Source: a virus. Taken from it: DNA of 64,000 bases. The position numbers were made by a program, and so were the translations under genes. The stretch spans positions 124,001-188,000 of the IMG/VR virus record IMGVR_UViG_3300031344_000002; one strand, written 5' to 3'. Below the pieces are notes generated by a model that was not told the DNA's origin, did not search any database, and worked only from the letters and a program-made list of their open reading frames with translations. This document shows, piece after piece, positions 1-64,000 of this stretch (the stretch's first letter is position 1; each line of letters begins with the position of its first letter).

Positions 1-21
1 GAAAGTAATTTTAATAAGACC

Positions 22-2667
22 ATGCATAATGTTGCACCTGATGTTAAATTAAGTGAAAGTATCGTAATGAATGAAATTGATTCATATTTAAATGAAGAAG
101 ATTTTAAACTTAAGAAAAAAATATTTTCATTACCAAAAATGGAAGCATTAGTTTTTTCTGACCCAAAATTAAGTGCAGAATATAATAAAATGATGGGCGA
201 TGGTAAAGATGATAATACTGGAACAAATCGTTATGGATACCACGCAAACGAAACCGTTCAAAATATATTGTTCAACGACTATGTATTAAACAGTCCAAAA
301 TATTTACAAAAATATAAAATGGCAATACCTGTAAAAAAAGAACGCAGGGACCAAAGCGGAATCAATCAATTAAAACAAGCAGGAAAAGAAAAAATGAAAA
401 AGACAGATAGTACGGGAACTAAAATAGTCAAACCAACTGTTGATGAAAATGATGTGACAAAAACAAAAGTATTATTTTTAGTTAATGAAAAAGACCCAAA
501 AAATCCTGATTTATTTGCATATTTTCCTGAAGAAAATTATGATAATCGAGGAAATTTAAAAGTTGGATATTCTCATGTTGGTCAACATGGTGGGGTAGAC
601 CCAAGATATGCAAAAGAAAGTAGATTAGCAACTCCTGAAGAATATCAAAATCTTAAAACCGAACTTGAAAGTATTGGTTATAATTTTGATGTATTAAATT
701 CTACAAATGAAAGTACTGGTGCTGCAGGTGGTGCTGGTGCATTTAGTCCAGCATTAGGTTATGAAAAGAAAGTTAATGAAATGACTGGTACTGGTGGCGC
801 AGGTGGTGCTGGTGATTCTGGAAGTAATTCAAGTGGTTCTGGTGCATATGTTGGACCATCAGTATGGGGTAGTGGTGATTTGATGAAAGTTAATGGTAAA
901 TCAAAAGTAAAAACCAAACCAATGTTTCCCGGTGGTACAATAATTCAAGAAAATAAAAATTATCTTGTTGACCCAAGTGGTTTTGAAAATTTTGTTAAAG
1001 CATTAAATGAAGAAGACCTTTCATATCAAACAAAATTAGGTCAAGACTATAAACAATCACATACTGATAGTAATAAAGGATTGGGTGTTAGTGAAGTACC
1101 ACAATCAAAAGAACGTGAAAAGAGTAAAAAGGGAATTGATGATAACACATCATTATATATTGGTCAAGATGTTGATAAAATGCGAGATGATGATGTAAAA
1201 ATTCTCCATAATGATATGACACAGAAACATTCATATTTTCCACATCCAGATAATCCAAATTTAAAAAATGATGGAATTTCTGGAGTTAAAAATGAAAATA
1301 AAGAACATGAAGATAATGTAATAATTAATAAAACCAATGCTTTTAATAGTGATACTGTAAAAGATTGGGATAAAAATGATACCAATCTTGAAATGAAAAC
1401 ATTAAAAACAGGTAAAACCGATAATCCAAATCTAAATCAAATGGAAGAAAATAAAAAAATAGCAAAAGATGTTGAAGATTTTGCTTCAACAAAACATAAA
1501 AATTTGCCAGAAAAAGTAGATGAAGATTCTACAACAATGGCAAATGCATCAAAAATGCAACCTAAAGAAGATTCGATGTCTAATAAAATGGACAATACTA
1601 CAATGCCTATTGGTATACAACAACAAGGTGGTGGTATGAATGAAGAATTTAGTTTATTAGAAGAAATAAATAACGAATTGAATGCATATTCAATTCATCA
1701 TCAAAAATTAGTGAAAATGAGTGAAGATAGAAAACCATCTGCTTTGGTTCTTAGAGACCGTGTTGGCAGTGAAAATGAAAAAAACTTTAAGAAAGATTTA
1801 CAAAATAGTGATACCAAAGAAATTATTGACATCGAGAAGGAGTTGGAATGGAAAGACCAACAAAGTAATGTTGGCAAAGACCCACAAAAATTAGGGAAAG
1901 ATATCGAAGAAAAAGAAATTAAAACAACAGATGCTAAAGGTGATGAATCTTTAAAAGATGTTGGTGATAGTACAAACGATAATGGAGATGAAATTCCAAA
2001 ACGCAACATGACAACAGATGAGCAAGATGAAGTAAATATGTATCGTAATGGTCAACATAGTTTAGTATATGATAATGAACCCGGAAAACGTTTTGAAGAC
2101 CGTATGAAAAAAGATATGGGTGATAAAATTTATGATATGAGACAAAAACAACTTAAATTTAAAGGTAATCAGCCTCTTTATAACAAAGATAGTCAGCCAA
2201 TTGAAAAGGGTATCAATAAAACTCAATTTGATAAAGAAAAATCTGGATTTAATGATGGTAAGGGTCTTAATGAATCAATGATTACTGGTAGATATCATAA
2301 TGCATTAAATAAAAGATGTTTAATTGATTTTGCCGTAAATGAAGTTAAAATAATTACTGCAAATAAAATTAATGAAGGATTATTTGAACTTGACTTCACA
2401 GGTCTTGGTAATACATATAATGCAAAAACAATTGATAATAAAGTTGTTGTTAATGAGAATGTTGTTAAAATAATATCAGAACATAAATTTTATACCGATG
2501 GTAAAATAATATTTGCAATAAAAAATCTAGTTCAAAAATTAAATGAAAATATTGATAAAGAAAAACCTATGGTAAATGAACAATTTAATAAAATGAAACA
2601 TTTATTAAATTATAAGCCAGAAACATTTACTGATACGAATAATATAAAGAAAAATAGGGGATTTTAA
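22..2667 (+). CDS. Large hypothetical, possible virion-associated protein (maybe 5'-partial)
   Basis: An 881-residue protein, very rich in Lys, Asp and Asn. A Gly/Ser/Ala-rich low-complexity linker lies around residues 230-280, a compact segment around residues 150-225 (contains DLFAYFPEENYDNRGNLKVG) precedes it, and a long polar, probably disordered centre follows. The C-terminal 120 residues look folded. The frame has no stop back to base 1, so the true start may lie upstream of the window. No family is recognised. Size and low-complexity linkers suit a structural or scaffolding protein, but that is inference. It is followed by a DUF723-type endonuclease on the same strand. Confidence 0.75.
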   Translation: MHNVAPDVKLSESIVMNEIDSYLNEEDFKLKKKIFSLPKMEALVFSDPKLSAEYNKMMGDGKDDNTGTNRYGYHANETVQNILFNDYVLNSPKYLQKYKMAIPVKKERRDQSGINQLKQAGKEKMKKTDSTGTKIVKPTVDENDVTKTKVLFLVNEKDPKNPDLFAYFPEENYDNRGNLKVGYSHVGQHGGVDPRYAKESRLATPEEYQNLKTELESIGYNFDVLNSTNESTGAAGGAGAFSPALGYEKKVNEMTGTGGAGGAGDSGSNSSGSGAYVGPSVWGSGDLMKVNGKSKVKTKPMFPGGTIIQENKNYLVDPSGFENFVKALNEEDLSYQTKLGQDYKQSHTDSNKGLGVSEVPQSKEREKSKKGIDDNTSLYIGQDVDKMRDDDVKILHNDMTQKHSYFPHPDNPNLKNDGISGVKNENKEHEDNVIINKTNAFNSDTVKDWDKNDTNLEMKTLKTGKTDNPNLNQMEENKKIAKDVEDFASTKHKNLPEKVDEDSTTMANASKMQPKEDSMSNKMDNTTMPIGIQQQGGGMNEEFSLLEEINNELNAYSIHHQKLVKMSEDRKPSALVLRDRVGSENEKNFKKDLQNSDTKEIIDIEKELEWKDQQSNVGKDPQKLGKDIEEKEIKTTDAKGDESLKDVGDSTNDNGDEIPKRNMTTDEQDEVNMYRNGQHSLVYDNEPGKRFEDRMKKDMGDKIYDMRQKQLKFKGNQPLYNKDSQPIEKGINKTQFDKEKSGFNDGKGLNESMITGRYHNALNKRCLIDFAVNEVKIITANKINEGLFELDFTGLGNTYNAKTIDNKVVVNENVVKIISEHKFYTDGKIIFAIKNLVQKLNENIDKEKPMVNEQFNKMKHLLNYKPETFTDTNNIKKNRGF

Positions 2668-2705
2668 TTATAATATTATTATTTTTGTAAATTATAGAAT
2701 AATTT

Positions 2706-3797
2706 ATGTTGAAATTAACAACCGAAGATTTTATTAAAAAATCGAGGAATATTCATGGTTATAAATATGATTATTCATTAGTTAATTATATTAATAATCA
2801 TATAAAAGTCAAAATAATTTGCCCAAAACACGGAATTTTTGAACAGACAACATATACACATTATAATGGATGTGGTTGTCCTAAATGTGCTGGTCAATTT
2901 ATGAATACTAAATATTTTATTCAAAAAGCAAAAGAAAAACATAATAATAAATATGATTATTCATTAGTTAATTATATTAATAATTATATAAAAGTCAAAA
3001 TAATTTGCTCAAAACATGGTGAATTTTTACAAAGACCTAATGACCATTTATCTGATAAAGGATGTCCAAAATGTAATGGTGGTGTGAAATTAAATTGTGA
3101 GGAATTTATTGAAAAAGCAAAAATAAAACATAGCGATAAATATGATTATTCATTGGTTGATTATATTAACTCAATAACAAATGTTAAAATAATTTGTTCT
3201 ATTCATGGAATATTCAAACAAAAACCAGCCAATCATTTAAGAGGATGTATTTGTCAAAAATGTGCAGCAATAAAAAAAGCAAATAATCGTAAAAAAAGTT
3301 GTGAAGAATTTATTGAACAATCAAATAGAATTCACAATAATAAATATAATTATTCATTGGTTGAATACAAACATGATAAAATAAAAGTTAATATCATTTG
3401 TTCTAAACACGGTGAATTTTTACAAAAACCTAATCATCATTTAAACGGTAATGGATGTCCCAAATGTAATGATTCTAAAGGTGAAAAAAATATTAAAAAA
3501 TTCTTAATGGAAAAAGATATTAAACATGAATGTCAAAAAACGTTTAATAATTGTATAAATGAAAGAAAATTATTTTTTGATTTTTATTTACCCGAACAAA
3601 ATATATGTATTGAATATGATGGTGAACAACATTTTAAAATTGTTAAATATTTTGGAGGAGAAGTTGGATTTAATATACGACAAAAGAGAGACCAAATAAA
3701 AACTAATTATTGTATAGAAAACAACATAAATCTTATAAGAATAAGATATGATGAAAACATTGAAGATAAATTAACACCAATATTAATAAAAAAATAA
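2706..3797 (+). CDS. DUF723-repeat zinc protein with C-terminal endonuclease-like domain
   Basis: A 363-residue protein with four tandem repeats of about 55-60 residues. Each has the pattern F-x-K-x-x-x-x-H-x-x-KYDYSLV-x-Y, then C-x-x-HG-x-F-x-Q, then C-P-K-C, so each repeat offers a Cys/His zinc site. This is the DUF723 pattern seen in phage and giant-virus proteins. The last 100 residues (FFDFYLPE, then IEYDGEQHF, then a repeated D/Q-rich helix) resemble Vsr/DUF559-type restriction-like nucleases, with the Asp and Glu/Gln residues expected of such an active site. Probably a mobile homing-type DNA endonuclease with zinc DNA-binding repeats. The nuclease activity is inferred from pattern only. 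Confidence 0.7.
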   Translation: MLKLTTEDFIKKSRNIHGYKYDYSLVNYINNHIKVKIICPKHGIFEQTTYTHYNGCGCPKCAGQFMNTKYFIQKAKEKHNNKYDYSLVNYINNYIKVKIICSKHGEFLQRPNDHLSDKGCPKCNGGVKLNCEEFIEKAKIKHSDKYDYSLVDYINSITNVKIICSIHGIFKQKPANHLRGCICQKCAAIKKANNRKKSCEEFIEQSNRIHNNKYNYSLVEYKHDKIKVNIICSKHGEFLQKPNHHLNGNGCPKCNDSKGEKNIKKFLMEKDIKHECQKTFNNCINERKLFFDFYLPEQNICIEYDGEQHFKIVKYFGGEVGFNIRQKRDQIKTNYCIENNINLIRIRYDENIEDKLTPILIKK

Positions 3798-3826
3798 ATT
3801 TAAAACAATAAATAATATATAACAAA

Positions 3827-4195
3827 ATGGATATAACTACAATTACAAAAGAACAATTCGATACAGTATATAACAAATATTTACCAAATAAATGGATTAA
3901 ATTTGCCTATAAATATTTTTCAAGTGAAACTGAAAGAAAAAATATTGCATTAAAAAATACAATAATATATGTTTTATCCGGATTATTTGGTATTGGATTT
4001 ATATCGACAATTATTGGTTTATCCAAATCATTAATTATTACAATTACAATGATATATAGTATTTTACTTGCAATACTTGTGCTTTATTTATTTATTGCTG
4101 TTTTTCTTAATAATCTTAGGACAAATAAAATCTGTAAAGAACTTGGTGTAACTAAAGAAGAATATGATGATTTAGTTACAAAATTTTATAGCTAA
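3827..4195 (+). CDS. Small membrane protein with two transmembrane helices
   Basis: 122 residues. A charged N-terminal 40 residues is followed by two hydrophobic segments (about residues 45-65 and 72-92) and a short charged tail. It sits 29 nt after the endonuclease gene and is followed by a rho-independent terminator, so it probably closes that transcription unit. No family recognised. Confidence 0.65.
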   Translation: MDITTITKEQFDTVYNKYLPNKWIKFAYKYFSSETERKNIALKNTIIYVLSGLFGIGFISTIIGLSKSLIITITMIYSILLAILVLYLFIAVFLNNLRTNKICKELGVTKEEYDDLVTKFYS

Positions 4196-4220
4196 TTTAA
4201 ATTTTTTGTATTAAATTTGT

Positions 4221-4249
4221 AAAGGACATTGATATAAGTGTCCTTTTTT
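4221..4249 (+). terminator. Rho-independent terminator
   Basis: AAAGGACA and TGTCCTTT form an 8-bp stem around a loop of about 10 nt, followed by a T run. It separates the membrane-protein gene from the lysozyme gene, and it argues against the longest lysozyme ORF, which would begin at a TTG inside the T run. Confidence 0.85.
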
Positions 4250-4256
4250 GTTTAAC

Positions 4257-4265
4257 AGTATTTAT
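4257..4265 (+). promoter_or_regulatory. AGTATTTAT motif upstream of lysozyme gene
   Basis: One of five + strand copies of AGTATTTAT(A) lying 10-20 nt before a start codon (others near 27325, 41102, 41879 and 50226). A candidate promoter or 5'-UTR element; function not established. Confidence 0.3.
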
Positions 4266-4280
4266 GAGAAAATTAAAGTT

Positions 4281-4958
4281 ATGGCAAGTACAATTTCAAA
4301 ACAACGATTAGAAAATTTAAATTGTGTCCTAGGACTCGATTGTTCTAAATATCAAAAAGATATAACTTGGAATAAAGCAAAAGCTGCGGGAATTGATTTT
4401 GCAATTATAAAATCTACGGAAGGTGATTATTACTCAGAAGATAATATTTATAATGTAAAAAACAGGGTTCTTAGTGCACAACAAAATAACATAAAAATTG
4501 GTTATTATCATTTTGCCAGACCTTCGCTTAATATTAATCCTGTAGATAATGCAAACGCTGAAATACAAAATGTATTAAATCATTATAATATATTACCAAA
4601 ACCTAATTTTCCATTAGTTTTGGATATTGAAGCATATGCTAATAATGTGATTTGGAACGATACTGACCATATGAGCAAATATATTACAGCATTTATTAGT
4701 GGATTAAAACAACACGGTATTTCAGTAATTATTTATTCATATAGAAGTTTTATTGATACGAATACCAATCATTTATTTGGGATGCATTCACTATGGCTGG
4801 CATCCTATTTAGATGACCCAGAAAATTATCAACCAGCAATACCACAAGGATGGAATGAATGGAAAATCTGGCAATTTACTGAAAAAGGACAAATTGATGG
4901 TTATGTTGGCGATATTGATTTGGATATAATGAAGAAAGATTATTTTAATAATTTCTAA
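4281..4958 (+). CDS. GH25 family lysozyme (endolysin candidate)
   Basis: Starting at the ATG at 4281 (MASTISKQ) gives 225 residues, the usual size of one GH25 catalytic domain. Visible family features are LGLDCSKYQ near the N-terminus (first catalytic-side Asp), FAIIKSTEG, IGYYHFARP, the PLVLDIE strand carrying the catalytic Asp/Glu pair, an SLWLASY strand, and the C-terminal WKIWQFTEKGQIDGYVGDIDLD signature. GH25 enzymes cleave the beta-1,4 bond of peptidoglycan between MurNAc and GlcNAc. No signal peptide is seen, so as an endolysin it would need a holin, or it could be virion-borne. The preceding terminator makes the longer TTG-initiated form unlikely. Confidence 0.88.
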   Translation: MASTISKQRLENLNCVLGLDCSKYQKDITWNKAKAAGIDFAIIKSTEGDYYSEDNIYNVKNRVLSAQQNNIKIGYYHFARPSLNINPVDNANAEIQNVLNHYNILPKPNFPLVLDIEAYANNVIWNDTDHMSKYITAFISGLKQHGISVIIYSYRSFIDTNTNHLFGMHSLWLASYLDDPENYQPAIPQGWNEWKIWQFTEKGQIDGYVGDIDLDIMKKDYFNNF

Positions 4959-5386
4959 TGAGTAATAATACTCAAAAACATATTATAGTTAAAGATAGGG
5001 TTGAAATCTATAAAGATTTTGCCATGAATTTATTATATTATATTTTTAATTATTATCTTGATAAAGAAAGTTTAAGTGTTGATGAAGATATTCGTAATCA
5101 CTATTTATGGTGTTTTAATAAAGTTTGTGAAGAATTTAAACAAGAAAATATTGATTTCACCCAAAATAAAGAGTTAAAAGAATATTTTTTTGCATATTAT
5201 TATCACCAATTTTATAAAGTTAACAATAATCAAGATATATCAATAGGATATTATGAAAGATTTTGGAAAAACATATTCGAAATCAATAATCAAAAAAACA
5301 AAAACATAATTAATATTCTAATTGAAATATATAAAATTTATGATACATCAATTTGTCAAGAAAATAATATTTTAGAGATTGTTTAA
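4958..5386 (+). CDS. Hypothetical protein
   Basis: 142 residues, rich in Tyr, Asn, Glu and Lys and predicted mostly helical. Its ATG overlaps the lysozyme stop by one base, so the two are translationally coupled. No family recognised. Position after the lysozyme hints at a lysis or late role, but no transmembrane helix typical of a holin is seen. Confidence 0.65.
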   Translation: MSNNTQKHIIVKDRVEIYKDFAMNLLYYIFNYYLDKESLSVDEDIRNHYLWCFNKVCEEFKQENIDFTQNKELKEYFFAYYYHQFYKVNNNQDISIGYYERFWKNIFEINNQKNKNIINILIEIYKIYDTSICQENNILEIV

Positions 5387-5464
5387 AAATCCTTGCATAT
5401 TGTATTTATTGTTATTAAATTTACAAGCATAAAAAATAATTTTATTTTAAAACTATAAAGAATT

Positions 5465-5725
5465 ATGGCAAATTTGAAACTTGATTTATTAAATAAATTA
5501 AACAACGACAAGTATTATGAAGAACTTGAATTAGTACGTCTTGCATCAGACCCTAACACAAATTATAAAGAAAAAATTGATAATATGGCATATAGACTTC
5601 AAAGTATTTCAATTTTGAATGCACAAATTGGTTTGGTTGGACAATATTTTCAAGAACCTGCTCCTGCAGTAAATATTCAGCAACCAGTAGCACAAGTACA
5701 TCAAGGTCAGAGTCATGGTGAATAA
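5465..5725 (+). CDS. Hypothetical small protein
   Basis: 86 residues. The N-terminal 65 are helical and charged; the tail is rich in Pro, Gln, Ala and Val (EPAPAVNIQQPVAQVHQG), like a flexible linker. It follows a 78-nt gap and directly abuts the next ATG at 5726. Unknown function. Confidence 0.65.
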   Translation: MANLKLDLLNKLNNDKYYEELELVRLASDPNTNYKEKIDNMAYRLQSISILNAQIGLVGQYFQEPAPAVNIQQPVAQVHQGQSHGE

Positions 5726-5923
5726 ATGAACATATTTATTGAAACATATCGATTTTTATTTATATCTTCCATCATTTTTATGATATATATCTTTGGTGAT
5801 TTAATTATAAAAATGATTGGGAGGTTTTATCTAAATAAAGAAACACAATTTGTTTTAACAACACCTGAAAAAATCATATTATGGATTTCTTTGGGAATAT
5901 TTTTTACATATTTAATCAAATGA
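5726..5923 (+). CDS. Small membrane protein (two hydrophobic helices)
   Basis: 65 residues with hydrophobic stretches at about 8-28 and 47-63 separated by a short charged loop (YLNKETQ). It starts at the base after the preceding stop, and its TGA overlaps the next ATG (ATGA). A holin-like size and topology next to a lysozyme are suggestive only. Confidence 0.6.
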   Translation: MNIFIETYRFLFISSIIFMIYIFGDLIIKMIGRFYLNKETQFVLTTPEKIILWISLGIFFTYLIK

Positions 5924-6447
5924 AAACAATTAATTTAGCATTACAACCAGTAGAAGGACACTTAATTTCAATGACTCGAAATACTGTTAATGGATGGTAT
6001 GAAATAGAAGTTGGATTACCAAGTAGTTGGGTTTTTGATGAAAACAATGAAATTAAATGTGAAGTTTTGGCTGAAGATAAGACAGGTAAATTAATAAAAT
6101 TATCGCCAAAAAATCAGAATATTATAATTGATGATTTAATTACTTTTGTTGAAATTATTATTAATACCAATAAGAAAATTGCTGAGAAGGAAGAAGAATT
6201 TAAATTGCAAATGGAAGAAATGAAAAAAGGTCTTGAAAAAAAAGCAAGTGCATTCTTTAAAGAATTGGATGAATTGAAAGAAAATTCATTTAAAAAAATT
6301 AATGATAATTTTGTTAAAAACATACATAAATCTGATGAAGATGAAAAGAAAATAAAGAAAAATAAACAACCTAAAATAATATTACCTTCCGGAGAAACAA
6401 GTACAACCAAAACAACAACAGAATTATTAGAAATAGGTGAGGAGTAA
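5920..6447 (+). CDS. Hypothetical coiled-coil protein
   Basis: The start at 5920 is chosen because it forms an ATGA overlap with the upstream stop; an in-frame ATG at 5881 lies inside the upstream gene. About 175 residues: an N-terminal 70-residue beta-type region containing SSWVFDENNEI, then a Lys/Glu-rich coiled coil (about residues 75-145) and a Thr-rich tail. The 'P-x-x-(W/L)VFDEN' pattern also occurs in the gene at 54522, suggesting a distant paralogue. Confidence 0.65.
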   Translation: MKTINLALQPVEGHLISMTRNTVNGWYEIEVGLPSSWVFDENNEIKCEVLAEDKTGKLIKLSPKNQNIIIDDLITFVEIIINTNKKIAEKEEEFKLQMEEMKKGLEKKASAFFKELDELKENSFKKINDNFVKNIHKSDEDEKKIKKNKQPKIILPSGETSTTKTTTELLEIGEE

Positions 6448-6495
6448 ACCTTTTTTGTTTTAAAATTTTAAATCAATAAATTATGAAAGGCGGAT

Positions 6496-6846
6496 ATGAT
6501 TTTTATGAAATCAAAAGAAGAAATTGAAAATATGAAAACTTTAATGAAAAAATATGTAGATGCTGGTGTTTTTCAAAACAAAATTATTGTATCATCATCA
6601 CCATCAGTTTGTAATTGGTCATTATCAAGGAAATGCTTGGTTGGCGAAAATGGTATTGAACCATTAGAATTATTAGATAATGGTGATGGAAACAAACGAT
6701 TATCATTTGAAAACAATAGAATGGTTTCGATGCAAAATAGAACTGAAATAAATGTTGATGAAATTAATAATTCAAATGGTATAATTATTTCAGATGCAAC
6801 TTATGGAAAACCATATTTTAGATTTGGATTTATACCAACAGAATAA
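6496..6846 (+). CDS. Hypothetical protein
   Basis: 116 residues (107 if the ATG at 6505 is used). An AGGCGG sequence just upstream of 6496 is one of the few Shine-Dalgarno-like sites in the window and favours the first ATG. The C-terminus (SDATYGKPYFRFGFIPTE) looks like a beta strand end. The first of a run of small ORFs followed by palindromic elements. Function unknown. Confidence 0.55.
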   Translation: MIFMKSKEEIENMKTLMKKYVDAGVFQNKIIVSSSPSVCNWSLSRKCLVGENGIEPLELLDNGDGNKRLSFENNRMVSMQNRTEINVDEINNSNGIIISDATYGKPYFRFGFIPTE

Positions 6847-6877
6847 TGTTAAATCGAAGCACTATGGTAGCATTGTG

Positions 6878-7007
6878 TATAATGGTTCGCAGCTCATATA
6901 AAGGCAGGGTTTAAAAGGCACTTACCTGTCCAGTTACAAAAATTAACCAAGTGCCTGAAATGTTGGCAAACAACAACACCCCTGCTTTTATATGAGCTGT
7001 TGTTATA
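6878..7007 (+). repeat. Palindromic cassette-boundary-like element A
   Basis: Bounded by TATAATGG and TTGTTATA. AGCTCATATAAAGGCAGGG (6891-6909) pairs with 6979-6998 (CCCCTGC then TTTTATATGAGCT), and inside it GGCACTT (6917) pairs with AAGTGCC (6949). It sits between one ORF stop and the next ATG, as do elements at 7221 and 7542. This resembles an integron attC site or a structured RNA, but the classic GTTRRRY core is not exactly met. Confidence 0.45.
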
Positions 7008-7026
7008 GCCAGTTAATTTTAATAAA

Positions 7027-7215
7027 ATGGAAAAACACAACAAAAATGATGAAACACGGCAACTTGGATACTATTGGGTTGAATGGGAAGATAAAGGCAA
7101 TTGGTTAATATTTTGGTTTAATCAAGGATATTGGCAATGTGTTGCAATGGGGGAAATAGAATTGAATGATGACTATATTTTATCAGTTGATGAAACCAAA
7201 TTGATTCACCATTAA
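7027..7215 (+). CDS. Hypothetical Trp-rich small protein
   Basis: 62 residues with seven Trp (for example YYWVEWEDKGNWLIFWFNQG), suggesting a compact beta fold. It starts 20 nt after element A, and its stop is 6 nt before element C, the layout of a promoterless gene cassette. No family recognised. Confidence 0.55.
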   Translation: MEKHNKNDETRQLGYYWVEWEDKGNWLIFWFNQGYWQCVAMGEIELNDDYILSVDETKLIHH

Positions 7216-7220
7216 TTGGC

Positions 7221-7330
7221 TATAATGAAAAGCATATGGTTAGTAAGCCATACGCAAAATTATCAAATTAATATTAACCAACAACATTTATTTGAAAGTA
7301 ATGAAATAATTGCTTATATTTGTTGTTATA
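7221..7330 (+). repeat. Cassette-boundary-like element C
   Basis: Starts TATAATGA and ends TTGTTATA, the same ends as elements A and B, and also lies between a stop (7215) and an ATG (7345). The internal palindrome is weaker: AGCATATGG and CCATACGC form a short imperfect hairpin. Confidence 0.3.
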
Positions 7331-7344
7331 AAATCGTAAAAATT

Positions 7345-7530
7345 ATGGAACAGAAAAAGTTAGTAGAACAGTTGATTAAGGCAGCAAATGAAATTTATAA
7401 AAATAGAAAACCAAGTGCTAATTATATTCAACTAAGTGAAGAATTCATATAACAACAGGCAGATGAACGAGAAATTTCATTTGATGACATGGTAGAAATT
7501 ATCAAAAAAGAACTGATGTCTAATGAATAA
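7345..7530 (+). pseudogene. Small antitoxin-like ORF with in-frame TAA
   Basis: From the ATG at 7345 the frame reads 35 residues to TAA at 7450-7452, then continues open as QQADEREISFDDMVEIIKK to a second TAA at 7528. Coding-like sequence on both sides (SEEFI, stop, QQADEREIS) suggests one 61-residue protein in which a CAA Gln codon became TAA. Short helical proteins of this look are often annotated near toxin-antitoxin genes, but I cannot assign a family. A nonsense mutation, read-through or sequencing error are all possible. Confidence 0.5.
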
Positions 7531-7541
7531 TTTTTATGTTT

Positions 7542-7593
7542 TATAACGGTGGCAAATATATTGTCGTTTTAATGCAATATATTTGTTGTTATA
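7542..7593 (+). repeat. Palindromic cassette-boundary-like element B
   Basis: Starts TATAACGG and ends TTGTTATA. CAAATATATTG (7553-7563) and CAATATATTTG (7575-7585) form a perfect 11-bp stem with an 11-nt loop. It lies 12 nt after a stop and 41 nt before the next ATG. A weaker relative (TATAAC to GTTATA) is at 7887-7911, after the next gene. Confidence 0.45.
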
Positions 7594-7633
7594 AGTATGT
7601 ATTATTTTTGTTTTACCTTATAAAAACTAAATT

Positions 7634-7879
7634 ATGAAAAGAACATTTTTAAAAGTTACAAAGAAGAAATTAAAAGAAATGACTTGCACTTTTTATGGTG
7701 CTGGAAAACAACTACAAAATAATGATAAGGTTTGTAGTGGATTTACAATAAACTATGCAAATTTGAATGGAACACCATCATCAGAATATAATCCAAATGA
7801 AATAACCTTATCATTAAAAATGTTCGTTGAAAAAGATGGTGTATTGTATGAATTATATAAAAATTCAAAACAAAAATAA
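7634..7879 (+). CDS. Hypothetical small protein
   Basis: 81 residues with a basic N-terminus (MKRTFLKVTKKKLKEM), two Cys, and a beta-like C-terminal half. It lies between element B and a weak fourth palindrome. No family recognised. Confidence 0.55.
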   Translation: MKRTFLKVTKKKLKEMTCTFYGAGKQLQNNDKVCSGFTINYANLNGTPSSEYNPNEITLSLKMFVEKDGVLYELYKNSKQK

Positions 7880-7996
7880 TATTACTTATAACTATTATAT
7901 ATAAAGTTATATACTTAACTATTTGATTGTGAACAATAAATATGATAATATTTTAAAGATTTGTTTTAAATGATTAAAAAACATAAAAACTAATAT

Positions 7997-8344
7997 ATGA
8001 ATAAAGATATATTATCGATTGATTATGATGATGATAATAAAGATATTACCGCTTTTAATAAATATCTTGAAACTGACCTAATTCGAAAGAAAAATCAAAC
8101 TGCTTTTGAAATTGAAAAAATGGGTAATCTTTATCTAAAAGAAATTGATAAAAAAAGAAAACAAAAGGAACATAAAAAAACAAAACTAATTCCATATATC
8201 ATAAAACATTCAAAAGGTATGTATGATATAGAGGAATTAAATTCATATAGTTTTGAAGATATTCGAGACATTCATAATAAAATAAAAAAAGAAAGTCTTT
8301 CATCAATTTCAAAATTTTTTCATTTTATTTTTAATGTTAATTAA
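7997..8344 (+). CDS. Hypothetical basic helical protein
   Basis: 115 residues, rich in Lys, Asp and Ile. An acidic N-terminus (SIDYDDDNKD) is followed by basic helices (KKRKQKEHKKTK). It precedes the exonuclease gene by 41 nt and probably shares its transcript. Unknown. Confidence 0.6.
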   Translation: MNKDILSIDYDDDNKDITAFNKYLETDLIRKKNQTAFEIEKMGNLYLKEIDKKRKQKEHKKTKLIPYIIKHSKGMYDIEELNSYSFEDIRDIHNKIKKESLSSISKFFHFIFNVN

Positions 8345-8385
8345 ATATTAACCACATTTATATTGTAATAAATAAAAACATTAAT

Positions 8386-9213
8386 ATGAGTCAATTATTT
8401 GATACTGTATTTAATCCAAGTAGCATTTATGAACCAAATATGCGTTTCATTAATGTAAAATCTGTTCTTATTTATCCTACATTGGAAGAACTTAAAAAAA
8501 ATAACAAACCTTTGTTTGATAGTTGGAGTAATTTGTCAAAAACCAAGTATGGCTTTGATATGAATGTTACTCATAGTATTGCTGGAACAATGACAGATGA
8601 AACTCCAATATGTGCACAAAAAATATATGAGGACAATGCACCAAACTATCCTGAATATAGTAGAATTATTGCTATAACATATGCAAAGGTATTTGTAGAA
8701 GATAATAAGCCGAAAAGTAATATAATGAATTTTTTTGGGGAAGAAGAACATCGCATACTTGAACAATTTATGGAAGTGTTATATCAATTATCAAGTGATG
8801 GCGTTCAGTCAACCCCAAAATATTTTCCGATGCTTTGTGGACATAATATTATAAATCATGATATTCCTTTTTTAATTAAAAGATTTATTATTAATAAAAA
8901 TAAATTTGAAATAAAAAAGGGATTGCCATTAATTTTAAAAAAGTGTTTAAGTGCAAAACCTTGGGAATCTGATATTGTTGATACTGTTAATGTTTGGAAA
9001 TTTAATGGTTATGATTATATATCATTAATGCTTATTGCTGATTTTATGGGTCTTAAAAAAACAGTAGATTTATTACCAAATAATGAATTATCGAAATATT
9101 ATTGGAATAATGTCAAAGAAAAACCAGAAGAAACACTTAAATTTATATTATTACAATCAGCAACACAAACAAATCTTGTCATTCACCTCATGAATGAATT
9201 GAGACGATTATAA
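8386..9213 (+). CDS. PolB-type 3'-5' exonuclease-like protein
   Basis: 275 residues. The centre reads LCGHNIINHDIPFLIKRFII, the Exo II block (NxxxxD) of DEDDy exonucleases related to the proofreading domain of family B DNA polymerases (DNA_pol_B_exo2 type). Downstream 'DIVDTVNVWKFNGYDYISLMLIADFMGL' matches the region before the Exo III block. Such stand-alone domains would trim 3' DNA ends in replication or repair. The N-terminal Exo I DxE is less clear, so catalytic competence is uncertain. Last + strand gene before a convergent junction. Confidence 0.6.
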   Translation: MSQLFDTVFNPSSIYEPNMRFINVKSVLIYPTLEELKKNNKPLFDSWSNLSKTKYGFDMNVTHSIAGTMTDETPICAQKIYEDNAPNYPEYSRIIAITYAKVFVEDNKPKSNIMNFFGEEEHRILEQFMEVLYQLSSDGVQSTPKYFPMLCGHNIINHDIPFLIKRFIINKNKFEIKKGLPLILKKCLSAKPWESDIVDTVNVWKFNGYDYISLMLIADFMGLKKTVDLLPNNELSKYYWNNVKEKPEETLKFILLQSATQTNLVIHLMNELRRL

Positions 9214-9398
9214 TAATATATTTTATTCACTGAATAGAAGTGGTTTTAATCGATTTTAAGTCATAATTTGTTTTTAATGTCTTCTCCCATATATTTTCAC
9301 AAACATCACCTAAATCCTATCTCAAAACTCTATTTTGATGGTAATTTGATTTGATATCTTATTTTAAGGACATATAAAATAATAATTTAAGAATTTAA
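9214..9398. other. Convergent intergenic region
   Basis: Separates the + strand exonuclease gene from the - strand block. AT-rich, with no ORF and no convincing terminator hairpin. Confidence 0.5.
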
Positions 9399-9698
9399 CT
9401 AATTAATCCATTTTAATACATCAATAAATTTTCCTTCAATATATGGTGCATCATAATAACTATCATATTCTTCTTCATCCATATAAGCACATTTTATTTT
9501 ATATACGCCATTGAGTAAATAATTAAACATATCAAACATAGTATTAAAGAAAATATATATTTTATTTTCATGATTGAAAATAAAAATAAAACTTTCTTTC
9601 CAATCATCATTATCTAATGAATGATTAATTATAACGCCTAGTGTTTTACTACCATCAGAGTATTGTTCTTCATGTGCTGATTTTAATTTTGTTTTCAT
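9399..9698 (-). CDS. Hypothetical protein
   Basis: 99 residues with a central Phe/Ile/Tyr-rich strand region (SFIFIFNHENKIYIFF) and an acidic Tyr-rich C-terminal part. Its start overlaps the end of the upstream transglycosylase gene by 29 nt, so the two are probably coupled. Unknown function; last gene of the - strand block. Confidence 0.6.
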   Translation of the reverse strand: MKTKLKSAHEEQYSDGSKTLGVIINHSLDNDDWKESFIFIFNHENKIYIFFNTMFDMFNYLLNGVYKIKCAYMDEEEYDSYYDAPYIEGKFIDVLKWIN

Positions 9699-10347
9699 TC
9701 TTTTTTATATTTGTGTAAAATTTATTATTTGAGTGTCTTCTTAAAATATAATCAATATAATCAATTGTTTCTTGAATTGGTGGAACACCACGAAATTTAA
9801 TTACTTTTTTAATACCTGCATTATAACATGCAAGTGTTAATTTCCATGAATATTTATCACTATAACCTTTTGTACGCCAATAATCATGCAAATCTTTTAA
9901 CATTGTTAATCCAATATATATATTTTTTCGATTATAATCCAAATTAAGTGCATTAATATTAAGGATTATAGAATATGCATCTTCTGTTTCTGGCATAAGT
10001 TGAAAAAAACCTTTTGCACCTACAGGTGAAATAATAGTATCAATAAATTTTGATTCTTGTGATATTAATCTAAAAACAGTTCTTATTGGTAATTTAAATT
10101 CAATTGATTTATTATAAATATATTCAATATAATTAGTATCAACATATTTTGGAATTTTAATTTCTGCTTGAAACTCAATTGTATCAATCATTTTACATAG
10201 TTTTTCCAATCTCATTTGTTGTTTGATTTGATTAAATTTTGTTTCATCATTAGCTCTATTATAAATCCCAAACATACTAATACTACCAATATTTGTGGCA
10301 TTCATACAAGTAAAAAGAATTATAATTATAAACAATATTTTTTTCAT
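9670..10347 (-). CDS. Lytic transglycosylase (SLT domain), secreted
   Basis: 225 residues. The N-terminus (MKKILFIIIILFTCMNA) is a signal peptide. The SLT fold spans about residues 75-200: catalytic Glu in ISQESKF, then PVGAKGFFQLMPET, then LACYNAG, the three standard SLT motifs. The enzyme cleaves the MurNAc-GlcNAc bond with 1,6-anhydro ring formation. The signal peptide suggests export to the periplasm, so it may help envelope passage, unlike the leaderless GH25 lysozyme at 4281. Confidence 0.85.
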   Translation of the reverse strand: MKKILFIIIILFTCMNATNIGSISMFGIYNRANDETKFNQIKQQMRLEKLCKMIDTIEFQAEIKIPKYVDTNYIEYIYNKSIEFKLPIRTVFRLISQESKFIDTIISPVGAKGFFQLMPETEDAYSIILNINALNLDYNRKNIYIGLTMLKDLHDYWRTKGYSDKYSWKLTLACYNAGIKKVIKFRGVPPIQETIDYIDYILRRHSNNKFYTNIKKNENKIKIST

Positions 10348-10432
10348 ATTTTAATTTTTAATAGTTCATGTTATTTTTTTGAAAATTAATTAGTTATTAA
10401 CTAAAAATTTTTAAATATTACCACAAATTAGT

Positions 10433-10479
10433 GGCATTTTTAAACTAAAATGCCTGAAAAATATTATTTTTTCAGGTAT
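10433..10479 (-). terminator. Hairpin pair in the gap downstream of the acetyltransferase-like gene
   Basis: CCTGAAAAA and TTTTTTCAGG form a strong stem (10450-10479). An overlapping alternative uses GGCATTTT with AAATGCC just beside it. Probably a terminator for the gene ending at 10610; the rest of the 262-nt gap (10348-10609) shows only AT-rich sequence and a reverse-strand AGTATTTATA at 10583-10592. Confidence 0.5.
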
Positions 10480-10609
10480 TGCTATATATATTGGAGAAAT
10501 TTGTCCTGTACTTTCAGTAGAATCGGCAAAATTGTATGTTCTTTTTAATTGTTTCAAATTTTAATTATTTAAATTTAGTAAATATAAATACTTAGACATT
10601 TTTAATTTA

Positions 10610-11344
10610 TCAACCAATTGATTTTACATATTTACGTTTCTCCAACATTCTTTCAATTGTTTTTTCTGGAGAATATATAAATAAATGAGAATTATTAATT
10701 CTATTAAAGCCACATTTATTAGCAATTGTAAATAACTTATATTCATTTATTTCAGTATCTTTTTTCTTGGTTAATTCATCAAGTGAATAGTATTTAAATG
10801 CTGGAACATTAATAATTTCAGTTAATTTAAGATTTTCTTTAACTTGAACTGATTTTCGATTATAATAATAATCAGCATCGATATAATTATTTTGAAATGG
10901 TTTAATTAATGCAATAATTGCAGTGTTTTTATAATAAAAATCTCTATAAATCATTTCAATGAATTCTTCAGTTATTCCACATTTCCGATAATCTTTACGT
11001 AAAATAAAAGAATGAATAAAAACAATTTTTTTGAAATCTTTTATTTCAATTTCTTTATCTTGAGCCATATCTATCAATTCAGAATAAGTATTTTCGACAA
11101 TACGTTCTGTAATTAATTTGTTTAAATTCGCACCAAATTTTATTCCTAATTCAATATCCCATACAGAGAATCCATATTCACCAATAATAAGTGGCGGTTT
11201 TTGATTAGCTATTCTAATTTCAGATACACATCCTTCATATTCAGTAATAATATTTTCATCATCATTTACAAGGTCAAAATTCTTACGATAACCTTGTGTT
11301 TTGAATGTGATATTACTCCATAATTTCAAATTTATATCATTCAT
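10610..11344 (-). CDS. Putative GNAT-like acetyltransferase
   Basis: 244 residues. The core 'IVFIHSFILRKDYRKCGITEEFIEMIYRDFYY' resembles GNAT motif A (beta4, then R-x-x-G/C-x-G acetyl-CoA loop, then helix), followed by a plausible beta5 segment IIALIKPFQNN. The loop has C-G-I instead of the usual G-x-G, so the assignment is tentative. The promoter TATATTTG lies 4 nt before the ATG, so the mRNA is probably leaderless. Confidence 0.45.
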   Translation of the reverse strand: MNDINLKLWSNITFKTQGYRKNFDLVNDDENIITEYEGCVSEIRIANQKPPLIIGEYGFSVWDIELGIKFGANLNKLITERIVENTYSELIDMAQDKEIEIKDFKKIVFIHSFILRKDYRKCGITEEFIEMIYRDFYYKNTAIIALIKPFQNNYIDADYYYNRKSVQVKENLKLTEIINVPAFKYYSLDELTKKKDTEINEYKLFTIANKCGFNRINNSHLFIYSPEKTIERMLEKRKYVKSIG

Positions 11345-11348
11345 TGTG

Positions 11349-11379
11349 CAAATATATGTAAAATTAATTTAATGTGCAA
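11349..11379 (-). promoter_or_regulatory. Host-type promoter of the acetyltransferase-like gene
   Basis: On the - strand TTG, 20 nt, TATATTTG, matching the Bacteroidota -33/-7 consensus. Only 4 nt separate TATATTTG from the ATG, so transcription should begin at or very near the start codon. Confidence 0.7.
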
Positions 11380-11381
11380 AT

Positions 11382-11816
11382 TCATTGTAATTCATTTGCC
11401 TTCCCCATTTTACCCAATAGGTCAACATAATAGTTCTTTATTTCATTGGTATGTAAATATTCTTTAGGTTCGAAATTCTCATCTATCCAGTCCATCCAAT
11501 AAAGTTGAATACCAAATCTTTGCATATCATTAATAAAATCATTAATAGTAATTGGTATTGATATTATGTATTTTATAGTATTTGAAACATTTTTATAAAT
11601 AATATAATGTTTTGGATAAAATTCGAGAATAATTTTATCATCATTCGTGAATTTATACCAATTCATCATGTTTTTACAATGCCAACCCTCAAAGAGTGTT
11701 TCACAAGATTTTTCATTAAATACCGGATATAACATATCAATAGTGAATGGAAGAGCGAGAAATTGTTTGAACTTCTCGCTCCCTGTTGTTTGTATGAATG
11801 GAACTACTTTTATCAT
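11382..11816 (-). CDS. Hypothetical protein
   Basis: 144 residues with several Trp/Tyr (FEGWHCKNMMNWYKF; LYWMDWIDENF), probably a globular alpha/beta protein. It lies 6 nt after the lipoprotein gene stop on the same strand, so co-transcribed with it. No family recognised. Confidence 0.65.
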   Translation of the reverse strand: MIKVVPFIQTTGSEKFKQFLALPFTIDMLYPVFNEKSCETLFEGWHCKNMMNWYKFTNDDKIILEFYPKHYIIYKNVSNTIKYIISIPITINDFINDMQRFGIQLYWMDWIDENFEPKEYLHTNEIKNYYVDLLGKMGKANELQ

Positions 11817-11822
11817 GTTATT

Positions 11823-12596
11823 TTATTTTGAATAATGTTGCCAAATATCATACGTTCCATCATTATTTGGTGTAAAACGCCAAGTTTTCCAAGAATAATC
11901 TTCATCATGTCCATTATCACTGATAAATATCAATAATCGTATTTCTATATTACCATTATCTAATTTTTTTACGTATCCATTGCTAACACCATTTTTAACA
12001 TAAAGTAGGTCTTTAAGGTCATCTCTATTTAAATATGTATAGCTATATGATGCTACACCATCAGAAGTACAACCATAATAATCAGTTTGAATGGCATTTG
12101 ATGCAACATTCCATTTACCGTTATCATAACGAAGTAAATAAAGATTTCTTTCTATTTTTTCTCCATAATGTAAAACAGGAAAATTCCGAAAATTAAGTGT
12201 ATCTGCATATGAAATCAAATATAATTTACCATTTTCACCATAAAATGAATATGTTCTTGTTTTTAAATATTCATTTAAATCTCCACCCTTTTGAGCACAC
12301 CAAATACGAGATTTATCAACATCAACAAATGATGTGTTCGTTCCAAATTGACATATTTGCGACCCAACATGTTCTTTGTGACCAAAGAAATTGGAAGCCT
12401 TAGCGATACTGTCAGCTATAGCTTGAGCTTTAGCTGTAGAATCTGCAATACGCTGATTTTCTGCTTGAACTTTAGCAAGAGAGTCAGCCATTTTGGTAGA
12501 GTCAGCAATTCTTTGTGCTTCAAGTTCTTCAGCACTTGGTTCACATGCAGTGATTATTAAACCTGCAATAACGAATAATAATAATAACTTTTTCAT
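11823..12596 (-). CDS. Secreted lipoprotein with coiled coil
   Basis: 257 residues. The signal sequence ends in a lipobox (LIITAC, Cys18), so it should be lipidated in the host envelope. Residues 23-70 repeat 'RIADSTAKAQA'-like heptads, a coiled coil resembling Lpp-type or periplasmic spacer helices. The C-terminal 180 residues are beta-rich and Tyr/Asn-rich. It has its own phage-type promoter at 12622-12650. A surface-exclusion or host-envelope role is possible but not shown by sequence. Confidence 0.75.
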   Translation of the reverse strand: MKKLLLLFVIAGLIITACEPSAEELEAQRIADSTKMADSLAKVQAENQRIADSTAKAQAIADSIAKASNFFGHKEHVGSQICQFGTNTSFVDVDKSRIWCAQKGGDLNEYLKTRTYSFYGENGKLYLISYADTLNFRNFPVLHYGEKIERNLYLLRYDNGKWNVASNAIQTDYYGCTSDGVASYSYTYLNRDDLKDLLYVKNGVSNGYVKKLDNGNIEIRLLIFISDNGHDEDYSWKTWRFTPNNDGTYDIWQHYSK

Positions 12597-12621
12597 TTGT
12601 TTTATTTTTTCTTTACTTGAT

Positions 12622-12650
12622 TATACGGAAAACAAGTAAAAATGTTGCAA
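12622..12650 (-). promoter_or_regulatory. Phage-type promoter motif, reverse-strand copy
   Basis: On the - strand TTGCAACA, 13 nt, TCCGTATA: the same layout as seven other copies (TTGTAACA, 13 nt, TTCGTA). It lies 26 nt before the lipoprotein ATG and immediately after the preceding terminator, which supports a promoter role. Confidence 0.7.
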
Positions 12651-12679
12651 AAAACACGTATTTTTTGTACGTGTTTTTA
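12649..12679 (-). terminator. Rho-independent terminator of the seven-gene - strand operon
   Basis: AAAAACACGTA and TACGTGTTTTT form an 11-bp stem with a T-rich loop, just downstream (leftward) of the gene ending at 12699. Confidence 0.8.
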
Positions 12680-12698
12680 TTTTTAGATAAAATATGTG

Positions 12699-12914
12699 TT
12701 ATTTTAATTCATATTCACCGACTACTAATACCATAAGATTGGTTGGCTTTTTTTTATCTTTCATTTCGGTTTTCATCACCGCATCAACATAATAATCAGA
12801 AAAAATTTCTCCAACATTTAACCATGTCCTGTCATTTATTTCAAAGAGTACTGCTTCAGTATCGGCATTAATAAATTTAACAGTTAGTCTTGGTGTTTCT
12901 TTTGTGTATTTCAT
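12699..12914 (-). CDS. Hypothetical small protein
   Basis: 71 residues, mixed alpha/beta, basic middle (KTEMKDKKKPT). Last gene of the operon that begins at 16831; followed by a terminator. No family recognised. Confidence 0.6.
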   Translation of the reverse strand: MKYTKETPRLTVKFINADTEAVLFEINDRTWLNVGEIFSDYYVDAVMKTEMKDKKKPTNLMVLVVGEYELK

Positions 12915-12936
12915 AATTATAATTAATTAATAATGT

Positions 12937-13464
12937 TTATGGTAATTTAATATTAAATTTATTCGATAAATATAATAATGCTTCTGCATTACCTTTACAG
13001 TCATCTAAGGGAAAATGCGAGTGATGTGTTATTCGATGTTTTTTCCATTTATACCACATATCATGTTCTGCTCCACAAAATAAATCACCAATCCTTCTTG
13101 AAGAATAGCCAAATGGATTACTACCATAAAATTTATGAAAATAATAATTAAGACATACACCAAAATCATATCCATTATTATCTGAAATACCAATGGGTTG
13201 ACCATTTACATTTTCTTTCAACCAATCCGCAAATCTTTTCATTACTATTTCTGGCTCATCAAATTTAAGATGTTCTTCACGACTAAAACCACTAATAGCT
13301 AATGCTTCGGGATTCCATTTATCAGAAATTGGTCGCATTTGTCCATAAAATGTTTTGGAAAGTGATGGTTCGACAATAATTGCAGCAAAACAAACTATTG
13401 AATAATCCGGCATATAACCGCCATCGCTCTCACAATCCACACATATTAGTCTATTTTTACTCAT
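12937..13464 (-). CDS. DEDDh-family 3'-5' exonuclease
   Basis: 175 residues. Exo I is CVDCESDGG (Asp10, Glu12). The centre has NGQPIGISDNNGYDFGVCLNY, a plausible Exo II Asp. Near the C-terminus HFPLDDCKGNAEALLYL has the H-x4-D of Exo III, typical of RNase T/DnaQ-like DEDDh enzymes. Likely trims 3' ends of DNA or RNA with two metal ions. The start overlaps the upstream 81-residue ORF stop by 4 nt. The second exonuclease of the window, from a different branch than the one at 8386. Confidence 0.72.
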   Translation of the reverse strand: MSKNRLICVDCESDGGYMPDYSIVCFAAIIVEPSLSKTFYGQMRPISDKWNPEALAISGFSREEHLKFDEPEIVMKRFADWLKENVNGQPIGISDNNGYDFGVCLNYYFHKFYGSNPFGYSSRRIGDLFCGAEHDMWYKWKKHRITHHSHFPLDDCKGNAEALLYLSNKFNIKLP

Positions 13465-13706
13465 ACTTTTAATGCCATTTTTTGTAAATTTGATTTAAAT
13501 GCTTGTCTTGCAAAAATAAATAAAAATATTTCATAAAATGTATGCATTAATGCAAAACCATAATGAAATATTGTTATAAGTAAGGCAACAATTAAACCAA
13601 AGGTTAATTTATATAACCAGCCATTAAAACGATTAAATAATACTACAATTCGTTTCCAATGAATTTTTTCTTTTTTCCAAAGTATTATAAATAAATTTGT
13701 TTTCAT
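13461..13706 (-). CDS. Small membrane protein
   Basis: 81 residues. A hydrophobic helix at about 31-50 (TFGLIVALLITIFHYGFAL) and a second aromatic-rich helix at 55-70, with a basic N-terminus (LWKKEKIHWKR). It overlaps the exonuclease start by 4 nt. Unknown. Confidence 0.6.
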   Translation of the reverse strand: MKTNLFIILWKKEKIHWKRIVVLFNRFNGWLYKLTFGLIVALLITIFHYGFALMHTFYEIFLFIFARQAFKSNLQKMALKV

Positions 13707-13708
13707 AA

Positions 13709-14344
13709 TTAGAATGGTATTTTACGAATTAATGAATCTGGTATTAATTTATATTCTTTTGGCGGAATATAAAGAATTGTAATTGTTTTAATGCTTGGTA
13801 AACTAAAACCAACGAGCCAACTACTTTTACTTTTTGGTATATCATATATTAATTTTTTCTCGCATCGATATGCAATAGTATCTGATTGACTTGGCGCAAT
13901 GTATACTTCGTTCCATTTATCATAATCTTGTTGATATGACTTACAAAAAGTTCCAACATGAAAATTTTTTAATTTTACATCGTTGGTGTCATTAGTATAA
14001 AACAAAATTGTGATAGGAAATTGTTTATGCAACGTATCTTTTCTTTTAAAGAATTCTGTTGCATTATGATTTTCATAATAATTAAATCCTAAAACAACAT
14101 GACTTTTATGATAATCTTTAAAAAGACTTTTTTGCGTAAAAAATGTATGTAATGGACTTGTGGTAATAATTTCAGTTCTGGTTTGTAAACTTCCACGAAC
14201 TATGAAATTAGTTACAAGTGTAGCAACAAATGCTACACCACAAATAATTAAAAGTACTAAATATCTATTTTCCCAAAATTTGTTTTTGAAAAAACAAAGC
14301 GAAATTATTGATGTGATTATAGCTGATAATATAAACGTTAACAT
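13709..14344 (-). CDS. Membrane-anchored hypothetical protein
   Basis: 211 residues with two hydrophobic helices at the N-terminus (about 2-20 and 28-48), then a soluble, beta-rich 150-residue domain. The topology suggests a membrane-anchored periplasmic or cytosolic domain. It lies between two other membrane-protein genes of the operon. No family recognised. Confidence 0.65.
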   Translation of the reverse strand: MLTFILSAIITSIISLCFFKNKFWENRYLVLLIICGVAFVATLVTNFIVRGSLQTRTEIITTSPLHTFFTQKSLFKDYHKSHVVLGFNYYENHNATEFFKRKDTLHKQFPITILFYTNDTNDVKLKNFHVGTFCKSYQQDYDKWNEVYIAPSQSDTIAYRCEKKLIYDIPKSKSSWLVGFSLPSIKTITILYIPPKEYKLIPDSLIRKIPF

Positions 14345-14373
14345 AATTTTAAGTTTTAAGTGTTAAAAAATTT

Positions 14374-15771
14374 TTACTTTTCTTCTTCAGTATCAACCCA
14401 TTCAATTCCGGGACAATAATCACTATAACTTGCATTGAAGTATTCACCAAATACCCCACTACTATTTTTGAGACCACTACCAAATGCTTTGAATATCTTC
14501 CAAATAAGGATACCTAATGGTGCAAGTATAAGTTTAAACATAAAACTATAGAATATAATTTTAATTGGTATACATATTACATAAAAAAATCCGTATGCAA
14601 ATCCAAGTACAATATATTTCACAGGATACCAAATTAAATAAATTAATGGTTCAACATACCAAACCTTTTTACCAATTTGATATTTATTAACTATATTTTG
14701 TAACCAACCGCTAATAAGCACATATAGTACATAAAAAATACCAATAATAATTGCAACACAACCAATAAATGCAAAAATCGCCCAATTTGCAATACACCAA
14801 TCAGTAACTACAATTATACAATATACTAATCCATTAACCCCAAAATAAGATACTGCAAGTAGGAATAAAGTAACAATGCCACCAACAAATTGTTTAGTTC
14901 TTTTAATAATGTTTTTTAAATTAGCTGGATTAAAAGTAAATGCGTTAGAAATTGAAGCAAAGATTTTCTCAAAACCATCATTAATTGGTTTCATTTTAGC
15001 ATCCCATTTAGCTTTTCTTTCTGCTTGAAGACGTTTACGTTCAAAATATTTACGTTTATTTTCTTCTTCTCTTTTTTGTGCTTCTTCTCTAATAAATTGA
15101 TGAGATTTTGCTAATTCTTCACGCCATTCTTCCCATTTTATTGTAAGTTCTTTTTTCTTTTTTTGATATTCTTCTGGATTTATTTTACCATCAAGATGAT
15201 ATTTTTCAAGCAAGAAATAATCTAAGAAATTCTCATCAGATTTGTTAAAATATATCTTTGCTGTTATTGGCATTTTTTTATTGCTATACCAATATATGTC
15301 CCATACTTGTCGTTCATCGACATTCATTATCCAATCATCAGTAAGTTTTTTTAGTCCCCAAACTAATGCTTTAGGAATTAATAAAAATATGAATTTAATT
15401 AAATATCCAAGCAATACAAATATTACCACAAATAGTGAAAACAGTAATAACCAGAAATAAGGACAACCATTTTGCATTGTTTTAGGTGTTGGTGCATTAC
15501 TGCGAAGTATGAATTTAATCAAACGATAATGCCATGATTTCATACTAACTCGCATAAGTTTAGGTTTTTCAGATAAAGTGATAAATTGTGCATCGCTTTC
15601 TTTTAAAGATACTTTCTCATCGATGGCAATATTACCATTATCAATTTCAACGACTTTTATGTAATAGCCATCAATACCATTTTTATAGAGAAATCCTCTA
15701 TAATGAGAAATAGTTGATTGATTATATTCAACCACTTTGTTCAACAATAATTCTAATTTTTCGTTTTTCAT
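14374..15771 (-). CDS. Multi-pass membrane protein with basic coiled coil
   Basis: 465 residues. Soluble N-terminus (about 1-100), one or two transmembrane helices (about 105-145), then a highly charged helix rich in Arg, Lys and Glu (about 205-265: REEAQKREEENKRKYFERKR). At least four further transmembrane helices follow (about 300-420), and the tail is acidic. It abuts the HAD gene by 1 nt. It may form a membrane complex with its small membrane neighbours, but there is no family match I can name. Confidence 0.65.
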   Translation of the reverse strand: MKNEKLELLLNKVVEYNQSTISHYRGFLYKNGIDGYYIKVVEIDNGNIAIDEKVSLKESDAQFITLSEKPKLMRVSMKSWHYRLIKFILRSNAPTPKTMQNGCPYFWLLLFSLFVVIFVLLGYLIKFIFLLIPKALVWGLKKLTDDWIMNVDERQVWDIYWYSNKKMPITAKIYFNKSDENFLDYFLLEKYHLDGKINPEEYQKKKKELTIKWEEWREELAKSHQFIREEAQKREEENKRKYFERKRLQAERKAKWDAKMKPINDGFEKIFASISNAFTFNPANLKNIIKRTKQFVGGIVTLFLLAVSYFGVNGLVYCIIVVTDWCIANWAIFAFIGCVAIIIGIFYVLYVLISGWLQNIVNKYQIGKKVWYVEPLIYLIWYPVKYIVLGFAYGFFYVICIPIKIIFYSFMFKLILAPLGILIWKIFKAFGSGLKNSSGVFGEYFNASYSDYCPGIEWVDTEEEK

Positions 15772-15772
15772 T

Positions 15773-16270
15773 TTATAATAAATTAATTAATTTAAAAATC
15801 TTATCTTTTATTCCGCTTTGTTTAATACCTTCGTTCGCTATTGGTGTTCTAATGAAATTATTAGGAAGCCATTTTGATAAATCAAGGTCATCAATTGCAA
15901 TAAATTTTTTAATATTATGGTCTTCAACATATTTTAATATTTCATTTGCACGACATTCTTCTAATTTGGCTAAATTGAAATATTTTATCCCCCATAATTG
16001 TGGGGTGACATCAAAAATTTTTGCATTAACCATATTTATTTCAAAAATGCGATTAAGTTGTTCAATAGTATAACTATCTTTCCAATCACTTGACAATACA
16101 ATAACTGGTTTTACTTTTTCAATAATTTGATTAAATACTTTTACGCATTTTTCATCAAATTTATAACGATGATATTCTGAATTCCATTTATCTTTATTAG
16201 TAAAATATTGTTCAGTAACACACAGAACTCCATCAATATCCGTAAACAAAATAATTGAATCATCATTCAT
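15773..16270 (-). CDS. HAD-family phosphatase-like protein ('Swiss army knife' RNA-repair HAD type)
   Basis: 165 residues. Motif I is LFTDIDGVLCVTE (DxDG), motif II is VIVLSSDW, and KFIAIDDLDLSKWLPNNFIRT supplies the C-terminal Asp pair of motif IV. The compact shape and the 'P-Q-L-W-G..' centre resemble the HAD domain found in multi-domain RNA-repair proteins. The likely reaction is phosphate hydrolysis, perhaps end-healing of RNA. A second HAD of the same type is at 21507. It lies in an operon with the HD protein upstream. Confidence 0.65.
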   Translation of the reverse strand: MNDDSIILFTDIDGVLCVTEQYFTNKDKWNSEYHRYKFDEKCVKVFNQIIEKVKPVIVLSSDWKDSYTIEQLNRIFEINMVNAKIFDVTPQLWGIKYFNLAKLEECRANEILKYVEDHNIKKFIAIDDLDLSKWLPNNFIRTPIANEGIKQSGIKDKIFKLINLL

Positions 16271-16282
16271 TATTATAATTAT

Positions 16283-16831
16283 TTATTTATTTATATCATG
16301 TATATAATCCAATATTACCCAAAGTTTTTCAACTTCATCCATATTAAGATTATCTTTATACCAAGTTAATGCTTTTTTAAATATTGGTTTGCGATATTTA
16401 TATTCTTCAACATATTTTTTATACATCGAACTACCATGTTCTTTACTATATTGAGCATTGGCATAAATATCACACATTTTAAGAATTATTGCACGATAAT
16501 CTTTTACAGTTTTGGGCATTGTAAGTAAGTGTCGCATTAAACGATTTTCTGCAGGAACATCAGTAACTGCTAAAACAATATCGGCAACATCTTTACCACA
16601 AACTTCACAAATATTATTATATGTTAATTTTGCATCTTCAATACCATCATGAAGGAAAATTGCACCAATGGTTGGTTCAATATCTAATTTATTTTTATAT
16701 ATTAATACATGAGAATTAAATATGTCTTTCACCATATTAATATGAATAAAATAATTTCCACCATTATATTCACAATTAGCATCGTTATAAATTTTTTGTG
16801 CAAATCCTTTTATTTTTTCTAAATTTATCAT
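16283..16831 (-). CDS. HD-domain (p)ppGpp hydrolase-like (SpoT/Mesh1-type) protein
   Basis: About 182 residues from the ATG at 16831 (MINLEKIKG); a longer TTG form would run through the promoter. Features of the RelA/SpoT hydrolase fold: NYFIHINMV (first His), AIFLHDGIED (HD pair followed by ED), VTDVPAENRLMRH, and ILKMCDIYANA (the final metal Asp). Single-domain proteins of this type (Mesh1-like) hydrolyse (p)ppGpp, or NADPH in animals. A phage enzyme would dampen the host stringent response. Substrate is inferred. First gene of the - strand operon. Confidence 0.6.
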   Translation of the reverse strand: MINLEKIKGFAQKIYNDANCEYNGGNYFIHINMVKDIFNSHVLIYKNKLDIEPTIGAIFLHDGIEDAKLTYNNICEVCGKDVADIVLAVTDVPAENRLMRHLLTMPKTVKDYRAIILKMCDIYANAQYSKEHGSSMYKKYVEEYKYRKPIFKKALTWYKDNLNMDEVEKLWVILDYIHDINK

Positions 16832-16835
16832 GATG

Positions 16836-16843
16836 CAAAGATA
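16836..16843 (-). promoter_or_regulatory. Host-type -7 element before the HD gene
   Basis: TATCTTTG on the - strand, exactly 4 nt before the ATG, the same spacing as at 11349-11356. A good -33 TTG at the usual distance is not seen, so weaker than the other copies. Confidence 0.4.
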
Positions 16844-16919
16844 AAACAAAATAATTAATATAAAAATTTTAAAGCAATATTATTATAAAAAATATTAATA
16901 ATTATTAACACCAATGTGT

Positions 16920-16951
16920 GAATTATGTAATTTTTTATCGGAATTATGTAA
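16920..16951. repeat. Direct repeat GAATTATGTAA in a divergent promoter region
   Basis: Two identical 11-mers (16920-16930 and 16941-16951) start 21 bp apart, two helical turns, in the 227-nt gap between the divergent HD gene and the envelope cassette. An operator-like arrangement; no regulator is known. Confidence 0.3.
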
Positions 16952-17058
16952 CATTTATTTAAAACAGTTTTCTATTTATGATATATGATGTAATCATACT
17001 TATTCAACATTTACGTCTCTGTTAATTACACATAATAAATTAAGAACGAACATTAAAT

Positions 17059-18537
17059 ATGCAAAAAATGAAAACAAAAAAATTATTGTCAACTATTATG
17101 GGAATTATTATTACATTGATTGTATTAATCACATGTAAAAAAGATGATTTTAAAGAAATTGTTGGTACGTGCCCCCAATCACAAATAGAATTTACTGTTG
17201 CATTATCATCAAAACCTCTTGCTGGCGGAACAACAATTGGTGATGGAACATTTCCTAAAGATTCATCGATAACTGTTGCTGCAACTCCAAATACTGGATA
17301 TGTTTTTACTAATTGGACAAATGAAGCAACAATTGTTTCAACAAGTTCAAGTTATACATTTACTTTAACAAAAAATACAACATTAATTGCCAACTTTACT
17401 CCTGTAATTGCTGGAAATTTTGCTGTTATATTATCATCAAAACCTCTTGCTGGCGGAACAACAAATGGTGGTGGTTCATTTCTTGCTGGTTCTTCAGTAA
17501 CAATTAATGCAATACCAAATATTAATTATAAGTTTATTAATTGGACAAAAGGAACAACTATTGTTTCCGTAACCCCTAGTCATACGTTTATTTTAACAAA
17601 AGATACAACATTAATTGCAAATTTTTTACTTAATGCATATACATTAAATGTTACCGCAGTTAATGGTAGTGTCACAAAAACTCCCAATCAATTTACGTAT
17701 AATAGTGGTACTTCGGTTATCCTTATACCTATTCCTGCTTTAGGATATGTATTTAATTCTTGGAGTGGTGATGCAAGTGGTAATATAAATCCTTTAAATA
17801 TTACTATGAATTCTAATAAGAATATTATAGCTAATTTTACTGCAATTATTATTATTTGCCCTACAATTATTGATTTAGGATTATCAGGTAACTTTGCAAT
17901 ATTTGCAGAATCTGGAATTTCAACCACTGGTGTTACTTTAATTACAGGCGATATTGGAGTAAATCCTGTGACATCTACATCAATAACTGGATTTGGATTA
18001 ATTCTTCCAGCAGGTAGTGCATTTTCAACATCAAGTCTTGTTGCCGGAAAAATTTATGCTCCTGATTATGCTTCACCTTCACCTGCTAACATGGTAACCA
18101 CAAGTGGCAATATGCATACAGCATATACAACTGCAAATGGTTTAGTTGTTCCAGCACCTGTTAATGAATTCATGGCTGGTAATCTTAATGGTCAAACTTT
18201 AACTAAAGGTATTTACAAATGGAGTTCTGGCGTTTCAATAACAAATGGTATTGTATTGGATGGTGGTGGTGATAATTGTGCAACATTCATATTCCAAATA
18301 GCTAAAGACCTTACAGTAGCAAATAGTGCAATTATTACATTACAGAATGGTGCTCAAGCAAAGAATATATTTTGGATAGTTGCTGGTAGTGGTGCAATTT
18401 TAGGAACAAACGTTAATTTTAGTGGAAATATTTTATGTAAGACATTGATTTCAGTGAATACTGGTAGTAAAGTTACTGGTAGATTGCTTGCTCAAACGGC
18501 AGTTACATTAAATGCGGTAACAATAGTTAAACCATAA
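17059..18537 (+). CDS. Lipoprotein with InlB-type repeats and DUF3494 ice-binding-like domain
   Basis: 492 residues. The signal peptide ends in a lipobox (VLITC), so probably a lipoprotein. Residues about 42-270 hold three beta repeats of about 70 residues with the 'GY-x-F-x-N-W ... N-x-x-x-x-ANF' signature of InlB/Listeria-Bacteroides repeats. Residues about 275-490 match DUF3494 (ice-binding-protein-like beta-solenoid): LGLSGNFAIFAESGIS, ITGDIGVNPV, LTKGIYKWSSG, ATFIFQIAKDL, GSKVTGRLLAQTAVTL. In cold-adapted bacteria this fold binds ice, but many members act as adhesins. It begins a four-to-six-gene cassette typical of Bacteroidota chromosomes. Confidence 0.82.
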   Translation: MQKMKTKKLLSTIMGIIITLIVLITCKKDDFKEIVGTCPQSQIEFTVALSSKPLAGGTTIGDGTFPKDSSITVAATPNTGYVFTNWTNEATIVSTSSSYTFTLTKNTTLIANFTPVIAGNFAVILSSKPLAGGTTNGGGSFLAGSSVTINAIPNINYKFINWTKGTTIVSVTPSHTFILTKDTTLIANFLLNAYTLNVTAVNGSVTKTPNQFTYNSGTSVILIPIPALGYVFNSWSGDASGNINPLNITMNSNKNIIANFTAIIIICPTIIDLGLSGNFAIFAESGISTTGVTLITGDIGVNPVTSTSITGFGLILPAGSAFSTSSLVAGKIYAPDYASPSPANMVTTSGNMHTAYTTANGLVVPAPVNEFMAGNLNGQTLTKGIYKWSSGVSITNGIVLDGGGDNCATFIFQIAKDLTVANSAIITLQNGAQAKNIFWIVAGSGAILGTNVNFSGNILCKTLISVNTGSKVTGRLLAQTAVTLNAVTIVKP

Positions 18538-18567
18538 TAATTATAAAGAAAAATAATAAACAAAAAT

Positions 18568-19863
18568 ATGAAAACAAATATTATAAAGAAAATTTTTAAC
18601 ATTAAAACACTTACATTATGTATTTTAATGTTGATTGGTACAAATCTTCAATCACAAGAAAACCAGATAAATAAAAATGCTCAAAATTATGTAGATACTA
18701 CATTAACAAGAAAAGATACAATACCATCATGGTGGTTTGGTGCTGCTGTTGGTGGAAATTTAAATTATTACCGTGGTTCAACCCAAAATGTGAATGCTAA
18801 TTTATTTTCATATCCTGCTTTCCATAATGGTAATGGTATAGGATTATATATTGCACCTGTTGTTATATTTCATAATCCCGAAAAAGTTTTTGGTGGTATG
18901 TTCGAATTAGGATATGATAACCGTAAAGGTAAATTTAATGAAGTAACAACTCCATGTAATTGTCCTGCAGATTTAAAAACAAATTTAAGTTATATAACAA
19001 TTGAACCAAGTATACATATGACACCATTTAAAGGTAATTTTTATTTATTTGCCGGTCCTCGTATGGGAATTACAATCGGAAAATCATTTGTATATAATAA
19101 AGGTAAAAGTGTTGATGGATTAATACCAGCAGAACCTCAATTAAAAGGTAATTTTACTAATATGTATGAAGCAGTAATATCTATGCATATTGGTGCTGGA
19201 TATGATATTATACTTACATCAAATTTTAATGATAGTATTAAAGGTAGTAAAGAAGGTCGAAAATATAATGAAATGGTATTATCGCCATTTATAGATTTCC
19301 ATCCATACTTTGGTCAGAATCCACGCACAATTGAAACATGGAATCTAACTACAATTAGAATAGGTGCAGTACTTAAATTTGGTCATGTAAAGATTCAAGC
19401 AAAAACAAGACCAATTATAATACCAGTTTCTGATACAATAATACCAGTTCCTGTTCCTGTTGTTGTTATACCTGTTATTATAGTTGTTCCAGAACCAATA
19501 AAAATTACTACGGCATATACTTTATATTTCAAATTTGATGAATCAAACCTTGATAATCAAACAATTAATTATTTAGATAATTTAATTAATGATTTGAAAA
19601 AAGATACAACAATTGGTATTCAAATTAAATCATATGCAGATATGAGAGGAACTGAAGATTATAATATAAGTCTTTCAGAAAGACGTGGTAAAGCAGTTGT
19701 TGATTACATGATTAGTAAGGGTATTGATATATCAAGAATTAACTCAACAGCTTATGGTAAAACAAAAATATTTAATGAATATAAAGAAAGTACTAATGAA
19801 ATTGAATACGCATTAAATCGTAGGTCTAATATAATAGTAATTGGTATTGCAAGTAAAAAATAA
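18568..19863 (+). CDS. OmpA-like outer membrane protein
   Basis: 431 residues. Signal peptide (to about residue 30, ending NLQSQ). An N-terminal beta-barrel-like region (about 55-280) with alternating aromatic strands, a Pro/Val-rich hinge (PVPVPVVVIPVIIVVPEP), and a C-terminal OmpA peptidoglycan-binding domain (about 320-425): YFKFDESNL, IQIKSYADMRGTEDYNISLSERRGKAV, INSTAYGKTK, NRRSNI. This should anchor the outer membrane to peptidoglycan. It lies 30 nt after the DUF3494 lipoprotein gene, suggesting the two act together on the cell surface. Very unusual cargo for a phage. Confidence 0.85.
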   Translation: MKTNIIKKIFNIKTLTLCILMLIGTNLQSQENQINKNAQNYVDTTLTRKDTIPSWWFGAAVGGNLNYYRGSTQNVNANLFSYPAFHNGNGIGLYIAPVVIFHNPEKVFGGMFELGYDNRKGKFNEVTTPCNCPADLKTNLSYITIEPSIHMTPFKGNFYLFAGPRMGITIGKSFVYNKGKSVDGLIPAEPQLKGNFTNMYEAVISMHIGAGYDIILTSNFNDSIKGSKEGRKYNEMVLSPFIDFHPYFGQNPRTIETWNLTTIRIGAVLKFGHVKIQAKTRPIIIPVSDTIIPVPVPVVVIPVIIVVPEPIKITTAYTLYFKFDESNLDNQTINYLDNLINDLKKDTTIGIQIKSYADMRGTEDYNISLSERRGKAVVDYMISKGIDISRINSTAYGKTKIFNEYKESTNEIEYALNRRSNIIVIGIASKK

Positions 19864-19891
19864 TTAGATTTTAATAAAAACTCCAAATAAA

Positions 19892-19996
19892 ATGATAATT
19901 AAGATAATATTATTTGTTATTATTGTAATAGTGGTAGTTGCCATATATTTCAAAATAATTAAAGAAAGAAAAAATAAAACAAAAAACTCGTTATAA
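19892..19996 (+). CDS. Tiny single-helix membrane peptide
   Basis: 34 residues: one hydrophobic helix (LFVIIVIVVVVAIYF is the core) and a basic tail KERKNKTKNSL. Starts 28 nt after the OmpA-like gene. Tiny membrane peptides are common in this type of envelope-stress cassette. Confidence 0.45.
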   Translation: MIIKIILFVIIVIVVVAIYFKIIKERKNKTKNSL

Positions 19997-20032
19997 TCTT
20001 ATTGATTATAATATTTTAAAAAATATAAAATA

Positions 20033-20767
20033 ATGAAAAAAATATTTACATTATTTACTGTAATTAGTATTGCACTAAGTATTTTTATTGTTGAATGTAA
20101 AAAAGATAATAATTCTGTTATAAAAATTAATATCCCAATTCAAACAATAAAAATGACACAACCATCACTTGCAAGTATAACGAATTTTGTAATTCTTGCT
20201 GGTGCGTCAATTACAAGTACAAATGCAACTATAATTACAGGTAATCTTGGATTATGTCCGGGTACTTCTATAAGTGGTTTTCCACCAGCAATATTAAATG
20301 GAACTCTTCATGTTAATGATTTAATTGCAATTCAAGCAAAACTTGATTTGATTTCTGTTTATAATGATTTAATGGGACGTAAAAGTACTGATATTGTAAC
20401 ATTATCGGGAAATATTGGTGGTCTTACATTAACTCCGGGTTTATATAAATCAACATCTACGTTAGCAATATCTTCCGGTGATTTAACTTTTGATGCGAAA
20501 GGTGATACCAATGCTATTTTTATCATACAAATAGCATCAAGTCTTACAACTACTTCTGGACGTAAAGTTATTTTAACTGATGGTGCTGTTGCATCTAATA
20601 TTTATTGGCAAATAGGTAGTTCAGCAACATTTGGAACTACTTCAGTATTTAAAGGAACAATTATCGCATTACAATCAATTACATTTAATACTGGTGCAAC
20701 ACTTAATGGTAGAGCATTAGTAAGAAATGGTAGTATAACAATGATTGGTAATACAATTACAAAATAA
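20033..20767 (+). CDS. DUF3494 ice-binding-like lipoprotein
   Basis: 244 residues. Signal sequence with a lipobox-like Cys (IFIVEC) and a short linker, then a complete DUF3494 domain: ITNFVILAGASIT, ITGNLGLCPGTSISGF, LTLTPGLYKSTSTLAI, AIFIIQIASSLTT, NIYWQIGSSATFGT, and a terminal 'GRALVRNGSITMIGN'. A stand-alone paralogue of the C-terminal half of the gene at 17059. Ice binding is only one possible role; adhesion is equally plausible. Confidence 0.8.
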   Translation: MKKIFTLFTVISIALSIFIVECKKDNNSVIKINIPIQTIKMTQPSLASITNFVILAGASITSTNATIITGNLGLCPGTSISGFPPAILNGTLHVNDLIAIQAKLDLISVYNDLMGRKSTDIVTLSGNIGGLTLTPGLYKSTSTLAISSGDLTFDAKGDTNAIFIIQIASSLTTTSGRKVILTDGAVASNIYWQIGSSATFGTTSVFKGTIIALQSITFNTGATLNGRALVRNGSITMIGNTITK

Positions 20768-20775
20768 TAAATAAA

Positions 20776-20928
20776 ATGGGAACACTACTTTACATAATAG
20801 CATTTATATTTCTCATAGGATGGGCAATAGGTGTTTTTGTTTTTGCTGTTAGTGGATTTATTCACGTACTTCTAATTATTGCAATAATTGCAATATTATT
20901 TAGACTTATAAAAGGCAAAACAATATAA
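20776..20928 (+). CDS. lmo0937-family small membrane protein
   Basis: 50 residues, two hydrophobic helices. The 'MG-x-LLY-I-x-x-x-x-x-I-x-W-x-x-G-x-F' start and the SGFIHVLLIIAIIAILFRLI second helix match the lmo0937/DUF5670 family, found in stress cassettes of many bacteria. It begins 8 nt after the DUF3494 gene stop. Function unknown, probably envelope stress. Confidence 0.7.
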   Translation: MGTLLYIIAFIFLIGWAIGVFVFAVSGFIHVLLIIAIIAILFRLIKGKTI

Positions 20929-20958
20929 AAATAATATTATTAATTAAAAACAAATAAA

Positions 20959-21144
20959 ATGAGTTTAATAAGTATTTTAATTGTACTAATCGTAGTAGGA
21001 ATTCTCCTATGGCTTGTTAATACATACATCCCATTAGACGGAAAAATTAAACAAATTCTTAATATCGTAGTAATAATTGCTATAGTGGTATGGTTACTTA
21101 AGGCATTTGGACTATTTGCTTATTTAAAAGGCATACACTTTTAA
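20959..21144 (+). CDS. Thivi_2564-like small membrane protein
   Basis: 61 residues with two hydrophobic helices (about 3-20 and 34-55) and an intervening NTYIPLDGKIKQILNIV segment characteristic of Thivi_2564-type proteins. These commonly neighbour lmo0937 proteins in Bacteroidota, strengthening the case that the whole 17-21 kb block was acquired from a host. It ends before a terminator. Confidence 0.65.
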   Translation: MSLISILIVLIVVGILLWLVNTYIPLDGKIKQILNIVVIIAIVVWLLKAFGLFAYLKGIHF

Positions 21145-21166
21145 AAACAATTCTTTTATTTTTAAG

Positions 21167-21213
21167 AAATGAATGAATGGGATAATTATGTATTTATTCC
21201 ATCCATTTTTTGG
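21167..21213 (+). terminator. Terminator closing the envelope cassette
   Basis: AATGAATGGGATAA pairs with TTATTCCATCCATT (13 of 14 positions, allowing one G-T), followed by a T run. Confidence 0.7.
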
Positions 21214-21240
21214 ATATTTCATTTATTTGTTATATATTTG
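21211..21240 (+). promoter_or_regulatory. Host-type promoter after the cassette
   Basis: TTG, 20 nt, TATATTTG. It begins in the terminator T tail and ends 34 nt before the ATG at 21275. Confidence 0.7.
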
Positions 21241-21274
21241 TCAAACTTTTTAATAAAATATTGTAACCTTTATT

Positions 21275-21526
21275 ATGGAAGATTCGTATTATAGAATAAA
21301 AAATATTATGAATATAATTAAAGTTAGTGGATTTCATATTTTCTCCAAAGGAGATGTAACAATTGATACGAATGATATTCAATGGAAATTACAAGATAAT
21401 TTTTATTTTGATAATGAAGAAGAACTTGAAGTTTTTCAAAAAGACATAAAAACTTTGTTTGAAAATTATTGTGGTGAAGTTACTGTAAAAACTTTTGAAG
21501 AAGTCGATGGAAGCAATATTAAATAA
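21275..21526 (+). CDS. Hypothetical protein
   Basis: 83 residues, acidic, with an alternating beta/alpha pattern. Follows a good host-type promoter. It overlaps the next gene by 20 nt, so the pair is coupled. No family recognised. Confidence 0.65.
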   Translation: MEDSYYRIKNIMNIIKVSGFHIFSKGDVTIDTNDIQWKLQDNFYFDNEEELEVFQKDIKTLFENYCGEVTVKTFEEVDGSNIK

Positions 21527-22094
21527 ATATAATTCGGTCCTATTCTTAGATATTGATGGTGTAGTAAATTCGGAGCTATTTTATAAAGAAAAATTTGCGC
21601 ATTTGGATAAATATAATAACATACCTTTATATAGGGTAGTAAAAAAACATTTACTTAAATTGGTTAAATCAAAAGAAATTTTGGAATTGGATTTTTATAA
21701 AAGTCAAATGTGTTCAATTCGAATTGGTTGGTTAAATGCATTATGTGAAGAAACTAATTCAGCAGTTGTTCTTTCAGCTTCAATGAGAAGTCATCATGAT
21801 GTGGAAAAATTAAATCAGATTTTTAAATATTGTGGAGCGACATTCACAATTATTGATAAAACCCCATATACTGGATATGAAAGAGGAACTGAAATTAGTA
21901 AATGGTTAAAAGAAAATTGTATGAAATGGTTTGGTGTTCATTATTATGATTTTTATCGTTTCGCTATAATTGATGACGATAGTGATGTTCTTTTAAATCA
22001 ACAATTTAACTTTTTTCAAACAGATAATTATTCAGGTTTAACCCCAAATATTTGTTATAGAATAAAAAGATTTTTAACACATAAAACATTTTAG
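21507..22094 (+). CDS. HAD-family phosphatase-like protein (second copy)
   Basis: 195 residues from the ATG at 21507 (MEAILNKYN); the longer TTG form at 21495 is less likely. Motif I LFLDIDGVVNSELF, motif II AVVLSASMRSHHD, and FAIIDDDSDVLLNQQFNFFQT giving the C-terminal Asp cluster followed by 'T-x-x-x-GLT'. Same HAD branch as the gene at 15773 (RNA-repair-associated HAD), but with a longer cap insertion at about residues 20-65. Upstream of the DNA and RNA ligases, so a nucleic-acid end-processing role is plausible. Confidence 0.7.
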   Translation: MEAILNKYNSVLFLDIDGVVNSELFYKEKFAHLDKYNNIPLYRVVKKHLLKLVKSKEILELDFYKSQMCSIRIGWLNALCEETNSAVVLSASMRSHHDVEKLNQIFKYCGATFTIIDKTPYTGYERGTEISKWLKENCMKWFGVHYYDFYRFAIIDDDSDVLLNQQFNFFQTDNYSGLTPNICYRIKRFLTHKTF

Positions 22095-22096
22095 AT

Positions 22097-22321
22097 ATGA
22101 AAAAAATTATATTTTTTTTATTTGTTGTACTAATTACAATAGATACATTTTTTATTATTAAAATTAAACAAAAACATGATAGTTTTAAACCAAATTACGA
22201 GCAAGGACTTCGGGATGGTTTTATAAGAACTTTAAAATATCTTGAACATAAAAATTATCTTACAAAAGATACTGTTATAATTAAAAACAGAGAAATTGAT
22301 AGTATTTTACATCCAAAATAA
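22097..22321 (+). CDS. Hypothetical membrane-anchored small protein
   Basis: 74 residues: one N-terminal hydrophobic helix (IIFFLFVVLITIDTFFIIKI) and a soluble 50-residue tail (LRDGFIRTLKYLEHKNYL). Two nt after the HAD gene. Could be a signal-anchored periplasmic peptide; unknown. Confidence 0.6.
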   Translation: MKKIIFFLFVVLITIDTFFIIKIKQKHDSFKPNYEQGLRDGFIRTLKYLEHKNYLTKDTVIIKNREIDSILHPK

Positions 22322-22327
22322 ATAATT

Positions 22328-22519
22328 ATGAGTAATATTAGGATTCAATCAACAATTAGACAAGGAAATGTCTATATTAGACAAAGTGATATCATTAAAT
22401 CATTATATTCTGATTTAGCAAATGCTACTGATGATATTCTTAAAAAATATTTAAGAGCGCAAATTGAATTATGGGAAGAATATGAAATAAATATTTTGAA
22501 ACAAGCAAATTTATTATAA
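22328..22519 (+). CDS. Hypothetical small protein
   Basis: 63 residues, two helices around 'DIIKSLYSDLANATDDILKK'. Tightly packed between neighbours (6 nt and 2 nt). Unknown. Confidence 0.55.
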   Translation: MSNIRIQSTIRQGNVYIRQSDIIKSLYSDLANATDDILKKYLRAQIELWEEYEINILKQANLL

Positions 22520-22521
22520 TT

Positions 22522-23271
22522 ATGATAAAGTTTTTAATTCAAAAAATCAATAAAGAAATTAGACATGATTTTGCATTTACATTGCTTGAATCTGTAAATT
22601 ATAATAATTGGTATAATCCCGCATCAAATATGCGTGTAATGTTCTTTAATACTAAAGCTGAACAAACAGATTTTGTGTTCAATGAACGATTTCATACTTA
22701 TATTCCTATTGGTAGTGTTGAATTTGTATCAGCATTTTTACGACAATTTTATAATAAAGAATTAAAACCATTAAATGTTCCTGAAGAATTATTTGGTTTC
22801 GCAGGTCGTGATATACTTAATGGTAATCAAATGTCTTTAAATGAAACTAATGTTGGTACATATTTTATTAAAAGTAATGATAAAATAAAAGGATTTACTG
22901 AAGTAATTAGAATGGACTCTAAGCATTTAGTAAATATTCCAATAGGTAATTATCAAATATCAGAATATATAATCATTGATAGTGAATGGCGTGCATTTGT
23001 GTATCAAAATAAATTAGTTGGATTACAAAACTATTTGGGAGATTTTACCATGTTCCCAAATATTAATAAAATTAATGGCATGATTAAAGCATTTAAATCA
23101 GCACCTATTGCATATACTCTTGATGTGGGTATTAGTAATTCAGATACATTTGTAGTTGAATGCAATTCTATGACAAGTGTTGGTCTTTATGGATTTTCTG
23201 ACTATAGAATATTACCACATATGTTTTATAGATGGTTTTATCAATACGTAAGAAATATTAAAAATAAATAA
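22522..23271 (+). CDS. ATP-grasp protein, R2K-clade-like
   Basis: 249 residues. The second half fits ATP-grasp of the R2K type found in phages: TYFIKSNDKIKGF (nucleotide-binding Lys strand), QISEYIIIDSEWRAFVYQNK (acidic and Arg residues), and TFVVECNSMTSVGLYGF (final metal-binding Glu and Asn). Such enzymes ligate a carboxylate to an amine using ATP. Substrate unknown; R2K proteins are thought to modify peptides or nucleic-acid-associated molecules. Adjacent to DNA ligase, but a functional link is not shown. Confidence 0.6.
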   Translation: MIKFLIQKINKEIRHDFAFTLLESVNYNNWYNPASNMRVMFFNTKAEQTDFVFNERFHTYIPIGSVEFVSAFLRQFYNKELKPLNVPEELFGFAGRDILNGNQMSLNETNVGTYFIKSNDKIKGFTEVIRMDSKHLVNIPIGNYQISEYIIIDSEWRAFVYQNKLVGLQNYLGDFTMFPNINKINGMIKAFKSAPIAYTLDVGISNSDTFVVECNSMTSVGLYGFSDYRILPHMFYRWFYQYVRNIKNK

Positions 23272-23275
23272 TAAT

Positions 23276-23449
23276 ATGAAAAATAAAAATATGAATCGTT
23301 TTTGTGAATATCATGTATATACAAAAGAAAATCCTGATGGAACTGATTGCGCAGCACATTTAGCTGAAGCAAGAGTTTTTAAATGTCCATATGACATTGA
23401 AAAGGCAAAACAAAAATGTTCGGATTATGAATCAATAAAAGATATATGA
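23276..23449 (+). CDS. Small Cys-containing hypothetical protein
   Basis: 57 residues with four Cys (FCEYHVY, DCAAHLAEARVFKCPYD, KCSDY) and two His, possibly a small zinc-binding fold. It begins 5 nt after the ATP-grasp gene, and its TGA overlaps the ligase ATG (ATGA), supporting that it is real. Confidence 0.6.
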   Translation: MKNKNMNRFCEYHVYTKENPDGTDCAAHLAEARVFKCPYDIEKAKQKCSDYESIKDI

Positions 23450-24825
23450 AAATTAAACAGATTTTTGACGAAATTGCTAATGAATCGAGTACTAATGAGA
23501 AGATGAATATCCTTTCAAAGTATAAAGATAATGAACTTTTAGTACGAGTATTATATTTAGCTAATTCAAAACGAATTAAGTTCTATATTAAGCAAATTCC
23601 TTCACATTCTGGAAGTTTAAAAATGTCATTAACTGGTGCGCTAGATTTGTTGTCGACTTTGAGTGATAGAAGTGTTACTGGTTATGATGCAATAGCACAT
23701 TTAATAAATATACTTAATTCAGTTGACCCCGATGATGGATATATTATTGAACGTATTATTGAAAAGGATTGCAAAATTGGTATGGGAACTAGAAATATCA
23801 ATAAGGTGATTCCTGATTTAATAGAACGAACTGGTTATATGGGTTGTAAGCCATATTCAAAGGAATTAATTAATAAATTGTTAGCTAAAGGTACTTGTTA
23901 TAGTCAAGAAAAAATGGATGGTAGATTTGTTAATATTATTATTCAAGGTGGAGAAGTATTGAATGAATCTCGTCAAGGTGAACCAACATTATTAGATAAT
24001 CCAGCATTTATGCAGGAATTAACGCAATTAAAAGATTGTGTATTGAATGCTGAATTAACTATGGGCAAATACAATGGAATTCCAATTTCACGCTATGAAA
24101 GTAATGGAATTATTGCATCTTTAATAAGTATAGCCAATAAAAAATCTGCTGGCGATGATGTTACAAAAGATATTCAAAAACTTGAAGCTAAACATTTACC
24201 ATATAGAGAAGCATTAGATTTAATTCGAGTTACTGCTTGGGATATTTTAACTATTGATGAATATTTTACAAGGAAATGTAATAGGAAATATAAAGAAAGA
24301 TTTGTAGATTTAAATTCAACCTTACAAGGATTTAAAATGTTATCGGTTGTTGAAACTAGAGAAGTTTCTACCATTGAAGAAGTAATGGCACATTTTAATG
24401 AAATTGTTTCTCGTGGTAATGAAGGTACTGTCGTTAAAAGTATGGATGGAGTATGGGCAGATACAAAACCTTCATATCAAGTGAAAATTAAACTGGAAAT
24501 TAATTTAGATTTAAAAATTGTTGGATTTAATTATGGAACAGGAAAGAATTTAAAACTGATTTCATCACTTAATGTTGAATCCGAAGATGGTTTATTAAAA
24601 ACTTCACCAACCGGAATAAATGAAGATGATATGGAATATATTACCACTAATCAAGATAAATTATTAAATACAATTGTTGAAGTTAAATGTTCTGGTTTGT
24701 CACAAGATAGTAGGGGAAATTATTCAGCACTTCATCCTGTTTTTAAATTACTTAGAACAGATAAGACAATTGCCAATACATTAACAGAATGTATTGAAAT
24801 TAATAAATCCTCATCATTACTATAA
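23446..24825 (+). CDS. ATP-dependent DNA ligase, T4 gp30-like
   Basis: 459 residues, close to T4 gp30 (487). The N-terminus (IFDEIANESSTNEKMNIL, KDNELLVRVLYLANSKRIKFYIK) follows gp30 closely. Adenylation lysine Lys156 in motif I SQEKMDGRF; acidic motif III NAELTMGKYNG (around Glu203); EGTVVKSMDG (motif IV) and QVKIKLEINLDLKIVGF (motif V), then an OB-fold domain. Seals nicks in phage DNA in replication and repair. Confidence 0.9.
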   Translation: MKIKQIFDEIANESSTNEKMNILSKYKDNELLVRVLYLANSKRIKFYIKQIPSHSGSLKMSLTGALDLLSTLSDRSVTGYDAIAHLINILNSVDPDDGYIIERIIEKDCKIGMGTRNINKVIPDLIERTGYMGCKPYSKELINKLLAKGTCYSQEKMDGRFVNIIIQGGEVLNESRQGEPTLLDNPAFMQELTQLKDCVLNAELTMGKYNGIPISRYESNGIIASLISIANKKSAGDDVTKDIQKLEAKHLPYREALDLIRVTAWDILTIDEYFTRKCNRKYKERFVDLNSTLQGFKMLSVVETREVSTIEEVMAHFNEIVSRGNEGTVVKSMDGVWADTKPSYQVKIKLEINLDLKIVGFNYGTGKNLKLISSLNVESEDGLLKTSPTGINEDDMEYITTNQDKLLNTIVEVKCSGLSQDSRGNYSALHPVFKLLRTDKTIANTLTECIEINKSSSLL

Positions 24826-24840
24826 TTAATTAAAAATATT

Positions 24841-25056
24841 ATGATAAAATTTTTAAAAGAAAATGGTTATCCAATGACAATATTTATTGAAACTTCAAAA
24901 ATAATAGACCTTGAAAATGAATTTAATGAATTCGAATCAATAGTTACTGATAAAAAAAGTAATGAAATATTAAGATTTAGTCATCATAATTTACGTGATA
25001 GAATTCATTGGGTATCTGGATTCTTCACTGCATTAAGAATGAATAATGGAAATTAA
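24841..25056 (+). CDS. Hypothetical small protein
   Basis: 71 residues, overlapping the next gene by 11 nt. Acidic N-terminal half, 'HHNLRDRIHWVSGFFTALRMN' C-terminal helix. Unknown. Confidence 0.55.
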   Translation: MIKFLKENGYPMTIFIETSKIIDLENEFNEFESIVTDKKSNEILRFSHHNLRDRIHWVSGFFTALRMNNGN

Positions 25057-25336
25057 AGGAACTTATAAATTAATATATAGCGTAGATAAACATGAAGAAG
25101 AATTACGAGTTGATGTTGAATTAAAACCAAACGAATTTCCATTAAAACCTTTTCAAAATGTTTATCGTGGCATTGCTTATGTAAACGGTTCAATATATAA
25201 TGGAATTGATATTTCTCATTCAGTAAATGCTAAATTTGCTGCAGAAGAAATTGGTTTAAATTTAAAAGAAGAATTAAAGAAAAATTTGCGACAAGAAGGT
25301 AAAAGTTTTAGATTAAAAAAAGAAGAAATAAAATGA
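25046..25336 (+). CDS. Hypothetical protein
   Basis: 96 residues: a beta-rich N-terminal half and a Lys/Glu-rich C-terminal helix. It overlaps both neighbours (11 nt and 4 nt, ATGA-like). Unknown. Confidence 0.6.
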   Translation: MEIKGTYKLIYSVDKHEEELRVDVELKPNEFPLKPFQNVYRGIAYVNGSIYNGIDISHSVNAKFAAEEIGLNLKEELKKNLRQEGKSFRLKKEEIK

Positions 25337-25650
25337 TAAATGAAGAATTTAAAGAACGGTTATTAAAAGAAATAATTCTTTGTAAAGAATTAAAAGAACT
25401 TACTATTGAAATTAAAGATTTGTTTTTCGAACTAATTAATAGTGAAATCGAAAAACGAGATATGAAAAGATTTAAATTAAATGAAGAAGAAAAAATTATT
25501 TTCGAAAATAATGCATATATTGCATGTAATAATAATGCATTAAAATTTAACTCAAATAAAACTAATAATGCATATGCATATGTAGTAACAATTATTAGAT
25601 GTTCTTTTTCAGATACAATTGTAAAAAGAAGAAAAGGTCTTGAAATTTAA
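25333..25650 (+). CDS. Hypothetical protein
   Basis: 105 residues, predominantly helical and charged (KELKELTIEIKDLFFELINSE), with an Asn-rich middle. Coupled to the previous gene by a 4-nt overlap; 26 nt before the RNA ligase ATG. Unknown. Confidence 0.6.
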   Translation: MINEEFKERLLKEIILCKELKELTIEIKDLFFELINSEIEKRDMKRFKLNEEEKIIFENNAYIACNNNALKFNSNKTNNAYAYVVTIIRCSFSDTIVKRRKGLEI

Positions 25651-25675
25651 AACTAAAATAATTTTAATATAAAAT

Positions 25676-26680
25676 ATGAAAAGTTTTACTGAAATTGGTC
25701 AATATCGACAAGTAGTTAGAGAAGTTAAATCACATCATGATTATACTGGTAAAGATGAAAATGGCGATGCCATATATAGTCATACATCTCCATATCCAGT
25801 ATTAACATTTCGTGGTACAGTTAAATTGCATGGAACTAATAGTTCTATTGTTAAATACATTAATGATGGTCAGATTAAATATGATTTTCAAAGTAGAGAA
25901 AGAATAATAGATTTGACCGGAAAAGATGGGGATAATTGTGGTTTCATGAGAGAATTTCAAAAAAAAGATTATCAAAAACTTTTTGATGATATTGATTGTA
26001 AATCATCAATTGCAATTTTTGGCGAATGGTGTGGAAATGGTATTCAAAAGGGCGTTGCAATTGTAGAATTGCCAAAAATGTTTGTAATATTTGCGGTTAA
26101 AATCGATGATGTATATCAAGATATGAATAGCTTCAAACATTTAAAAAATGAAGAACAAAATATTTACAATATTTTACAATTTCCTACATTTTCAATTGAT
26201 ATTGATTTTAACAATCCTGAATTAATTCAAAATAAATTGGTTGAATTAACCACTAATGTTGAAAAAGAATGCCCTGTTGCTAAACAATTTGGTATTACTG
26301 GTATTGGAGAAGGAATTGTTTGGGAACACATCAATGGCAATGAAAGATATATTTTTAAAGTTAAAGGTGAAAAACATCAAAATAGTAAAGTAAAAACTCT
26401 CACAACAGTTAATGTTGAAGAAATTGAAAACATTAAAACATTTGTTGAATATGCAGTAACTGAAAATAGATTATTGCAAGGAATTGATAAAATGAGAGAA
26501 CTTGGTTTACCTATTGAAAGTAAAACCACTGGTGATTATTTAAGATGGGTTTATAATGATGTTATTAAAGAAGAAAGTGATACTATTGCAGAAAATAATA
26601 TTGATGTAAAGAAAATAGGTTCTGCAATTTCAGCAAAAGCCAGAATGTTTTGGTTAAATTATTTAAACACGCATTTATAA
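25676..26680 (+). CDS. RNA ligase, Rnl2-like
   Basis: 334 residues, the length of T4 Rnl2 (334). Motif I KLHGTNSSI gives the nucleotidyl lysine Lys50; FGEWCGNGIQKGVA around Glu117 is the motif III/IIIa region shared with Rnl2 (FGE-x-x-G-x-GIQ); GEGIVWEH (about residues 211-218) is motif IV; IFKVKGEKH (about 226-234) is motif V with two Lys. Seals 3'-OH/5'-PO4 RNA ends, typically nicks in duplex RNA, as in repair of tRNAs cut by host anticodon nucleases. Probably acts with the HAD proteins and the disrupted kinase at 37981. Confidence 0.88.
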   Translation: MKSFTEIGQYRQVVREVKSHHDYTGKDENGDAIYSHTSPYPVLTFRGTVKLHGTNSSIVKYINDGQIKYDFQSRERIIDLTGKDGDNCGFMREFQKKDYQKLFDDIDCKSSIAIFGEWCGNGIQKGVAIVELPKMFVIFAVKIDDVYQDMNSFKHLKNEEQNIYNILQFPTFSIDIDFNNPELIQNKLVELTTNVEKECPVAKQFGITGIGEGIVWEHINGNERYIFKVKGEKHQNSKVKTLTTVNVEEIENIKTFVEYAVTENRLLQGIDKMRELGLPIESKTTGDYLRWVYNDVIKEESDTIAENNIDVKKIGSAISAKARMFWLNYLNTHL

Positions 26681-26722
26681 TGGAAAAAAAATTAATTAAA
26701 TCAAATATAAAAAAGTAATATT

Positions 26723-27196
26723 ATGAAAAAAACATTATTAACAATTATGATTCTATCACTTTCATTAGTGGTAATGGCACAAAATCCTTTTAAGTATTTT
26801 TTTAAATCGAATAATGAGATTGAAACTAGTACCAATACTTTAAAATCGGGAATGCTCAATACAACTCCAGTTCCAATCCCACAATGGTTTTTTAAATTAG
26901 ATGGGTCAGTATCTCTTTTAAGATTTCAGTATGTTGGAGGTACGCAAGGAGTAGAAGTAAGTACTTTCAAAATGGTTGGATTGGGAGTTTCTTATCAAGA
27001 AATTAAAATTATAAATAGCAAAAATTATGCCGATTTAACATTAAAGATTTTACTTGATTTACCTACAATAAATAATGAAAAAATGGGCGGATGTTTTGGA
27101 GTATCTTTATGGGATAATAAAATTGGTGCAATCATTGGTTATACTGTAGATGAAAAATATCCTTTTCTGGGCATAAACGGTAGTTATAACTTTTAA
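26723..27196 (+). CDS. Secreted hypothetical protein, possibly outer-membrane beta-strand protein
   Basis: 157 residues. Cleavable signal peptide (LLTIMILSLSLVVMAQ), a 45-residue linker, then alternating Gly/aromatic strands (VSLLRFQYVGG, VGLGVSYQEI, GGCFGVSLWDNKIGAIIGYTV, LGINGSYNF) ending in an aromatic residue, as outer-membrane barrel proteins do. Too short for a full barrel. Origin is probably host-like. Confidence 0.6.
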   Translation: MKKTLLTIMILSLSLVVMAQNPFKYFFKSNNEIETSTNTLKSGMLNTTPVPIPQWFFKLDGSVSLLRFQYVGGTQGVEVSTFKMVGLGVSYQEIKIINSKNYADLTLKILLDLPTINNEKMGGCFGVSLWDNKIGAIIGYTVDEKYPFLGINGSYNF

Positions 27197-27324
27197 ATAT
27201 TTTATAAATAATTAACGCAATTAAAAAAATAAAAAATTATAAAAATATTATACTTAATTATCAAGGATACTAACATCATTATTTTCATTTTAACATATAA
27301 TTAATCCTTCTTCCTTTTCAAAAA

Positions 27325-27334
27325 AGTATTTATA
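27325..27334 (+). promoter_or_regulatory. AGTATTTATA motif
   Basis: Second copy of the motif described at 4257, 14 nt before the ATG at 27349, and followed by the small palindrome AATAAAC-TG-TTTATT. Confidence 0.3.
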
Positions 27335-27348
27335 ATAAACTGTTTATT

Positions 27349-27630
27349 ATGAATGCTGTATCGTCAATTATCGCAAACATTAGTTTAAAGAAAATAGTAG
27401 ACTTAATGGCTGTTTATATTCATGAACAAGCGTTAGAAATTCGAAAAGAAAATAATATTGAAGATGGTCATATAAAAATATATTCCGATTATGTCGTTTA
27501 CCCAACAAATAATAATGAATATTATGCCTTTCATTATGTCGTTCATGTTGATAATCAAAGTGAAAGGTTTTTCATAGTATCTTGGACTCCTTCAACAGAA
27601 GATGAATTCTTAGACTCAATTAAATATTAA
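27349..27630 (+). CDS. Hypothetical protein
   Basis: 93 residues: N-terminal helix (VDLMAVYIHEQALEIRKENN) then beta strands with aromatic residues (EYYAFHYVVHVDN, RFFIVSWTPS). Preceded by a 152-nt AT-rich gap containing only the AGTATTTATA motif. Unknown. Confidence 0.6.
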   Translation: MNAVSSIIANISLKKIVDLMAVYIHEQALEIRKENNIEDGHIKIYSDYVVYPTNNNEYYAFHYVVHVDNQSERFFIVSWTPSTEDEFLDSIKY

Positions 27631-27638
27631 CCGTATAT

Positions 27639-27667
27639 TTGTAACATTATTTATTTTTTTTCGTAAT
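27639..27667 (+). promoter_or_regulatory. Phage-type promoter motif
   Basis: TTGTAACA, 13 nt, TTCGTAAT. A host-type element (TTG at 27676, 17 nt, TATCTTTG at 27696-27703) lies just downstream, so the gene at 27725 may have tandem promoters of both classes. Confidence 0.6.
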
Positions 27668-27724
27668 ATATAGTATTGTTATTGAAATATTTATTTATCT
27701 TTGTCAAACAAAAAATAAAATGAA

Positions 27725-28615
27725 ATGAGAAAAGCATCTTGTGATAATGGAATAATCATTCATGAAAATAAATTTATTGGTATTTCGCTTGGTTATGATT
27801 ATTGTGCAGAACATGAGGGCGGTATTAAAGGAATAAAACGTATTGTTGGAATTCCAGAATCCTCCAAAGAAAATATTGGTGTTAAAAGTCGTAGCATAAC
27901 CATTTGTCCAAAAAATCTTATTTTCAAAGAAGAAATTGATGGTAAAGAAAAATATGCAACACTTATAATTGCATATATGGGATGGAATGAAGAAATTGAT
28001 GAAGGTCTTCCACATGACCTAATAAATTATAAGGATGATATAAAATGGAATATTAAATGGAGTAAAGGTAATCCTAATAGCGAGAAAAAAGACCAATTAA
28101 TTACTGCATGGGATGAAAATAGTTTTGGTATTGCAGTAATGGGTGAAAAAGAAGTTAGCTATCTTAAAGAACTTCATAAAGCATTTCAAAATAAAAATAT
28201 TACAATTGCCAGATTAAATTTTGGCGGTATAAATCCTTTTAGTAATGCAAGTCTATCTATATTAATAGCTGACCGTTTACCACAGATTGCATTAGATGGT
28301 TTTCTTCATTCCGATAAAGAACTTTATGACCGTGAAGATTATGAAGAAAAAATTGGTATGAAAGAAATAATCAAAAAATATGGCAATAAAAACGGTAATA
28401 AATATTTCTTGGCTTGTAGTCCTAAATGGATTGATTATGATAATGTGGATGCTCGTGAAAAAACTAAAACAGAATTAAAAACCGAGTATGACATCCGATA
28501 TTGGATTAATTATAGTGATGATGATAATAATTTTGGCTGGTATACTGTTGAAGAAATTAGAAAATGGTTAACAACGCCTAATTTACATCTTGTACAAATT
28601 AGAAAAAGAAAATGA
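27725..28615 (+). CDS. Hypothetical protein
   Basis: 296 residues, well-folded in appearance. N-terminal part has several Cys/His (CAEHEGG), middle 'ITIARLNFGGINPFSNASLSILIADRL', and 'KYFLACSPKWIDYDNVDAREKTKTE'. The C-terminus has a WYTVEEIRKWL helix. No family recognised. Start at 27725 chosen because the ATG at 27720 is followed at once by a stop. Confidence 0.65.
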   Translation: MRKASCDNGIIIHENKFIGISLGYDYCAEHEGGIKGIKRIVGIPESSKENIGVKSRSITICPKNLIFKEEIDGKEKYATLIIAYMGWNEEIDEGLPHDLINYKDDIKWNIKWSKGNPNSEKKDQLITAWDENSFGIAVMGEKEVSYLKELHKAFQNKNITIARLNFGGINPFSNASLSILIADRLPQIALDGFLHSDKELYDREDYEEKIGMKEIIKKYGNKNGNKYFLACSPKWIDYDNVDAREKTKTELKTEYDIRYWINYSDDDNNFGWYTVEEIRKWLTTPNLHLVQIRKRK

Positions 28616-28728
28616 ATGTAATTGATGATATTTTTAAAATTCTTTTTCTTGTTATTATATTTGTACTATTACTGTATGTGGGACATGTAATTAAACATGA
28701 AAAAGAAAAAAAAATTAAATTGAAATAA
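28612..28728 (+). CDS. Tiny membrane protein
   Basis: 38 residues with a single hydrophobic helix (ILFLVIIFVLLLYVG) and a Lys-rich tail. ATG overlaps the preceding TGA, and the next gene starts 4 nt later, so it fits the operon exactly. Confidence 0.55.
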   Translation: MNVIDDIFKILFLVIIFVLLLYVGHVIKHEKEKKIKLK

Positions 28729-28732
28729 ACAA

Positions 28733-29299
28733 ATGGAAGAAGAAAAAGTATTGGAATATAGAATGTATTTCTTTGTGCCTTATAATGTTAGCGAGATACA
28801 AAAAAGTTTACAAGCCGGGCATTCGGCATTAGAATATGCTCAAAGATATGGTCAATCAGAAGAATTTAAGAATTTTATGAATGATAAAACTTGGATTATC
28901 TTAAATGGCGGTACAACTAATGATGAAAGGGATTTTAATGAAATTGCATTAGGAACTCTAAATCAAATTGCTGATGGTTTATTGGAGAATGATATACAAT
29001 TCTCATATTTTCGTGAACCAGACCTTAATAATGCACTTACTGCAGTTTGTTTCATTTGTGATGAAAGAGTATTTAACGGAAAAGATTATCCAGATTTTGT
29101 GGATTATATTCTTGATATCAAAATGTATACCAAAACAGAAGCAGCAACACCCGCAGAAAATATGATTATGTTAAAAATAAAAACTAATGAAGAATTAATA
29201 ATAATGTTTCCAGAATATTATAAAGAATGGGTGCGCTTTATTGGTGGAATTAAGAATGTATTTCTACGTGAATTAATTAAAGATAAAAAATTAGCATAA
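28733..29299 (+). CDS. PTH2-like protein (putative peptidyl-tRNA hydrolase)
   Basis: 188 residues. The opening strand-helix 'RMYFFVPYNVSEIQKSLQAGHSALEYAQRYG' matches the PTH2 pattern (strand, K/Q-x-x-x-Q-x-x-H-A-x-L helix). Later 'GLLENDIQFSYFREPDLNNALTAVCFI' fits the GL-x-x-x-x-I-x-E-P/A region. PTH2 releases peptidyl groups from tRNA. The family match is by pattern only; the C-terminal third is an addition. Confidence 0.45.
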   Translation: MEEEKVLEYRMYFFVPYNVSEIQKSLQAGHSALEYAQRYGQSEEFKNFMNDKTWIILNGGTTNDERDFNEIALGTLNQIADGLLENDIQFSYFREPDLNNALTAVCFICDERVFNGKDYPDFVDYILDIKMYTKTEAATPAENMIMLKIKTNEELIIMFPEYYKEWVRFIGGIKNVFLRELIKDKKLA

Positions 29300-29336
29300 A
29301 TAACAAATAAAATTAACTTTTAAATAAATTATTAAT

Positions 29337-29744
29337 ATGGAAAAAGAAATAAAGATTAACGTACCAGATGGTTTTGAAATTGATAAAGATAATTCTACTT
29401 TTGAATTAATTAAATTCAAACCTGTTGTAAATAAGGAAGATAAGAATAAATCTATGTCAGATTTCTTATTTCAGATGTTTAATAATGCTGTATGCAAAAT
29501 TACTGGTGAAAAAGAATTAATATATTATAAATTAGATGGATATAATCCAAATTCTGATAATAATAAGTGGTTATTTCAACAGGATTGGAAAAGTGGTAGA
29601 CTTTGGATAAGATATACTTTAATTTGGCAAATTTTCGAAGAAAGATTTGGTCTTAACTACGAGCAAATCAGAGATTTCATTCAAGATTGGGTGGAAACCA
29701 ACCTAAATTGGAAGGGTTTAACACCCCAACGATTCTTGCCATAG
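29337..29744 (+). CDS. Conserved hypothetical whose 3' end contains the first CRISPR repeat (copy 1)
   Basis: 135 residues. The N-terminus EIKINVPDGFEIDKDNSTFE is a pattern seen in small phage proteins. The body has WLFQQDWKSGRLWIRYTLIW and ends ERFGLNYEQIRDFIQDW followed by VETNLNWKGLTP. The last 12 residues are encoded by CRISPR repeat 1 of array 1, and the frame closes inside spacer 1. A paralogue with the same arrangement is at 30748; the two are nearly identical over the first 28 residues and the last 30. Function unknown. If the upstream coding region also serves as CRISPR leader, conservation of its 3' end would be explained. Confidence 0.75.
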   Translation: MEKEIKINVPDGFEIDKDNSTFELIKFKPVVNKEDKNKSMSDFLFQMFNNAVCKITGEKELIYYKLDGYNPNSDNNKWLFQQDWKSGRLWIRYTLIWQIFEERFGLNYEQIRDFIQDWVETNLNWKGLTPQRFLP

Positions 29745-30055
29745 ACTATTTTTTTGGTGGAAACCAACCTAAATTGGAAGGGTTTAACACCTGTAATTGG
29801 TGTTGAGATAAGTGCCAAAATGGTGGAAACCAACCTAAATTGGAAGGGTTTAACACCTGTAAATGCAATCTTTCTAAAGGAAGTAAAGGTGGAAACCAAC
29901 CTAAATTGGAAGGGTTTAACACCTAAACATCCTTATAGTCATCTTGTGTTCGGGGTGGAAACCAACCTAAATTGGAAGGGTTTAACACCACATAGACATT
30001 GACATAATCTGCGTTATACGGTGGAAACCAACCTAAATTGGAAGGGTTTAACATA
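29690..30055 (+). CRISPR. CRISPR array 1: six 36-nt repeats, five 30-nt spacers
   Basis: Repeats start at 29690, 29756, 29822, 29888, 29954 and 30020, a constant 66-nt period. The repeat begins GGTGGAAACCAACC, continues TAAATTGGAAGG and ends GTTTAACACC. The first five copies are identical; the last has TA instead of CC at its 3' end, the degenerate terminal repeat expected at the leader-distal end, so the leader side is the 5' (gene) side. The ends GGTGgAAAC/GTTTaaCACC and the internal CCAA/TTGG can pair, giving a structured crRNA handle. All five spacers are exactly 30 nt and unrelated to each other. Repeat 36 with spacer 30 occurs in types II, V and VI-B and some III systems; subtype cannot be assigned. 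No cas gene is nearby. Confidence 0.93.
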
Positions 30056-30111
30056 TTGATTGTAAAAATAATAACAATAATATCAACAACTGAAACTAAA
30101 TTTGAAGAATA

Positions 30112-30711
30112 ATGAATATACGAAAAATTTTAAATTTACCAAATAAAGCTCAAAGAAGATTTATTGAACTTAGTAATGAAATTGTTTTAAATAATTGTGA
30201 AGTTATTGCTCGTGAAGAAATGGAAGAACAGCAAGATAATAAACTTTTTCATGACAGTCGGTGTCCAATATGTAAAAGTAGAAAAGATATTATAAATAAA
30301 ATTGTTAATATTCAAAGTCTTAATCATATTGAAGGTAATTTCAAATTTGGTTTTGGTAAAATAAAAACTGTTATCACAACTAATACTTATAAAGTAAATC
30401 ATTGTAATTCTTGTGGTAATGAATGGGAAATGTATAAAACCAAACCAATTTCACGAACTAATATATTAAATGTTGCTTTTAAATATTTGAAAGAAATATT
30501 GGAAGACCCAGAAAAAAATAAACAAGATTATAAAATGGAAGCCATACAGGTTTTTGAAAATTCATATGCAGAAACATTGTATGAACTTAATGTATGGGTG
30601 AGAACTGATATTAAATTATCTGTTTTAAGAAAACATTATAAATCAGTATATGACAAATATATATTTCCACAAGTTTCTCAATCATTTGTTGATAAATATA
30701 TTAAAGAATGA
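30112..30711 (+). CDS. Zinc-ribbon hypothetical protein between the two CRISPR arrays
   Basis: 199 residues. CPICKSRKD (about residue 61) and HCNSCGNEW (about 101) form two C-x-x-C knuckles about 40 residues apart, consistent with one zinc ribbon. N- and C-terminal parts are helical and basic, with 'ELNVWVRTDIKLSVLRKHYKSVYDKY'. No HEPN (R-x4-6-H), RuvC or HNH motif is visible, so not a recognisable Cas effector. Position between two CRISPR units makes it a candidate accessory protein, by neighbourhood only. Confidence 0.7.
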   Translation: MNIRKILNLPNKAQRRFIELSNEIVLNNCEVIAREEMEEQQDNKLFHDSRCPICKSRKDIINKIVNIQSLNHIEGNFKFGFGKIKTVITTNTYKVNHCNSCGNEWEMYKTKPISRTNILNVAFKYLKEILEDPEKNKQDYKMEAIQVFENSYAETLYELNVWVRTDIKLSVLRKHYKSVYDKYIFPQVSQSFVDKYIKE

Positions 30712-30747
30712 TAATATTGAAATAATAATATTTAAAAATAATTTTTT

Positions 30748-31161
30748 ATGGAAAATAAAGAAATAAAGATTAACGTACCTGATGGGTTTGAAATTGATAA
30801 AGATAATTCTACTTTTGAATTAATTAAATTCAAACCTGTTGTAAATAAAGAAGATAATAAATCCAAAGAAATGTCGGATTTATTATTCTCAATGTTTAAT
30901 AACACTGTGTGCAAAATTACTGGTGAAAAAGAAATAACTTATTATAAATTAAATGGATATAATCCAAATTCTGATGATAATGAGTGGTTATTTCAACAGG
31001 ATTGGAAAAACGGTAGATTATGGGTAAAATATTCACTTATTTGGAAGGTTTTTGAAGAAAGATTTGGTCTTAACTACGACCAAATCAGAGATTTCATTCA
31101 AGATTGGGTGGAAACCAACCTAAATTGGAAGGGTTTAACACCAATTCAAGGCGGATATTGA
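30748..31161 (+). CDS. Conserved hypothetical whose 3' end contains the first CRISPR repeat (copy 2)
   Basis: 137 residues, a clear paralogue of the protein at 29337: same EIKINVPDGFEIDKDNSTFE start, FKPVVNKED, ITYYKLNGYNPNSDDN, WLFQQDWKNGRLWVKYSLIW, and the same FGLNYDQIRDFIQDW end. Again the last residues VETNLNWKGLTP come from a CRISPR repeat and the stop lies in spacer 1. In DNA, the last 54 bases before the repeat differ at only one position from copy 1, while the middle is more diverged. Confidence 0.75.
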   Translation: MENKEIKINVPDGFEIDKDNSTFELIKFKPVVNKEDNKSKEMSDLLFSMFNNTVCKITGEKEITYYKLNGYNPNSDDNEWLFQQDWKNGRLWVKYSLIWKVFEERFGLNYDQIRDFIQDWVETNLNWKGLTPIQGGY

Positions 31162-31340
31162 CGACAGCAAAAGGTGGAAACCAACCTAAATTGGAAGGGT
31201 TTAACACCGTTGCCAGTAATGCCCTTGCGGAACTATATGGTGGAAACCAACCTAAATTGGAAGGGTTTAACACCAGAAAAGGATAACTGGTTTTCCTATT
31301 GTTTGGTGGAAACCAACCTAAATTGGAAGGGTTTAACACC
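31107..31340 (+). CRISPR. CRISPR array 2: four 36-nt repeats, three 30-nt spacers
   Basis: Repeats start at 31107, 31173, 31239 and 31305, identical to the array 1 consensus and all four perfect. Spacers (31143, 31209 and 31275, each 30 nt) differ from each other and from array 1. By hand count the eight spacers of both arrays average about 35% G+C, higher than the surrounding genes, as expected for foreign-derived sequence. The array begins in the 3' end of the paralogous gene at 30748, just as array 1 begins in its twin. Confidence 0.93.
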
Positions 31341-31367
31341 AGATAAATAAATTAATAAGAAAAAATT

Positions 31368-31544
31368 ATGAATAAAATTATATTAAAAATAATTGATAAA
31401 AAAATAGTTGAAAAGGATTTCAGTTTGATAACTAAAAAGTTTGAAACTATTGAAGAACAAATTATAGAAACGAAAAAAATGTATGAATTTGAGAATGATA
31501 AAATTCAAATGAATAAAATTATTAAACAAATAAAAAAAATATAA
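31368..31544 (+). CDS. Small basic helical protein
   Basis: 58 residues, rich in Ile, Lys and Glu, probably one long helix or coiled coil (EKDFSLITKKFETIEEQIIE). Starts 28 nt after the last CRISPR repeat. Unknown. Confidence 0.5.
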   Translation: MNKIILKIIDKKIVEKDFSLITKKFETIEEQIIETKKMYEFENDKIQMNKIIKQIKKI

Positions 31545-31554
31545 AATTAAAACT

Positions 31555-31932
31555 ATGCAATATCCTTTTGAATTTAGAGAATTATTATTAACTGATTTAC
31601 TTCTTAAAGAATTTGGATTTGTTAAATGGACAGATGATTGTGGAGATTCTAATCATTGTTCAATAACACTTGCAGGGGTGAAAATTGAAATTCATGAGAC
31701 CGATGAATTAAGTGATGGTGGTGTAGGTAGTTATGCAGAACCTGAATATTCTTCTGCACATTTTACTGATAAAAATTTTTATCCAATATATTTTCTTCAT
31801 GATTTATATGAATATATGATATCATTTAAAAATGAAGATGTTATATCAGAATTTTTAAAATTATGTAAAAAGAATAATATGTATAATTATATTGAAACAT
31901 ATATTAATTATAAAACAACATCAAAAAAATAA
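31555..31932 (+). CDS. Conserved hypothetical protein
   Basis: 125 residues. 'FREL-x4-LLLKEFGFVKW' start, SNHCSITLAGVKIEIHETDE centre, and a helical C-terminus with FYPIYFLHDLYEYMISF. This alpha-beta-alpha pattern is common in small Bacteroidota phage proteins. No function assigned. Confidence 0.65.
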   Translation: MQYPFEFRELLLTDLLLKEFGFVKWTDDCGDSNHCSITLAGVKIEIHETDELSDGGVGSYAEPEYSSAHFTDKNFYPIYFLHDLYEYMISFKNEDVISEFLKLCKKNNMYNYIETYINYKTTSKK

Positions 31933-31956
31933 CTTTAAATGTTTAGTTTATGAAAA

Positions 31957-32493
31957 GTGGCTATAAAAAGAAAACCCAAACAAAAACTTATATCAACAAT
32001 TGAAATTGAAGTAGCAATTGCAGAACTTTTTGATGTAAGAAAACACATAATTGTTCCAAATATTTCTTGGGGTTTTAATTCGCACGAAATGGACATGGCA
32101 CTAATAGCTAAAACAGGTTTCTTAAAAGAAATTGAAATAAAAATAAGTAAATCTGATTTTATAAAAGATTTTAAAAAAAATCATCATCATGTTGATAGAT
32201 TTCATAGAATTAATCAATTTTATTATGCAATGCCATTATATTTATATGAAAAAGTTAAAGAATTAATACCTGAAGATGCTGGAATTATAACATGCAATAA
32301 TATTGAATATAGGTCAGGATTTTATGTACGAACAACAATTTTAAGACAAGCAACAAAAATTAAAGATAGTAGAAAACTTACTGTTGAAGAACAATTAAAT
32401 ATAGCTAGATTAGGTACAATGAGGATTTTTAAATTAAAAAGAAAATTAATTGTATTAAATAATGACATAAAAAATTTAAAAATAGTCAAATAA
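31957..32493 (+). CDS. MmcB-like PD-(D/E)XK nuclease-fold protein
   Basis: 178 residues from a GTG start; an ATG at 31950 is in another frame and closes quickly. IEIEVAIAELFDVRKHIIVPN, then SHEMDMALIAKTGFLKEIEIKISKSDFIKD gives the D-x(n)-E-x-K core (MDMALI ... EIEIKIS) of PD-(D/E)XK folds as in MmcB-type DNA-repair proteins. Then NQFYYAMPLYLYEKVKELIPEDAGIITC. Probably a DNA-binding or nuclease protein. Catalysis inferred. Confidence 0.55.
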   Translation: MAIKRKPKQKLISTIEIEVAIAELFDVRKHIIVPNISWGFNSHEMDMALIAKTGFLKEIEIKISKSDFIKDFKKNHHHVDRFHRINQFYYAMPLYLYEKVKELIPEDAGIITCNNIEYRSGFYVRTTILRQATKIKDSRKLTVEEQLNIARLGTMRIFKLKRKLIVLNNDIKNLKIVK

Positions 32494-32534
32494 TTAAAAA
32501 TAAATAACTATCTTTGTGTTTTAAATTTTAAATT

Positions 32535-33101
32535 ATGAATGACAAAACAATTTGGAATTATTTCTATGAATGGATTGATTACCCACAAGAAGTAGCACAT
32601 AACCCAATTCCTTATGGAACTGTTTGGTGTTATATATCTTCAACATTTTTAAATGGATTTATTAATTATGTTACTCCAATTAAATGTTATTTAATTGATA
32701 GATATACACCAAATAATGAAAAAGTTGATGATAATCATACAAAAGGCGAATTAAAACAGAAAATTTTATATGGCGAAAATGAAATGTTTCATACCGAATT
32801 AAATTGTTTTAGAGACGATATTGTTATTCTTGCTGAAATTGATGCAGAAGATTATGATTCTAATAATAATAAATTAAATAAATTTATGTTTTTTTATTTT
32901 GATGAAGATGTTTCGGATTGTTGTATTGGTAAATTTGAAACTAATGATTCGAAAGAAGAAGTTATACAATCAATAATTAATTGGTTGGAAAGAGAAAAAT
33001 TAAATAATATTGGTAGAACAGTTAAAGAACATACTGAGAGTGGAATTATTAATTATACTGAACTTCCATTATCTTTTATCAAAGGTTGGGTTAAATTTTA
33101 A
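32535..33101 (+). CDS. Hypothetical protein
   Basis: 188 residues, beta-rich and acidic; contains a Trp/Tyr-rich start (IWNYFYEWIDYPQEVAHNP) and 'FFYFDEDVSDCCIGKFETNDS'. Preceded by TATCTTTG at 32509-32516, a possible host-type -7 element. No family recognised. Confidence 0.65.
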   Translation: MNDKTIWNYFYEWIDYPQEVAHNPIPYGTVWCYISSTFLNGFINYVTPIKCYLIDRYTPNNEKVDDNHTKGELKQKILYGENEMFHTELNCFRDDIVILAEIDAEDYDSNNNKLNKFMFFYFDEDVSDCCIGKFETNDSKEEVIQSIINWLEREKLNNIGRTVKEHTESGIINYTELPLSFIKGWVKF

Positions 33102-33113
33102 TGAATATTAAAA

Positions 33114-33707
33114 ATGGAAATAAAAAAATTTAATAATAGACCAAATGACCATATTATGTATGGTTTTGATTCTCAATCATCAGATGTTAAAATAAGACAG
33201 GATTATTGGATAAGCAGGTCTGTTACTACAGTTGGTATTGTATTTGTAATTCCTTCATTTAGTGATATGCAGATTCTTATTACTCAAAGGTCAAATAAAA
33301 TGCGTGACGAAAAAAATAAATATTGTTTACCTTGTGGTTACGTTGATTGGAATGAAACAATTTTTGAATCAATGATAAGAGAAGTTTACGAAGAAACTAG
33401 TTTATATCTTCCAGATTATAAAGATTTGTTAATTACAAATTATAATGAAAAACCAATAGAAATTAGGGATAATCCGGGTAATCATCTTCAAAATATATCA
33501 TTTATATATCTTTCAGTATATGATTTTACTAAAAATAATGAACGTTTTCCAATTGAAATTGAAAAATATTCAGATAAAGAAACAAAATTAGTTAAATGGA
33601 TATCACTTAATAATTTTTATAATAGTTATGATAAAGAACTTAATTGGGCTTTTGGTCATAACGAAACAATAAAAAGAGCAATTGAATTTTATAAAATAAA
33701 TGAATAA
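33114..33707 (+). CDS. Nudix hydrolase
   Basis: 197 residues. The Nudix box starts at Gly75: GYVDWNE, seven residues, REVYEET, giving G-x5-E-x7-REUxEE. Preceded by 'MQILITQRSNKMRDEKNKYCLPCG', the usual strand before the box. Hydrolyses a nucleoside diphosphate linked to X; the substrate cannot be read from sequence. Phage Nudix enzymes can clean dNTP pools, decap RNA or remove NAD. A second Nudix of a different type is at 61186. Confidence 0.85.
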   Translation: MEIKKFNNRPNDHIMYGFDSQSSDVKIRQDYWISRSVTTVGIVFVIPSFSDMQILITQRSNKMRDEKNKYCLPCGYVDWNETIFESMIREVYEETSLYLPDYKDLLITNYNEKPIEIRDNPGNHLQNISFIYLSVYDFTKNNERFPIEIEKYSDKETKLVKWISLNNFYNSYDKELNWAFGHNETIKRAIEFYKINE

Positions 33708-33710
33708 AAT

Positions 33711-34364
33711 ATGACTAATTTTAATTCTGATATAGATTGGATTGCTAATAAAATAGCAACAAAACCTATAAATGAAAACACAAGAATGGAATTTTTAAAT
33801 GATGTCAATAATTTAAAATATAGAATTATTTGTTATTTTGAAAATCATATTAATATTGATGATATTAAATTTAATGGATTAGATGAATATAAGATAAATC
33901 CTGCTGATTTATATACTGCTTGTCTAATTAATAAACTTGAACCATTTTCAACTGTTGTAAATAAGAAAGATTATATTGATTTTATTGGTGGAATTAGAGT
34001 TAGAAAAATTGGAGAAATAAATACATATAATTGTGCTAACTTTGATAATTTTTCAATTAAATATTATAATCCATATCAATTAACTAGATTTGAATATTAT
34101 TTAATTGAAAATAACAATAGTGATTTTTATGATAATATGGAATATGGACGTTTTTTAAATGAATGGCTTTTTTATTATCGGTTTCCGTTTACAACAAAAT
34201 GTAAAGTTTATTTATTATCTGATTATAAAGATATTGGATTTTATTGCAAGGGATTTTGTGATTTAATTGTAATTGATAAACTAACCAATGTCGAAAATTT
34301 CAAGAAATTTAAAGAAACTTGGGATTATAAAATAATTGAATTTCACGATAATTTGAATTTTTAA
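33711..34364 (+). CDS. Hypothetical protein
   Basis: 217 residues, Asn/Tyr/Phe-rich, mixed fold; ends 'CKGFCDLIVIDKLTNVENFKKFKETW'. Three nt after the Nudix gene. Unknown. Confidence 0.6.
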   Translation: MTNFNSDIDWIANKIATKPINENTRMEFLNDVNNLKYRIICYFENHINIDDIKFNGLDEYKINPADLYTACLINKLEPFSTVVNKKDYIDFIGGIRVRKIGEINTYNCANFDNFSIKYYNPYQLTRFEYYLIENNNSDFYDNMEYGRFLNEWLFYYRFPFTTKCKVYLLSDYKDIGFYCKGFCDLIVIDKLTNVENFKKFKETWDYKIIEFHDNLNF

Positions 34365-34369
34365 AAATT

Positions 34370-34828
34370 ATGTTACAAATTTTTGATGAAGAATATTCAA
34401 ATTTACAGCCAGTAATACCGGAAAAAAATGCTGTTGCTGTTTTTAAGATTAAATGTGCAAAAATGGCATTTCAACATCTACGTATGGATTTTGTTATAGC
34501 ATTAAATGAAAAAACTAATAAATTTGCATATTGTTTTAGTGTAAAAGAATGTGAAGATTTTTTTAGTGAATATAATGAAAGTATTTTTAAAGTAGATGAT
34601 AGAGTTATGGCTTTTGATGGTGTTGAATGGTCAAAAACTGGTGATTCACCAGAAGGAAATGATAAATTTTATAAACCTGCAACAGTAAAATTTATTAGAA
34701 TTGATAAAATGTCTGGAAGATGGCTTGCTGATATTATTTTCGATTTTGAACAAAAAGATAAAATATTAAGTAGAGGTCATTTTCAAGATGGATTAAAATT
34801 GATTTCTATTGATTATGATAAAATTTAA
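34370..34828 (+). CDS. Hypothetical protein
   Basis: 152 residues. The C-terminal part (DDRVMAFDGVEW, KPATVKFIRIDKMSGRWLADIIFDFEQKD, SRGHFQDGLKLI) has the strand spacing of a small SH3/Tudor-like barrel. Unknown function. Confidence 0.6.
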   Translation: MLQIFDEEYSNLQPVIPEKNAVAVFKIKCAKMAFQHLRMDFVIALNEKTNKFAYCFSVKECEDFFSEYNESIFKVDDRVMAFDGVEWSKTGDSPEGNDKFYKPATVKFIRIDKMSGRWLADIIFDFEQKDKILSRGHFQDGLKLISIDYDKI

Positions 34829-34842
34829 ATAAAATTAAAACT

Positions 34843-35361
34843 ATGAAAAACAAAGAATTGTCAATAAGAGAAATGGTTATTAAAGCAAATATAGCTTATT
34901 TAGATGGAAAAACATTTAAAGATAGATGGAACGAAGAAGATATCACCGATGCTGCTTTAATACGTGAAATAATAATTAATAATGAAAATAAATATTATGT
35001 TGAAAATTTTAAAGGTGGTATTTTATCTCTTAGAACAAAAATAAAAGAATCTCCAATAACCGAAAAAACTTTATTATCTTTGGGTTTTGAAAGAGAAGAT
35101 GTTTCTGCAGAAGAATCGGGTGATGAACCATATTTTTACTTTATATATAATTTAAAAAACGAAAGAGCAATACTAATTTCATGTGCAAATGATGAATGTA
35201 AAGATTATCCTTATAATGATGATAATGCTGATATAGATTATGATAGTAGATGTAATAATTATACGGTTGAATTCTTTAATGAAGAAGATGCTGGATATAT
35301 CGATAATGCAAATGTTCTTGAAAGTTTAGTTAATGCTTTAAAATCTTTGAAAAATAACTAA
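34843..35361 (+). CDS. Hypothetical acidic protein
   Basis: 172 residues, acidic C-terminal half with an Asp/Asn-rich stretch (DYPYNDDNADIDYDSRCNN). Its stop overlaps the helicase ATG (TAATG). Unknown. Confidence 0.6.
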   Translation: MKNKELSIREMVIKANIAYLDGKTFKDRWNEEDITDAALIREIIINNENKYYVENFKGGILSLRTKIKESPITEKTLLSLGFEREDVSAEESGDEPYFYFIYNLKNERAILISCANDECKDYPYNDDNADIDYDSRCNNYTVEFFNEEDAGYIDNANVLESLVNALKSLKNN

Positions 35362-36845
35362 TGAGCGAAGAATTAATAACAGATGATGATATTTTAAGTT
35401 TCTTAGATGAAGAACCTGAAGAAAAAGTAACGGATAATCAATTATTACTTTCTTCAGGTAAACTTATTACTTTCAATGACCAACAATTCGAAGCAATTAA
35501 TAAAATTAAGAAATGGCTTAAAGAGAAAGATAAAACGTTCTTTACACTGGAAGGACAGGCTGGCAGTGGAAAATCGACAATTATTAAAAAAATTTTGGAT
35601 GATTATCGATATGGTGTTGTAGTGTCAGCACCCACGCACAAAGCTAGGAAGGTAATTGAGGATTTTACTGGAATACAAAGTAAAACTATTCATTCTTTGC
35701 TTGGATTAAAACCGGATTGTGAAATTGAGGCGTACAATCCTAACGACCCTAAATTTGCACCAATTGCCCCCTCAAGAATTACGGAATATAATTGGGTCAT
35801 TGTCGATGAAGCGTCACAAATAAATAATGAACTTTTTGAACTTATTAAAGAAAAAGTAAATGATAGTAGAACAAAAATATTATTTATGGGAGATGCGTGT
35901 CAATGTCCGCCTGTTGGTGAAAAGATTTCGGTTATTTTTAATCAATTAGATATTGAAATTTTTACACTTAATAAAATTGAAAGACAAAATGTTGGAAATC
36001 CATTAATTTTATTATTTAATATATTAAGAAATAATTTAAGCTCAATTGATGGTGGATTTGAAAGAAAAACAAATGTAAATAAGAAAGGGGAGGGCATAAT
36101 ATTTACGGTTGATAAAAAAGAATTTCGTAAAGCAATGCTTGAGAAATTTTGTTCGGAAGAATTTCAAAAAAATGACGATTTTTGTAAAACGATTGCATGG
36201 AAAAATGATACAGTCATGGCATCAAATAAAATAATTAGAACAGCAATTTTTGGTAATAATACTGAAATTATTAATATTAACGAATTATTATTTGGTTACA
36301 GAACCATAATGGATGAAAAACAAAGATATAATATTATTGAAAATTCTGCTGATTATCGGGTGGTTGAAAAATCAAATTTAGAAGAAAATGAATATGGTAT
36401 AAATGGATATCGTGTAAAATTAAAAGAAGACCTTGCCAGAGGAAAATTTAAATTTCAAGATGTTTTTATTATAAATTCAAATAATCATGAAAATTTACAT
36501 CTTTATGCTCAAATGCATGATTTCTTTAGAGATATGGCAAAAAATAATAAAAAATTGTGGAATAAATATTATGAATTTCGTAGACAAAATTTATTAATGG
36601 AAACAATTGATAAACATCAAAATGGTCAACTTAGAAGTTCTAAAGATATTATCGTTAAAGACATTTCATATGGATATGCCATTACGGGGCATAAGAGTCA
36701 GGGAAGCACATATAACACGGTTTTCGTTTTAGAATCTGACATAAAAGATAATTGGATGATTCGTGAGCGAAATCAAATTTTTTATGTAGCCGTAAGTCGT
36801 CCAACAACTTGTGCTTATGTCCTTTGTAATAGAATTGATAAATAA
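35361..36845 (+). CDS. Dda-like SF1B DNA helicase
   Basis: 494 residues; T4 Dda is 439. Motif I GQAGSGKST (about 65-73), motif Ia VVVSAPTHKARKV, motif II VIVDEAS (about 147-153), motif III ILFMGDACQCPPVG, motif IV-type 'NKIERQN', motif VI YVAVSRPTTCAYVL near the C-terminus, with ITGHKSQGSTYNTVFV as motif V. A 5'-3' helicase of the Dda/RecD type that helps start origins and displaces proteins from DNA. An extra N-terminal acidic segment (1-30) could contact partners. Confidence 0.88.
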   Translation: MSEELITDDDILSFLDEEPEEKVTDNQLLLSSGKLITFNDQQFEAINKIKKWLKEKDKTFFTLEGQAGSGKSTIIKKILDDYRYGVVVSAPTHKARKVIEDFTGIQSKTIHSLLGLKPDCEIEAYNPNDPKFAPIAPSRITEYNWVIVDEASQINNELFELIKEKVNDSRTKILFMGDACQCPPVGEKISVIFNQLDIEIFTLNKIERQNVGNPLILLFNILRNNLSSIDGGFERKTNVNKKGEGIIFTVDKKEFRKAMLEKFCSEEFQKNDDFCKTIAWKNDTVMASNKIIRTAIFGNNTEIININELLFGYRTIMDEKQRYNIIENSADYRVVEKSNLEENEYGINGYRVKLKEDLARGKFKFQDVFIINSNNHENLHLYAQMHDFFRDMAKNNKKLWNKYYEFRRQNLLMETIDKHQNGQLRSSKDIIVKDISYGYAITGHKSQGSTYNTVFVLESDIKDNWMIRERNQIFYVAVSRPTTCAYVLCNRIDK

Positions 36846-36872
36846 TTATAATTTTAGAAAAGTATTATAATT

Positions 36873-36901
36873 ATGCAACAATTTAAATATTTTTTCGTAA
36901 T
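36873..36901 (+). promoter_or_regulatory. Phage-type promoter motif
   Basis: ATGCAACA, 13 nt, TTCGTAAT, a slightly diverged copy. It is 33 nt before the ATG at 36935. Confidence 0.6.
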
Positions 36902-36934
36902 ATTGCATAATATTTAATCTTAATTTAATGTATT

Positions 36935-37135
36935 ATGGATAAAACAATTGAATTAAATGGTGATATAATATCATCGGATGAACATGTTTTTACAACCAAT
37001 AATGGTTTAGTAAAAGCAAAAGAATTAAAAATTGATGATGAAATCATTGGTTTTGATGGAAACACCATAAAAATCACGAAAATCATGAAATGTGGTAAAA
37101 GACCTGACGCACCAATTATTGGTAATACGATTTAA
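36935..37135 (+). CDS. Hint/intein-like mini-protein
   Basis: 66 residues: 'SSDEHVFTTNNGLVKAKELKIDDEIIGFDGNTIKITKI'. The D/E-H-x-F-x-T-x-x-G-x-x-x-A-x-x-L-x-x-x-D-x-I order is that of inteins and Hint domains (block B His followed by the L-x-x-GD-x-I strand). The N-terminal Cys/Ser nucleophile and the C-terminal HN are not obvious, so splicing is unlikely in this form. Could be a remnant or a free Hint-like domain. Own phage-type promoter. Confidence 0.5.
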   Translation: MDKTIELNGDIISSDEHVFTTNNGLVKAKELKIDDEIIGFDGNTIKITKIMKCGKRPDAPIIGNTI

Positions 37136-37156
37136 AAACATTAATTTAAAAATATC

Positions 37157-37420
37157 ATGGCAAAGAAAAAAACAAAATCACTAGAATTACCCAAATATGT
37201 GAGTTTAAAAGGAGTTGCAATGCGTTTAACACCACATGAAGAACAGTATTATAGGCATGCTGGTCAATGGGGAGTTTATTATAAAATAGTAGATGGAAAA
37301 GTATTTTCGAAATGTCCACACTTACCTTGGATACATAATGTTGAATTAATACCAATAACTGAAGAACAATGGAAAATTGATAATCAAGGTTATTTACCTA
37401 ATGACAAAGAGATTGAATAA
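37157..37420 (+). CDS. Hypothetical protein
   Basis: 87 residues with HEEQYYRHAGQWGVYYKIVDG and KCPHLPWIHN; probably a small beta protein with a Cys/His pair. Unknown; 17 nt before the NADAR gene. Confidence 0.6.
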   Translation: MAKKKTKSLELPKYVSLKGVAMRLTPHEEQYYRHAGQWGVYYKIVDGKVFSKCPHLPWIHNVELIPITEEQWKIDNQGYLPNDKEIE

Positions 37421-37437
37421 ATAATAACATAATAATT

Positions 37438-37923
37438 ATGGAAAGAATAACTGATAAATATGTATTTTTTTATAAATCAAGAATATCTAATTGGCACATG
37501 TGTCAATTTAAGTATAAAGGAATTACATTTTTTAATACCGAACAAGCATTTATGTGGGAAAAAGCAATTTTCTTTGGTGATATGGAAACAGCAAAGAAAA
37601 TTGTTGAAACTCCAAATCCTGCTGAAAATAAAAAACTTGGTCGCATGGTTAAAAATTTTAATACGGAAAAATGGGATGATGCTTGTTTTGATTTTATGGT
37701 AGCTGTTAATTATGCTAAATTTAGTCAAAACAAATATTCAAAAGAATTGTTATTATCAACTAATGATAAAATACTAGTTGAAGCGAGTAAATTCGATAAA
37801 ATATGGGGTATTGGTTTACACTGGAGTGATGATGATGTACTTGATGAAACTAAGTGGCAAGGTAAAAATTTGCTTGGAAAAGCGTTGATGGTAGTAAGAG
37901 AACAATTAAAACAAGAAAATTAA
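37438..37923 (+). CDS. NADAR/YbiA-family protein
   Basis: 161 residues, full length for the family. Signature blocks: FYKSRISNWHMCQFKYKGITF, then FNTEQAFMWEKA, ENKKLGRMVKNFNTEKW, and EASKFDKIWGIGLHW near the C-terminus with a final 'W-x-G-x-NLLGKALM'. NADAR proteins cleave N-glycosidic bonds in ribosyl derivatives, and some remove ADP-ribose from guanine in DNA. In a phage this could undo ADP-ribosylating defences such as DarT. That role is inference from family knowledge. Confidence 0.82.
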   Translation: MERITDKYVFFYKSRISNWHMCQFKYKGITFFNTEQAFMWEKAIFFGDMETAKKIVETPNPAENKKLGRMVKNFNTEKWDDACFDFMVAVNYAKFSQNKYSKELLLSTNDKILVEASKFDKIWGIGLHWSDDDVLDETKWQGKNLLGKALMVVREQLKQEN

Positions 37924-37927
37924 AATT

Positions 37928-37956
37928 TTGTAACAATTTCAATAATTATTCGTATA
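37928..37956 (+). promoter_or_regulatory. Phage-type promoter motif
   Basis: TTGTAACA, 13 nt, TTCGTATA, a perfect consensus copy, ending 24 nt before the ATG at 37981. Confidence 0.7.
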
Positions 37957-37980
37957 ATTGCAATATTAATTAAAGTAATT

Positions 37981-38409
37981 ATGAAAAATAAAAATAATAT
38001 AAAAGAAGACTCTTCAAAATATTTGATTATTTTGAGGGGTCTTCCTTAACTTGGTTCGGGAAAAAGTTCATTTGCAGAATTGTTAAATACTAAAGCTATT
38101 TGTTGTGCTGATGATTATATTACACGTAATGGTGTATATAATTGGAAACCTGAAACTGTAAATGCTTCACATGAATGGTGTCAGCGTAAATGCCGTAGAT
38201 TCATGAAAATTGGCGTTGAACGTATTATTATTGCCAATACAAATACAAGAATGAAAGAAATGCAACCATATTTTGATATGGGAAAACAATTTGGGTATAA
38301 AATTTATTCGGTGATTATTGAAAACAGACATAATGGTACTAATAATCATAATGTACCAGAAAAAACAATTGAAAAGATGATAAATCGTTTCGAGATGAAA
38401 TTAAAATAA
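37981..38409 (+). pseudogene. Polynucleotide-kinase-like P-loop gene interrupted by TAA inside Walker A
   Basis: From the ATG at 37981 the frame reads KYLIILRGLP, then TAA (38047), then L-GSGKSSFAELL through CCADDYITRNG, ASHEWCQRKC, RIIIANTNTRMKEMQPYF to a normal stop, 142 codons in all. Families of this type (T4 Pnk/N4BP2-like kinases) read GLPGSGKS, so six extra bases, TAACTT, sit exactly inside the Walker A loop. Everything else, including the promoter, is intact. It may be a recent null, an error, or a translational bypass. A shorter ATG at 38080 would lack the P-loop. Confidence 0.7.
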
Positions 38410-38643
38410 TGAATAGAATTGAAATTAAAACAATAATAAAACCTGAAACAGGAATTGAAATTGCAATTATAAATGATGCTGATTTTATTATTGGTGCAAA
38501 TTGGGGAAAAAGCAAATAGTCTTATTAATGGACTTTTAGTTGAAGGTTATTTAGACCTTTACGTAAAGTTTTTTCATTGTGATAATGCAACTGGTGATAA
38601 ATCACAAGAAAATTATGAATGGTTTAAAAATTTAATTAAATAA
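38409..38643 (+). pseudogene. Small gene with apparent +1 frameshift
   Basis: The ATG overlaps the kinase stop (TAATG). The frame reads IEIAIINDADFIIGANWGK and stops at 38517. Removing one A from the GGGGAAAAAG run at about 38503-38512 continues cleanly as ANSLINGLLVEGYLDLYVKF to 38643. A homopolymer indel, either real or from sequencing. The family is unknown; adjacent to the disrupted kinase. Confidence 0.55.
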
Positions 38644-38649
38644 TTAATT

Positions 38650-38913
38650 ATGAAAACTGTAAAATTTGAAGAACAGAAAAAAGAAAAGATTTCAATATTA
38701 AGAAATGTTGAAGCAGGTAAAATAGTACGATTTGAACATATTTCTTATGAAGAAGCAATAAAAGATGATTTATTTTATTGTGTTGTTGGAAAACCTAAAG
38801 ATAATAGGATTAAATTATTTTGCATAAGTAATGCAGAATTAATTGAAAGAGATGATGATTGGAGAGTGATTGAGCATGAAAGTAAATTATATGTTAAACC
38901 AAACATAATATAA
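38650..38913 (+). CDS. Hypothetical protein
   Basis: 87 residues, acidic/basic alternation, one central Cys pair (FYCVVGK, LFCISN). Unknown; 6 nt after the frameshifted gene. Confidence 0.6.
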   Translation: MKTVKFEEQKKEKISILRNVEAGKIVRFEHISYEEAIKDDLFYCVVGKPKDNRIKLFCISNAELIERDDDWRVIEHESKLYVKPNII

Positions 38914-38919
38914 ATAAAA

Positions 38920-39240
38920 ATGAGTGATAACTTAGAAAATAAAACTTTTTTTGAAGAATTAAAACAGCAACATATTAATGATGGTGGTAAATGTCCAGAA
39001 GCATTTGCTATTACCGAATTAATTGAAAATGCAATTCGTAATAAAAATTATAAAATTTATTGTGGTGGTGGTGGTTACGAATATAATACTGAAAACGAAA
39101 TAAAAAAATTTGATATTGTTGTTTGGTTTAGTTGGGGTGGTGACCCTCATTTTCAGGTGTGCATAGATAATTCAGAAGGTGATTCTTGTATTTTAATTAA
39201 TTTTAATGATAAGGGTGAACTTGTTCAAACAATAAAATAA
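38920..39240 (+). CDS. Hypothetical protein
   Basis: 106 residues with KIYCGGGGYEYNTE and FDIVVWFSWGGDPHFQVCID, a beta-rich core. Unknown. Confidence 0.6.
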   Translation: MSDNLENKTFFEELKQQHINDGGKCPEAFAITELIENAIRNKNYKIYCGGGGYEYNTENEIKKFDIVVWFSWGGDPHFQVCIDNSEGDSCILINFNDKGELVQTIK

Positions 39241-39242
39241 TT

Positions 39243-39359
39243 ATGAAAACATTCGTTGATTTTCTTAGAGAGGATGCCCCAATTATAACATTTTTGTTTA
39301 TTATGTTATTACTTCTTATTATTATAGGATTAAATGAATTTTCTTTTAAAAAGAAATAA
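39243..39359 (+). CDS. Tiny membrane protein
   Basis: 38 residues with one hydrophobic helix (ITFLFIMLLLLIIIGL) and a Lys tail. Fits exactly between neighbours (2 nt each side). Confidence 0.55.
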   Translation: MKTFVDFLREDAPIITFLFIMLLLLIIIGLNEFSFKKK

Positions 39360-39361
39360 TT

Positions 39362-39550
39362 ATGAAAACAATAACTATTTCATTTGATATTAGTGTCCGC
39401 ATTAAATGGAAATGTCCTCATTGTGGCGCAGAACAAGAAACATTATTTAGTGCTTCACCATATAGAAGTATTGCTGAAGACCCGCCTGATGAAATGTGTA
39501 AAAAGTGTGAGGAATTTGTAACACTTAATTTTTATAAAAACGAAGAATAA
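39362..39550 (+). CDS. Small zinc-binding protein
   Basis: 62 residues; KCPHCGAEQ and EMCKKCEEF provide four Cys for one zinc knuckle. Unknown role, possibly nucleic-acid binding. Confidence 0.6.
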   Translation: MKTITISFDISVRIKWKCPHCGAEQETLFSASPYRSIAEDPPDEMCKKCEEFVTLNFYKNEE

Positions 39551-39568
39551 ATTTTAAAAATTAAATAT

Positions 39569-39697
39569 ATGTTCGAACTATTATTGGGTCATCTTTGTGG
39601 TGATTTTCTTTTTCAGACGGAAAATATGGCTTTAAACAAAAGTAAAAATACTTTTAAGGGTTGGTATTATGCCATAATTCATTGCCTAACTTATTAG
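39569..39697 (+). pseudogene. Truncated DUF3307 membrane protein
   Basis: 42 residues matching the N-terminus of DUF3307: LLLGHLCGDFLFQTENMALNKSKNTFKGWYYAIIHCLTY, then TAG. Family members continue with several transmembrane helices, which are absent here. The break is followed directly by a GC-rich hairpin (39699-39753), so an insertion or deletion probably removed the rest. Confidence 0.6.
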
Positions 39698-39698
39698 G

Positions 39699-39753
39699 AG
39701 TGATGACTTACGAAGCTCATCCCATCGCCTTTGGCGTGGGTGGGTAGTTCACT
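39699..39753 (+). other. GC-rich hairpin of unknown origin
   Basis: AGTGA pairs with TCACT at the base, and CCCATCGCC with GGCGTGGG around a TTT loop. Its base composition contrasts sharply with the surrounding genes. It could be a mobile-element end, a small RNA or a terminator. Confidence 0.5.
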
Positions 39754-39785
39754 TTGTAACACATTATGTATAATATAATTAAATT

Positions 39786-40307
39786 ATGAGAGAAGGTATT
39801 TCTAAACACTTAGCATTGATATGTATTAATTATTATGAAATTAGTGATAATTTCATTTATAAATTAAGAGAATCACATCCAAATCCACAACAAGCATTTG
39901 ATTATCTTCCCAAGTATACAATTAATACTAACGAAAAAGGTAATAATCAAATTATTGAAGCAGAATATTTTTTACAATTTGCTGGTTGTTTTGAAAACAC
40001 AAATGAAAATCCAAAATATTTGATGTTTGATATTGAAACATTGGATGCCACACTTAATCAAGAAATAAGTGATGCAGGTATTGATGAGGTTTTTAAAAAC
40101 ATTGATTTTAAAAACATATTATCTGTTTTTAAACCACAAACCGAAGAAGATGAAATGAGTTTTGTATTTCCAAATTCAAATTATTTAACTTTTGAAATAT
40201 CATATGACACTTCATATAATAATGAAAATGGATATGATTGTGAAGTGTATTATAAATTTATAGGTTATCTTGACGATATTATGAATGTGGTTTATTTTAA
40301 AGAATAA
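39786..40307 (+). CDS. Hypothetical protein
   Basis: 173 residues; acidic, with 'KYLMFDIETLDATLNQEISDAGIDEVF'. DIET superficially recalls an exonuclease DxE but no other exonuclease motif follows. Unknown. Confidence 0.6.
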   Translation: MREGISKHLALICINYYEISDNFIYKLRESHPNPQQAFDYLPKYTINTNEKGNNQIIEAEYFLQFAGCFENTNENPKYLMFDIETLDATLNQEISDAGIDEVFKNIDFKNILSVFKPQTEEDEMSFVFPNSNYLTFEISYDTSYNNENGYDCEVYYKFIGYLDDIMNVVYFKE

Positions 40308-40320
40308 TTTTTTATTATTC

Positions 40321-40351
40321 TTGCATTTCTTCCGAAAATCAAATATATTTG
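40321..40351 (+). promoter_or_regulatory. Host-type promoter
   Basis: TTG, 20 nt, TATATTTG; ends 22 nt before the ATG at 40374. Confidence 0.75.
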
Positions 40352-40373
40352 TAATTAAATTAAAATAAAAATT

Positions 40374-40670
40374 ATGAAAAAATTTGAAGTAGAAGCAACT
40401 GGTCTAGTTTCTTTATTTATAGATAATATTGAAGCCGAAAATAAAGAAATCGCCAATGGAAAAGTATTAGAATTACTTGGGTGTGAACCCAATGAATTGG
40501 GTGGTTATTCTGTTACTTTCGAAAATTTAAGACTTCCAAATGGAATTGTTTTAGATGAATTAAGTATGTGTTTTAAAACATTTGTAGTCCCAGATGATAT
40601 CGTTAAAGATTTAAATGAATGTTTTAATACTGACGAAATTGAAGAAAATGATGATGTGTCATATAATTAA
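40374..40670 (+). CDS. Hypothetical protein
   Basis: 98 residues, acidic, strand-rich N-terminus 'KKFEVEATGLVSLFIDNIEAEN' and acidic tail. Own host-type promoter, so probably made early. Unknown. Confidence 0.65.
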   Translation: MKKFEVEATGLVSLFIDNIEAENKEIANGKVLELLGCEPNELGGYSVTFENLRLPNGIVLDELSMCFKTFVVPDDIVKDLNECFNTDEIEENDDVSYN

Positions 40671-40679
40671 AATAATAAT

Positions 40680-40880
40680 ATGAATTTAGAAATTGGCGAT
40701 AAATTAAAATGTTTAAATTCAATATATAATATTTTTCAAAAACCATTATTCATTAAGAATTATATTTATGAAGTATTAGGTGTTGATGGAGATGAAATAA
40801 CATTGAATCATATATTATATGCTAATGAATATGATAGTTATAATATAAATTTTATTTTAGAAAATTTTGAAAAACAATAA
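40680..40880 (+). CDS. Hypothetical small protein
   Basis: 66 residues; 'LEIGDKLKCLNSIYN ... YIYEVLGVDGDEITLNH' is an SH3-like barrel pattern similar in style to other short phage proteins. Unknown. Confidence 0.55.
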   Translation: MNLEIGDKLKCLNSIYNIFQKPLFIKNYIYEVLGVDGDEITLNHILYANEYDSYNINFILENFEKQ

Positions 40881-40903
40881 TTAATATTAAATAATAAAAT
40901 AAT

Positions 40904-41101
40904 ATGGAAATCGTAAAAGTTTATTCACCAATTGAAGACAAAAACATTCAAAAGAATCTTCAAGACTCACCAATTTGGAAGAATGCCCACCACTTTGATG
41001 AACTTACAGATACACAAATGAAATATGGAAATATGTTTGAGTATACCATAAAATTTTCTGGATTGCAGCCAGTAATGGTAACTAAAGTAAAGAAACTTTA
41101 G
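40904..41101 (+). CDS. Hypothetical small protein
   Basis: 65 residues; 'DSPIWKNAHHFDELTDTQMKYG'. Unknown. Its stop touches the AGTATTTATA motif that precedes the GIY-YIG gene. Confidence 0.55.
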   Translation: MEIVKVYSPIEDKNIQKNLQDSPIWKNAHHFDELTDTQMKYGNMFEYTIKFSGLQPVMVTKVKKL

Positions 41102-41111
41102 AGTATTTATA
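41102..41111 (+). promoter_or_regulatory. AGTATTTATA motif upstream of the GIY-YIG gene
   Basis: Third copy; GTATTTA here also pairs with TAAATAC 13 nt later, giving a small hairpin just before the ATG at 41131. Confidence 0.3.
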
Positions 41112-41130
41112 TATAGTAAAATTAAATACT

Positions 41131-41880
41131 ATGTATAAAGGTGTTATTTATTGTGCAATCTCTCCATCAAATAAAAAATATTATGGACTTACTTTAAATT
41201 TTTCAAGAAGAAAAAATGGTCATAAAAGATGTGCTGAATTTAAAAAATGTCGTTTTTATATTGCAATTAAAAAATATGGTTTTGATAATTTTATTTGGAA
41301 TATAATAGAAACACATGAAAATGAAAGTAAAGGGAATCTTCAAAATATTTTAAATGAAAGAGAAAAATATTGGATTGAAAAAGATAAAACATATTATTCT
41401 GAATTTGGATATAATATGACTCGTGGAGGTAATGGTGGTGATGCATTTACAAACAAATCTAATGAAGACAAGGAAAGAATACTTTTATGTAAAAGTAATA
41501 GATTTAGTGGTAAGAATAATCCAATGTATGGAAAAAAGGTTTATGATATTTGGTTAGAAAAATATGGAAAAGAAATTGCTGATGAAAAATTAATGGAAAG
41601 AAAAAAAAGAACAAGTAATTCGCTTAAAGGAAAAAGTCATCCTTGTTCAAATGAAACAAAAGAAAAAATAAGAAAAAAACTTTTAGGACATAAAATTTCG
41701 GAAATTTGTAGACAAAAACGTTTAGGCAAAAAAAATGCTGCTGGAAAAAGAAATGATGAATTTAAATTAAAAATGAGTATATCTCATAAGGGATTACCAT
41801 CACCAAGAAAGGGATGCCATCTTACAATTGAAACAAAAAGAAAAATTAGTGAATCAAAATTAAATAAAAAGATTAATTAG
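41131..41880 (+). CDS. GIY-YIG homing endonuclease (segD-like, NUMOD3 type)
   Basis: 249 residues. N-terminal GIY-YIG domain: GVIYCAISPSNKKYYGLT, catalytic-side Arg in FSRRKNGH, and the Glu in ILNEREKYWIEK. The C-terminal half has NUMOD3-like repeats: GKNNPMYGKK, NSLKGKSHPCS, then K-x-x-I-S-x-S-x-K repeats. Free-standing Seg-type endonuclease that copies itself into related phages. No intron is evident around it. Confidence 0.85.
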   Translation: MYKGVIYCAISPSNKKYYGLTLNFSRRKNGHKRCAEFKKCRFYIAIKKYGFDNFIWNIIETHENESKGNLQNILNEREKYWIEKDKTYYSEFGYNMTRGGNGGDAFTNKSNEDKERILLCKSNRFSGKNNPMYGKKVYDIWLEKYGKEIADEKLMERKKRTSNSLKGKSHPCSNETKEKIRKKLLGHKISEICRQKRLGKKNAAGKRNDEFKLKMSISHKGLPSPRKGCHLTIETKRKISESKLNKKIN

Positions 41881-41888
41881 TATTTATA
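41879..41888 (+). promoter_or_regulatory. AGTATTTATA motif after the GIY-YIG gene
   Basis: Fourth copy, overlapping the GIY-YIG stop, 10 nt before an ATG at 41899. Confidence 0.25.
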
Positions 41889-41920
41889 TTGAAATAATAT
41901 GAAAATAATATTCTATATGA

Positions 41921-42109
41921 ATGAGGGTATTGAGAATTGTAATGTTCGCAATGTATTTTCTTATTTATGGATATTCAATGTCAAAAACCACAATTGAACC
42001 AAACCGTCCTGTTTGGGGATACATATGCACATTGGTATTTTCGATATTATCTATATGGGGCGTGGTAATTTTCATGGAAAATAATAAAAAAGATGAAAAG
42101 AACAAATGA
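41921..42109 (+). CDS. Small membrane protein
   Basis: 62 residues with two hydrophobic helices (VLRIVMFAMYFLIYGYS; WGYICTLVFSILSIWGVVIFM) and a Lys/Asp tail. An ATG at 41899 opens a different 27-residue frame, so the start of this unit is uncertain. Unknown. Confidence 0.5.
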   Translation: MRVLRIVMFAMYFLIYGYSMSKTTIEPNRPVWGYICTLVFSILSIWGVVIFMENNKKDEKNK

Positions 42110-42111
42110 AT

Positions 42112-42140
42112 TTGTAACAATTTTTTCTAATTTTCGTATA
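42112..42140 (+). promoter_or_regulatory. Phage-type promoter motif
   Basis: TTGTAACA, 13 nt, TTCGTATA, 29 nt before the ATG at 42170. Confidence 0.7.
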
Positions 42141-42169
42141 TGAACTATTAATTAATTAAATATAATATT

Positions 42170-42391
42170 ATGAAAAATAATGAAAAATTTACACCAAGAA
42201 TTAGCATGAAAGAACGTTGGTCATTAGAAGGTATGGCTAAAACGAACAAAATGACTGTTGAAGAATTCTTAGAAAATATCAAATTTCGGGAAGAATATAA
42301 ACAGAAATGTATTAAAAGTTTCATGGATAATGGTATGAATAGAGAAGGTGCTGAACTACAAACTATGAGAATGATGTATATTTGTGGATAA
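42170..42391 (+). CDS. Hypothetical small protein
   Basis: 73 residues, helical and Met-rich (eight Met); 'RISMKERWSLEGMAKTNKMTVEEFLENI' could be a small helix-turn-helix-like fold. Unknown. Transcribed from a phage-type promoter. Confidence 0.6.
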   Translation: MKNNEKFTPRISMKERWSLEGMAKTNKMTVEEFLENIKFREEYKQKCIKSFMDNGMNREGAELQTMRMMYICG

Positions 42392-42406
42392 ATTTATAAA
42401 ATAATT

Positions 42407-42721
42407 ATGCATAAAAATTTTTTTAAATCTAATTCTGAACGTAATTTATGGATTAAATTAAATGCTGAACGCATTATGTATTCAAATCATGTTATCAATC
42501 CTGCACTAAATGAAGATATAGGGGGTGTTGATGAAATAGATACACCAATGTATATTTCAAGCAATCAATTGGGATATGATGAAAATGAACGTAATGTTCC
42601 TCGTTTTAGTTTTGAAGAACTTCTTTTACTTTCGCCAAATGATTTATTTAAACTTGCTAATGAAAGACATGGGATTAAAACGCAAGAATTCTCTGATATG
42701 AATGGACAACAGACCAAGTAA
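42407..42721 (+). CDS. Hypothetical protein
   Basis: 104 residues; Asn/Glu-rich, 'FSFEELLLLSPNDLFKLANERHG' C-terminal helix. Unknown. Confidence 0.55.
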   Translation: MHKNFFKSNSERNLWIKLNAERIMYSNHVINPALNEDIGGVDEIDTPMYISSNQLGYDENERNVPRFSFEELLLLSPNDLFKLANERHGIKTQEFSDMNGQQTK

Positions 42722-42756
42722 AACCAAAATAATTAAATTAATTAATACTTAATATT

Positions 42757-42996
42757 ATGCTAAAAAATAAAAAGAATATTCTAAAGAAAATTGAAGAATT
42801 AAAGAAAATATATGAAATTAGACATCTATATGCAGGAACTTGTGGTATTAAATTGAATTGCGATTGTTGTGGTGGTGAAACACATAATGTTGAAAATCTT
42901 TATAATAAAGATTCTGAAAAGAAAGATGGAATTAATCTTTGTTTTGATTGTTCAATATTATGGAGAAATAATATTCCAATTAATGTTGTGGTTTAA
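42757..42996 (+). CDS. Small zinc-finger-like protein
   Basis: 79 residues; N-terminal basic helix, then CGIKLNCDCCGGETHN and LCFDCSILW supply at least four Cys for a zinc site. Likely nucleic-acid binding. Confidence 0.6.
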   Translation: MLKNKKNILKKIEELKKIYEIRHLYAGTCGIKLNCDCCGGETHNVENLYNKDSEKKDGINLCFDCSILWRNNIPINVVV

Positions 42997-43015
42997 AATA
43001 ATATGATTATATTTG
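42986..43015 (+). promoter_or_regulatory. Host-type promoter
   Basis: TTG, 19 nt, TATATTTG, 35 nt before the ATG at 43051. Confidence 0.75.
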
Positions 43016-43050
43016 CAGTCTTAATTTTGTTTAACTAAAAACTTGAAGTC

Positions 43051-43992
43051 ATGAAAAAAAATAACTTAGTTCCAAATAAAGGTTTATCTCTTTCACAAGC
43101 ACAGTCAATTTCTAATCTTTGTAATCAAAGAGCAAATGAAATTGCTAATCAATTATCTGCTGTAAATAATTACAGTAAATCTGTAATGGTTGAAGGTAAA
43201 TCACATGAAACAGTTAAAGGTGTTAAACTTCCTGACGATGTTATTTCATTATTACAAGAAAAAGCAAAACTTCACTCTTGTCAGGCGTTTCTCATGGAAA
43301 ACATGAAAGCAAAAGAAAATTTGCTTAGTGTTGCAAAAAAAATTGCATATACTATACCTGATGGTTTAAAAAGTATTGCTCCTGAAAGACCTAAATTCGT
43401 TACTCCTATAATTTTATCACAAGTTAATGAAGAATTTGGTTGGGAACAACTTACTGCAGCCGAATATAATGAATATCTGGAAGCTGAAGCATATGCTTCA
43501 CACCTTGGTGAATTTATTCATAAAGGTTCAATTCTTGCAGGTTTACGTAATGAAATAAATAGTATTCCTTCAGTTGAATGGATGGTTATTAAAGGCGATG
43601 GAACTAAAACTCCTGTTGAAATAAAGGTGCATCACACTCCTGAACAACTTCTTACCATTCACGAAAAACTTGCTACAATACATCGTGCCTTCGAACAAAA
43701 TGTAAATTATTATAAAGCAAAAGTTAAAAATCTTACTACTGAAGAAAATGCACGTATTGCTAAACTTAATGCTGATGCTCAAAATGATGCAGAAAAAATT
43801 AACAATGACCTGCAACTTACTTACGATACTGCAATGAAAAAAGTGAGCGAAGCAATTAATACTGCTAAAGCTGAATTTGAAAAAGACCGTCAGGTAAAAA
43901 TTAAAGAAATTGCCAGTATGCGTATTGAAATCGATTTAAGATTTCAAGAAACAATTGATTTATTTTTAAATCAACTTCCAAAACAAGAATAA
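43051..43992 (+). CDS. Hypothetical coiled-coil protein
   Basis: 313 residues. Helical throughout, with a less charged centre (about 120-205) and a long C-terminal coiled coil (about 205-300, DAQNDAEKINNDLQLTYDTA). Higher G+C and codon use slightly different from neighbours, suggesting high expression. It has its own host-type promoter and precedes the structured RNA region. Unknown function. Confidence 0.7.
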   Translation: MKKNNLVPNKGLSLSQAQSISNLCNQRANEIANQLSAVNNYSKSVMVEGKSHETVKGVKLPDDVISLLQEKAKLHSCQAFLMENMKAKENLLSVAKKIAYTIPDGLKSIAPERPKFVTPIILSQVNEEFGWEQLTAAEYNEYLEAEAYASHLGEFIHKGSILAGLRNEINSIPSVEWMVIKGDGTKTPVEIKVHHTPEQLLTIHEKLATIHRAFEQNVNYYKAKVKNLTTEENARIAKLNADAQNDAEKINNDLQLTYDTAMKKVSEAINTAKAEFEKDRQVKIKEIASMRIEIDLRFQETIDLFLNQLPKQE

Positions 43993-44046
43993 AAATTTAA
44001 GGTGAAAGACAGATAGAGCACAAGCCGAGTTTGTTTTTCTTTGTAT

Positions 44047-44323
44047 CATATGATGAGTTCTTTAATATATATGAAAAATTAACAACGTTAATTAGAAAAT
44101 GTCCCTTCGGGGGCGTTTCCGACATCTGAAAGTAAAATCGCTTCCTTTGCAAAAAAACAAGTTTTCTATGGGATTTTTACAAAACCACCATGACTACTAA
44201 CTAAGTTACCTTCGGGATAATTAGAGTAGGAAAACGACTTCGCTTTTGTCCTTGCCATTGTGCAATGGAAGGTCTGTAACTTTGGCGTTAACATTGATTT
44301 TATCTATATAAATTCATCATATG
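44047..44323 (+). ncRNA. Structured non-coding RNA candidate (about 280 nt)
   Basis: A 367-nt gap (43993-44359) without ORF. CATATGATGA (44047-44056) pairs perfectly with TCATCATATG (44314-44323), closing the whole region. Inside: ATGTC/GACAT (44099-44125) around CCTTCGGGGG, a UUCG-type loop; AAGTTAC/GTAACTT (44203-44282) closing a multibranch with CCTTCGGG; GGAAAACGA/GCTTTTGTCC (44229-44251); and CCTTGCCATTG/CAATGGAAGG (44250-44272). Nested, GC-rich in an AT-rich genome, with several UUCG loops. Not a tRNA, tmRNA or RNase P RNA by the conserved motifs I know. Confidence 0.65.
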
Positions 44324-44359
44324 GTAACTTATTTTTAAATATTAAATAATAATAATATT

Positions 44360-44674
44360 ATGGGTATTAAACACGTAAGTTGGATGCCGGGATTTAATGG
44401 TGAACCCCCCAAACCAATGTATTATACAATTGGAATTACTGAAGAAATGTCTAATGCTGATTTAATGTGGCAAATTAGATGTTGTAAAGAACCGGGAAAA
44501 GTAGAATTAATAGCAGCATTTAAAGAAAGTAAAGACGCAGTATCTTATATGACATCTGTTATATTTAAAAATAATAAAAAAGATAATGAAACAATATTAG
44601 GCGGAAGTATTGAAGGATGTTCTTATTTTATTGAATATAATTCTTCAACCGAATATATGGTATTAACAACTTAG
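44360..44674 (+). CDS. Hypothetical protein
   Basis: 104 residues; 'SWMPGFNGEPPKPMYYTIGIT' start, beta-rich. First gene after the RNA candidate. Unknown. Confidence 0.6.
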   Translation: MGIKHVSWMPGFNGEPPKPMYYTIGITEEMSNADLMWQIRCCKEPGKVELIAAFKESKDAVSYMTSVIFKNNKKDNETILGGSIEGCSYFIEYNSSTEYMVLTT

Positions 44675-44685
44675 TGGTAAAAATT

Positions 44686-45078
44686 ATGGATAGATTAGAA
44701 CAAATCGAAAAAGAAATTGAAATACTTGAAAATAAAGTAGATGAAAAGAATAAAATTTGGGATGATAAATTCAGAAGTAAACTTTCTTGGGATGAATATC
44801 AAATGTATATGTTCAAAGAATGGAAAGCAATTGCCAAATTAGATAGAGAAAGACGAATGATAATGCCATATAAACTATCTGAATTACCAAATTATGGCGA
44901 TGTAATGTCTTTAAATGATTTTATTAAATGTGTTAAATGTGGCGGATTTATTGATTATGATGGTTTTGGCAATTATGTTAAAGATGGTAAAGAAACTGAC
45001 ATTGTAATACAGCCAAGTGATGTTAAATATAAAGCAATTAGAAAAGATTTTGATACAATAATTTGGTATAATAGATAA
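44686..45078 (+). CDS. Hypothetical protein
   Basis: 130 residues from the ATG at 44686 (the GTG at 44674 adds four residues and overlaps the previous stop). N-terminal coiled coil (LEQIEKEIEILENKVDEKNK), C-terminal part with KCVKCGGFIDYDG, a single C-x-x-C. Unknown. Confidence 0.6.
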   Translation: MDRLEQIEKEIEILENKVDEKNKIWDDKFRSKLSWDEYQMYMFKEWKAIAKLDRERRMIMPYKLSELPNYGDVMSLNDFIKCVKCGGFIDYDGFGNYVKDGKETDIVIQPSDVKYKAIRKDFDTIIWYNR

Positions 45079-45082
45079 TATT

Positions 45083-45394
45083 ATGATAACAAAAATAAAA
45101 GAAATTATTAATAGTGCTAATGATAAAAAATCATTAATTTCTGAAAAATTTGATAATTCTAATAGGACAATTTCTAATATAGCTGAATACTATATGGATA
45201 ATTCTAATGCATTTATTGAATTACTTGGAGATTTAAATAAAATATTGGATAAAGATGAATCATATTGTACTTGTGGAAATCCAAGTAAAGAAGGTAATTG
45301 TCATTTTGAAGGTGATGAAAATTTAATATATTGTTGTGCTGATTGTGGTAAACAAGTGAAAGATAACGAAAAATTTAGTGATGATGAAAATTAA
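45083..45394 (+). CDS. Small Cys-rich zinc-binding protein
   Basis: 103 residues. YCTCGNPSKEGNCHFEGDE and YCCADCGKQ give a Cys/His cluster in the C-terminal half. Overlaps the next gene by 17 nt. Unknown. Confidence 0.6.
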   Translation: MITKIKEIINSANDKKSLISEKFDNSNRTISNIAEYYMDNSNAFIELLGDLNKILDKDESYCTCGNPSKEGNCHFEGDENLIYCCADCGKQVKDNEKFSDDEN

Positions 45395-45617
45395 AAAAGG
45401 GGATAAATTAAAATTATTTAATTTATTAATTAGTTTTGGTTTTATTAAACATATAACTCAACATTATATAATGTTTATAAAAGATAAACAACTTTTAATT
45501 TATCCTAAAGGTAAATTAAATATTCAACATTTTGAATCAGCAAGACATCAATTAGATATGAATGGTCATATAAATAAAAGAGAATTTGCTTTAATGTTTA
45601 ATTTTTTAATTAAATGA
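45378..45617 (+). CDS. Hypothetical protein, HicA-like fold possible
   Basis: 79 residues. 'LLISFGFIKHITQHYIMFIKDKQLLIYPKGKL' resembles the strand-turn-strand of HicA/YcfA-type small RNA-binding proteins, including the His after the turn. The gene at 46417 shares this pattern. Assignment is weak. Three possible ATGs (45378, 45381, 45384). Confidence 0.5.
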   Translation: MMMKIKKGDKLKLFNLLISFGFIKHITQHYIMFIKDKQLLIYPKGKLNIQHFESARHQLDMNGHINKREFALMFNFLIK

Positions 45618-45621
45618 AATT

Positions 45622-45825
45622 ATGAAAGTAGAAACACAAGTTCACATCTATGTGATAGATGGTAAAGAAACTAAAGTAGGTGACAACAAAATTCTTAATG
45701 TTAGAAATGTTTGGAACAGAAACCAATTAGTAGAAATACAGATTGGTGAGAATGGAGAAAAGGTTGTCGTTCATGAAGTTGATTTAATTAAGGCAATTAG
45801 TAATGCAACAGGTAATGAACGATAG
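45622..45825 (+). CDS. Conserved hypothetical small protein
   Basis: 67 residues; 'VETQVHIYVIDGKETKVGDNKILNVRNVW' small beta fold. Unknown; followed by TATAAATAATTT before the deformylase ATG. Confidence 0.55.
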   Translation: MKVETQVHIYVIDGKETKVGDNKILNVRNVWNRNQLVEIQIGENGEKVVVHEVDLIKAISNATGNER

Positions 45826-45850
45826 ATATAAATAATTTAATAAATAAATT

Positions 45851-46405
45851 ATGATATTTGAAATAATTCCAAATCAGCAAACTCCATGTATATTCGAACT
45901 TGTTCATGATTTCGAAGCCAATAAAGAAATATTTAATACATTTCTCGAATTTGCTTCTAATCATCGCAATGCGGTTGGACTAGCAGCAAATCAATGTAGT
46001 ATTGATGGAGAAAGATTTATGCAAAATGTCTTTGCTCTTAGAAATTTAAAAATCAATACTTGGAAATTAATTATTAATCCAAAAATCGATTTATATTTTG
46101 GAATGGTTGAACCCAAACTTGAAGGTTGTCTTACTTGGGTAGGCAAATCTATTCTTGCTGATAGATTGCGTGCGGTTAAAGTTAGTTATGATGATATTGA
46201 TGGTAATCATTATACTAATCAAATTTATGGTGGTTTTGAAGCTCAAATCTGGCAACATGAGATTAATCATCTTAATGGTATTGAAGAAAATGTTGTCGAT
46301 TATAATTATAAATTACCACCAATAAAAAAGATTGAAAGAAATGATAAATGTCCTTGTCTTTCAGGTAAAAAATATAAAAACTGTTGTTTAATATTTGAAA
46401 GTTAA
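45851..46405 (+). CDS. Peptide deformylase fused to a SEC-C zinc motif
   Basis: 184 residues. All three PDF motifs: GLAANQ (43-48, motif 1 variant of GxGxAAxQ), EGCLTW (91-96) with the metal Cys93, and QHEINHLNG (135-143) with the HExxH metal ligands and catalytic Glu. Removes the formyl group from nascent proteins. Residues 166-180 add DKCPCLSGKKYKNCC, a SEC-C motif (CxC ... CC) as at the end of SecA, which binds zinc and can contact ribosomes. Phage PDFs usually lack this tail. It could target the enzyme to host ribosomes. Confidence 0.85.
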   Translation: MIFEIIPNQQTPCIFELVHDFEANKEIFNTFLEFASNHRNAVGLAANQCSIDGERFMQNVFALRNLKINTWKLIINPKIDLYFGMVEPKLEGCLTWVGKSILADRLRAVKVSYDDIDGNHYTNQIYGGFEAQIWQHEINHLNGIEENVVDYNYKLPPIKKIERNDKCPCLSGKKYKNCCLIFES

Positions 46406-46416
46406 AACAATTTATA

Positions 46417-46815
46417 ATGAGAAAACATACTATATTGATACAATATTTACGTAAATTGGGATTTATTATTGATATGCAACCAGATGAAACTGTTTGTACA
46501 CATGGAAATAATATAATTGTATTTAAACGTGGTAAATTAAGTGAACCGCATTATCAGGTAATTAAAACGCAATTGATGTATCAAGGTTATAAAATTCCTG
46601 ATTATGATTCATTATTTCTTACAGCAAAAAAATATAATAAATTCGTTTATGTTACGGTTGACCCCTTATTAGAAGAAGTGATTTGTGTTCATGCTAAACC
46701 AAATAAACTATGCTCTATATGTAATGACACATATTTTACCAGAATAAAAGAAGATTCATTTTATCTACTATATGAAAAAAAAATGTTAATTAGAACAAAT
46801 TTAATTATATTATGA
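46417..46815 (+). CDS. Hypothetical protein
   Basis: 132 residues. 'LRKLGFIIDMQPDETVCTHGNNIIVFKRGKL' recalls the gene at 45378; the C-terminal part has CVHAKPNKLCSICNDTYF, a possible zinc site. Overlaps the next gene by 4 nt (ATGA). Unknown. Confidence 0.55.
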   Translation: MRKHTILIQYLRKLGFIIDMQPDETVCTHGNNIIVFKRGKLSEPHYQVIKTQLMYQGYKIPDYDSLFLTAKKYNKFVYVTVDPLLEEVICVHAKPNKLCSICNDTYFTRIKEDSFYLLYEKKMLIRTNLIIL

Positions 46816-47000
46816 TAACAAAATTTGAATTAAACGAAAATGAGGCTAAAGCAGCAGAAGAATTTATTGCTAAATTGCCTAAGAAATATAAAAAAATGTC
46901 ACAAGAATTAATTATTACTTCTGGTGGTGGTATTGGTATTGGCGTAACAATTAGAGTTGGAGATAGAGAAAAAGATATAACTGATTATAATGCTTGGTAA
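46812..47000 (+). CDS. Hypothetical small protein
   Basis: 62 residues; 'ELNENEAKAAEEFIAKLPKKYKK' helix then Gly/Ile-rich strands (TSGGGIGIGVTIRVGD). The pattern is common in phage accessory proteins, function unknown. Confidence 0.55.
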   Translation: MITKFELNENEAKAAEEFIAKLPKKYKKMSQELIITSGGGIGIGVTIRVGDREKDITDYNAW

Positions 47001-47001
47001 T

Positions 47002-47241
47002 ATGAAAAAACAAATAACAATTGATTTGGATTTAACTGAAGAACAAATATTAGAATTTATTTCAAATGAGTCAACAAATAATTATTCAATGTTTAAGATA
47101 GCGGATAAAGCATTGAGTGAAGTTAGTTGGCATAATAATATGCCCAAATCAAGTAAATTATACTATATCGCAATGTTACAAAAACACATCAATGCATTTT
47201 TAAAAGATATTGATTATAATAATGATTTAAATGTGTTATGA
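47002..47241 (+). CDS. Hypothetical small protein
   Basis: 79 residues from the ATG at 47002 (MKKQITIDLDL); an ATG at 46990 adds four residues and overlaps the previous gene. Acidic, helical. Unknown. Confidence 0.55.
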   Translation: MKKQITIDLDLTEEQILEFISNESTNNYSMFKIADKALSEVSWHNNMPKSSKLYYIAMLQKHINAFLKDIDYNNDLNVL

Positions 47242-47243
47242 TT

Positions 47244-47272
47244 TTGTAACATTTTTCATTAAATTTCGTATT
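47244..47272 (+). promoter_or_regulatory. Phage-type promoter motif
   Basis: TTGTAACA, 13 nt, TTCGTATT. The first ATG of the next gene (47274) begins 2 nt later, so transcription would start at or after it; ATG 47280 or 47283 is more likely used. Confidence 0.65.
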
Positions 47273-47282
47273 AATGCTCATG

Positions 47283-47891
47283 ATGATACCAAAAGAACAT
47301 ATTGAAAAGCAAAAGGAATTTGTAATGACTCTTCAAGATAGTAAATATCTTCATTATCGAGATATTTACAAAAATATTGATAAATACAATTTTCAAATTT
47401 GTACTAAAGTGGATTTTAAAGCTGTAGGAAATTCTTGCGGTGATATTTTTGAAACATGGGATAAGCTAAAACAAGCAAGTAAAATCACATATGAAGCCAA
47501 TACCAAATCAGGTAGTAGGTATTTTATTGATGAATACAATAATGTATATCGACTTTCAAATCATTGGGGTGCAGTTGCAACTTGTGAATGGACACGAGAA
47601 GGTAAAGGTCAATTAAGTATGTCTATTTTTGAAACAGGTGAATGGGAAATTGGTGTTGCTAATCTTAAAGATTTTAAAATATTTAGAAGAAAACAAGATA
47701 GAAATATAGATTTTATAATTAATCCTAAGTGGCTTAATCAAATGAAAGAAGTAATTCAACTAAAAAAGGAATTATTTAAATTAAAATCTTTACCAGAATT
47801 TAAAGAACTTCCTGTTGAAGATAAAATATTAATTGGAACTTCTTATCATTTTTTTAATAAAGAATTGGGTGGAATTGAAAAAAGAAAATGA
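47283..47891 (+). CDS. Hypothetical protein
   Basis: About 202 residues. Start placed at 47283 because the promoter motif ends at 47272; ATGs at 47274 and 47280 are in frame. Contains 'GSRYFIDEYNNVYRLSNHWGAVATCEW' and 'MSIFETGEWEIGVANLKDFKIF', a beta-rich core likely to bind a ligand or nucleic acid. Unknown family. Overlaps the next start by 4 nt. Confidence 0.6.
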   Translation: MIPKEHIEKQKEFVMTLQDSKYLHYRDIYKNIDKYNFQICTKVDFKAVGNSCGDIFETWDKLKQASKITYEANTKSGSRYFIDEYNNVYRLSNHWGAVATCEWTREGKGQLSMSIFETGEWEIGVANLKDFKIFRRKQDRNIDFIINPKWLNQMKEVIQLKKELFKLKSLPEFKELPVEDKILIGTSYHFFNKELGGIEKRK

Positions 47892-48169
47892 TAAAACAAA
47901 AAGAATTTATATTGTGTGCAGCTATTGATTATAATGGAACAATTATTTGTGGGCATAGACATAGTGATTGTTATTTTGTTTTAAAAGAATTAATAACGAA
48001 TCCAGTCTTACCACCTAGAGAAAAACAAGGTTTTCTTACTTCGAAAAATCGTTTTGTCAATAGAAGTGAAGCATGGAAAATAGCTAAAGAAAATAATCAA
48101 ATAAAATATGGTTATGATGCAAGTGAAAATGATGAAGATTCAATACTTATTTCTGAAAATTTATACTAA
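47888..48169 (+). CDS. Conserved hypothetical protein
   Basis: 93 residues. 'ILCAAIDYNGTIICGHRHSDCY ... QGFLTSKNRFVNRSEAWKIA' is a recurrent pattern of small phage proteins. His/Cys pairs may bind metal. Unknown. Confidence 0.6.
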   Translation: MIKQKEFILCAAIDYNGTIICGHRHSDCYFVLKELITNPVLPPREKQGFLTSKNRFVNRSEAWKIAKENNQIKYGYDASENDEDSILISENLY

Positions 48170-48179
48170 AATTTAATGT

Positions 48180-48539
48180 ATGGGATGGCGACTTGAAATA
48201 AAAGATGAAAAATATCGTATCTATAGTACAGTAGTTGACGATTATATTTCTAATTATATGAATAAGAATGAATTAATTAGATTTTTATTTTGGCATAGAT
48301 TTGAAGAATTAATGAGAAAAATGTTAGAAGATATAATCATTTTTCCAAACAATTGGATAGATAAAGAAACTGAAAAATATTTAAATTGTGATGAAGAAAA
48401 ACGTAATGAATTCTTTACGATGCTAAATGATAGAAAAAAGGTATTTGAACAGTTTTTCACTAAAATAAAAGACGTGGGAATTGATATTTCGTTAAGTGAT
48501 ATTGATGGCGTTGATATACATACTAAAAAGTTAATATAA
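48180..48539 (+). CDS. Hypothetical protein
   Basis: 119 residues, helical, with a C-terminal Asp-rich end (GIDISLSDIDGVDIHTKK). Unknown. Confidence 0.55.
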   Translation: MGWRLEIKDEKYRIYSTVVDDYISNYMNKNELIRFLFWHRFEELMRKMLEDIIIFPNNWIDKETEKYLNCDEEKRNEFFTMLNDRKKVFEQFFTKIKDVGIDISLSDIDGVDIHTKKLI

Positions 48540-48547
48540 CTTAATTG

Positions 48548-48576
48548 TTGTAACATTTTTAATTAATATTCGTATA
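48548..48576 (+). promoter_or_regulatory. Phage-type promoter motif
   Basis: TTGTAACA, 13 nt, TTCGTATA, 37 nt before the ATG at 48614. Confidence 0.7.
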
Positions 48577-48613
48577 ATCATTTGTTATTAGTATTCACTA
48601 AAAAAGAAAGAAG

Positions 48614-48805
48614 ATGAAAAAATTATTTAAAATCACAGTCTTATTAGTTGTTTTAGGAATTTTTGCATTCAGTTCAAATCCTATAATTACTAAGGTTAGA
48701 ACCTTTACTATTGAAAATGGCAAGAAAGCCTATGATTATTGCACTGGTTCGTTGAAAGAAAGTAAGAACGAAACTGTTAAGAAATACAGTTCAATAATTC
48801 TTTAA
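48614..48805 (+). CDS. Small signal-anchored protein
   Basis: 63 residues; hydrophobic N-terminus (LFKITVLLVVLGIFAFSSNP) as signal peptide or anchor, basic/acidic tail. Unknown. Confidence 0.55.
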   Translation: MKKLFKITVLLVVLGIFAFSSNPIITKVRTFTIENGKKAYDYCTGSLKESKNETVKKYSSIIL

Positions 48806-48815
48806 TCTCAGAAAT

Positions 48816-48980
48816 ATGGTAAGAACTATAGAACAAATTAATGAGCAACTTGATAGAGTTGCAGAAGCCGAAAAGAATGGCGGAAAATATCATGGAATGA
48901 CCTATGAAGGAGGCGTAAAATACGCACTTGATTGGATATTAGGTAACAGTGAAGATGAACCAATGCCAAATGAAGAATAA
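48816..48980 (+). CDS. Small hypothetical protein
   Basis: 54 residues: 'TIEQINEQLDRVAEAEKNGG' helix, then GMTYEGGVKYALDWILG. Tightly placed between neighbours (10 nt and 2 nt). Unknown. Confidence 0.55.
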   Translation: MVRTIEQINEQLDRVAEAEKNGGKYHGMTYEGGVKYALDWILGNSEDEPMPNEE

Positions 48981-48982
48981 TT

Positions 48983-49423
48983 ATGAAAAATTTAGCAGGA
49001 GATAAAGATGCAGACAAAATCGTAAGAGAAGAACTCTGGCTTGCTGACATACCAATGGAAAAAGAAATATCAAAAGGTGAAGTACCTTATAATACTATTG
49101 GTAAAATTGCTAATTGGACTTTTAGACGTGCATGGTATTATTGGATAGTCAATATACCTGATGGCGAAAAAGGTCTACCTTTAGCAATTGCAATGGAATT
49201 GCATCTGAGAAAAAATCCAACTGATGGCAATAAAATCATGGGTAATTCAATTAGATGTGGTGGTCATGCAGGTGCTCCTTCTCCTATAGAATATGGTTCT
49301 TATCCATTTTATGATGAAAAAGGTGAACCAACTATTGAACGTTATGTCAGTTCTTATCATGTTGATGACCAAATTGGTTTGAATATGTTAGCGGACGTGC
49401 TGAAAAAATATTATCATTTATAA
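48983..49423 (+). CDS. Conserved hypothetical protein
   Basis: 146 residues with several conserved-looking Trp/Tyr (RRAWYYWIVNIPDGEKGLPL) and 'NSIRCGGHAGAPSPIEYGSYPFYDEKG'. Looks like a well-folded enzyme-size domain. No family recognised. Confidence 0.6.
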   Translation: MKNLAGDKDADKIVREELWLADIPMEKEISKGEVPYNTIGKIANWTFRRAWYYWIVNIPDGEKGLPLAIAMELHLRKNPTDGNKIMGNSIRCGGHAGAPSPIEYGSYPFYDEKGEPTIERYVSSYHVDDQIGLNMLADVLKKYYHL

Positions 49424-49434
49424 ATTGAAATATT

Positions 49435-49710
49435 ATGTTAATGAATTCAGAAATACAAATAAGTAATCCAAGTGTAAATCAAATAGTATTTTTTAAACCT
49501 TGGCAGGATAAATATGATAAAAGAAGAAAAGCATATCCTGTCATAATTAATTCCGGTCATTATGAAATTGACGGTAGACTTTCAAATTTCTGGTATTGGC
49601 AAAGAATATCTCCATCAGGTAAAATTAACCCAATTGTTGAACATGGTTATGGTAATTTTACTGAAGCTACTGGATATGAAGTTAAAAGAAAAATAATAGT
49701 TATAAAATGA
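49435..49710 (+). CDS. Hypothetical protein
   Basis: 91 residues: 'DGRLSNFWYWQRISPSGKINPIVEHGYGNF', small beta fold. Overlaps the next start by 4 nt. Start could also be ATG 49441. Unknown. Confidence 0.55.
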   Translation: MLMNSEIQISNPSVNQIVFFKPWQDKYDKRRKAYPVIINSGHYEIDGRLSNFWYWQRISPSGKINPIVEHGYGNFTEATGYEVKRKIIVIK

Positions 49711-50162
49711 GCATATATTCTGATAAAAAGATGGATATTTGGTATAATGGCGATATAATACAAATACCAATAGCCAGAATACAAATACGCAGTAAAAAAG
49801 CAAAAAAAATTCTTAAAGACCCAACTAAACATTATCCAAATAAGAATGAAATGCGTTTATTGCGTAAAATAAAAGCAGAAACCGGGTTAAGTGAAGAAGA
49901 AATACGTGCAGATAAGAAGTATCGTAAAATGCTTTCAGAAGCACAAAAACAAGGTCAAAAAGGTAAAAAAACTGAACTTGAAAAGTTTTATCGGAATCTT
50001 ATTAAAGAAGCGTGTAAAAAAACTGGTTTAGTACCACAACATCCAGATACATTAGCTGCTCTCGATGAAATAATAAAAGAAAGAGGTGGTCAGGATTTTT
50101 TTAAGTATTATCATGCTTCTCTGACTACTGCAAAAAGTATTGTTAAATATTACTCAAAATGA
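49707..50162 (+). CDS. Hypothetical basic helical protein
   Basis: 151 residues, very Lys-rich (RSKKAKKILKDPTKHYPNK; EAQKQGQKGKKTELEKFYRN), suggesting nucleic-acid binding. Ends 22 nt before a terminator. Unknown. Confidence 0.6.
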   Translation: MSIYSDKKMDIWYNGDIIQIPIARIQIRSKKAKKILKDPTKHYPNKNEMRLLRKIKAETGLSEEEIRADKKYRKMLSEAQKQGQKGKKTELEKFYRNLIKEACKKTGLVPQHPDTLAALDEIIKERGGQDFFKYYHASLTTAKSIVKYYSK

Positions 50163-50183
50163 AATATTCACAACTTATAATAC

Positions 50184-50216
50184 AAACCCTGTAATTAATC
50201 ATTGCAGGGTTTTTTA
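50184..50216 (+). terminator. Rho-independent terminator
   Basis: AACCCTG and CAGGGTT stem with a 13-nt loop, then a T run. Confidence 0.85.
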
Positions 50217-50225
50217 TTGTCATTA

Positions 50226-50235
50226 AGTATTTATA
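50226..50235 (+). promoter_or_regulatory. AGTATTTATA motif within a small palindrome
   Basis: AGTATTT and AAATACT surround ATATTA, a perfect short inverted repeat, ending about 4 nt before the ATG at 50247. Fifth copy of the motif. Confidence 0.35.
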
Positions 50236-50246
50236 TTAAAATACTC

Positions 50247-50438
50247 ATGGTAGATATTAAACAAATTGTTAAAGAAGAATCTCAAAAGTTTTTAAATGAG
50301 GTTGATGTTGCTAATTTTCCTTCTTTTGGTGACCATTTACCTAGTATAAGTGAAGAAGATGAAGAACAAAATCAAGAATTAATAACAACAGTATTAAAAG
50401 AAATAAATAATTTTATTAAAAAATATAAGAAAAAATAA
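50247..50438 (+). CDS. Small acidic hypothetical protein
   Basis: 63 residues from the ATG at 50247; the longer frame from 50202 begins inside the terminator. N-terminal helix 'DIKQIVKEESQKFLNEV', acidic centre, Lys tail. Its short, isolated transcription unit lies between two terminators. Unknown. Confidence 0.55.
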   Translation: MVDIKQIVKEESQKFLNEVDVANFPSFGDHLPSISEEDEEQNQELITTVLKEINNFIKKYKKK

Positions 50439-50468
50439 TTGTTATTAAATAAATTATTAGTATATTTG
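50439..50468 (+). promoter_or_regulatory. Host-type promoter
   Basis: TTG, 19 nt, TATATTTG, followed directly by the hairpin at 50469. Confidence 0.65.
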
Positions 50469-50494
50469 CCCTTGTAATAATACAAGGGTTTTTT
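50469..50494 (+). terminator. Terminator-like hairpin at the predicted transcript 5' end
   Basis: CCCTTGT and ACAAGGG stem, loop AATAAT, then TTTTTT. Either it ends the preceding unit, or as the first transcribed bases it acts as an attenuator or stabilising 5' hairpin for the gene at 50527. Confidence 0.75.
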
Positions 50495-50526
50495 ATTTAA
50501 AATAATAAACATTAAAATTCACTAAT

Positions 50527-50811
50527 ATGAGTATGTCAACTTACATTAAAGCATTCACTCCAGATACTGACCCTGAATATCAGAAACATAAAAAACTTTG
50601 GGATATTTGTGAAGAAATGGGAGTAAGTCTTCCAAAAGAAACTGAGGAGTATTTTAAAAATTGTGATACACCCGAAGATAAACTTGAAATCGATTTAGAA
50701 AAAGATGTTCATTTTGAAGAATATGAAGATGATTCAAGTCAAGGTGTTGAAGTCGATATTACAAAACTTCCAAAAGGTGTAACAAAACTCAGATTTTATA
50801 ATAGCTGGTAA
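50527..50811 (+). CDS. Hypothetical acidic protein
   Basis: 94 residues: 'MSMSTYIKAFTPDTDPEYQKHKKLWDICEEMG' start, Asp/Glu-rich middle, and 'VEVDITKLPKGVTKLRF' strand end. Unknown. Confidence 0.6.
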   Translation: MSMSTYIKAFTPDTDPEYQKHKKLWDICEEMGVSLPKETEEYFKNCDTPEDKLEIDLEKDVHFEEYEDDSSQGVEVDITKLPKGVTKLRFYNSW

Positions 50812-50844
50812 AAAAATAACTTTATATATAATCAATAAAAAATA

Positions 50845-51288
50845 ATGTCAAAAAAAGTAATTTATTTAATAGGTAGTTTAAAAAATGAACAAATACCTCA
50901 TATTGCCAATAAAATCAGAGAATTAGGATTTGAAGTTTTTGATGATTGGTTCAGTCCCGGTCCTGAAGCAGATGATTTTTGGCGTAATTTTGAAAAAGTT
51001 AGAGGCACTACACATAAACAAGCACTTAGCAATTATGCTGCGAAACATATTTATGAATTTGATAAGTTTCATATAGACAGAAGTAATATGGGTGTTTTAG
51101 TTATGCCAGCAGGAAAATCTGGTCATTTGGAATTGGGTTATATGATAGGGCAAGGTAAACCTTGTTTTATTTTATTTGATGAAGAGCCTGAAAAATGGGA
51201 CATAATGCATGCTTTCACTAAGGAAAATGGTGGTGACATTTGTTATTCTTTTGAAGAATTACAAGAAGGATTAGAAAAATTAAAATAA
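50845..51288 (+). CDS. Nucleoside 2-deoxyribosyltransferase-like protein
   Basis: 147 residues. YLIGSLKNEQIPHIANKIRELGFEVFDDW, then FDKFHIDRSNMGVLVMPAGKSGHLELGYMIGQGKPCFILF: the Rossmann-like fold of the family with the D-x-S/D pair and the H-x-E-L-G-Y catalytic Glu. These enzymes exchange or hydrolyse bases on deoxynucleosides; phage members may produce or salvage modified nucleotides. Activity inferred from motifs. Confidence 0.75.
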   Translation: MSKKVIYLIGSLKNEQIPHIANKIRELGFEVFDDWFSPGPEADDFWRNFEKVRGTTHKQALSNYAAKHIYEFDKFHIDRSNMGVLVMPAGKSGHLELGYMIGQGKPCFILFDEEPEKWDIMHAFTKENGGDICYSFEELQEGLEKLK

Positions 51289-51315
51289 TTGAATTTATTT
51301 AAAAAATTAAAACAT

Positions 51316-51534
51316 ATGAATTTTATCACATCACATATTATATTAACACTAATTTTAATATTATATTTAATTGGTGTTATTTATTCGTATTATTACTTCA
51401 ATAAAGAAGTTAGGAAAGAAATAATACTTTTATCAACACGAAATTATTTTGGTTTAATAATTATTTCATTATTAAGTTGGTTTTCATTAATTATTGAAAA
51501 ATATAGTAAATATAAAACAAATGAATATGATTAA
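51316..51534 (+). CDS. Small membrane protein
   Basis: 72 residues from the ATG at 51316 with two hydrophobic helices (ILTLILILYLIGVIYSYY; YFGLIIISLLSWFSLII). A TTG at 51289 would extend it by nine residues. Overlaps the next gene. Unknown. Confidence 0.5.
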   Translation: MNFITSHIILTLILILYLIGVIYSYYYFNKEVRKEIILLSTRNYFGLIIISLLSWFSLIIEKYSKYKTNEYD

Positions 51535-51760
51535 ACAAAGTAATTCAGGTATGGTAAATTATAATACTGATTTAAGTACTGCAATTAATACACCAATAAT
51601 AACCATTGAAGAAGTGTTACAACAACAATCCAAACCCGATGGTTGGATTTGCCTTGATTGTATTCATCATGATGGTAATTTAAAGTGTGAGAAAAATATG
51701 TTTATATCCTTTGTTGGTTGTTATACAAAGGATTGTCAAACTTTTAAAGAAAAAATTTAA
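51521..51760 (+). CDS. Small Cys-rich protein
   Basis: About 79 residues from the ATG at 51521. 'GWICLDCIHHDGNLKCEKNMF ... GCYTKDCQTF' has five Cys and two His, a likely zinc ribbon. Unknown. Confidence 0.55.
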   Translation: MNMIKQSNSGMVNYNTDLSTAINTPIITIEEVLQQQSKPDGWICLDCIHHDGNLKCEKNMFISFVGCYTKDCQTFKEKI

Positions 51761-51771
51761 TATTTAAAATA

Positions 51772-51960
51772 ATGGAAGAAGTAAAAAATGAAATCGATGC
51801 TCTAATTCAACAGAAAGAAAAAGAAATTAAGATTTGGCAAGATATGTTGAACGAAACCAAATTTGAAGGACTTACAGTAATGTATAAAATTATGTACGAA
51901 TTACATATATCTCAAACTAAAGATATAATTGAAATTCTTAAAATTTTAAAAGAAAAGTAA
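51772..51960 (+). CDS. Small helical protein
   Basis: 62 residues, one long amphipathic coiled coil (IDALIQQKEKEIKIWQDMLNE). Its stop overlaps the next ATG. Unknown. Confidence 0.5.
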   Translation: MEEVKNEIDALIQQKEKEIKIWQDMLNETKFEGLTVMYKIMYELHISQTKDIIEILKILKEK

Positions 51961-52181
51961 TGAAAAAACAAAAATTAGAAGCATCTAATTCGATTATTAT
52001 TGATGCTGGAATAGATGTATGGAAACCAACAAATAATCTTAGATTTGTGTATAAGGATATGAAATATCCAAAAGAACATTGGGTAGATGTTATAAGAGAA
52101 AAAACATTACAACAAATGTGGATTTCAAATTTAGGAAAAGTAGATTGGAGAGATATTGAACTTGTAAATATAGTTATTTAA
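51960..52181 (+). CDS. Hypothetical small protein
   Basis: 73 residues; 'FVYKDMKYPKEHWVDVIREKTLQQMWIS'. Coupled to the preceding gene by a 1-nt overlap. Unknown. Confidence 0.55.
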   Translation: MKKQKLEASNSIIIDAGIDVWKPTNNLRFVYKDMKYPKEHWVDVIREKTLQQMWISNLGKVDWRDIELVNIVI

Positions 52182-52206
52182 TGATATCATAAAATTTTAA
52201 AAGCAA

Positions 52207-52581
52207 ATGAAAAACAGCGAAATTCATCATGGTTTAGAAAAAAGTGAAATAAGAGATTTCCTTTCAATTGGATTGTTAAAATTAAATAAAGAAGAAAGTG
52301 AAAATCAAAAAGAAAATGTATTATTGAAACACAATATTCTTCTTGATAGAGATGACTCATTTGAATGGTGCATAAATGATGCGAAAGCACAAATTATCTT
52401 CTTAGAAAAATATATTAGAATTAATAGAAGTAGACAAGCAATCATAACATTAATTAAAATGAATGGTTGGGAAGAATTTGATGTAAGTGATTTAACAACT
52501 GAAACTGATACAATGTGTTTCATTGGTACTGCAGAAGAATATAATAAATTATTAAGTAAAATCGAAGATTTATATTCATAA
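52207..52581 (+). CDS. Hypothetical protein
   Basis: 124 residues, mostly helical, ending in a small strand region (TDTMCFIGTAEEYNKLL). Unknown. Confidence 0.55.
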   Translation: MKNSEIHHGLEKSEIRDFLSIGLLKLNKEESENQKENVLLKHNILLDRDDSFEWCINDAKAQIIFLEKYIRINRSRQAIITLIKMNGWEEFDVSDLTTETDTMCFIGTAEEYNKLLSKIEDLYS

Positions 52582-52584
52582 ATA

Positions 52585-52833
52585 ATGAAGAAAGTTTTAT
52601 TAAATGGTAAGTTTGTTGATGCAACAATAATTGATGCAAATAAACATAAATTTATTGGTTTGTTTAGAACACCAACACAACCCGATACATCATTTTTAAA
52701 TGAAAATAATATAAAAGAATCTGCAGATATTTATGCTTGCCCATGTGGACAAATGCTATGGACAATTAATGGAATATTTAACCATTGGAGAGATGGACAT
52801 ATGGATATACCGCAATATATTGATATTATATAA
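52585..52833 (+). CDS. Hypothetical protein with possible zinc finger
   Basis: 82 residues; YACPCGQMLWTINGIFNHWRDGHMD offers C-x-C and H-x4-H, the spacing of a single C2H2-type finger. The N-terminus is a beta segment. Unknown. Confidence 0.55.
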   Translation: MKKVLLNGKFVDATIIDANKHKFIGLFRTPTQPDTSFLNENNIKESADIYACPCGQMLWTINGIFNHWRDGHMDIPQYIDII

Positions 52834-52848
52834 ATTAAATAATAAATA

Positions 52849-53250
52849 ATGCTACCTACGCCTATAATAAAAGAAATAATATTTTCGGGAATTAAATTTT
52901 CTTACGAAAGTTATAATTATAAAAAAGCAAAAGCTGAAGTTGAAGCACTTAATACTATACAACCATCAACTCCATTTCCACAAAATTTTTTTAAAATGGC
53001 TGGCATTCATGGTAATGGTATTCCTAATGAAATAAAGAAAAATCACGTGGTTTGGCGTACAGGTAAATTATGGGAAGTAAAATTTAATCATACTGGTGAT
53101 ATTACTTCATTAAAAATTGGAAGATACTATGGTTATTTTAAAACTTTTTTTATATCTGAATTTGGTGTTAAATTTAAACCATTATTATTTAAATCCGAGG
53201 ATAAATATGATTTAATTAAACAAGGTCTAGCAATTGAAGAAACAATATAA
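52849..53250 (+). CDS. Hypothetical protein
   Basis: 133 residues; 'HVVWRTGKLWEVKFNHTGDITSLKIGRYYGYFKTFFISEFGVKF' beta-rich C-terminal half. Unknown. Confidence 0.55.
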   Translation: MLPTPIIKEIIFSGIKFSYESYNYKKAKAEVEALNTIQPSTPFPQNFFKMAGIHGNGIPNEIKKNHVVWRTGKLWEVKFNHTGDITSLKIGRYYGYFKTFFISEFGVKFKPLLFKSEDKYDLIKQGLAIEETI

Positions 53251-53268
53251 ATTAAAAATAATAAATAT

Positions 53269-53442
53269 ATGAAAAGAATGTTTAAATTTTCACTTAAATG
53301 GTTAATTATTCTTATAATGACATTTGGATTCTTAGCTATGTGTAACTGGTCATATCATCTGGCAAGTTGGAATGGTTTTTCAAGATTTATTCTTGGAACA
53401 GAAGGAATTTTATTTCTTCTTGATTTATTTCATGAACTATAA
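53269..53442 (+). CDS. Small membrane protein
   Basis: 57 residues; first helix WLIILIMTFGFLAMCNW, then an aromatic segment and a second weaker hydrophobic stretch (GILFLLDLF). Unknown. Confidence 0.5.
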   Translation: MKRMFKFSLKWLIILIMTFGFLAMCNWSYHLASWNGFSRFILGTEGILFLLDLFHEL

Positions 53443-53455
53443 AAAATAAAATATT

Positions 53456-54022
53456 ATGAACATATCTTATTTCAGCAAGTATGAAGGTGAAGTAAAAACA
53501 CTAATACTTAAAAAAAATCCATTATATTATGGATTAGGAAACTATACTGATATTAATGGAATTGTTTGGGATGTTATGTGTGTTTTTGGTGCAGGTGTAT
53601 TTAATGATTGTAATAAACCAGTGATAAATGCACGACCAGTAACTGATATTCCATATTATTCTACAGCTACTAATGCAAATTCATATGGAATTCATGAATG
53701 GCTACCATATTATTTCGAAGTACAAGAAATTGGAGCAAAAGAACAAAAACCAACTATTTTTATTGGAGTTATTGCAAAAAATATTAAAGATTTTATTAAC
53801 TGGAAAGAAGAAAATCTTCATGTTGCAACACATAAAGATACACAAAGAATATATACTGTCGATAATACAACATATGTTTGTTTATCTTCTCCAAATCATT
53901 GTAAAGGTTATAGTTTTGATGAACTCAAGGAAACAAGTGCAGCATACCTTAATCCAAACTATCAAAAGATATTGGAATGTGTGAAACATAATCTTAAACC
54001 ATCAAATGAATTTAAAATTTAA
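53456..54022 (+). CDS. Hypothetical protein
   Basis: 188 residues; 'IVWDVMCVFGAGVFNDCNKPVIN' and 'NTTYVCLSSPNHCKGYSFDELKE'. Several Cys and Trp, a compact alpha/beta domain. No family recognised. Confidence 0.6.
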   Translation: MNISYFSKYEGEVKTLILKKNPLYYGLGNYTDINGIVWDVMCVFGAGVFNDCNKPVINARPVTDIPYYSTATNANSYGIHEWLPYYFEVQEIGAKEQKPTIFIGVIAKNIKDFINWKEENLHVATHKDTQRIYTVDNTTYVCLSSPNHCKGYSFDELKETSAAYLNPNYQKILECVKHNLKPSNEFKI

Positions 54023-54024
54023 TT

Positions 54025-54285
54025 ATGGAAATAATTAAACAAACTAAATTTCTCATCTTTGTTCAACTAACACGTGATAAAGATAGAAAAACTGAAGTTG
54101 TTACAGTTAATAACAAACACCACAACATGACTATTGGTGTCATTAAATGGTATGGGAGTTGGCGACAATATTGTTTCTTTCCAAATGGTGAAACAATTTG
54201 GAATAAGGATTGTCTTGATGATATTAATTCAGTTATTCGGGATTTAATGAATTTAAAAAATAAGAAAAAATTAGAAAAATTATGA
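54025..54285 (+). CDS. Hypothetical protein
   Basis: 86 residues; 'IGVIKWYGSWRQYCFFPNGETIWNKDCLDDI' is a recurring pattern in small phage proteins. Overlaps the next start by 4 nt. Unknown. Confidence 0.6.
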   Translation: MEIIKQTKFLIFVQLTRDKDRKTEVVTVNNKHHNMTIGVIKWYGSWRQYCFFPNGETIWNKDCLDDINSVIRDLMNLKNKKKLEKL

Positions 54286-54428
54286 GATATATATTTAGTG
54301 TTCTGGTATTATTAATTTACTTAATTATTATAGGAATTGGTATGTTTTTCTACATTATTTGGTATTTAAAATTACCAAAACATAAATATCGTGCAAAAAT
54401 TATAAAAGAAGTAAAAAACTGGTTTTGA
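54282..54428 (+). CDS. Tiny membrane protein
   Basis: 48 residues; one hydrophobic helix of about 24 residues (LVLLIYLIIIGIGMFFYIIW) and a basic tail. ATG overlaps the previous TGA. Confidence 0.55.
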   Translation: MRYIFSVLVLLIYLIIIGIGMFFYIIWYLKLPKHKYRAKIIKEVKNWF

Positions 54429-54454
54429 TAATTTTAATTGAAATTAGATATTTT

Positions 54455-54483
54455 TTGTAACATATTTAAATATTTTTCGTATT
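54455..54483 (+). promoter_or_regulatory. Phage-type promoter motif
   Basis: TTGTAACA, 13 nt, TTCGTATT, 38 nt before the ATG at 54522. Confidence 0.7.
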
Positions 54484-54521
54484 ATTGCATAATATTTAAT
54501 TTAAAATAAAAATATATTATA

Positions 54522-54782
54522 ATGAAAAAACTTGATATTCAATACGATTTAAAGCCAAATGGTGCTGTTATTCGAATAAATAATTACAGTGGTTGCATAT
54601 TTAGAATATGTAGAATACCTAAAGAACTTGTCTTTGATGAAAATGGTAATGTTAAAGAATTTATTGATTTAGCTTATCCACAATCAAAAGTTATTAAAGA
54701 AGATTTAGAAAATAACATTTCTAAGTGTAAAGAAAATGACTCATATCAAACTGATAGTGGTATATATTTGTTTTATATATGA
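54522..54782 (+). CDS. Hypothetical protein
   Basis: 86 residues; 'CIFRICRIPKELVFDENGNVKEFIDL' resembles a segment of the gene at 5920. Beta-rich. TGA overlaps the next ATG. Unknown. Confidence 0.6.
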   Translation: MKKLDIQYDLKPNGAVIRINNYSGCIFRICRIPKELVFDENGNVKEFIDLAYPQSKVIKEDLENNISKCKENDSYQTDSGIYLFYI

Positions 54783-54975
54783 CAATAAAACATAAATGTG
54801 AGGATAAGACTATTTCAAATAAAGCAACATTTGAAACAGTTAGAACCAGTCATATCATGAAAATTTTAATTATGATGGTGATGGCTGGTCATATTGGGAT
54901 GAAACAACGTTTTATGTAAAAAATTGTAAAAATTGTGGTGAATCACATACAATAGAGGAAGAAGAATTATTATGA
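54779..54975 (+). pseudogene. Small zinc protein gene with apparent frameshift
   Basis: The ATG at 54779 gives MTIKHKCEDKTISNKATFET, then drifts into an unlikely Met-rich tail ending at 54919. Shifting frame near 54850 gives ENFNYDGDGWSYWDETTFYV, then KNCKNCGESHTIEEEELL to TGA 54975, far more protein-like with a C-x-x-C. So one gene seems split by a small indel. Two overlapping ORFs are the alternative. Confidence 0.5.
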
Positions 54976-55133
54976 AAATAGAACGCAAAGGATTTGTTCA
55001 AGCCATGAATGGTGAAGAACTTTGGGTGAATACTGAACAAGATGAAATGGTTAAATTTGTTGTAAAAGATAATAATCTGAGGTGGAAATTATATTGTGCT
55101 CATGTAAAAGTAACTATAGAAATTATTGATTAA
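54972..55133 (+). CDS. Small hypothetical protein
   Basis: 53 residues; 'KGFVQAMNGEELWVNTEQDEMVKF', beta-rich. Overlaps the previous frame end by 4 nt and abuts the next ATG. Unknown. Confidence 0.5.
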   Translation: MKIERKGFVQAMNGEELWVNTEQDEMVKFVVKDNNLRWKLYCAHVKVTIEIID

Positions 55134-55388
55134 ATGGAAAAACCAGTAGTTAATGAAGTTTTTACAGATAATGGAGAACATAGTCATTGGAATTTGATTG
55201 ATGCTGAAACAGGTGAAAATCTGTGGTCTGAATTTCCAGAAGAAGATTTAGCAAGAGGTCATCCAGTAAAATCATTCGAATATGGTGATGAAAAATTAAA
55301 AATAAATAACACTAGTATTGAAAAAAAACTTGGACGTAGATATTATAGAGATTGGATTCAAAAACTAGCATGGGAAGAAGAAGATTAA
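55134..55388 (+). CDS. Hypothetical acidic protein
   Basis: 84 residues; 'DNGEHSHWNLIDAETGENLWSEFPEED' then a helical end RRYYRDWIQKLAWEEED. Unknown. Confidence 0.55.
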   Translation: MEKPVVNEVFTDNGEHSHWNLIDAETGENLWSEFPEEDLARGHPVKSFEYGDEKLKINNTSIEKKLGRRYYRDWIQKLAWEEED

Positions 55389-55403
55389 TAATTAAAATAT
55401 AAA

Positions 55404-55556
55404 ATGATGAAAACTGTAGTTCAATTAATACTTATGATAGTTATTATAATTATCTTATCAATACTTGTTAATATATTTAAGTTTGAAACTATTGTAATTG
55501 GTGCTTTAGGAGTAATAATTTCAAAAATGATTGTAAATGAAATCTGGAAACAATAA
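55404..55556 (+). CDS. Tiny membrane protein
   Basis: 50 residues; two hydrophobic segments (LILMIVIIIILSILVNIF; TIVIGALGVIIS). Overlaps the next gene by 20 nt. Confidence 0.5.
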   Translation: MMKTVVQLILMIVIIIILSILVNIFKFETIVIGALGVIISKMIVNEIWKQ

Positions 55557-56028
55557 AGTTGTAAAAAAATACTTACTTAATTTAATTGATTATGATTTAC
55601 GTAAGTTACGTACTGCAATAAATTTTCTTTTGTTAAAAATAAAAGAAAATCCTGATGATACTTATTGGATAAAAAGAAAAGATACTACAACAAAAAAATT
55701 ACAAACAAGAGAAAAATATTATCAGAAAATATTAAATGAAAAATATTTTGCGCAAAATATGAAGAAAGCAAAGACTTCAATAAGGATTGATAAAACAATT
55801 GAACAATTAGAAAAAGAAATTGATGATTTATCCACTAAGTTAATTGATTTAACCTTTGAATTAAATTATAATAAAGAAAAGGAATTACTTGAATTGGTAA
55901 GAGAAATTTATAAAAGCATAAATGAAGAACTTGTTTGTAAAGAAAGTAGACTAACAAAAAAACAAATTCTAATGAATATTAAAAGATATTTGGAAGAATT
56001 TGCAAAAAATACTAAACTAAAATTATGA
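55537..56028 (+). CDS. Hypothetical coiled-coil protein
   Basis: 163 residues, Lys/Glu/Leu-rich throughout, predicted long helices (TIEQLEKEIDDLSTKLIDL). Overlaps both neighbours. Unknown. Confidence 0.55.
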   Translation: MKSGNNKVVKKYLLNLIDYDLRKLRTAINFLLLKIKENPDDTYWIKRKDTTTKKLQTREKYYQKILNEKYFAQNMKKAKTSIRIDKTIEQLEKEIDDLSTKLIDLTFELNYNKEKELLELVREIYKSINEELVCKESRLTKKQILMNIKRYLEEFAKNTKLKL

Positions 56029-56333
56029 AAATTTTAATTACAAATTGTAGCGGTGAATATTATTGGTATGGAAATGATATTGGAAAAACATTTGAACTTG
56101 TCTCAAATCAAATTTGTTTTAAAGGTGTAAAACATCAAGTAATTAAATCAGGTTTTTTAGAATATTTCGTTGATTATAACGATGCTAAAGTTATAGATGA
56201 AGTTGATATGAATCATGAAGTATTGCTTGATTCAAATTTTATGTATTGGCTAATGACAAATAAAAACTCGACTTGGATTAGTTTAATCGAAGATATAAAA
56301 TTATACAAATTAATTAATAATTTAAAATCATGA
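56025..56333 (+). CDS. Hypothetical protein
   Basis: 102 residues; opens 'ILITNCSGEYYWYGNDIGKTFEL' and runs to '...NDAKVIDEVDMN'. Same opening logic as small SH3-like phage proteins. 4-nt overlaps at both ends. Confidence 0.55.
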   Translation: MKILITNCSGEYYWYGNDIGKTFELVSNQICFKGVKHQVIKSGFLEYFVDYNDAKVIDEVDMNHEVLLDSNFMYWLMTNKNSTWISLIEDIKLYKLINNLKS

Positions 56334-57460
56334 AAACATTAAAAATTGAAATTGGCGATAGGATTAGAATAAATAGTAATCCTAATATATGGTCTGGTTC
56401 TGCTGGCGGTCAATATCCGGGAAATTTAAAGTACCCCGTAGAGGGTGTTGTTAAAAATAAAAAACAGTGTTCCGAACCTAATTTTATTGCTATTTGTATA
56501 ACAATAGATGGTGTAGATTATGGTTTTAGTGATGATGAACTTTTTCCAGTTTGTGAATTACTACCTAAATTCGACAAACTCCCAGAAGAATACATAGTTG
56601 AATGTAAGAATCAGGAAGAAACAAGAAAGATAGTGAATGAATTAAACTATGAATATCGTTGGAGTTATTGGAGTTATGTTATAAAATCTAATAAATTTGA
56701 TGGGGATGATAATGTTGCTCTTCAAAATTCAATTGGTTCGAAATTTATTCATCTTCCAGTTTTAACATTCCAAGAATGGGAAGAATTATATTATACTACC
56801 TCGGTAAATCCTGCCAATAAAAATGTTGATTTGGATTGTGACCCAAATTCTGCTAATAAAATAGCTGATTTGTATTGTAAACCAAATACTGCCAATAAAA
56901 TAAAAGAAGCTGATTATTATAAATTAAAAGAAAATCTTGAGCTTGCGCTTAGTAAGGTTAACGAAACTTTAAAAAATATAAAACCTAAATATGAAGTAAA
57001 TGATATTGTTACTTGTTTACCAAAATTTCAAAATGGTAATTATTCTTATGATAAAGATATGGGAGGGTGCGGATATGAAAAGGGTTTAACATTTAAAATT
57101 GGTAAAATAACTGAAACAAATAAAGATTATAATGTTTTATGGTTTGGTCATAATAATAATGGTGTTTATGATTATGCTGTTCGCTATGCTACATTAGAAG
57201 AAATAGAAACATTTAATAAACAAAATATTACTATTTCTGGTTATAATGCCGATATATATAGAGACAAAAAATTTGTTAAATTCGGTTGTAAATCAATAAC
57301 ATTAAAAGAACTAGAAGCGGTTTTAACTGTGATAGAATTAAACAAAAAATTTGAATTTGCTTTTTTGGTTGGTTCACATAATATCAAACCCTCAACAGGG
57401 AATGAATTTGAACAAGTTTCAAAGGAAACCATTGAAAAACTCATTAATTTAATTAAATAA
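56330..57460 (+). CDS. Hypothetical protein with internal short repeats
   Basis: 376 residues. N-terminal barrel-like part (IEIGDRIRINSNPNIWSGSAGG, IDGVDYGFSDDELFPV). Three degenerate repeats at about residues 162-192 (NPANKNVDLDCD, NSANKIADLYCK, NTANKIKEADY), then a linker helix. A second barrel-like part follows (YEVNDIVTCLPKFQNG, GLTFKIGKI), then a C-terminal alpha/beta piece. The two barrel parts look like a duplicated or composite small domain also present in single-domain neighbours. Unknown function. Confidence 0.6.
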   Translation: MKTLKIEIGDRIRINSNPNIWSGSAGGQYPGNLKYPVEGVVKNKKQCSEPNFIAICITIDGVDYGFSDDELFPVCELLPKFDKLPEEYIVECKNQEETRKIVNELNYEYRWSYWSYVIKSNKFDGDDNVALQNSIGSKFIHLPVLTFQEWEELYYTTSVNPANKNVDLDCDPNSANKIADLYCKPNTANKIKEADYYKLKENLELALSKVNETLKNIKPKYEVNDIVTCLPKFQNGNYSYDKDMGGCGYEKGLTFKIGKITETNKDYNVLWFGHNNNGVYDYAVRYATLEEIETFNKQNITISGYNADIYRDKKFVKFGCKSITLKELEAVLTVIELNKKFEFAFLVGSHNIKPSTGNEFEQVSKETIEKLINLIK

Positions 57461-57464
57461 TATT

Positions 57465-57989
57465 ATGAAATACTATAATGGTGACATGGATGAAAAAATG
57501 TTCTTAAGATATGTTGAATCACATAGCGAATCAGAACGAGCATTATTTTCTAAAGCAATGGTTGCGGAAATATGTGAACTTAATGATGACCACGAAACAG
57601 CCGAAGCAGTTTCAAACGGAATTAAAGAATGGTTTAGTATTGATATGAGGGAAGATGTAAAAGAAATTCGTGCAAAGAAAAAAGTTATTGAAAAACAATG
57701 TGATGTAAAGGAAGAAATGAAAGAAGAAATGAAAGAAGAAATGTATTATATCCAAAATGGATATGTGGGCAATGCAATACTTTGGTGGGCAATAAATTCT
57801 AAAGGCTATACAACTGATTTAACTAATGCAGGTAAATATACTAAAGAACAAGCCGAAAAAATCATTGAAAGACCACAAGATATTGCATGGAAATGTTCTT
57901 ATGTTGATAATTGTATAGATGCCCAGAAATTAATTATTGATGGGCAGTATCTTGATGGCAAATATAAACTTGTTGGTAAAATTAAATAA
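57465..57989 (+). CDS. Hypothetical protein with tandem acidic repeat
   Basis: 174 residues. The middle has KEEM repeated three times, encoded by a near-perfect GAAGAAATGAAA repeat at about 57711-57742, which could slip. The C-terminal 70 residues (NAILWWAINSKGYTTDLTNAGKYTKEQAEKII) form an independent-looking domain widely seen in phage proteins. Unknown function. Confidence 0.6.
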   Translation: MKYYNGDMDEKMFLRYVESHSESERALFSKAMVAEICELNDDHETAEAVSNGIKEWFSIDMREDVKEIRAKKKVIEKQCDVKEEMKEEMKEEMYYIQNGYVGNAILWWAINSKGYTTDLTNAGKYTKEQAEKIIERPQDIAWKCSYVDNCIDAQKLIIDGQYLDGKYKLVGKIK

Positions 57990-57996
57990 TTATAAA

Positions 57997-58494
57997 ATGA
58001 AAAATCAGGTAATTGAAGTGTTAAATTTAGAACACGGACAGAAAGTAATCAAATACTGGAAAAGTAAGGGTGTGAAGAATGCATCAGCATTTTTGGGTAC
58101 TTATACTAAAGAAGCTGGGGAATCTCATCGTTATTATGGTATAATTAATAATCATTTTAGTAATTATTCAGAAAACACAGTAAGACAATATAATGCTGAA
58201 ATTATAACATTACTAACATTTCCTAGAAAAATGTTAGTGTGGGATTATCATGAAAAGAATGCAATAGAAAAAATTGTAATACGTGATTTAGGTGTAAAAG
58301 TTAAGAATCGTTATATAGCTGTTAATACTTTTAATGTTGAGGATTACGAAGAAGGGAATAAATTTTCAGTTACTACTTGGAATTATGCTAAAGAACTTTC
58401 CAAAATAAATAGTAAAAAACAAGAATTATTAAATAAAGCTGACGAATTAATCCAAAATGCAAAAGAGTTAAAAGAACAAGCTGAGGAATTATGA
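57997..58494 (+). CDS. Hypothetical protein
   Basis: 165 residues from the ATG at 57997 (the frame is open back to 57937 inside the previous gene). 'VIEVLNLEHGQKVIKYWKSKGVKN' start, C-terminal coiled coil. Unknown. Confidence 0.6.
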   Translation: MKNQVIEVLNLEHGQKVIKYWKSKGVKNASAFLGTYTKEAGESHRYYGIINNHFSNYSENTVRQYNAEIITLLTFPRKMLVWDYHEKNAIEKIVIRDLGVKVKNRYIAVNTFNVEDYEEGNKFSVTTWNYAKELSKINSKKQELLNKADELIQNAKELKEQAEEL

Positions 58495-58518
58495 ACTATT
58501 TTCAAAAAATAAATGATT

Positions 58519-58773
58519 ATGAAAATAAATTTTGAATATAAAGAAACTAAAATGATATTAGATTATGATAACGAAGGTTATTTAAATCATATCACAAATT
58601 CTGAAACTGGTAAGAAAATGATGGTTGAATATACTCAATATGGGAGTGGTTATGAATTTACTCATAATAATGGATATGTTGCTATGGATATGTGTCATGC
58701 AGTTTATGTAAGAATAATGGAATTAGATTTATTCATTCCAAAATTCATTTTCATACCAAACAAAAAAGAATAA
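58519..58773 (+). CDS. Hypothetical protein
   Basis: 84 residues from the ATG at 58519 in the usual ATTATG context (an ATG at 58513 adds two residues). 'SGYEFTHNNGYVAMDMCHAVYVRIMELDLF'. Unknown. Confidence 0.55.
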   Translation: MKINFEYKETKMILDYDNEGYLNHITNSETGKKMMVEYTQYGSGYEFTHNNGYVAMDMCHAVYVRIMELDLFIPKFIFIPNKKE

Positions 58774-58774
58774 T

Positions 58775-59059
58775 ATGGACAGTATGTGCTTCAATTTAAG
58801 GATATTTAATATTCACATTCAAGTTTTTCGTAATTTTAAAATTAAACCAATATGTAAATGGTATGATTTGTGGATAGGGGTATTCATAGACACTAATAAA
58901 TGTTGTACATACATATTTTTATTACCAACATTAGGAATACAACTAATTGGTTTTAGATTGGTTGTTAATCAAAAATATTCATTTAAGAAAGATTCAATAA
59001 TACGATTGATTCAATGTGGTAACAACTATTATCCAATGCAAGATTATAATAATATATAA
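58775..59059 (+). CDS. Conserved hypothetical protein
   Basis: 94 residues. 'CKWYDLWIGVFIDTNKCCTYIFLLPTLGIQLIG' is a hydrophobic beta-rich block found in several phage proteins; could be membrane-associated. Unknown. Confidence 0.55.
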   Translation: MDSMCFNLRIFNIHIQVFRNFKIKPICKWYDLWIGVFIDTNKCCTYIFLLPTLGIQLIGFRLVVNQKYSFKKDSIIRLIQCGNNYYPMQDYNNI

Positions 59060-59079
59060 AAATAAAAATTATTAATATA

Positions 59080-59238
59080 ATGAGAAAAGTTAAGATTTTT
59101 TTTATTAAATTTGCATATTATTATGCTAAGAAAAATTATGAACACCATGAAGTTTTTCATTCTGAAAGAGAATGGATATTATTTAAATGGTATTTGTTGA
59201 GAAAAATAATTAAAATTAATGAAAAAAATTTAATATGA
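59080..59238 (+). CDS. Small basic protein
   Basis: 52 residues; aromatic and basic (FAYYYAKKNYEHHEVFHSER; KWYLLRKIIK). Its TGA overlaps the AAA+ ATG, supporting it as real. Confidence 0.5.
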   Translation: MRKVKIFFIKFAYYYAKKNYEHHEVFHSEREWILFKWYLLRKIIKINEKNLI

Positions 59239-60266
59239 AAAGAAAAGAATGGCGGGAAAATTCCGAAGTAAGAGAAGAAAAACCAGCAATTATATTTGAA
59301 GAAGATGCAGAAAGAAAATCAACTACATCTGATAATTATTGCGAATGGATTGAATCAAAAAATAATAATTATATTCCAACATCTCCATTAATAATTAGAA
59401 AAAAATTACCTGCAGGAATTTATGATATTAGTTGGGATGGTGAGAGACATGTTTATATTTTCAACAAACAAAAACTTGAATTGGATGAATTATTAAATCT
59501 ACCAAATCCATTATTTAAACAAATTTTAAATGATATGGAATATTTCTGGGACAATGAAGATAAATTCAAGAAATATAAATTTGCATATAAAAGAGGCATT
59601 TTACTTCACGGTCCAGCAGGAAATGGTAAAACATGTTTAAGTGCATTATTAACTCAAATGATAATAGATACTAAACAAGGTGTTGTTTTTTCCATTAAAT
59701 CAACAAGAGACTTAGAAAATTACTTTGATGCAGTTACTAAATTTTTTAGAATAATAGAAGAACATACACCAATCTTAACAATTATTGAAGACCTTGATGG
59801 ATTACTCGAATATCAAGAAAATGAAACGAGGCTGTTAAACATACTTGATGGGTTTTATCAATCACAAAACATTGTTTATCTCGGTTGCACAAATTATCCT
59901 GAAAAATTAAAAGATAGAATATTAAATCGACCCTCAAGATTTGATAAACGATATTATATCGGTAATCCTGAAGCAAGTGTTAGAAAATTTTATTTTGAAC
60001 ATAAAATAAAGGGTGATGATTTAAAAAAAATTAATATTCAAGAAATGGTCGATAATACTGAAGGTCTATCATTATCACATTTGGGTGAATTAATTAAGTC
60101 TGTTTTTATTTTTGGTAAAAATATAGATGAATCAATTCAAGAATTAAAAAATATGGGCAAGTTTATTTCTAGTACAAAATATAATGATAAACCCACAGGA
60201 TTTACAGCAGGTATTTCAAAAGCAGCAAGTATTTCAAAAGCAGTAGATAAAATAAATGATAAATAA
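59235..60266 (+). CDS. AAA+ ATPase (BCS1/FtsH-like core)
   Basis: 343 residues. Walker A HGPAGNGKT (125-133), Walker B LTIIEDLDGL (181-190), sensor-1 GCTN (217-220), and the arginine-finger region NRPSRFDKRYYIG (231-243), with a C-terminal small domain. This is the classic AAA module order; the N-terminal 100 residues are unique. Such ATPases remodel protein complexes. In phages they are often of unknown role, and some assist membrane or defence functions. Substrate unknown. Confidence 0.85.
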   Translation: MKRKEWRENSEVREEKPAIIFEEDAERKSTTSDNYCEWIESKNNNYIPTSPLIIRKKLPAGIYDISWDGERHVYIFNKQKLELDELLNLPNPLFKQILNDMEYFWDNEDKFKKYKFAYKRGILLHGPAGNGKTCLSALLTQMIIDTKQGVVFSIKSTRDLENYFDAVTKFFRIIEEHTPILTIIEDLDGLLEYQENETRLLNILDGFYQSQNIVYLGCTNYPEKLKDRILNRPSRFDKRYYIGNPEASVRKFYFEHKIKGDDLKKINIQEMVDNTEGLSLSHLGELIKSVFIFGKNIDESIQELKNMGKFISSTKYNDKPTGFTAGISKAASISKAVDKINDK

Positions 60267-60272
60267 ATAGAA

Positions 60273-60488
60273 ATGAGAAATATTATAATTGAAAAAATAA
60301 GTGAATTAATTAACTTGACTAATGAAAACGATGAAGTTAGTGTTAAATTGATATTGTGTTCATTAAAAGGTGCAATATTGGCAAATGACGATGAATTACT
60401 TGCTAATATGGTTGGTGAATTTACTAAAAATGTATTATTGCCAAGGCTAGTTCAAAAACAAAATGAACATTTAAGTAGAAATAATTAA
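60273..60488 (+). CDS. Hypothetical small protein
   Basis: 71 residues, helical and acidic ('KISELINLTNENDEVSVKLIL'). Six nt after the AAA+ gene, so a possible partner. Unknown. Confidence 0.55.
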   Translation: MRNIIIEKISELINLTNENDEVSVKLILCSLKGAILANDDELLANMVGEFTKNVLLPRLVQKQNEHLSRNN

Positions 60489-60502
60489 TTAAAATTAATG
60501 TT

Positions 60503-60988
60503 ATGTTAAAATACGCATATTTATACAAAGAAAAAATACAAAAATTATTAACAATGAATGTTGTTACTGATAGATGTAAATATTATCAATTAGGGGGATA
60601 TGTTAGATTTGAGACCGAAATTGATGATAATAATTACTATAAAGACCAATATGTATCTATTGATGCAAATAATAACATTATGGGTTATTTATGTGCTTAT
60701 ATAGATAGACCAATAAATAATGTTAGTCAAATTGCTGCAATGTCATTTCCTGATTGGAATAATTGTAATAAAAGTATTTGGATAGAAGATAAACACGAGT
60801 TTTTTCGTCTAATGTTAGAAAAACACAACAAAATTAAATTTTCAACATTGGTTGGAAGTAATGGCGAAAAAATGTGGGATGCATTGGTTGAAAAAATGAA
60901 TGGCAGAATCGTGGGAATATTTAAAAATGATGAAATGAATACTGAAGGCAAGATTTTCGACCAAAAATGGTATGAAATATTAAAATAA
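60503..60988 (+). CDS. Putative GNAT-like protein
   Basis: 161 residues. 'YVSIDANNNIMGYLCAYIDRPINNVSQIAAMSF' resembles the beta4-beta5 part of GNAT proteins, and 'LEKHNKIKFSTLVGSNGEKMWDALVEKMNGRIVGIFKND' the later helix-strand. The acetyl-CoA loop is not evident, so this is tentative. Confidence 0.4.
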   Translation: MLKYAYLYKEKIQKLLTMNVVTDRCKYYQLGGYVRFETEIDDNNYYKDQYVSIDANNNIMGYLCAYIDRPINNVSQIAAMSFPDWNNCNKSIWIEDKHEFFRLMLEKHNKIKFSTLVGSNGEKMWDALVEKMNGRIVGIFKNDEMNTEGKIFDQKWYEILK

Positions 60989-60998
60989 ATATAATATA

Positions 60999-61184
60999 AT
61001 GAAAACATTTTGGATTATTTATGGAATAATTGCTTTAATAAATGGAATATGGGCAATTAAAATGCAAAAGAAATATCATCCATTATCTATGGAATGGTGG
61101 CGAATAACATTAGTATTTGTATTAAATAGCATTGGATTTCCAATTACTATTCCATTGGCAATTTATTTTAAAAAACTTTGGTAA
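60999..61184 (+). CDS. Small membrane protein
   Basis: 61 residues with two hydrophobic helices (FWIIYGIIALINGIWAI; LVFVLNSIGFPITIPLAIYF). Unknown; 1 nt before the Nudix ATG. Confidence 0.5.
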   Translation: MKTFWIIYGIIALINGIWAIKMQKKYHPLSMEWWRITLVFVLNSIGFPITIPLAIYFKKLW

Positions 61185-61185
61185 T

Positions 61186-61623
61186 ATGAGAAATAGATAC
61201 ACAATTGGAATATATTTTGATTCTTCTTTAAAGAAAGTGGCATTAATTCTTAAAAGAAGACCAGAATGGCAAGTAGGTAATTATAATTTTCCCGGTGGAC
61301 ATATAGAAGAAAACGAAAATGGTTATGCCTGTGTAATTCGTGAGTTTAAAGAAGAGTGTGATATTAATACAATTACTTCTGATTGGCGTTATATTGGTAT
61401 TATTAAAGGTGATGATTATACTGTTGAAATTTTTACTGCGCTTCATGGTTTAAAACACGGTAATTTAACCACAATAACAGATGAACTTGTAACTTGGGTT
61501 AATATTAATGAAATACCTAATAATATAGTACCAAATGTATCATGGTTATTACCATTTGCAATTAATTATTGGAATGATAAAAATTTAAAATTTGGAACTT
61601 TTGAATATAATGAACTATTATAA
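61186..61623 (+). CDS. Nudix hydrolase (second)
   Basis: 145 residues from the ATG at 61186. Nudix box GGHIEENENGYACVIREFKEECDI (about 37-60; fits G-x5-E-x7-REUxEE), preceded by LILKRRPEWQVGNYNFPGG. Closer in shape to MutT-like enzymes than the gene at 33114. Probably hydrolyses a nucleotide derivative. The longer frame from 61132 starts inside the upstream gene. Confidence 0.85.
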   Translation: MRNRYTIGIYFDSSLKKVALILKRRPEWQVGNYNFPGGHIEENENGYACVIREFKEECDINTITSDWRYIGIIKGDDYTVEIFTALHGLKHGNLTTITDELVTWVNINEIPNNIVPNVSWLLPFAINYWNDKNLKFGTFEYNELL

Positions 61624-61635
61624 ATAATTAAAACT

Positions 61636-61905
61636 ATGAAATTAAAAGAAGCAATGTCGATTATCAATGAAAAAGAAAAAGGTTTTATGGTAAGTTTTGA
61701 AAAAAGAAATGGCGGTATTTTATCGAATGACCATTTTCCAGATAAGCATGCTGGTGAAGGTTTAATAACAACTGAAAAATATGCGTGGGAATTAGCAGAA
61801 AGATTTGCAAAAGCTACTGATGATACTTATGTGAATATTTATGTTATTGATAATAATTTTTCGCCTGTAATAGGATATGAAGGAAGATTATTGAAAAAAT
61901 ATTAA
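61636..61905 (+). CDS. Hypothetical protein
   Basis: 89 residues; 'FMVSFEKRNGGILSNDHFPDKHAGEGLITTEKYAWELAERFAKAT'. A common small phage protein pattern. Unknown. Confidence 0.6.
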   Translation: MKLKEAMSIINEKEKGFMVSFEKRNGGILSNDHFPDKHAGEGLITTEKYAWELAERFAKATDDTYVNIYVIDNNFSPVIGYEGRLLKKY

Positions 61906-61929
61906 TAATTGACCTAAAGAAAATTTATA

Positions 61930-62136
61930 ATGAAAATCGAATATAATAAAGCAATTGAAGTAAACAAGGAACAATATGATTTCTTGGTTAGAGAATTTTC
62001 TGGCATTATTGCACATAGTAGAAAGCATGATGGAAAAGATGGTTATTTTATTTTTGTGTGGATAATGAAATATGCTTCAATAATTGAGCAATTTATCGAA
62101 AAAACTGCAAGAGGCATCCATATCACAACTCAATAA
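61930..62136 (+). CDS. Hypothetical small protein
   Basis: 68 residues; 'YNKAIEVNKEQYDFLVREFSGIIAHSRKHDGKDGYFIFVW'. Unknown. Confidence 0.55.
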   Translation: MKIEYNKAIEVNKEQYDFLVREFSGIIAHSRKHDGKDGYFIFVWIMKYASIIEQFIEKTARGIHITTQ

Positions 62137-62151
62137 AATGATATAATTGTC

Positions 62152-62379
62152 ATGAAAAAGAATATACAATATCATGTATCATATAATTTCGATGCCCCAA
62201 CATTAAAATTTGAATGTAATAATTGTGGTGAAAAATTGGAAATCAAATTTCCTGAAACAATGAAAGAATTATCTGAAATTGGTATAAGCAATCCTACTAA
62301 AGAATGCATTTCTTTCATAGAAAAACATGATAAATGTAAAAAGAAAAATAATGTTAAATTATTAAATAAAAGGAAATAA
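62152..62379 (+). CDS. Small zinc-binding protein
   Basis: 75 residues. FECNNCGEKLEIKF plus ECISFIEKHDKCKK give a Cys/His zinc site; a basic C-terminus follows. Similar in style to the proteins at 39362 and 62966. Confidence 0.6.
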   Translation: MKKNIQYHVSYNFDAPTLKFECNNCGEKLEIKFPETMKELSEIGISNPTKECISFIEKHDKCKKKNNVKLLNKRK

Positions 62380-62384
62380 AAATC

Positions 62385-62585
62385 ATGTGGCGTTCATTAA
62401 AAAATAGTAGACCTCATGAAGGAATAAGAGTTAAGTTAAAACATATAATAACTGGAACTGGAGCACCTGAACGTGAAGGATGGGAAAGTACCGGAATATA
62501 TAAAAATGGAAACTGGATTATTAAACAAAATGAAACAGTAAAAATTGAACTCAAACCAACTCATTGGGACTGGATACCAAAATAA
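62385..62585 (+). CDS. DUF551-like small protein
   Basis: 66 residues. 'MWRSLKNSRPHEGIRVKLK ... ESTGIYKNGNWI ... PTHWDWIPK' follows the DUF551 layout (W-x-S-x-x-x-x-P-x-x-G at the start, TH-W-x-P at the end). Function of the family is unknown. Confidence 0.6.
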   Translation: MWRSLKNSRPHEGIRVKLKHIITGTGAPEREGWESTGIYKNGNWIIKQNETVKIELKPTHWDWIPK

Positions 62586-62588
62586 ATC

Positions 62589-62969
62589 ATGAAATTAATG
62601 TTTGTTGGAATGCATAATAAGATTGGTAAAATGCCTTTATGTAGTAGTACAAGGTCAGGGAAACTTATTGATAAAATTATCGATAAATTAAAACCAATTG
62701 AATGTATAAAAACAAATTTATATGATGTTGATTATCTTCCTAAAACTAATGAAGAAAAGTTTAGTTTAGCTGCTGAATGGCATAATAGAATTGAACCAAA
62801 ATTAAATGATATAATTGTTTTACTTGGTGCTGAAGTTCATAAAAACTATATTTTAATTTCAAGTAATAAAATTATAAAAATTGCACATCCTAGTAGCAAT
62901 AGAAGTCATGAAGCAATGAATAAATATGTTTCAAATACTGTCGAAAAAATAAATAAAATTTTATTATGA
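62589..62969 (+). CDS. Uracil-DNA-glycosylase-superfamily-like protein
   Basis: 126 residues. MFVGMHNKIGKMPLCSSTRSGKLIDKII resembles the start of UDG-like proteins (G-x-x-P-x-x-x-x-P-x-x-x-x-x-x-S-G-x-x-L). 'DIIVLLGAEVHKNY' gives the hydrophobic strand, and IAHPSSNR the final H-P-S motif. Could act on modified or mispaired bases. Shorter than usual for the family, so the assignment is tentative. Overlaps the next start by 4 nt. Confidence 0.5.
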   Translation: MKLMFVGMHNKIGKMPLCSSTRSGKLIDKIIDKLKPIECIKTNLYDVDYLPKTNEEKFSLAAEWHNRIEPKLNDIIVLLGAEVHKNYILISSNKIIKIAHPSSNRSHEAMNKYVSNTVEKINKILL

Positions 62970-63148
62970 AGGAAGAACAAATACATTATCACAAACTAAC
63001 TAATGGTGATATGGGAAGATTTTATTTTTATTCTCTGTGTAGAAAAAAACTAACATTACCTATCTATTACCCTAATTCCACTAGTGTTCCAGAATATGTT
63101 ACTTGCGAGAAATGTTTAAAAATGCTCAAACAAAAACATTTAATATGA
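62966..63148 (+). CDS. Small zinc-knuckle protein
   Basis: 60 residues with YVTCEKCLKML (C-x-x-C), one upstream Cys (LCRKK) and a His, enough for one zinc site. Unknown. Confidence 0.55.
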   Translation: MKEEQIHYHKLTNGDMGRFYFYSLCRKKLTLPIYYPNSTSVPEYVTCEKCLKMLKQKHLI

Positions 63149-63188
63149 AATTAATCAATGATAACAATAAAAAATAGTCATAATTTAT

Positions 63189-63219
63189 TGTTTATTATTG
63201 AAATTATTATTATATTTGC
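63189..63219 (+). promoter_or_regulatory. Host-type promoter
   Basis: TTG, 20 nt, TATATTTG (near 63190-63220), about 42 nt before the ParB-like gene ATG at 63262. Confidence 0.7.
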
Positions 63220-63261
63220 CGTTGAAATTGTTTATTATTAATTAACTAAATAAATTTTATT

Positions 63262-64000
63262 ATGAAAACACCTAAGTATGACAATAATGTTTATAAAAAG
63301 AAACTTATTGAATGTCAATCACAACAATCAGCAACATTAGAAACTATAACTCCTGCAGTTGCTGCTCGTTATCTTGCTTCAAATTATATTGATAAAGAAA
63401 ATCGAGTTAAAAACAGGGAATTGGATGATAAAACCATTGCTAGATACATGAATGATATTAAAAACGGTAGATGGGAAGTTGCAGAACCTATATTATTTGA
63501 TAATCAAAATCGTTTAATTGATGGTCAGGGCAGATGTACTGCCGTAATAAAAACCCAAACACCTATTATTTCTTGGGTAATAAGAGGATTATCACCAAAT
63601 GCATTTGCTGTAATTGACTGTGGTAAAAAAAGAAGTCTTAAAGATAGTCTTACTACATTAATGATAGAAAATTCAGAAGGTCATTCACTATCACTTAGTA
63701 GTCCTGCACGTGTTGGAACTGCCATTAATATTATGCATAATATGAATAACAATTCTCCAAATATAGATAAAGATAGATATCTTACTACACCAGAAATTAC
63801 TGAAATGGTAAGAAATGATTTTGATTTCTATGAAGAACCATTTCAATTTGGTGGTAAATCCAAAATTAAATTCTGGCAAAAAAGAATTAAATATTCAATT
63901 CCTGCAAGTTATTTTGCTGCATTTTATTATATGTATAAAAGAACTTATGGCGATACTACCGATGAATTTTTAAATGTTTTAACTTCTAATGATAATACTA
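63262..64000 (+). CDS. ParB-like protein, 3'-partial
   Basis: At least 246 residues, running off the window end. ITPAVAARYLASNYIDKENR, then ARYMNDIKNGRWEVAEPILFDNQNRLIDGQGRCTAV, then GLSPNAFAVIDCGKKRSLKDSL: the ParB N-terminal-domain pattern of phage proteins, with GQGR in place of the usual GQHR/GEHR. These are thought to bind DNA or nucleotides, some having nuclease activity. Has its own host-type promoter. Confidence 0.75.
   Translation, partial: MKTPKYDNNVYKKKLIECQSQQSATLETITPAVAARYLASNYIDKENRVKNRELDDKTIARYMNDIKNGRWEVAEPILFDNQNRLIDGQGRCTAVIKTQTPIISWVIRGLSPNAFAVIDCGKKRSLKDSLTTLMIENSEGHSLSLSSPARVGTAINIMHNMNNNSPNIDKDRYLTTPEITEMVRNDFDFYEEPFQFGGKSKIKFWQKRIKYSIPASYFAAFYYMYKRTYGDTTDEFLNVLTSNDNT

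Follow-up and report, generated by a model that had tools for sequence, protein, structure and literature searches.

Mini-CRISPR arrays without cas genes that probably formed in situ at the 3' ends of related phage genes

We describe short, virus-borne CRISPR arrays that lack cas genes; we conclude with moderate confidence that they formed in situ, at the 3' ends of genes that belong to one mobile phage family. The window, a stretch of 64,000 nucleotides, corresponds to positions 124001-188000 of a 218,381-base IMG/VR virus record (G000), and it contains two of the three arrays found in this phage. Their nature as CRISPR arrays is supported by unique spacers of fixed length, by decayed terminal repeats and by one spacer that comes from bacterial chromosomal DNA. 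A first-pass annotation of the window had already recognised real, cas-less CRISPR arrays, and this part of its reading stands; the use of the arrays by an effector, which it also proposed, is at most tentative, and the coding origin of the repeat had escaped it.

Array 1 (29690..30055, plus strand) consists of six 36-nt repeats and five 30-nt spacers, and array 2 (31107..31340, plus strand) of four identical 36-nt repeats and three 30-nt spacers. The geometry reported by the first-pass annotation is borne out for these two arrays, with ten repeats (6 + 4) around eight different and mutually unrelated spacers that are all exactly 30 nt, a distance of 1.05 kb between the arrays, and nine of the ten repeats identical, the terminal repeat of array 1 (30020-30055) being degenerate at its 3' end, where it reads ATA in place of ACC and carries two mismatches. 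The chance expectation for arrays 1 and 2 together was 0 in 100 shuffles. The strict spacer length holds for arrays 1 and 2 but not for array 3 (record 2902-3269, minus strand), whose six repeats, mostly a 2-nt variant (GGTGGAAACTAATCTAAATTGGAAGGGTTTAACACC), enclose spacers of 30, 31, 31, 30 and 30 nt; in the record, 11 of the 13 spacers are 30 nt long. The record itself is a fragment, and the contig IMGVR_UViG_3300028653_000035, which is 100% identical to it over 8.6 kb, reaches 13 kb further to the left and has array 3 with the same spacers.

Each array begins within the 3' end of a gene. The last conserved codons (VETNLNWKGLTP) of array gene 1 (29337..29744, plus strand, 135 aa) are the first repeat of array 1, and the stop codon of this gene falls within spacer 1.1, the gene-proximal spacer (29726..29755, plus strand, 30 nt). 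The same arrangement is found in its paralogue, array gene 2 (30748..31161, plus strand, 137 aa), where the first repeat of array 2 coincides with the last conserved codons, and in a further paralogue, array gene 3 (record 3125-3625, minus strand), the reading frame in whose 3' end array 3 begins. Genes 2 and 3 share 83-85% protein identity with gene 1, in a family of about 135 aa, and in every case the first repeat encodes the last conserved residues VETNLNWKGLTP. The repeat comprises 12 codons, and the usual repeat-spacer unit of 66 nt comprises 22. The reading frames take their stops from spacer sequence and end in the first or second spacer or in the second repeat, with the array 3 frame reading through the first two repeats. 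Searches of PHROGs and of the PDB with Foldseek gave no function for the array gene, and Pfam gave a weak match to Ntox23 below the cut-off; the product has weak fold matches to uncharacterised phage proteins. Its N-terminal motif, KEIKI..PEGFEID(K/R)ENS(T/S)F..I.FK, also occurs on other phage proteins (L098, L099, L100, L101, L103) with differing C-terminal parts, in the manner of a shared N-terminal module. Immediately upstream of array gene 1 lies a PHROG 3668 hydrolase-like gene (28733-29296), and between array genes 1 and 2 lies a zinc-ribbon-like ORF of 199 aa (30112..30711, plus strand) for which sequence searches returned weak matches only; it is at most a possible member of the array system.

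Comparisons of sequence show that the repeat consists of the codons with which the gene itself ends. When the arrays are deleted in silico, the genes regain plausible native C-termini, LTPDK, LTPDNIKFI and LTPKY, each followed by a stop codon, and the terminal copy of array 1, joined likewise, yields LTY and a stop; in array 2 it is the sequence AGATAAATAA, directly after the array, that restores LTPDK and the stop once the array is removed. At synonymous positions, moreover, the repeats agree with the gene in which their array begins, with ACC/AAC in arrays 1 and 2 and ACT/AAT in array 3, and this holds even between paralogues within one genome. The exception is repeat 5 of array 3, which has the other synonymous variant, and for this reason recombination between arrays is suggested to occur as well.

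Related phages provide both an array-free and a second array-bearing state of the gene. Close relatives of this phage were found via an SbcCD-like protein, among them a 348,923-base record (G003) with a median identity of 81% in the shared proteins. G003 has one homologue of the array gene, which is array-free; like G005 and G007, this genome showed no CRISPR-like array. The C-terminus of the array-free homologue in G003 and relatives (DFIGAWVKINLGWEELRPWCNF and a stop) aligns with DFIQDWVETNLNWKGLTP, the same end in diverged form; the G003 gene lies at a non-syntenic position, and no empty allele of an array-bearing locus was found. A search for the family recovered the second array-bearing phage, G008 (IMGVR_UViG_3300044712_001937), of 364,702 bases with a 127-base terminal repeat and a median protein identity of 55% to this phage. 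It has two paralogues of the array gene, A and B, at a distance of 1.3 kb. Both carry a pair of repeats around a single 30-nt spacer, the repeats being GGTAGAAACCAACCTAAATTGGAAGGGATTAACACC twice in A, and GGTAGAAACAAACCTAAATTGGAAGGGATTAACACC followed by a decayed copy in B; here too the repeats follow their own gene in the synonymous variant, with ACC in A and ACA in B. All five array loci, three in this phage and two in G008, lie at the same codon of one gene family. The position of the gene is non-syntenic among G000, G003 and G008, and therefore the array gene, with or without its array, seems to be mobile.

The two phages also reveal how the repeat evolves. Every difference between their intact repeats lies at a third codon position, and the repeat is identical in 12 of 12 amino acids as against 56-61% in the remaining protein, with synonymous change about as frequent in the repeat as elsewhere in the gene. 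This pattern indicates a constraint on the encoded amino acids, at least for the copy of the repeat next to the gene, with the distal copies free to decay; the latter can take non-synonymous changes and stops, and the decayed repeats (the last repeat of array 1 and the second repeat of G008 B) stand at the distal end. Taken together, the motif in the array-free homologue, the restored C-termini, the own-gene codons and the protein constraint point to a repeat that derives from the gene.

Both array-bearing giant phages apparently infect Bacteroidota. The window also encodes an ice-binding-like protein (17059-18534; PF11999, E 3e-66) with InlB-like B-repeats, adjoined by a gene for an OmpA-domain protein (18568-19860); the former is unusual phage cargo and might suggest a cold habitat. 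At the right end of the record (L017:14823-15381), a 12-bp tandem repeat of 46 copies, translated as NTLxNTLx, was probably the cause of the assembly break, and similar tandem repeats are found in G003 and G005. A UvrD-like helicase ORF in G001 (L042:4612-7182) is apparently interrupted by an intein-like or homing-endonuclease-like insert.

An origin in the phage gene has to be weighed against conventional hijacking, in which an array was captured from a host CRISPR locus by recombination, became fused to the gene later and is used by host Cas proteins. Cas-less arrays with host-matching repeats are known in huge phages (PMC7162821), the combination of a 36-nt repeat with spacers of about 30 nt fits the geometry of type VI-B, and the repeat shares 20 of 36 positions with Bacteroidota type VI-B repeats, at a shuffle p of about 0.01-0.02 for a comparison picked after the repeat had been seen. 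This likeness is suggestive only, and we rejected VI-B membership: VI-B repeats fold with an inner stem of seven pairs, which the phage repeat does not form, folding otherwise and with a hairpin that is weak or absent in G008. A captured array would also not account for an array-free homologue that keeps the C-terminal motif, nor for repeats that follow the synonymous codons of each gene. The comparison with host repeats proposed in the first-pass annotation, which held that an effector elsewhere in the phage or in the host works with the arrays, gave no cognate repeat, with the pattern used, in about 85,000 species genomes, among which the true host may not be represented. Hence we regard capture from a host locus as unlikely. 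VI-B arrays nevertheless offer a parallel, in that those of Flavobacterium columnare gain spacers through II-C Cas1-Cas2 in trans (PMC8092290); like the phage arrays, they have 36-nt repeats, occur in Bacteroidota and are without cas1 and cas2 of their own, and unlike them they possess the VI-B internal stem, while Cas13b was not found in the phage.

The 15 spacers (13 in this phage, two in G008) are all 30 or 31 nt long and mutually unrelated, and they have a GC content of 35% compared with 26% for the phage (p=1e-4). Spacer 3.1 matches the 3' end of rlmI, which encodes a 23S rRNA cytosine-C5 methyltransferase of the RlmI family, at the same site in many Bacteroidia, with 28 of 30 positions in the best case and a chance expectation of 0.0009 sites. 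In the sites shown, its mismatches fall mostly at synonymous positions of the motif PEGEYLKGLV, and if the array is read in the direction of its gene, the spacer is antisense to the last codons of rlmI and to its mRNA. By these alignments, spacer 3.1 clearly appears to derive from this bacterial housekeeping gene, and it is the sole spacer with a convincing source. Against G000, G001, G003, G005, G007 and G008, none of the 15 spacers had a match better than shuffled controls, so that targeting of the phage itself or of its relatives was rejected; no matches beyond chance were obtained in INPHARED and PLSDB, and spacers 1.1, 1.5, 3.1 and 3.3, searched with two union patterns, had no exact IMG/VR match outside these arrays. 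The bacterial search covered 395 Bacteroidia genomes and 399 of a second group with few candidates scored per genome, and for this reason the absence of further bacterial matches is weak evidence. Several candidate targets were discarded: a parA-like gene for spacer 1.1 (26/30, antisense over the start codon) at chance level, a MATE transporter gene for spacer 3.3 (26/31) and a TsaC-like gene for spacer 2.3 (24/30), neither beyond chance, and the matches of spacer 8A.1, which fall in several unrelated genes as expected by chance. For the eight spacers of the window, the comparison with phages, plasmids, Bacteroidota and the phage's own genome that the first-pass annotation had called for thus yielded nothing beyond chance, spacer 3.1 belonging to array 3.

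Each insertion unit consists of 30-31 nt of foreign sequence and a 36-nt duplication of the gene end. Inserts of fixed length together with an exact duplication at a fixed site are what a Cas1-Cas2-type integrase is expected to produce, and we know of no other process that gives both. Judged from this structure, integration of the Cas1-Cas2 type at the site itself is the most likely way in which the arrays grew, and because no Cas1 was found in G000, G001, G003, G005, G007 or G008, the integrase was most likely supplied by the Bacteroidota host. Such an enzyme would treat the 3' end of the gene as a leader-repeat junction and make it the insertion site for short pieces of DNA, of which one or more came from a bacterial chromosome; the gene-proximal copy of the repeat would stay coding and distal copies could decay. 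Type II Cas1-Cas2 has a preference for guanine at the two borders of the repeat, and where it integrates off target, the sites look like leader-repeat junctions (PMC6895254); the phage repeat, with G at position 1 and C at position 36, matches this preference. Since VI-B arrays are fed in trans by II-C Cas1-Cas2 (PMC8092290), such enzymes can be permissive, and spacers have been documented to integrate non-canonically into DNA outside arrays (Nivala 2018, as cited in PMC11788318). The sequence in the leader position of array 1 (29644..29689, plus strand), which is coding and highly conserved between paralogues, is a candidate recognition sequence for integration. The equivalent sequence of array 2 (31061..31106, plus strand) is coding as well, and a promoter scan at these coding leader positions gave scores scarcely above shuffles. 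A perfect 9-bp inverted repeat, GATTTGGTC/GACCAAATC, lies at 31061-31086, 20 nt upstream of array 2; the versions preceding arrays 1 and 3 have one mismatch, and none was seen in G008.

The arrays are possibly a by-product of permissive integration by the host. A more far-reaching reading, which we offer tentatively, is that in this gene family the 3' end evolved into a landing pad, at which short DNA is captured through the CRISPR integrase of the host. Gene and array would then form a mobile unit, the repeat would be selected as protein and as integration site at once, and arrays would be born from, and maintained in, coding sequence. With less confidence, we propose that transcription of the gene runs on through the array, which would form the 3' part of the mRNA, that the transcript may be cut into guide RNAs by host machinery, and that these might function in infection against host genes, in the takeover of the host, or against competitors. 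Huge phages have been proposed to target translation genes of their hosts (PMC7162821), and the apparent origin of spacer 3.1 in rlmI fits this proposal. The hairpin that the first-pass annotation saw in the repeat is indeed predicted for this phage (-10.9 kcal/mol), but it weakens or is lost in G008 (-5.0 and -2.2), and Rfam gave no match. In view of the non-conserved hairpin, and with no cognate host repeat found, we leave the effector unassigned.

The same two observations argue against the use of guides and would thereby favour a decoy for spacer acquisition, in which a gene end that mimics a leader-repeat junction diverts the spacers of the host Cas1-Cas2 into the phage and blunts immunisation, with no need for guide RNAs. 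A bacterial rather than a phage source for one spacer would be expected if fragments of host DNA were captured during infection. A decoy should, however, also catch DNA of the phage itself, and 0 of 15 spacers match this phage, G008 or relatives, which makes this explanation distinctly unlikely.

We consider it more doubtful still that the loci are not CRISPR at all and that 66-nt units of 22 codons instead vary the C-terminal tail of the protein through recombination among the repeats. The repeat is the part of the protein with the strongest amino-acid constraint, the usual unit preserves the frame, and the array 3 frame passes through two repeats. Yet the spacers are mutually unrelated, the two of 31 nt shift the frame and several contain stops; the reading frames end early in the arrays, repeats far from the gene decay, and spacer 3.1 corresponds to part of bacterial rlmI in antisense. 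The first-pass annotation would have counted it as evidence against CRISPR if the spacers proved, in related genomes, to be pieces of a coding tandem repeat, and although the repeat is coding in the relatives, the spacers are not.

The statement that cas genes are absent holds as tested, with no Cas1 in the record, itself a fragment. In a PADLOC scan of the larger ORFs of G000, including large ORFs of unknown function, no Cas effector was found except one TnpB/IS605 OrfB (record 214945-216183; L017:11945-13183), and the larger ORFs of G008 without a G000 homologue gave only TnpB/Cas12f-like proteins; the scans covered mostly ORFs from about 380 aa upwards and, in G008, ORFs other than a few that run across the edge of a locus. 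Cas13 had no PADLOC match in the ORFs scanned, and no G000 ORF of >=400 aa has two R....H motifs. That a phage-encoded TnpB/Cas12f-like nuclease uses the arrays as guides, for which one could cite the G000 TnpB and a 482-aa protein of G008 (L120:17417-18865) that scores with Cas12u3/Cas12f models, is barely credible, since all domains of IS605 OrfB are present in the G000 protein, which has two relatives, in the array-free G003 and G005, since the two candidates share only about 26% identity, and since 14 kb separate the G008 gene from the arrays.

Mini-CRISPR arrays borne by viruses are known from SPV1 and SPV2 of the Sulfolobales (PMC6858448), which likewise have one to few spacers per array, several arrays per virus and no cas genes, and for which the adaptation machinery of the host is presumed. 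Those arrays are intergenic, with host-like leaders and repeats and with spacers against related viruses, whereas the arrays described here lie inside gene 3' ends, their repeat is coding with no host repeat found, no spacer matches relatives or INPHARED, and the one clear source is a bacterial chromosome. The cas-less arrays of huge phages (Al-Shayeb 2020, PMC7162821) are similar in being compact, in a huge phage, without acquisition genes, and in that some spacers are directed against bacterial genes, including translation genes, as spacer 3.1 may be; for those phages we found no description of a repeat that stems from a family of phage genes, or of gene and array occurring as a unit in non-syntenic positions. 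A related process is neo-CRISPR formation, in which, according to papers that cite Nivala 2018, a pre-existing genomic sequence becomes a repeat upon Cas1-Cas2 integration outside an array, under Cas1-Cas2 overexpression in E. coli. A repeat that is pre-existing non-CRISPR sequence is what the array-free homologue and the collapsed reading frames reveal in our phages. Unlike in that work, there are up to five spacers per locus here, the same site is used in five paralogous loci of two phages, and the site is under coding constraint. Cas-less mini-arrays in phages are thus already known; the coding repeat and the gene-linked birth of arrays are new, and we found no precedent for them in the open-licence literature.

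The birth of CRISPR arrays de novo has so far been seen mainly as rare off-target integration in the laboratory, and these phages may show in nature how a CRISPR array comes out of ordinary coding sequence. At five loci in the two genomes, the sequence that founded the array is directly legible as a gene end, and an array-free homologue is at hand for comparison. They also present a case of a phage that stores a fragment of a bacterial ribosome-modification gene. Where the evolution of a repeat is constrained as protein, its roles as DNA, RNA and protein become separable.

What the first reader, a model, noticed from the sequence alone, without database searches (positions are those of the whole stretch)
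43993..44359. Unclassified structured RNA of about 280 nt
The longest gene-free gap outside the arrays is closed by a perfect 10-bp long-range helix (44047-44056 with 44314-44323) and contains at least four further helices with UUCG-type loops. Such GC-rich nested structure stands out in this AT-rich genome. It does not show hallmarks of tRNA, tmRNA, RNase P RNA or a retron (no reverse transcriptase nearby).
Basis: seen in the sequence. Interest (0 to 1): 0.7.

Follow-up and report, generated by a model that had tools for sequence, protein, structure and literature searches.

The report
New phage RNA with partner protein
Many large bacterial viruses carry a previously undescribed ~330-letter folded RNA that always sits directly behind one particular, equally undescribed protein gene, so the two very probably work together as an RNA-protein particle whose job is still unknown.

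Summary
The finding is real. Window 44000-44336 (+) encodes a structured RNA of about 335 nt (not 280) that matches no Rfam family.

Homologues (148 distinct sequences, from large phages) keep the fold: 41 of 44 pairs show compensatory changes, and 89.5% of cells pair against 38-53% when partners are slid. G-U outnumbers A-C 268:47, so the + strand is the RNA.

The RNA is locked to the ~300-aa gene just upstream (43051-43992). From the protein side 171 of 172 loci have the RNA; from the RNA side 113 of 115 have the gene; all three exceptions are cut off at a sequence end. No other neighbour is conserved. The protein matches no Pfam family or PDB fold.

A linker of exactly 33 nt joins core helix P3 to P2 with a strict 6-nt period (UGNYNU). 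It recurs, with the same helices, in two gut phages whose protein is only ~27% identical.

Best explanation: a phage ribonucleoprotein whose protein reads the 6-nt tracts. Binding and function are inferred, not shown; a cis-acting 3' UTR element is the main rival.

The parts
43051..43992 (+). Partner protein gene, 313 aa, no known family; AlphaFold model pLDDT 86, pTM 0.78
   Evidence: RNA downstream in 171 of 172 loci
44000..44336 (+). Structured RNA, whole (P0 to the end of the U-run)
   Evidence: nhmmer and covariation in 79-80 non-redundant homologues
44000..44003 (+). P0 5' strand (AGGU), pairs with 44326-44329, with an invariant G.A
   Evidence: 13-332 99% paired (AU/UA/GC), 14-331 G-C in 79/79, 15-330 G.A in 79/79; helix 1
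44004..44039 (+). H1 hairpin (stem 44004-44013 x 44030-44039) with apical mini-stem GC-ACAA-GC at 44018-44025
   Evidence: helices 2-4
44045..44059 (+).
   Evidence: 15 of 15 pairs with compensatory changes
44077..44118 (+). Variable domain: two local hairpins in the window (44077-44093; 44097-44118 with a UUCG loop); content differs between phages
   Evidence: sequence, MFE fold, alignment
44141..44149 (+). P3 (core helix) 5' strand, pairs with 44263-44271
   Evidence: 7 of 7 pairs counted show compensatory changes; one U.U in the window
44194..44229 (+). P4: 44194-44198 x 44225-44229 and 44201-44204 x 44221-44224, internal loop GUUA/AUAA, UUCG cap
   Evidence: helices 7, 8; the window's own pairing read from the sequence
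44236..44260 (+). Tract 1, U-rich, 6-nt pattern (GACUUCGCUUUUGUCCUUGCCAUUG)
44263..44271 (+). P3 3' strand
44271..44303 (+). Tract 2: linker of exactly 33 nt between P3 and CUAUA, 6-nt period
44311..44325 (+). P2 3' strand
44326..44336 (+). P0 3' strand (AACU) and U-run, the probable 3' end

Best explanation
An operon-end noncoding RNA of about 335 nt (0.97 that it is a real functional RNA) and the ~300-aa protein encoded just upstream form one ribonucleoprotein. They are probably co-transcribed: the RNA starts 0-25 nt after a stop codon and ends in a U-run. Helices P0, H1, P2, P3 and P4 make a scaffold that holds two U-rich strands, one of exactly 33 nt, in single-stranded form. The protein, probably as an oligomer, binds those strands with a 6-nt register (UGNYNU per subunit) and uses the helices for specificity. 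Shown: the fold, its conservation, the reciprocal gene-RNA linkage, the fixed length and the 6-nt period. Inferred: binding, oligomerisation, processing from the mRNA, and a role as a diffusible particle. The phage step it serves is unknown; a role in takeover of host RNA or translation is suggested only by tRNA arrays in some of the phages.
For: Covariation: 41/44 pairs with two-sided changes, score 0.700 vs 0.288 shuffled and at most 0.242 slid; 21 of the 22 pairs at E<0.05 against a tree-based null are pairs of the consensus helices, the other being the non-nested 13-50. Linkage: 171/172 and 113/115, the exceptions truncated. No other neighbour in more than 26 of 81 loci, and one clear copy per genome where whole records were searched, so it is not a general 3' element. 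Linkage survives insertion of other genes between the two (L005, L278, L302, L371, L293). Tract 2 is 33 nt in 71/73, lag-6 self-match 0.616 vs 0.342 +/- 0.009. Both gut relatives with ~27% identical protein keep H1, P2, P3 and a 33-nt P3-P2 linker that is the best of ~14,900 sites by PWM. G-U 268 vs A-C 47 in helices. Precedent: adjacency of the OLE RNA gene to a protein gene led to the OLE-OapA complex (PMC11332333).
Against: No binding, expression or phenotype data. The RNA almost always lies at the 3' end of the protein's own transcript, so a cis element acting on that mRNA would show the same linkage. The protein has no recognisable RNA-binding domain. A 6-nt register need not mean one protein subunit per 6 nt.
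Confidence: 0.6

Rival explanations
1. Cis-acting 3' UTR element: the RNA controls stability or translation of the protein's own operon mRNA, possibly by binding the protein (autoregulation), and has no life as a separate particle.
For: It starts directly after the last stop codon of the operon and ends in a U-run, even where other genes have been inserted before it.
Against: Far more elaborate than known 3' UTR elements; fixed 33-nt hexamer tract and full architecture kept when the protein has fallen to ~27% identity; linkage kept with up to 1.4 kb of other genes in between.
Confidence: 0.2
2. RNA-protein toxin-antitoxin or abortive-infection-like module (type III / AbiF-like), the RNA restraining the protein.
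For: Obligate RNA-protein pair in phages; AbiF shows phage-encoded RNA/protein pairs of this logic (PMC12373285).
Against: The RNA lies downstream, is not a tandem repeat array and is ten times a ToxI unit; no PADLOC, Pfam or NCBIfam match beyond noise; near-universal retention in a lineage is unlike typical TA turnover.
Confidence: 0.07
3. Replication or packaging locus: the protein is an initiator and the hexamers act as DNA iterons, the RNA being a primer or R-loop former (ARRPOF/ColE1-like).
For: One clear copy per genome, next to a dedicated protein, short direct repeats.
Against: Helices show G-U, not A-C, substitutions, so selection is on RNA of the + strand; no GC-skew switch at 44 kb; hexamers are degenerate.
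Confidence: 0.06
4. The U-rich tracts are a hidden coding region (alternating hydrophobic peptide VFDFDFDF...).
For: One frame of tract 2 is free of stops and reads as an alternating pattern.
Against: The linker between tracts is 10, 11 or 12 nt, so no common frame; codon use differs from the neighbouring gene (TTT:TTC 201:5 vs 402:271; third-position C strongly enriched for Gly and Asp); no conserved start codon seen by eye.
Confidence: 0.02

Closest known systems
OLE RNA with OapA (bacterial ribonucleoprotein)
   Same: Large structured RNA recognised together with an adjacent gene of unknown function that turned out to encode its binding protein (PMC11332333)
   Different: OLE is ~600 nt and from Gram-positive bacteria, and OapA is a membrane protein; no Rfam OLE match here; here the linkage is in phages and the RNA lies 3' of the gene
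GOLLD and ROOL RNAs
   Same: Large structured RNAs of phages and prophages, often near tRNA islands, function unknown (PMC12286853)
   Different: They form RNA-only cages with no known protein partner; sequence and fold differ; one phage (L300) carries both GOLLD and this RNA as separate loci
Type III toxin-antitoxin / AbiF-RCd22
   Same: RNA and protein encoded side by side, phage-associated
   Different: Repeat-array RNA upstream of a toxin; here a single non-repetitive RNA downstream of a protein without toxin homology
omega-RNA/IscB-TnpB, tracrRNA, retron RNA
   Same: Structured RNA fixed beside one protein gene
   Different: Partner protein has no nuclease or RT domain match; no complementarity to the CRISPR-like repeats in the window

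Membership tests
GOLLD (RF02032) | Match to the covariance model at gathering score | tested here: not met
   GOLLD is found in L300 at 8534-8948, not at the RNA (about 6934-7229), and not in the window
ROOL / OLE / RNase P / tmRNA / 6S / group I intron | Rfam covariance model at gathering score | tested here: not met
   (window and 11 homologous loci; the group I intron hit in L300 lies beside the RNA); at relaxed E-values: only chance-level hits far below gathering
tRNA / tmRNA | tRNA-like fold found by ARAGORN | tested here: not met
OLE-like RNP (working analogy) | RNA gene fixed next to the gene of its presumed binding protein | tested here: met
OLE-like RNP (working analogy) | Direct protein-RNA binding | not testable with these tools
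   Needs purified components
Type III TA / AbiF | Short tandem RNA repeats upstream of the toxin gene | tested here: not met
   Single non-repetitive RNA downstream of the gene
Type III TA / AbiF | Toxin family homology (ToxN/AbiQ/Abi_2) | tested here: not met
CRISPR tracrRNA | Anti-repeat complementary to the arrays | tested here: not met
   repeat vs RNA score 17.0, shuffled mean 20.5
Retron | Adjacent reverse transcriptase | tested here: not met
   The adjacent, conserved partner is a non-RT protein; a whole-genome RT search was not done

The most novel reading that the evidence does not exclude
A new class of viral ribonucleoprotein in which an RNA scaffold presents a fixed-length (33-nt) strand as a ruler, read by an oligomeric protein of new fold in 6-nt steps, spread through huge aquatic phages and gut phages.
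Probability: 0.35. Interest if true: 0.9.

Novelty: categorically new. Interest (0 to 1): 0.78.

Why it matters
Few phage noncoding RNAs have an obligate protein partner, and none that I know of combines a covarying scaffold with a fixed-length, 6-nt-periodic strand. Neither RNA nor protein belongs to a family in Rfam, Pfam, PHROGs or NCBIfam, yet the pair was complete in every locus long enough to show both. That retention across ~50% protein divergence, while all other neighbours change, points to a core phage function that has been missed because it is an RNA. The pair is small enough to express and solve by cryo-EM.

Tried and rejected
Rfam at gathering and relaxed thresholds, window and homologues: nothing. 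blastn of the RNA against phage records: only short AT-rich chance hits. Degenerate short DNA patterns gave mostly chance loci; more specific patterns only re-found known loci. H1-loop pseudoknot (AGCACAAG x CUUURUGC): supported by only some pairs, with mismatches in most sequences, so not claimed. Complementarity of the tracts to the rest of the window: tract 2 at shuffled level; tract 1 36.6 vs shuffled maximum 35.8 of 60, not followed up. Pairing with the CRISPR-like repeats: none. Protein family, fold and PDB searches: only coiled-coil noise; the one good structural match is another uncharacterised phage protein (A0A6J5N6M1). Coding reading of the tracts: rejected. Origin-of-replication reading: no skew switch.

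Full report
OBSERVATION. The gap 43993-44359 lies between a 313-aa ORF (43051-43992) and a 104-aa ORF (44360-44674). The + strand folds at -83.5 kcal/mol against -65.8 +/- 5.2 for shuffles (z -3.4, 0 of 100). ARAGORN finds no tRNA or tmRNA in the window and Rfam 15 no family at gathering score; at relaxed E-values only chance-level matches appear.

HOMOLOGUES. The window lies in a 218-kb virus record, 26% GC in the window. The 313-aa protein retrieved three further loci whose downstream gap carries the RNA, and a fourth (L005) where the RNA sits 1.5 kb further on, behind an inserted repeat-protein gene. A profile search over 80 loci from a wider protein search, then 80 from a second one centred on distant members, found the RNA next to the gene nearly everywhere. 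Together 287 fetched loci hold 148 distinct RNA sequences. Many loci overlap the same contig, so 148 is the safer number. Contigs reach 434 kb.

LINKAGE. From the protein side 171 of 172 loci (97 distinct gene 3' ends) have the RNA downstream on the same strand; the exception, L327, ends 53 nt after the gene. From the RNA side, an independent DNA pattern gave 115 new loci: all match the RNA profile and 113 have the gene; the other two are cut off 223 and 23 nt upstream. The pattern samples one sub-group of the RNA, so the RNA-side test is narrower than the protein-side one. No other neighbouring gene family occurs in more than 26 of 81 loci. Where small genes are inserted between protein gene and RNA, the RNA in most cases examined again begins directly behind the last stop codon. 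In about 30 of the 80 loci the pair lies in or next to a tRNA array.

STRUCTURE. A 79-sequence alignment with an R-scape-like null (substitutions re-dealt along a FastTree phylogeny; my own script, not R-scape itself) gives 22 pairs at E<0.05. Of these 21 belong to the RNAalifold helices P0, H1, P2, P3 and P4; the one that does not (13-50) shares column 13 with P0. Weaker signals at E>0.06 include two non-pairing column pairs in the hairpin between P3 and P4, where the alignment mixes two hairpin types. On a separate 58-sequence MAFFT alignment, 44 pairs were counted: 89.5% of cells paired, 41 pairs with changes on both sides, covariation score 0.700 against 0.288 +/- 0.009 for shuffles; sliding partners by 1-3 columns drops pairing to 38-53%. 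The structure was derived from an overlapping set of sequences, so the slid control is somewhat favourable; the size of the gap makes this immaterial. G-U outnumbers A-C 268 to 47 in the helices, so the selected molecule is RNA of the + strand. P0 contains a G.A opposition invariant in 79 of 79.

THE 6-NT TRACTS. Between GGUC (end of P3) and CUAUA (start of the P2 return strand) lie exactly 33 nt in 71 of 73 sequences measured. Self-match at lag 6 is 0.616 against 0.342 +/- 0.009 for shuffled tracts; the consensus is UGNYNU. A shorter tract with the same pattern precedes P3's 3' strand. It is not coding: the linker between tracts is 10, 11 or 12 nt, and codon choice differs sharply from the adjacent gene (TTT:TTC 201:5 against 402:271).

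DEEP CONSERVATION. tblastn with a distant member found two gut phage records, bajarodcaudo virus 1 (PQ006092) and MT836666, with ~27% identity over half the protein; profile methods confirm the relationship (hmmsearch E 1.5e-19 and 4e-13; hhalign probability 98.4 for the first). Their RNAs show no significant nhmmer match (best E 0.11 in MT836666 and 0.75 in PQ006092). Yet unconstrained folding of the stretch behind the gene gives the same order of elements: H1 hairpin, long-range P2 of 13-18 bp, local hairpin(s), P3, and a 33-nt linker from P3 to the P2 return strand. In each, that linker is the best of ~14,900 sites under the position-specific matrix of the aquatic phages (17.8 vs next 3.6; 10.4 vs next 8.0). 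With the purely periodic matrix, however, the MT836666 linker ranks fourth; its best periodic site is tract 1, just upstream. The 33-nt boundary in these two was read by eye. From its gene order I take bajarodcaudo virus 1 to be crAss-like (my inference).

PROTEIN. The alignment of 57 homologues gives an AlphaFold model with pLDDT 86 and pTM 0.78: long helices, notably one of 54 residues (197-250), and small beta parts. No PDB fold match below E 0.07; one BFVD match, itself uncharacterised (TM 0.92). Pfam, PHROGs, NCBIfam and PADLOC give only coiled-coil noise. Several invariant residues lie on the long helix (H204, H211, R212, E215, N219, Y220, K222, K224), a plausible binding face (inference).

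INTERPRETATION. The simplest account of reciprocal linkage, one clear copy per genome where tested, and an elaborate RNA at the operon end is a ribonucleoprotein. The logic is that by which OLE RNA and OapA were paired (PMC11332333). GOLLD and ROOL are the nearest phage RNAs in setting, but have no known protein partner (PMC12286853). One phage here carries GOLLD as a separate locus. A cis-acting 3' UTR remains the main rival, because RNA and gene appear to share a transcript. No expression or binding data were available, so function is inferred.

Noticed in passing
window 29690-30060 and 31107-31345: Two short CRISPR-like arrays (36-nt repeat GGTGGAAACCAACCTAAATTGGAAGGGTTTAACACC, 30-nt spacers). 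In both, the first repeat is the in-frame 3' end of a duplicated ORF (starts 29338 and 30749; the repeat reads VETNLNWKGLT), and a zinc-finger-like ORF lies between them.
   Followed up: no
L300:8534-8948 and L300:7280-7467: A GOLLD RNA and a group I intron within 2 kb of this RNA-protein pair in one phage, amid a tRNA array.
   Followed up: no
about 30 of the 80 loci, e.g. L267, L274, L301, L322: The pair sits in or next to tRNA arrays of up to 25 genes.
   Followed up: partly
L005:7014-8420: A 468-aa ORF of YTYDERGN-type repeats inserted between the protein gene and the RNA; a shorter copy lies at 9403-10053.
   Followed up: no
window 41131-41880: GIY-YIG/NUMOD3 homing endonuclease ORF about 2 kb upstream of the pair.
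   Followed up: no
L526 (PQ006092) 20068-24155: Major capsid protein annotated in four pieces, with intron-type endonucleases between them.
   Followed up: no
window 44236-44260 with a site near window position 338: Tract 1 has a complementary site scoring just above 60 shuffles (36.6 vs maximum 35.8); probably chance.
   Followed up: no
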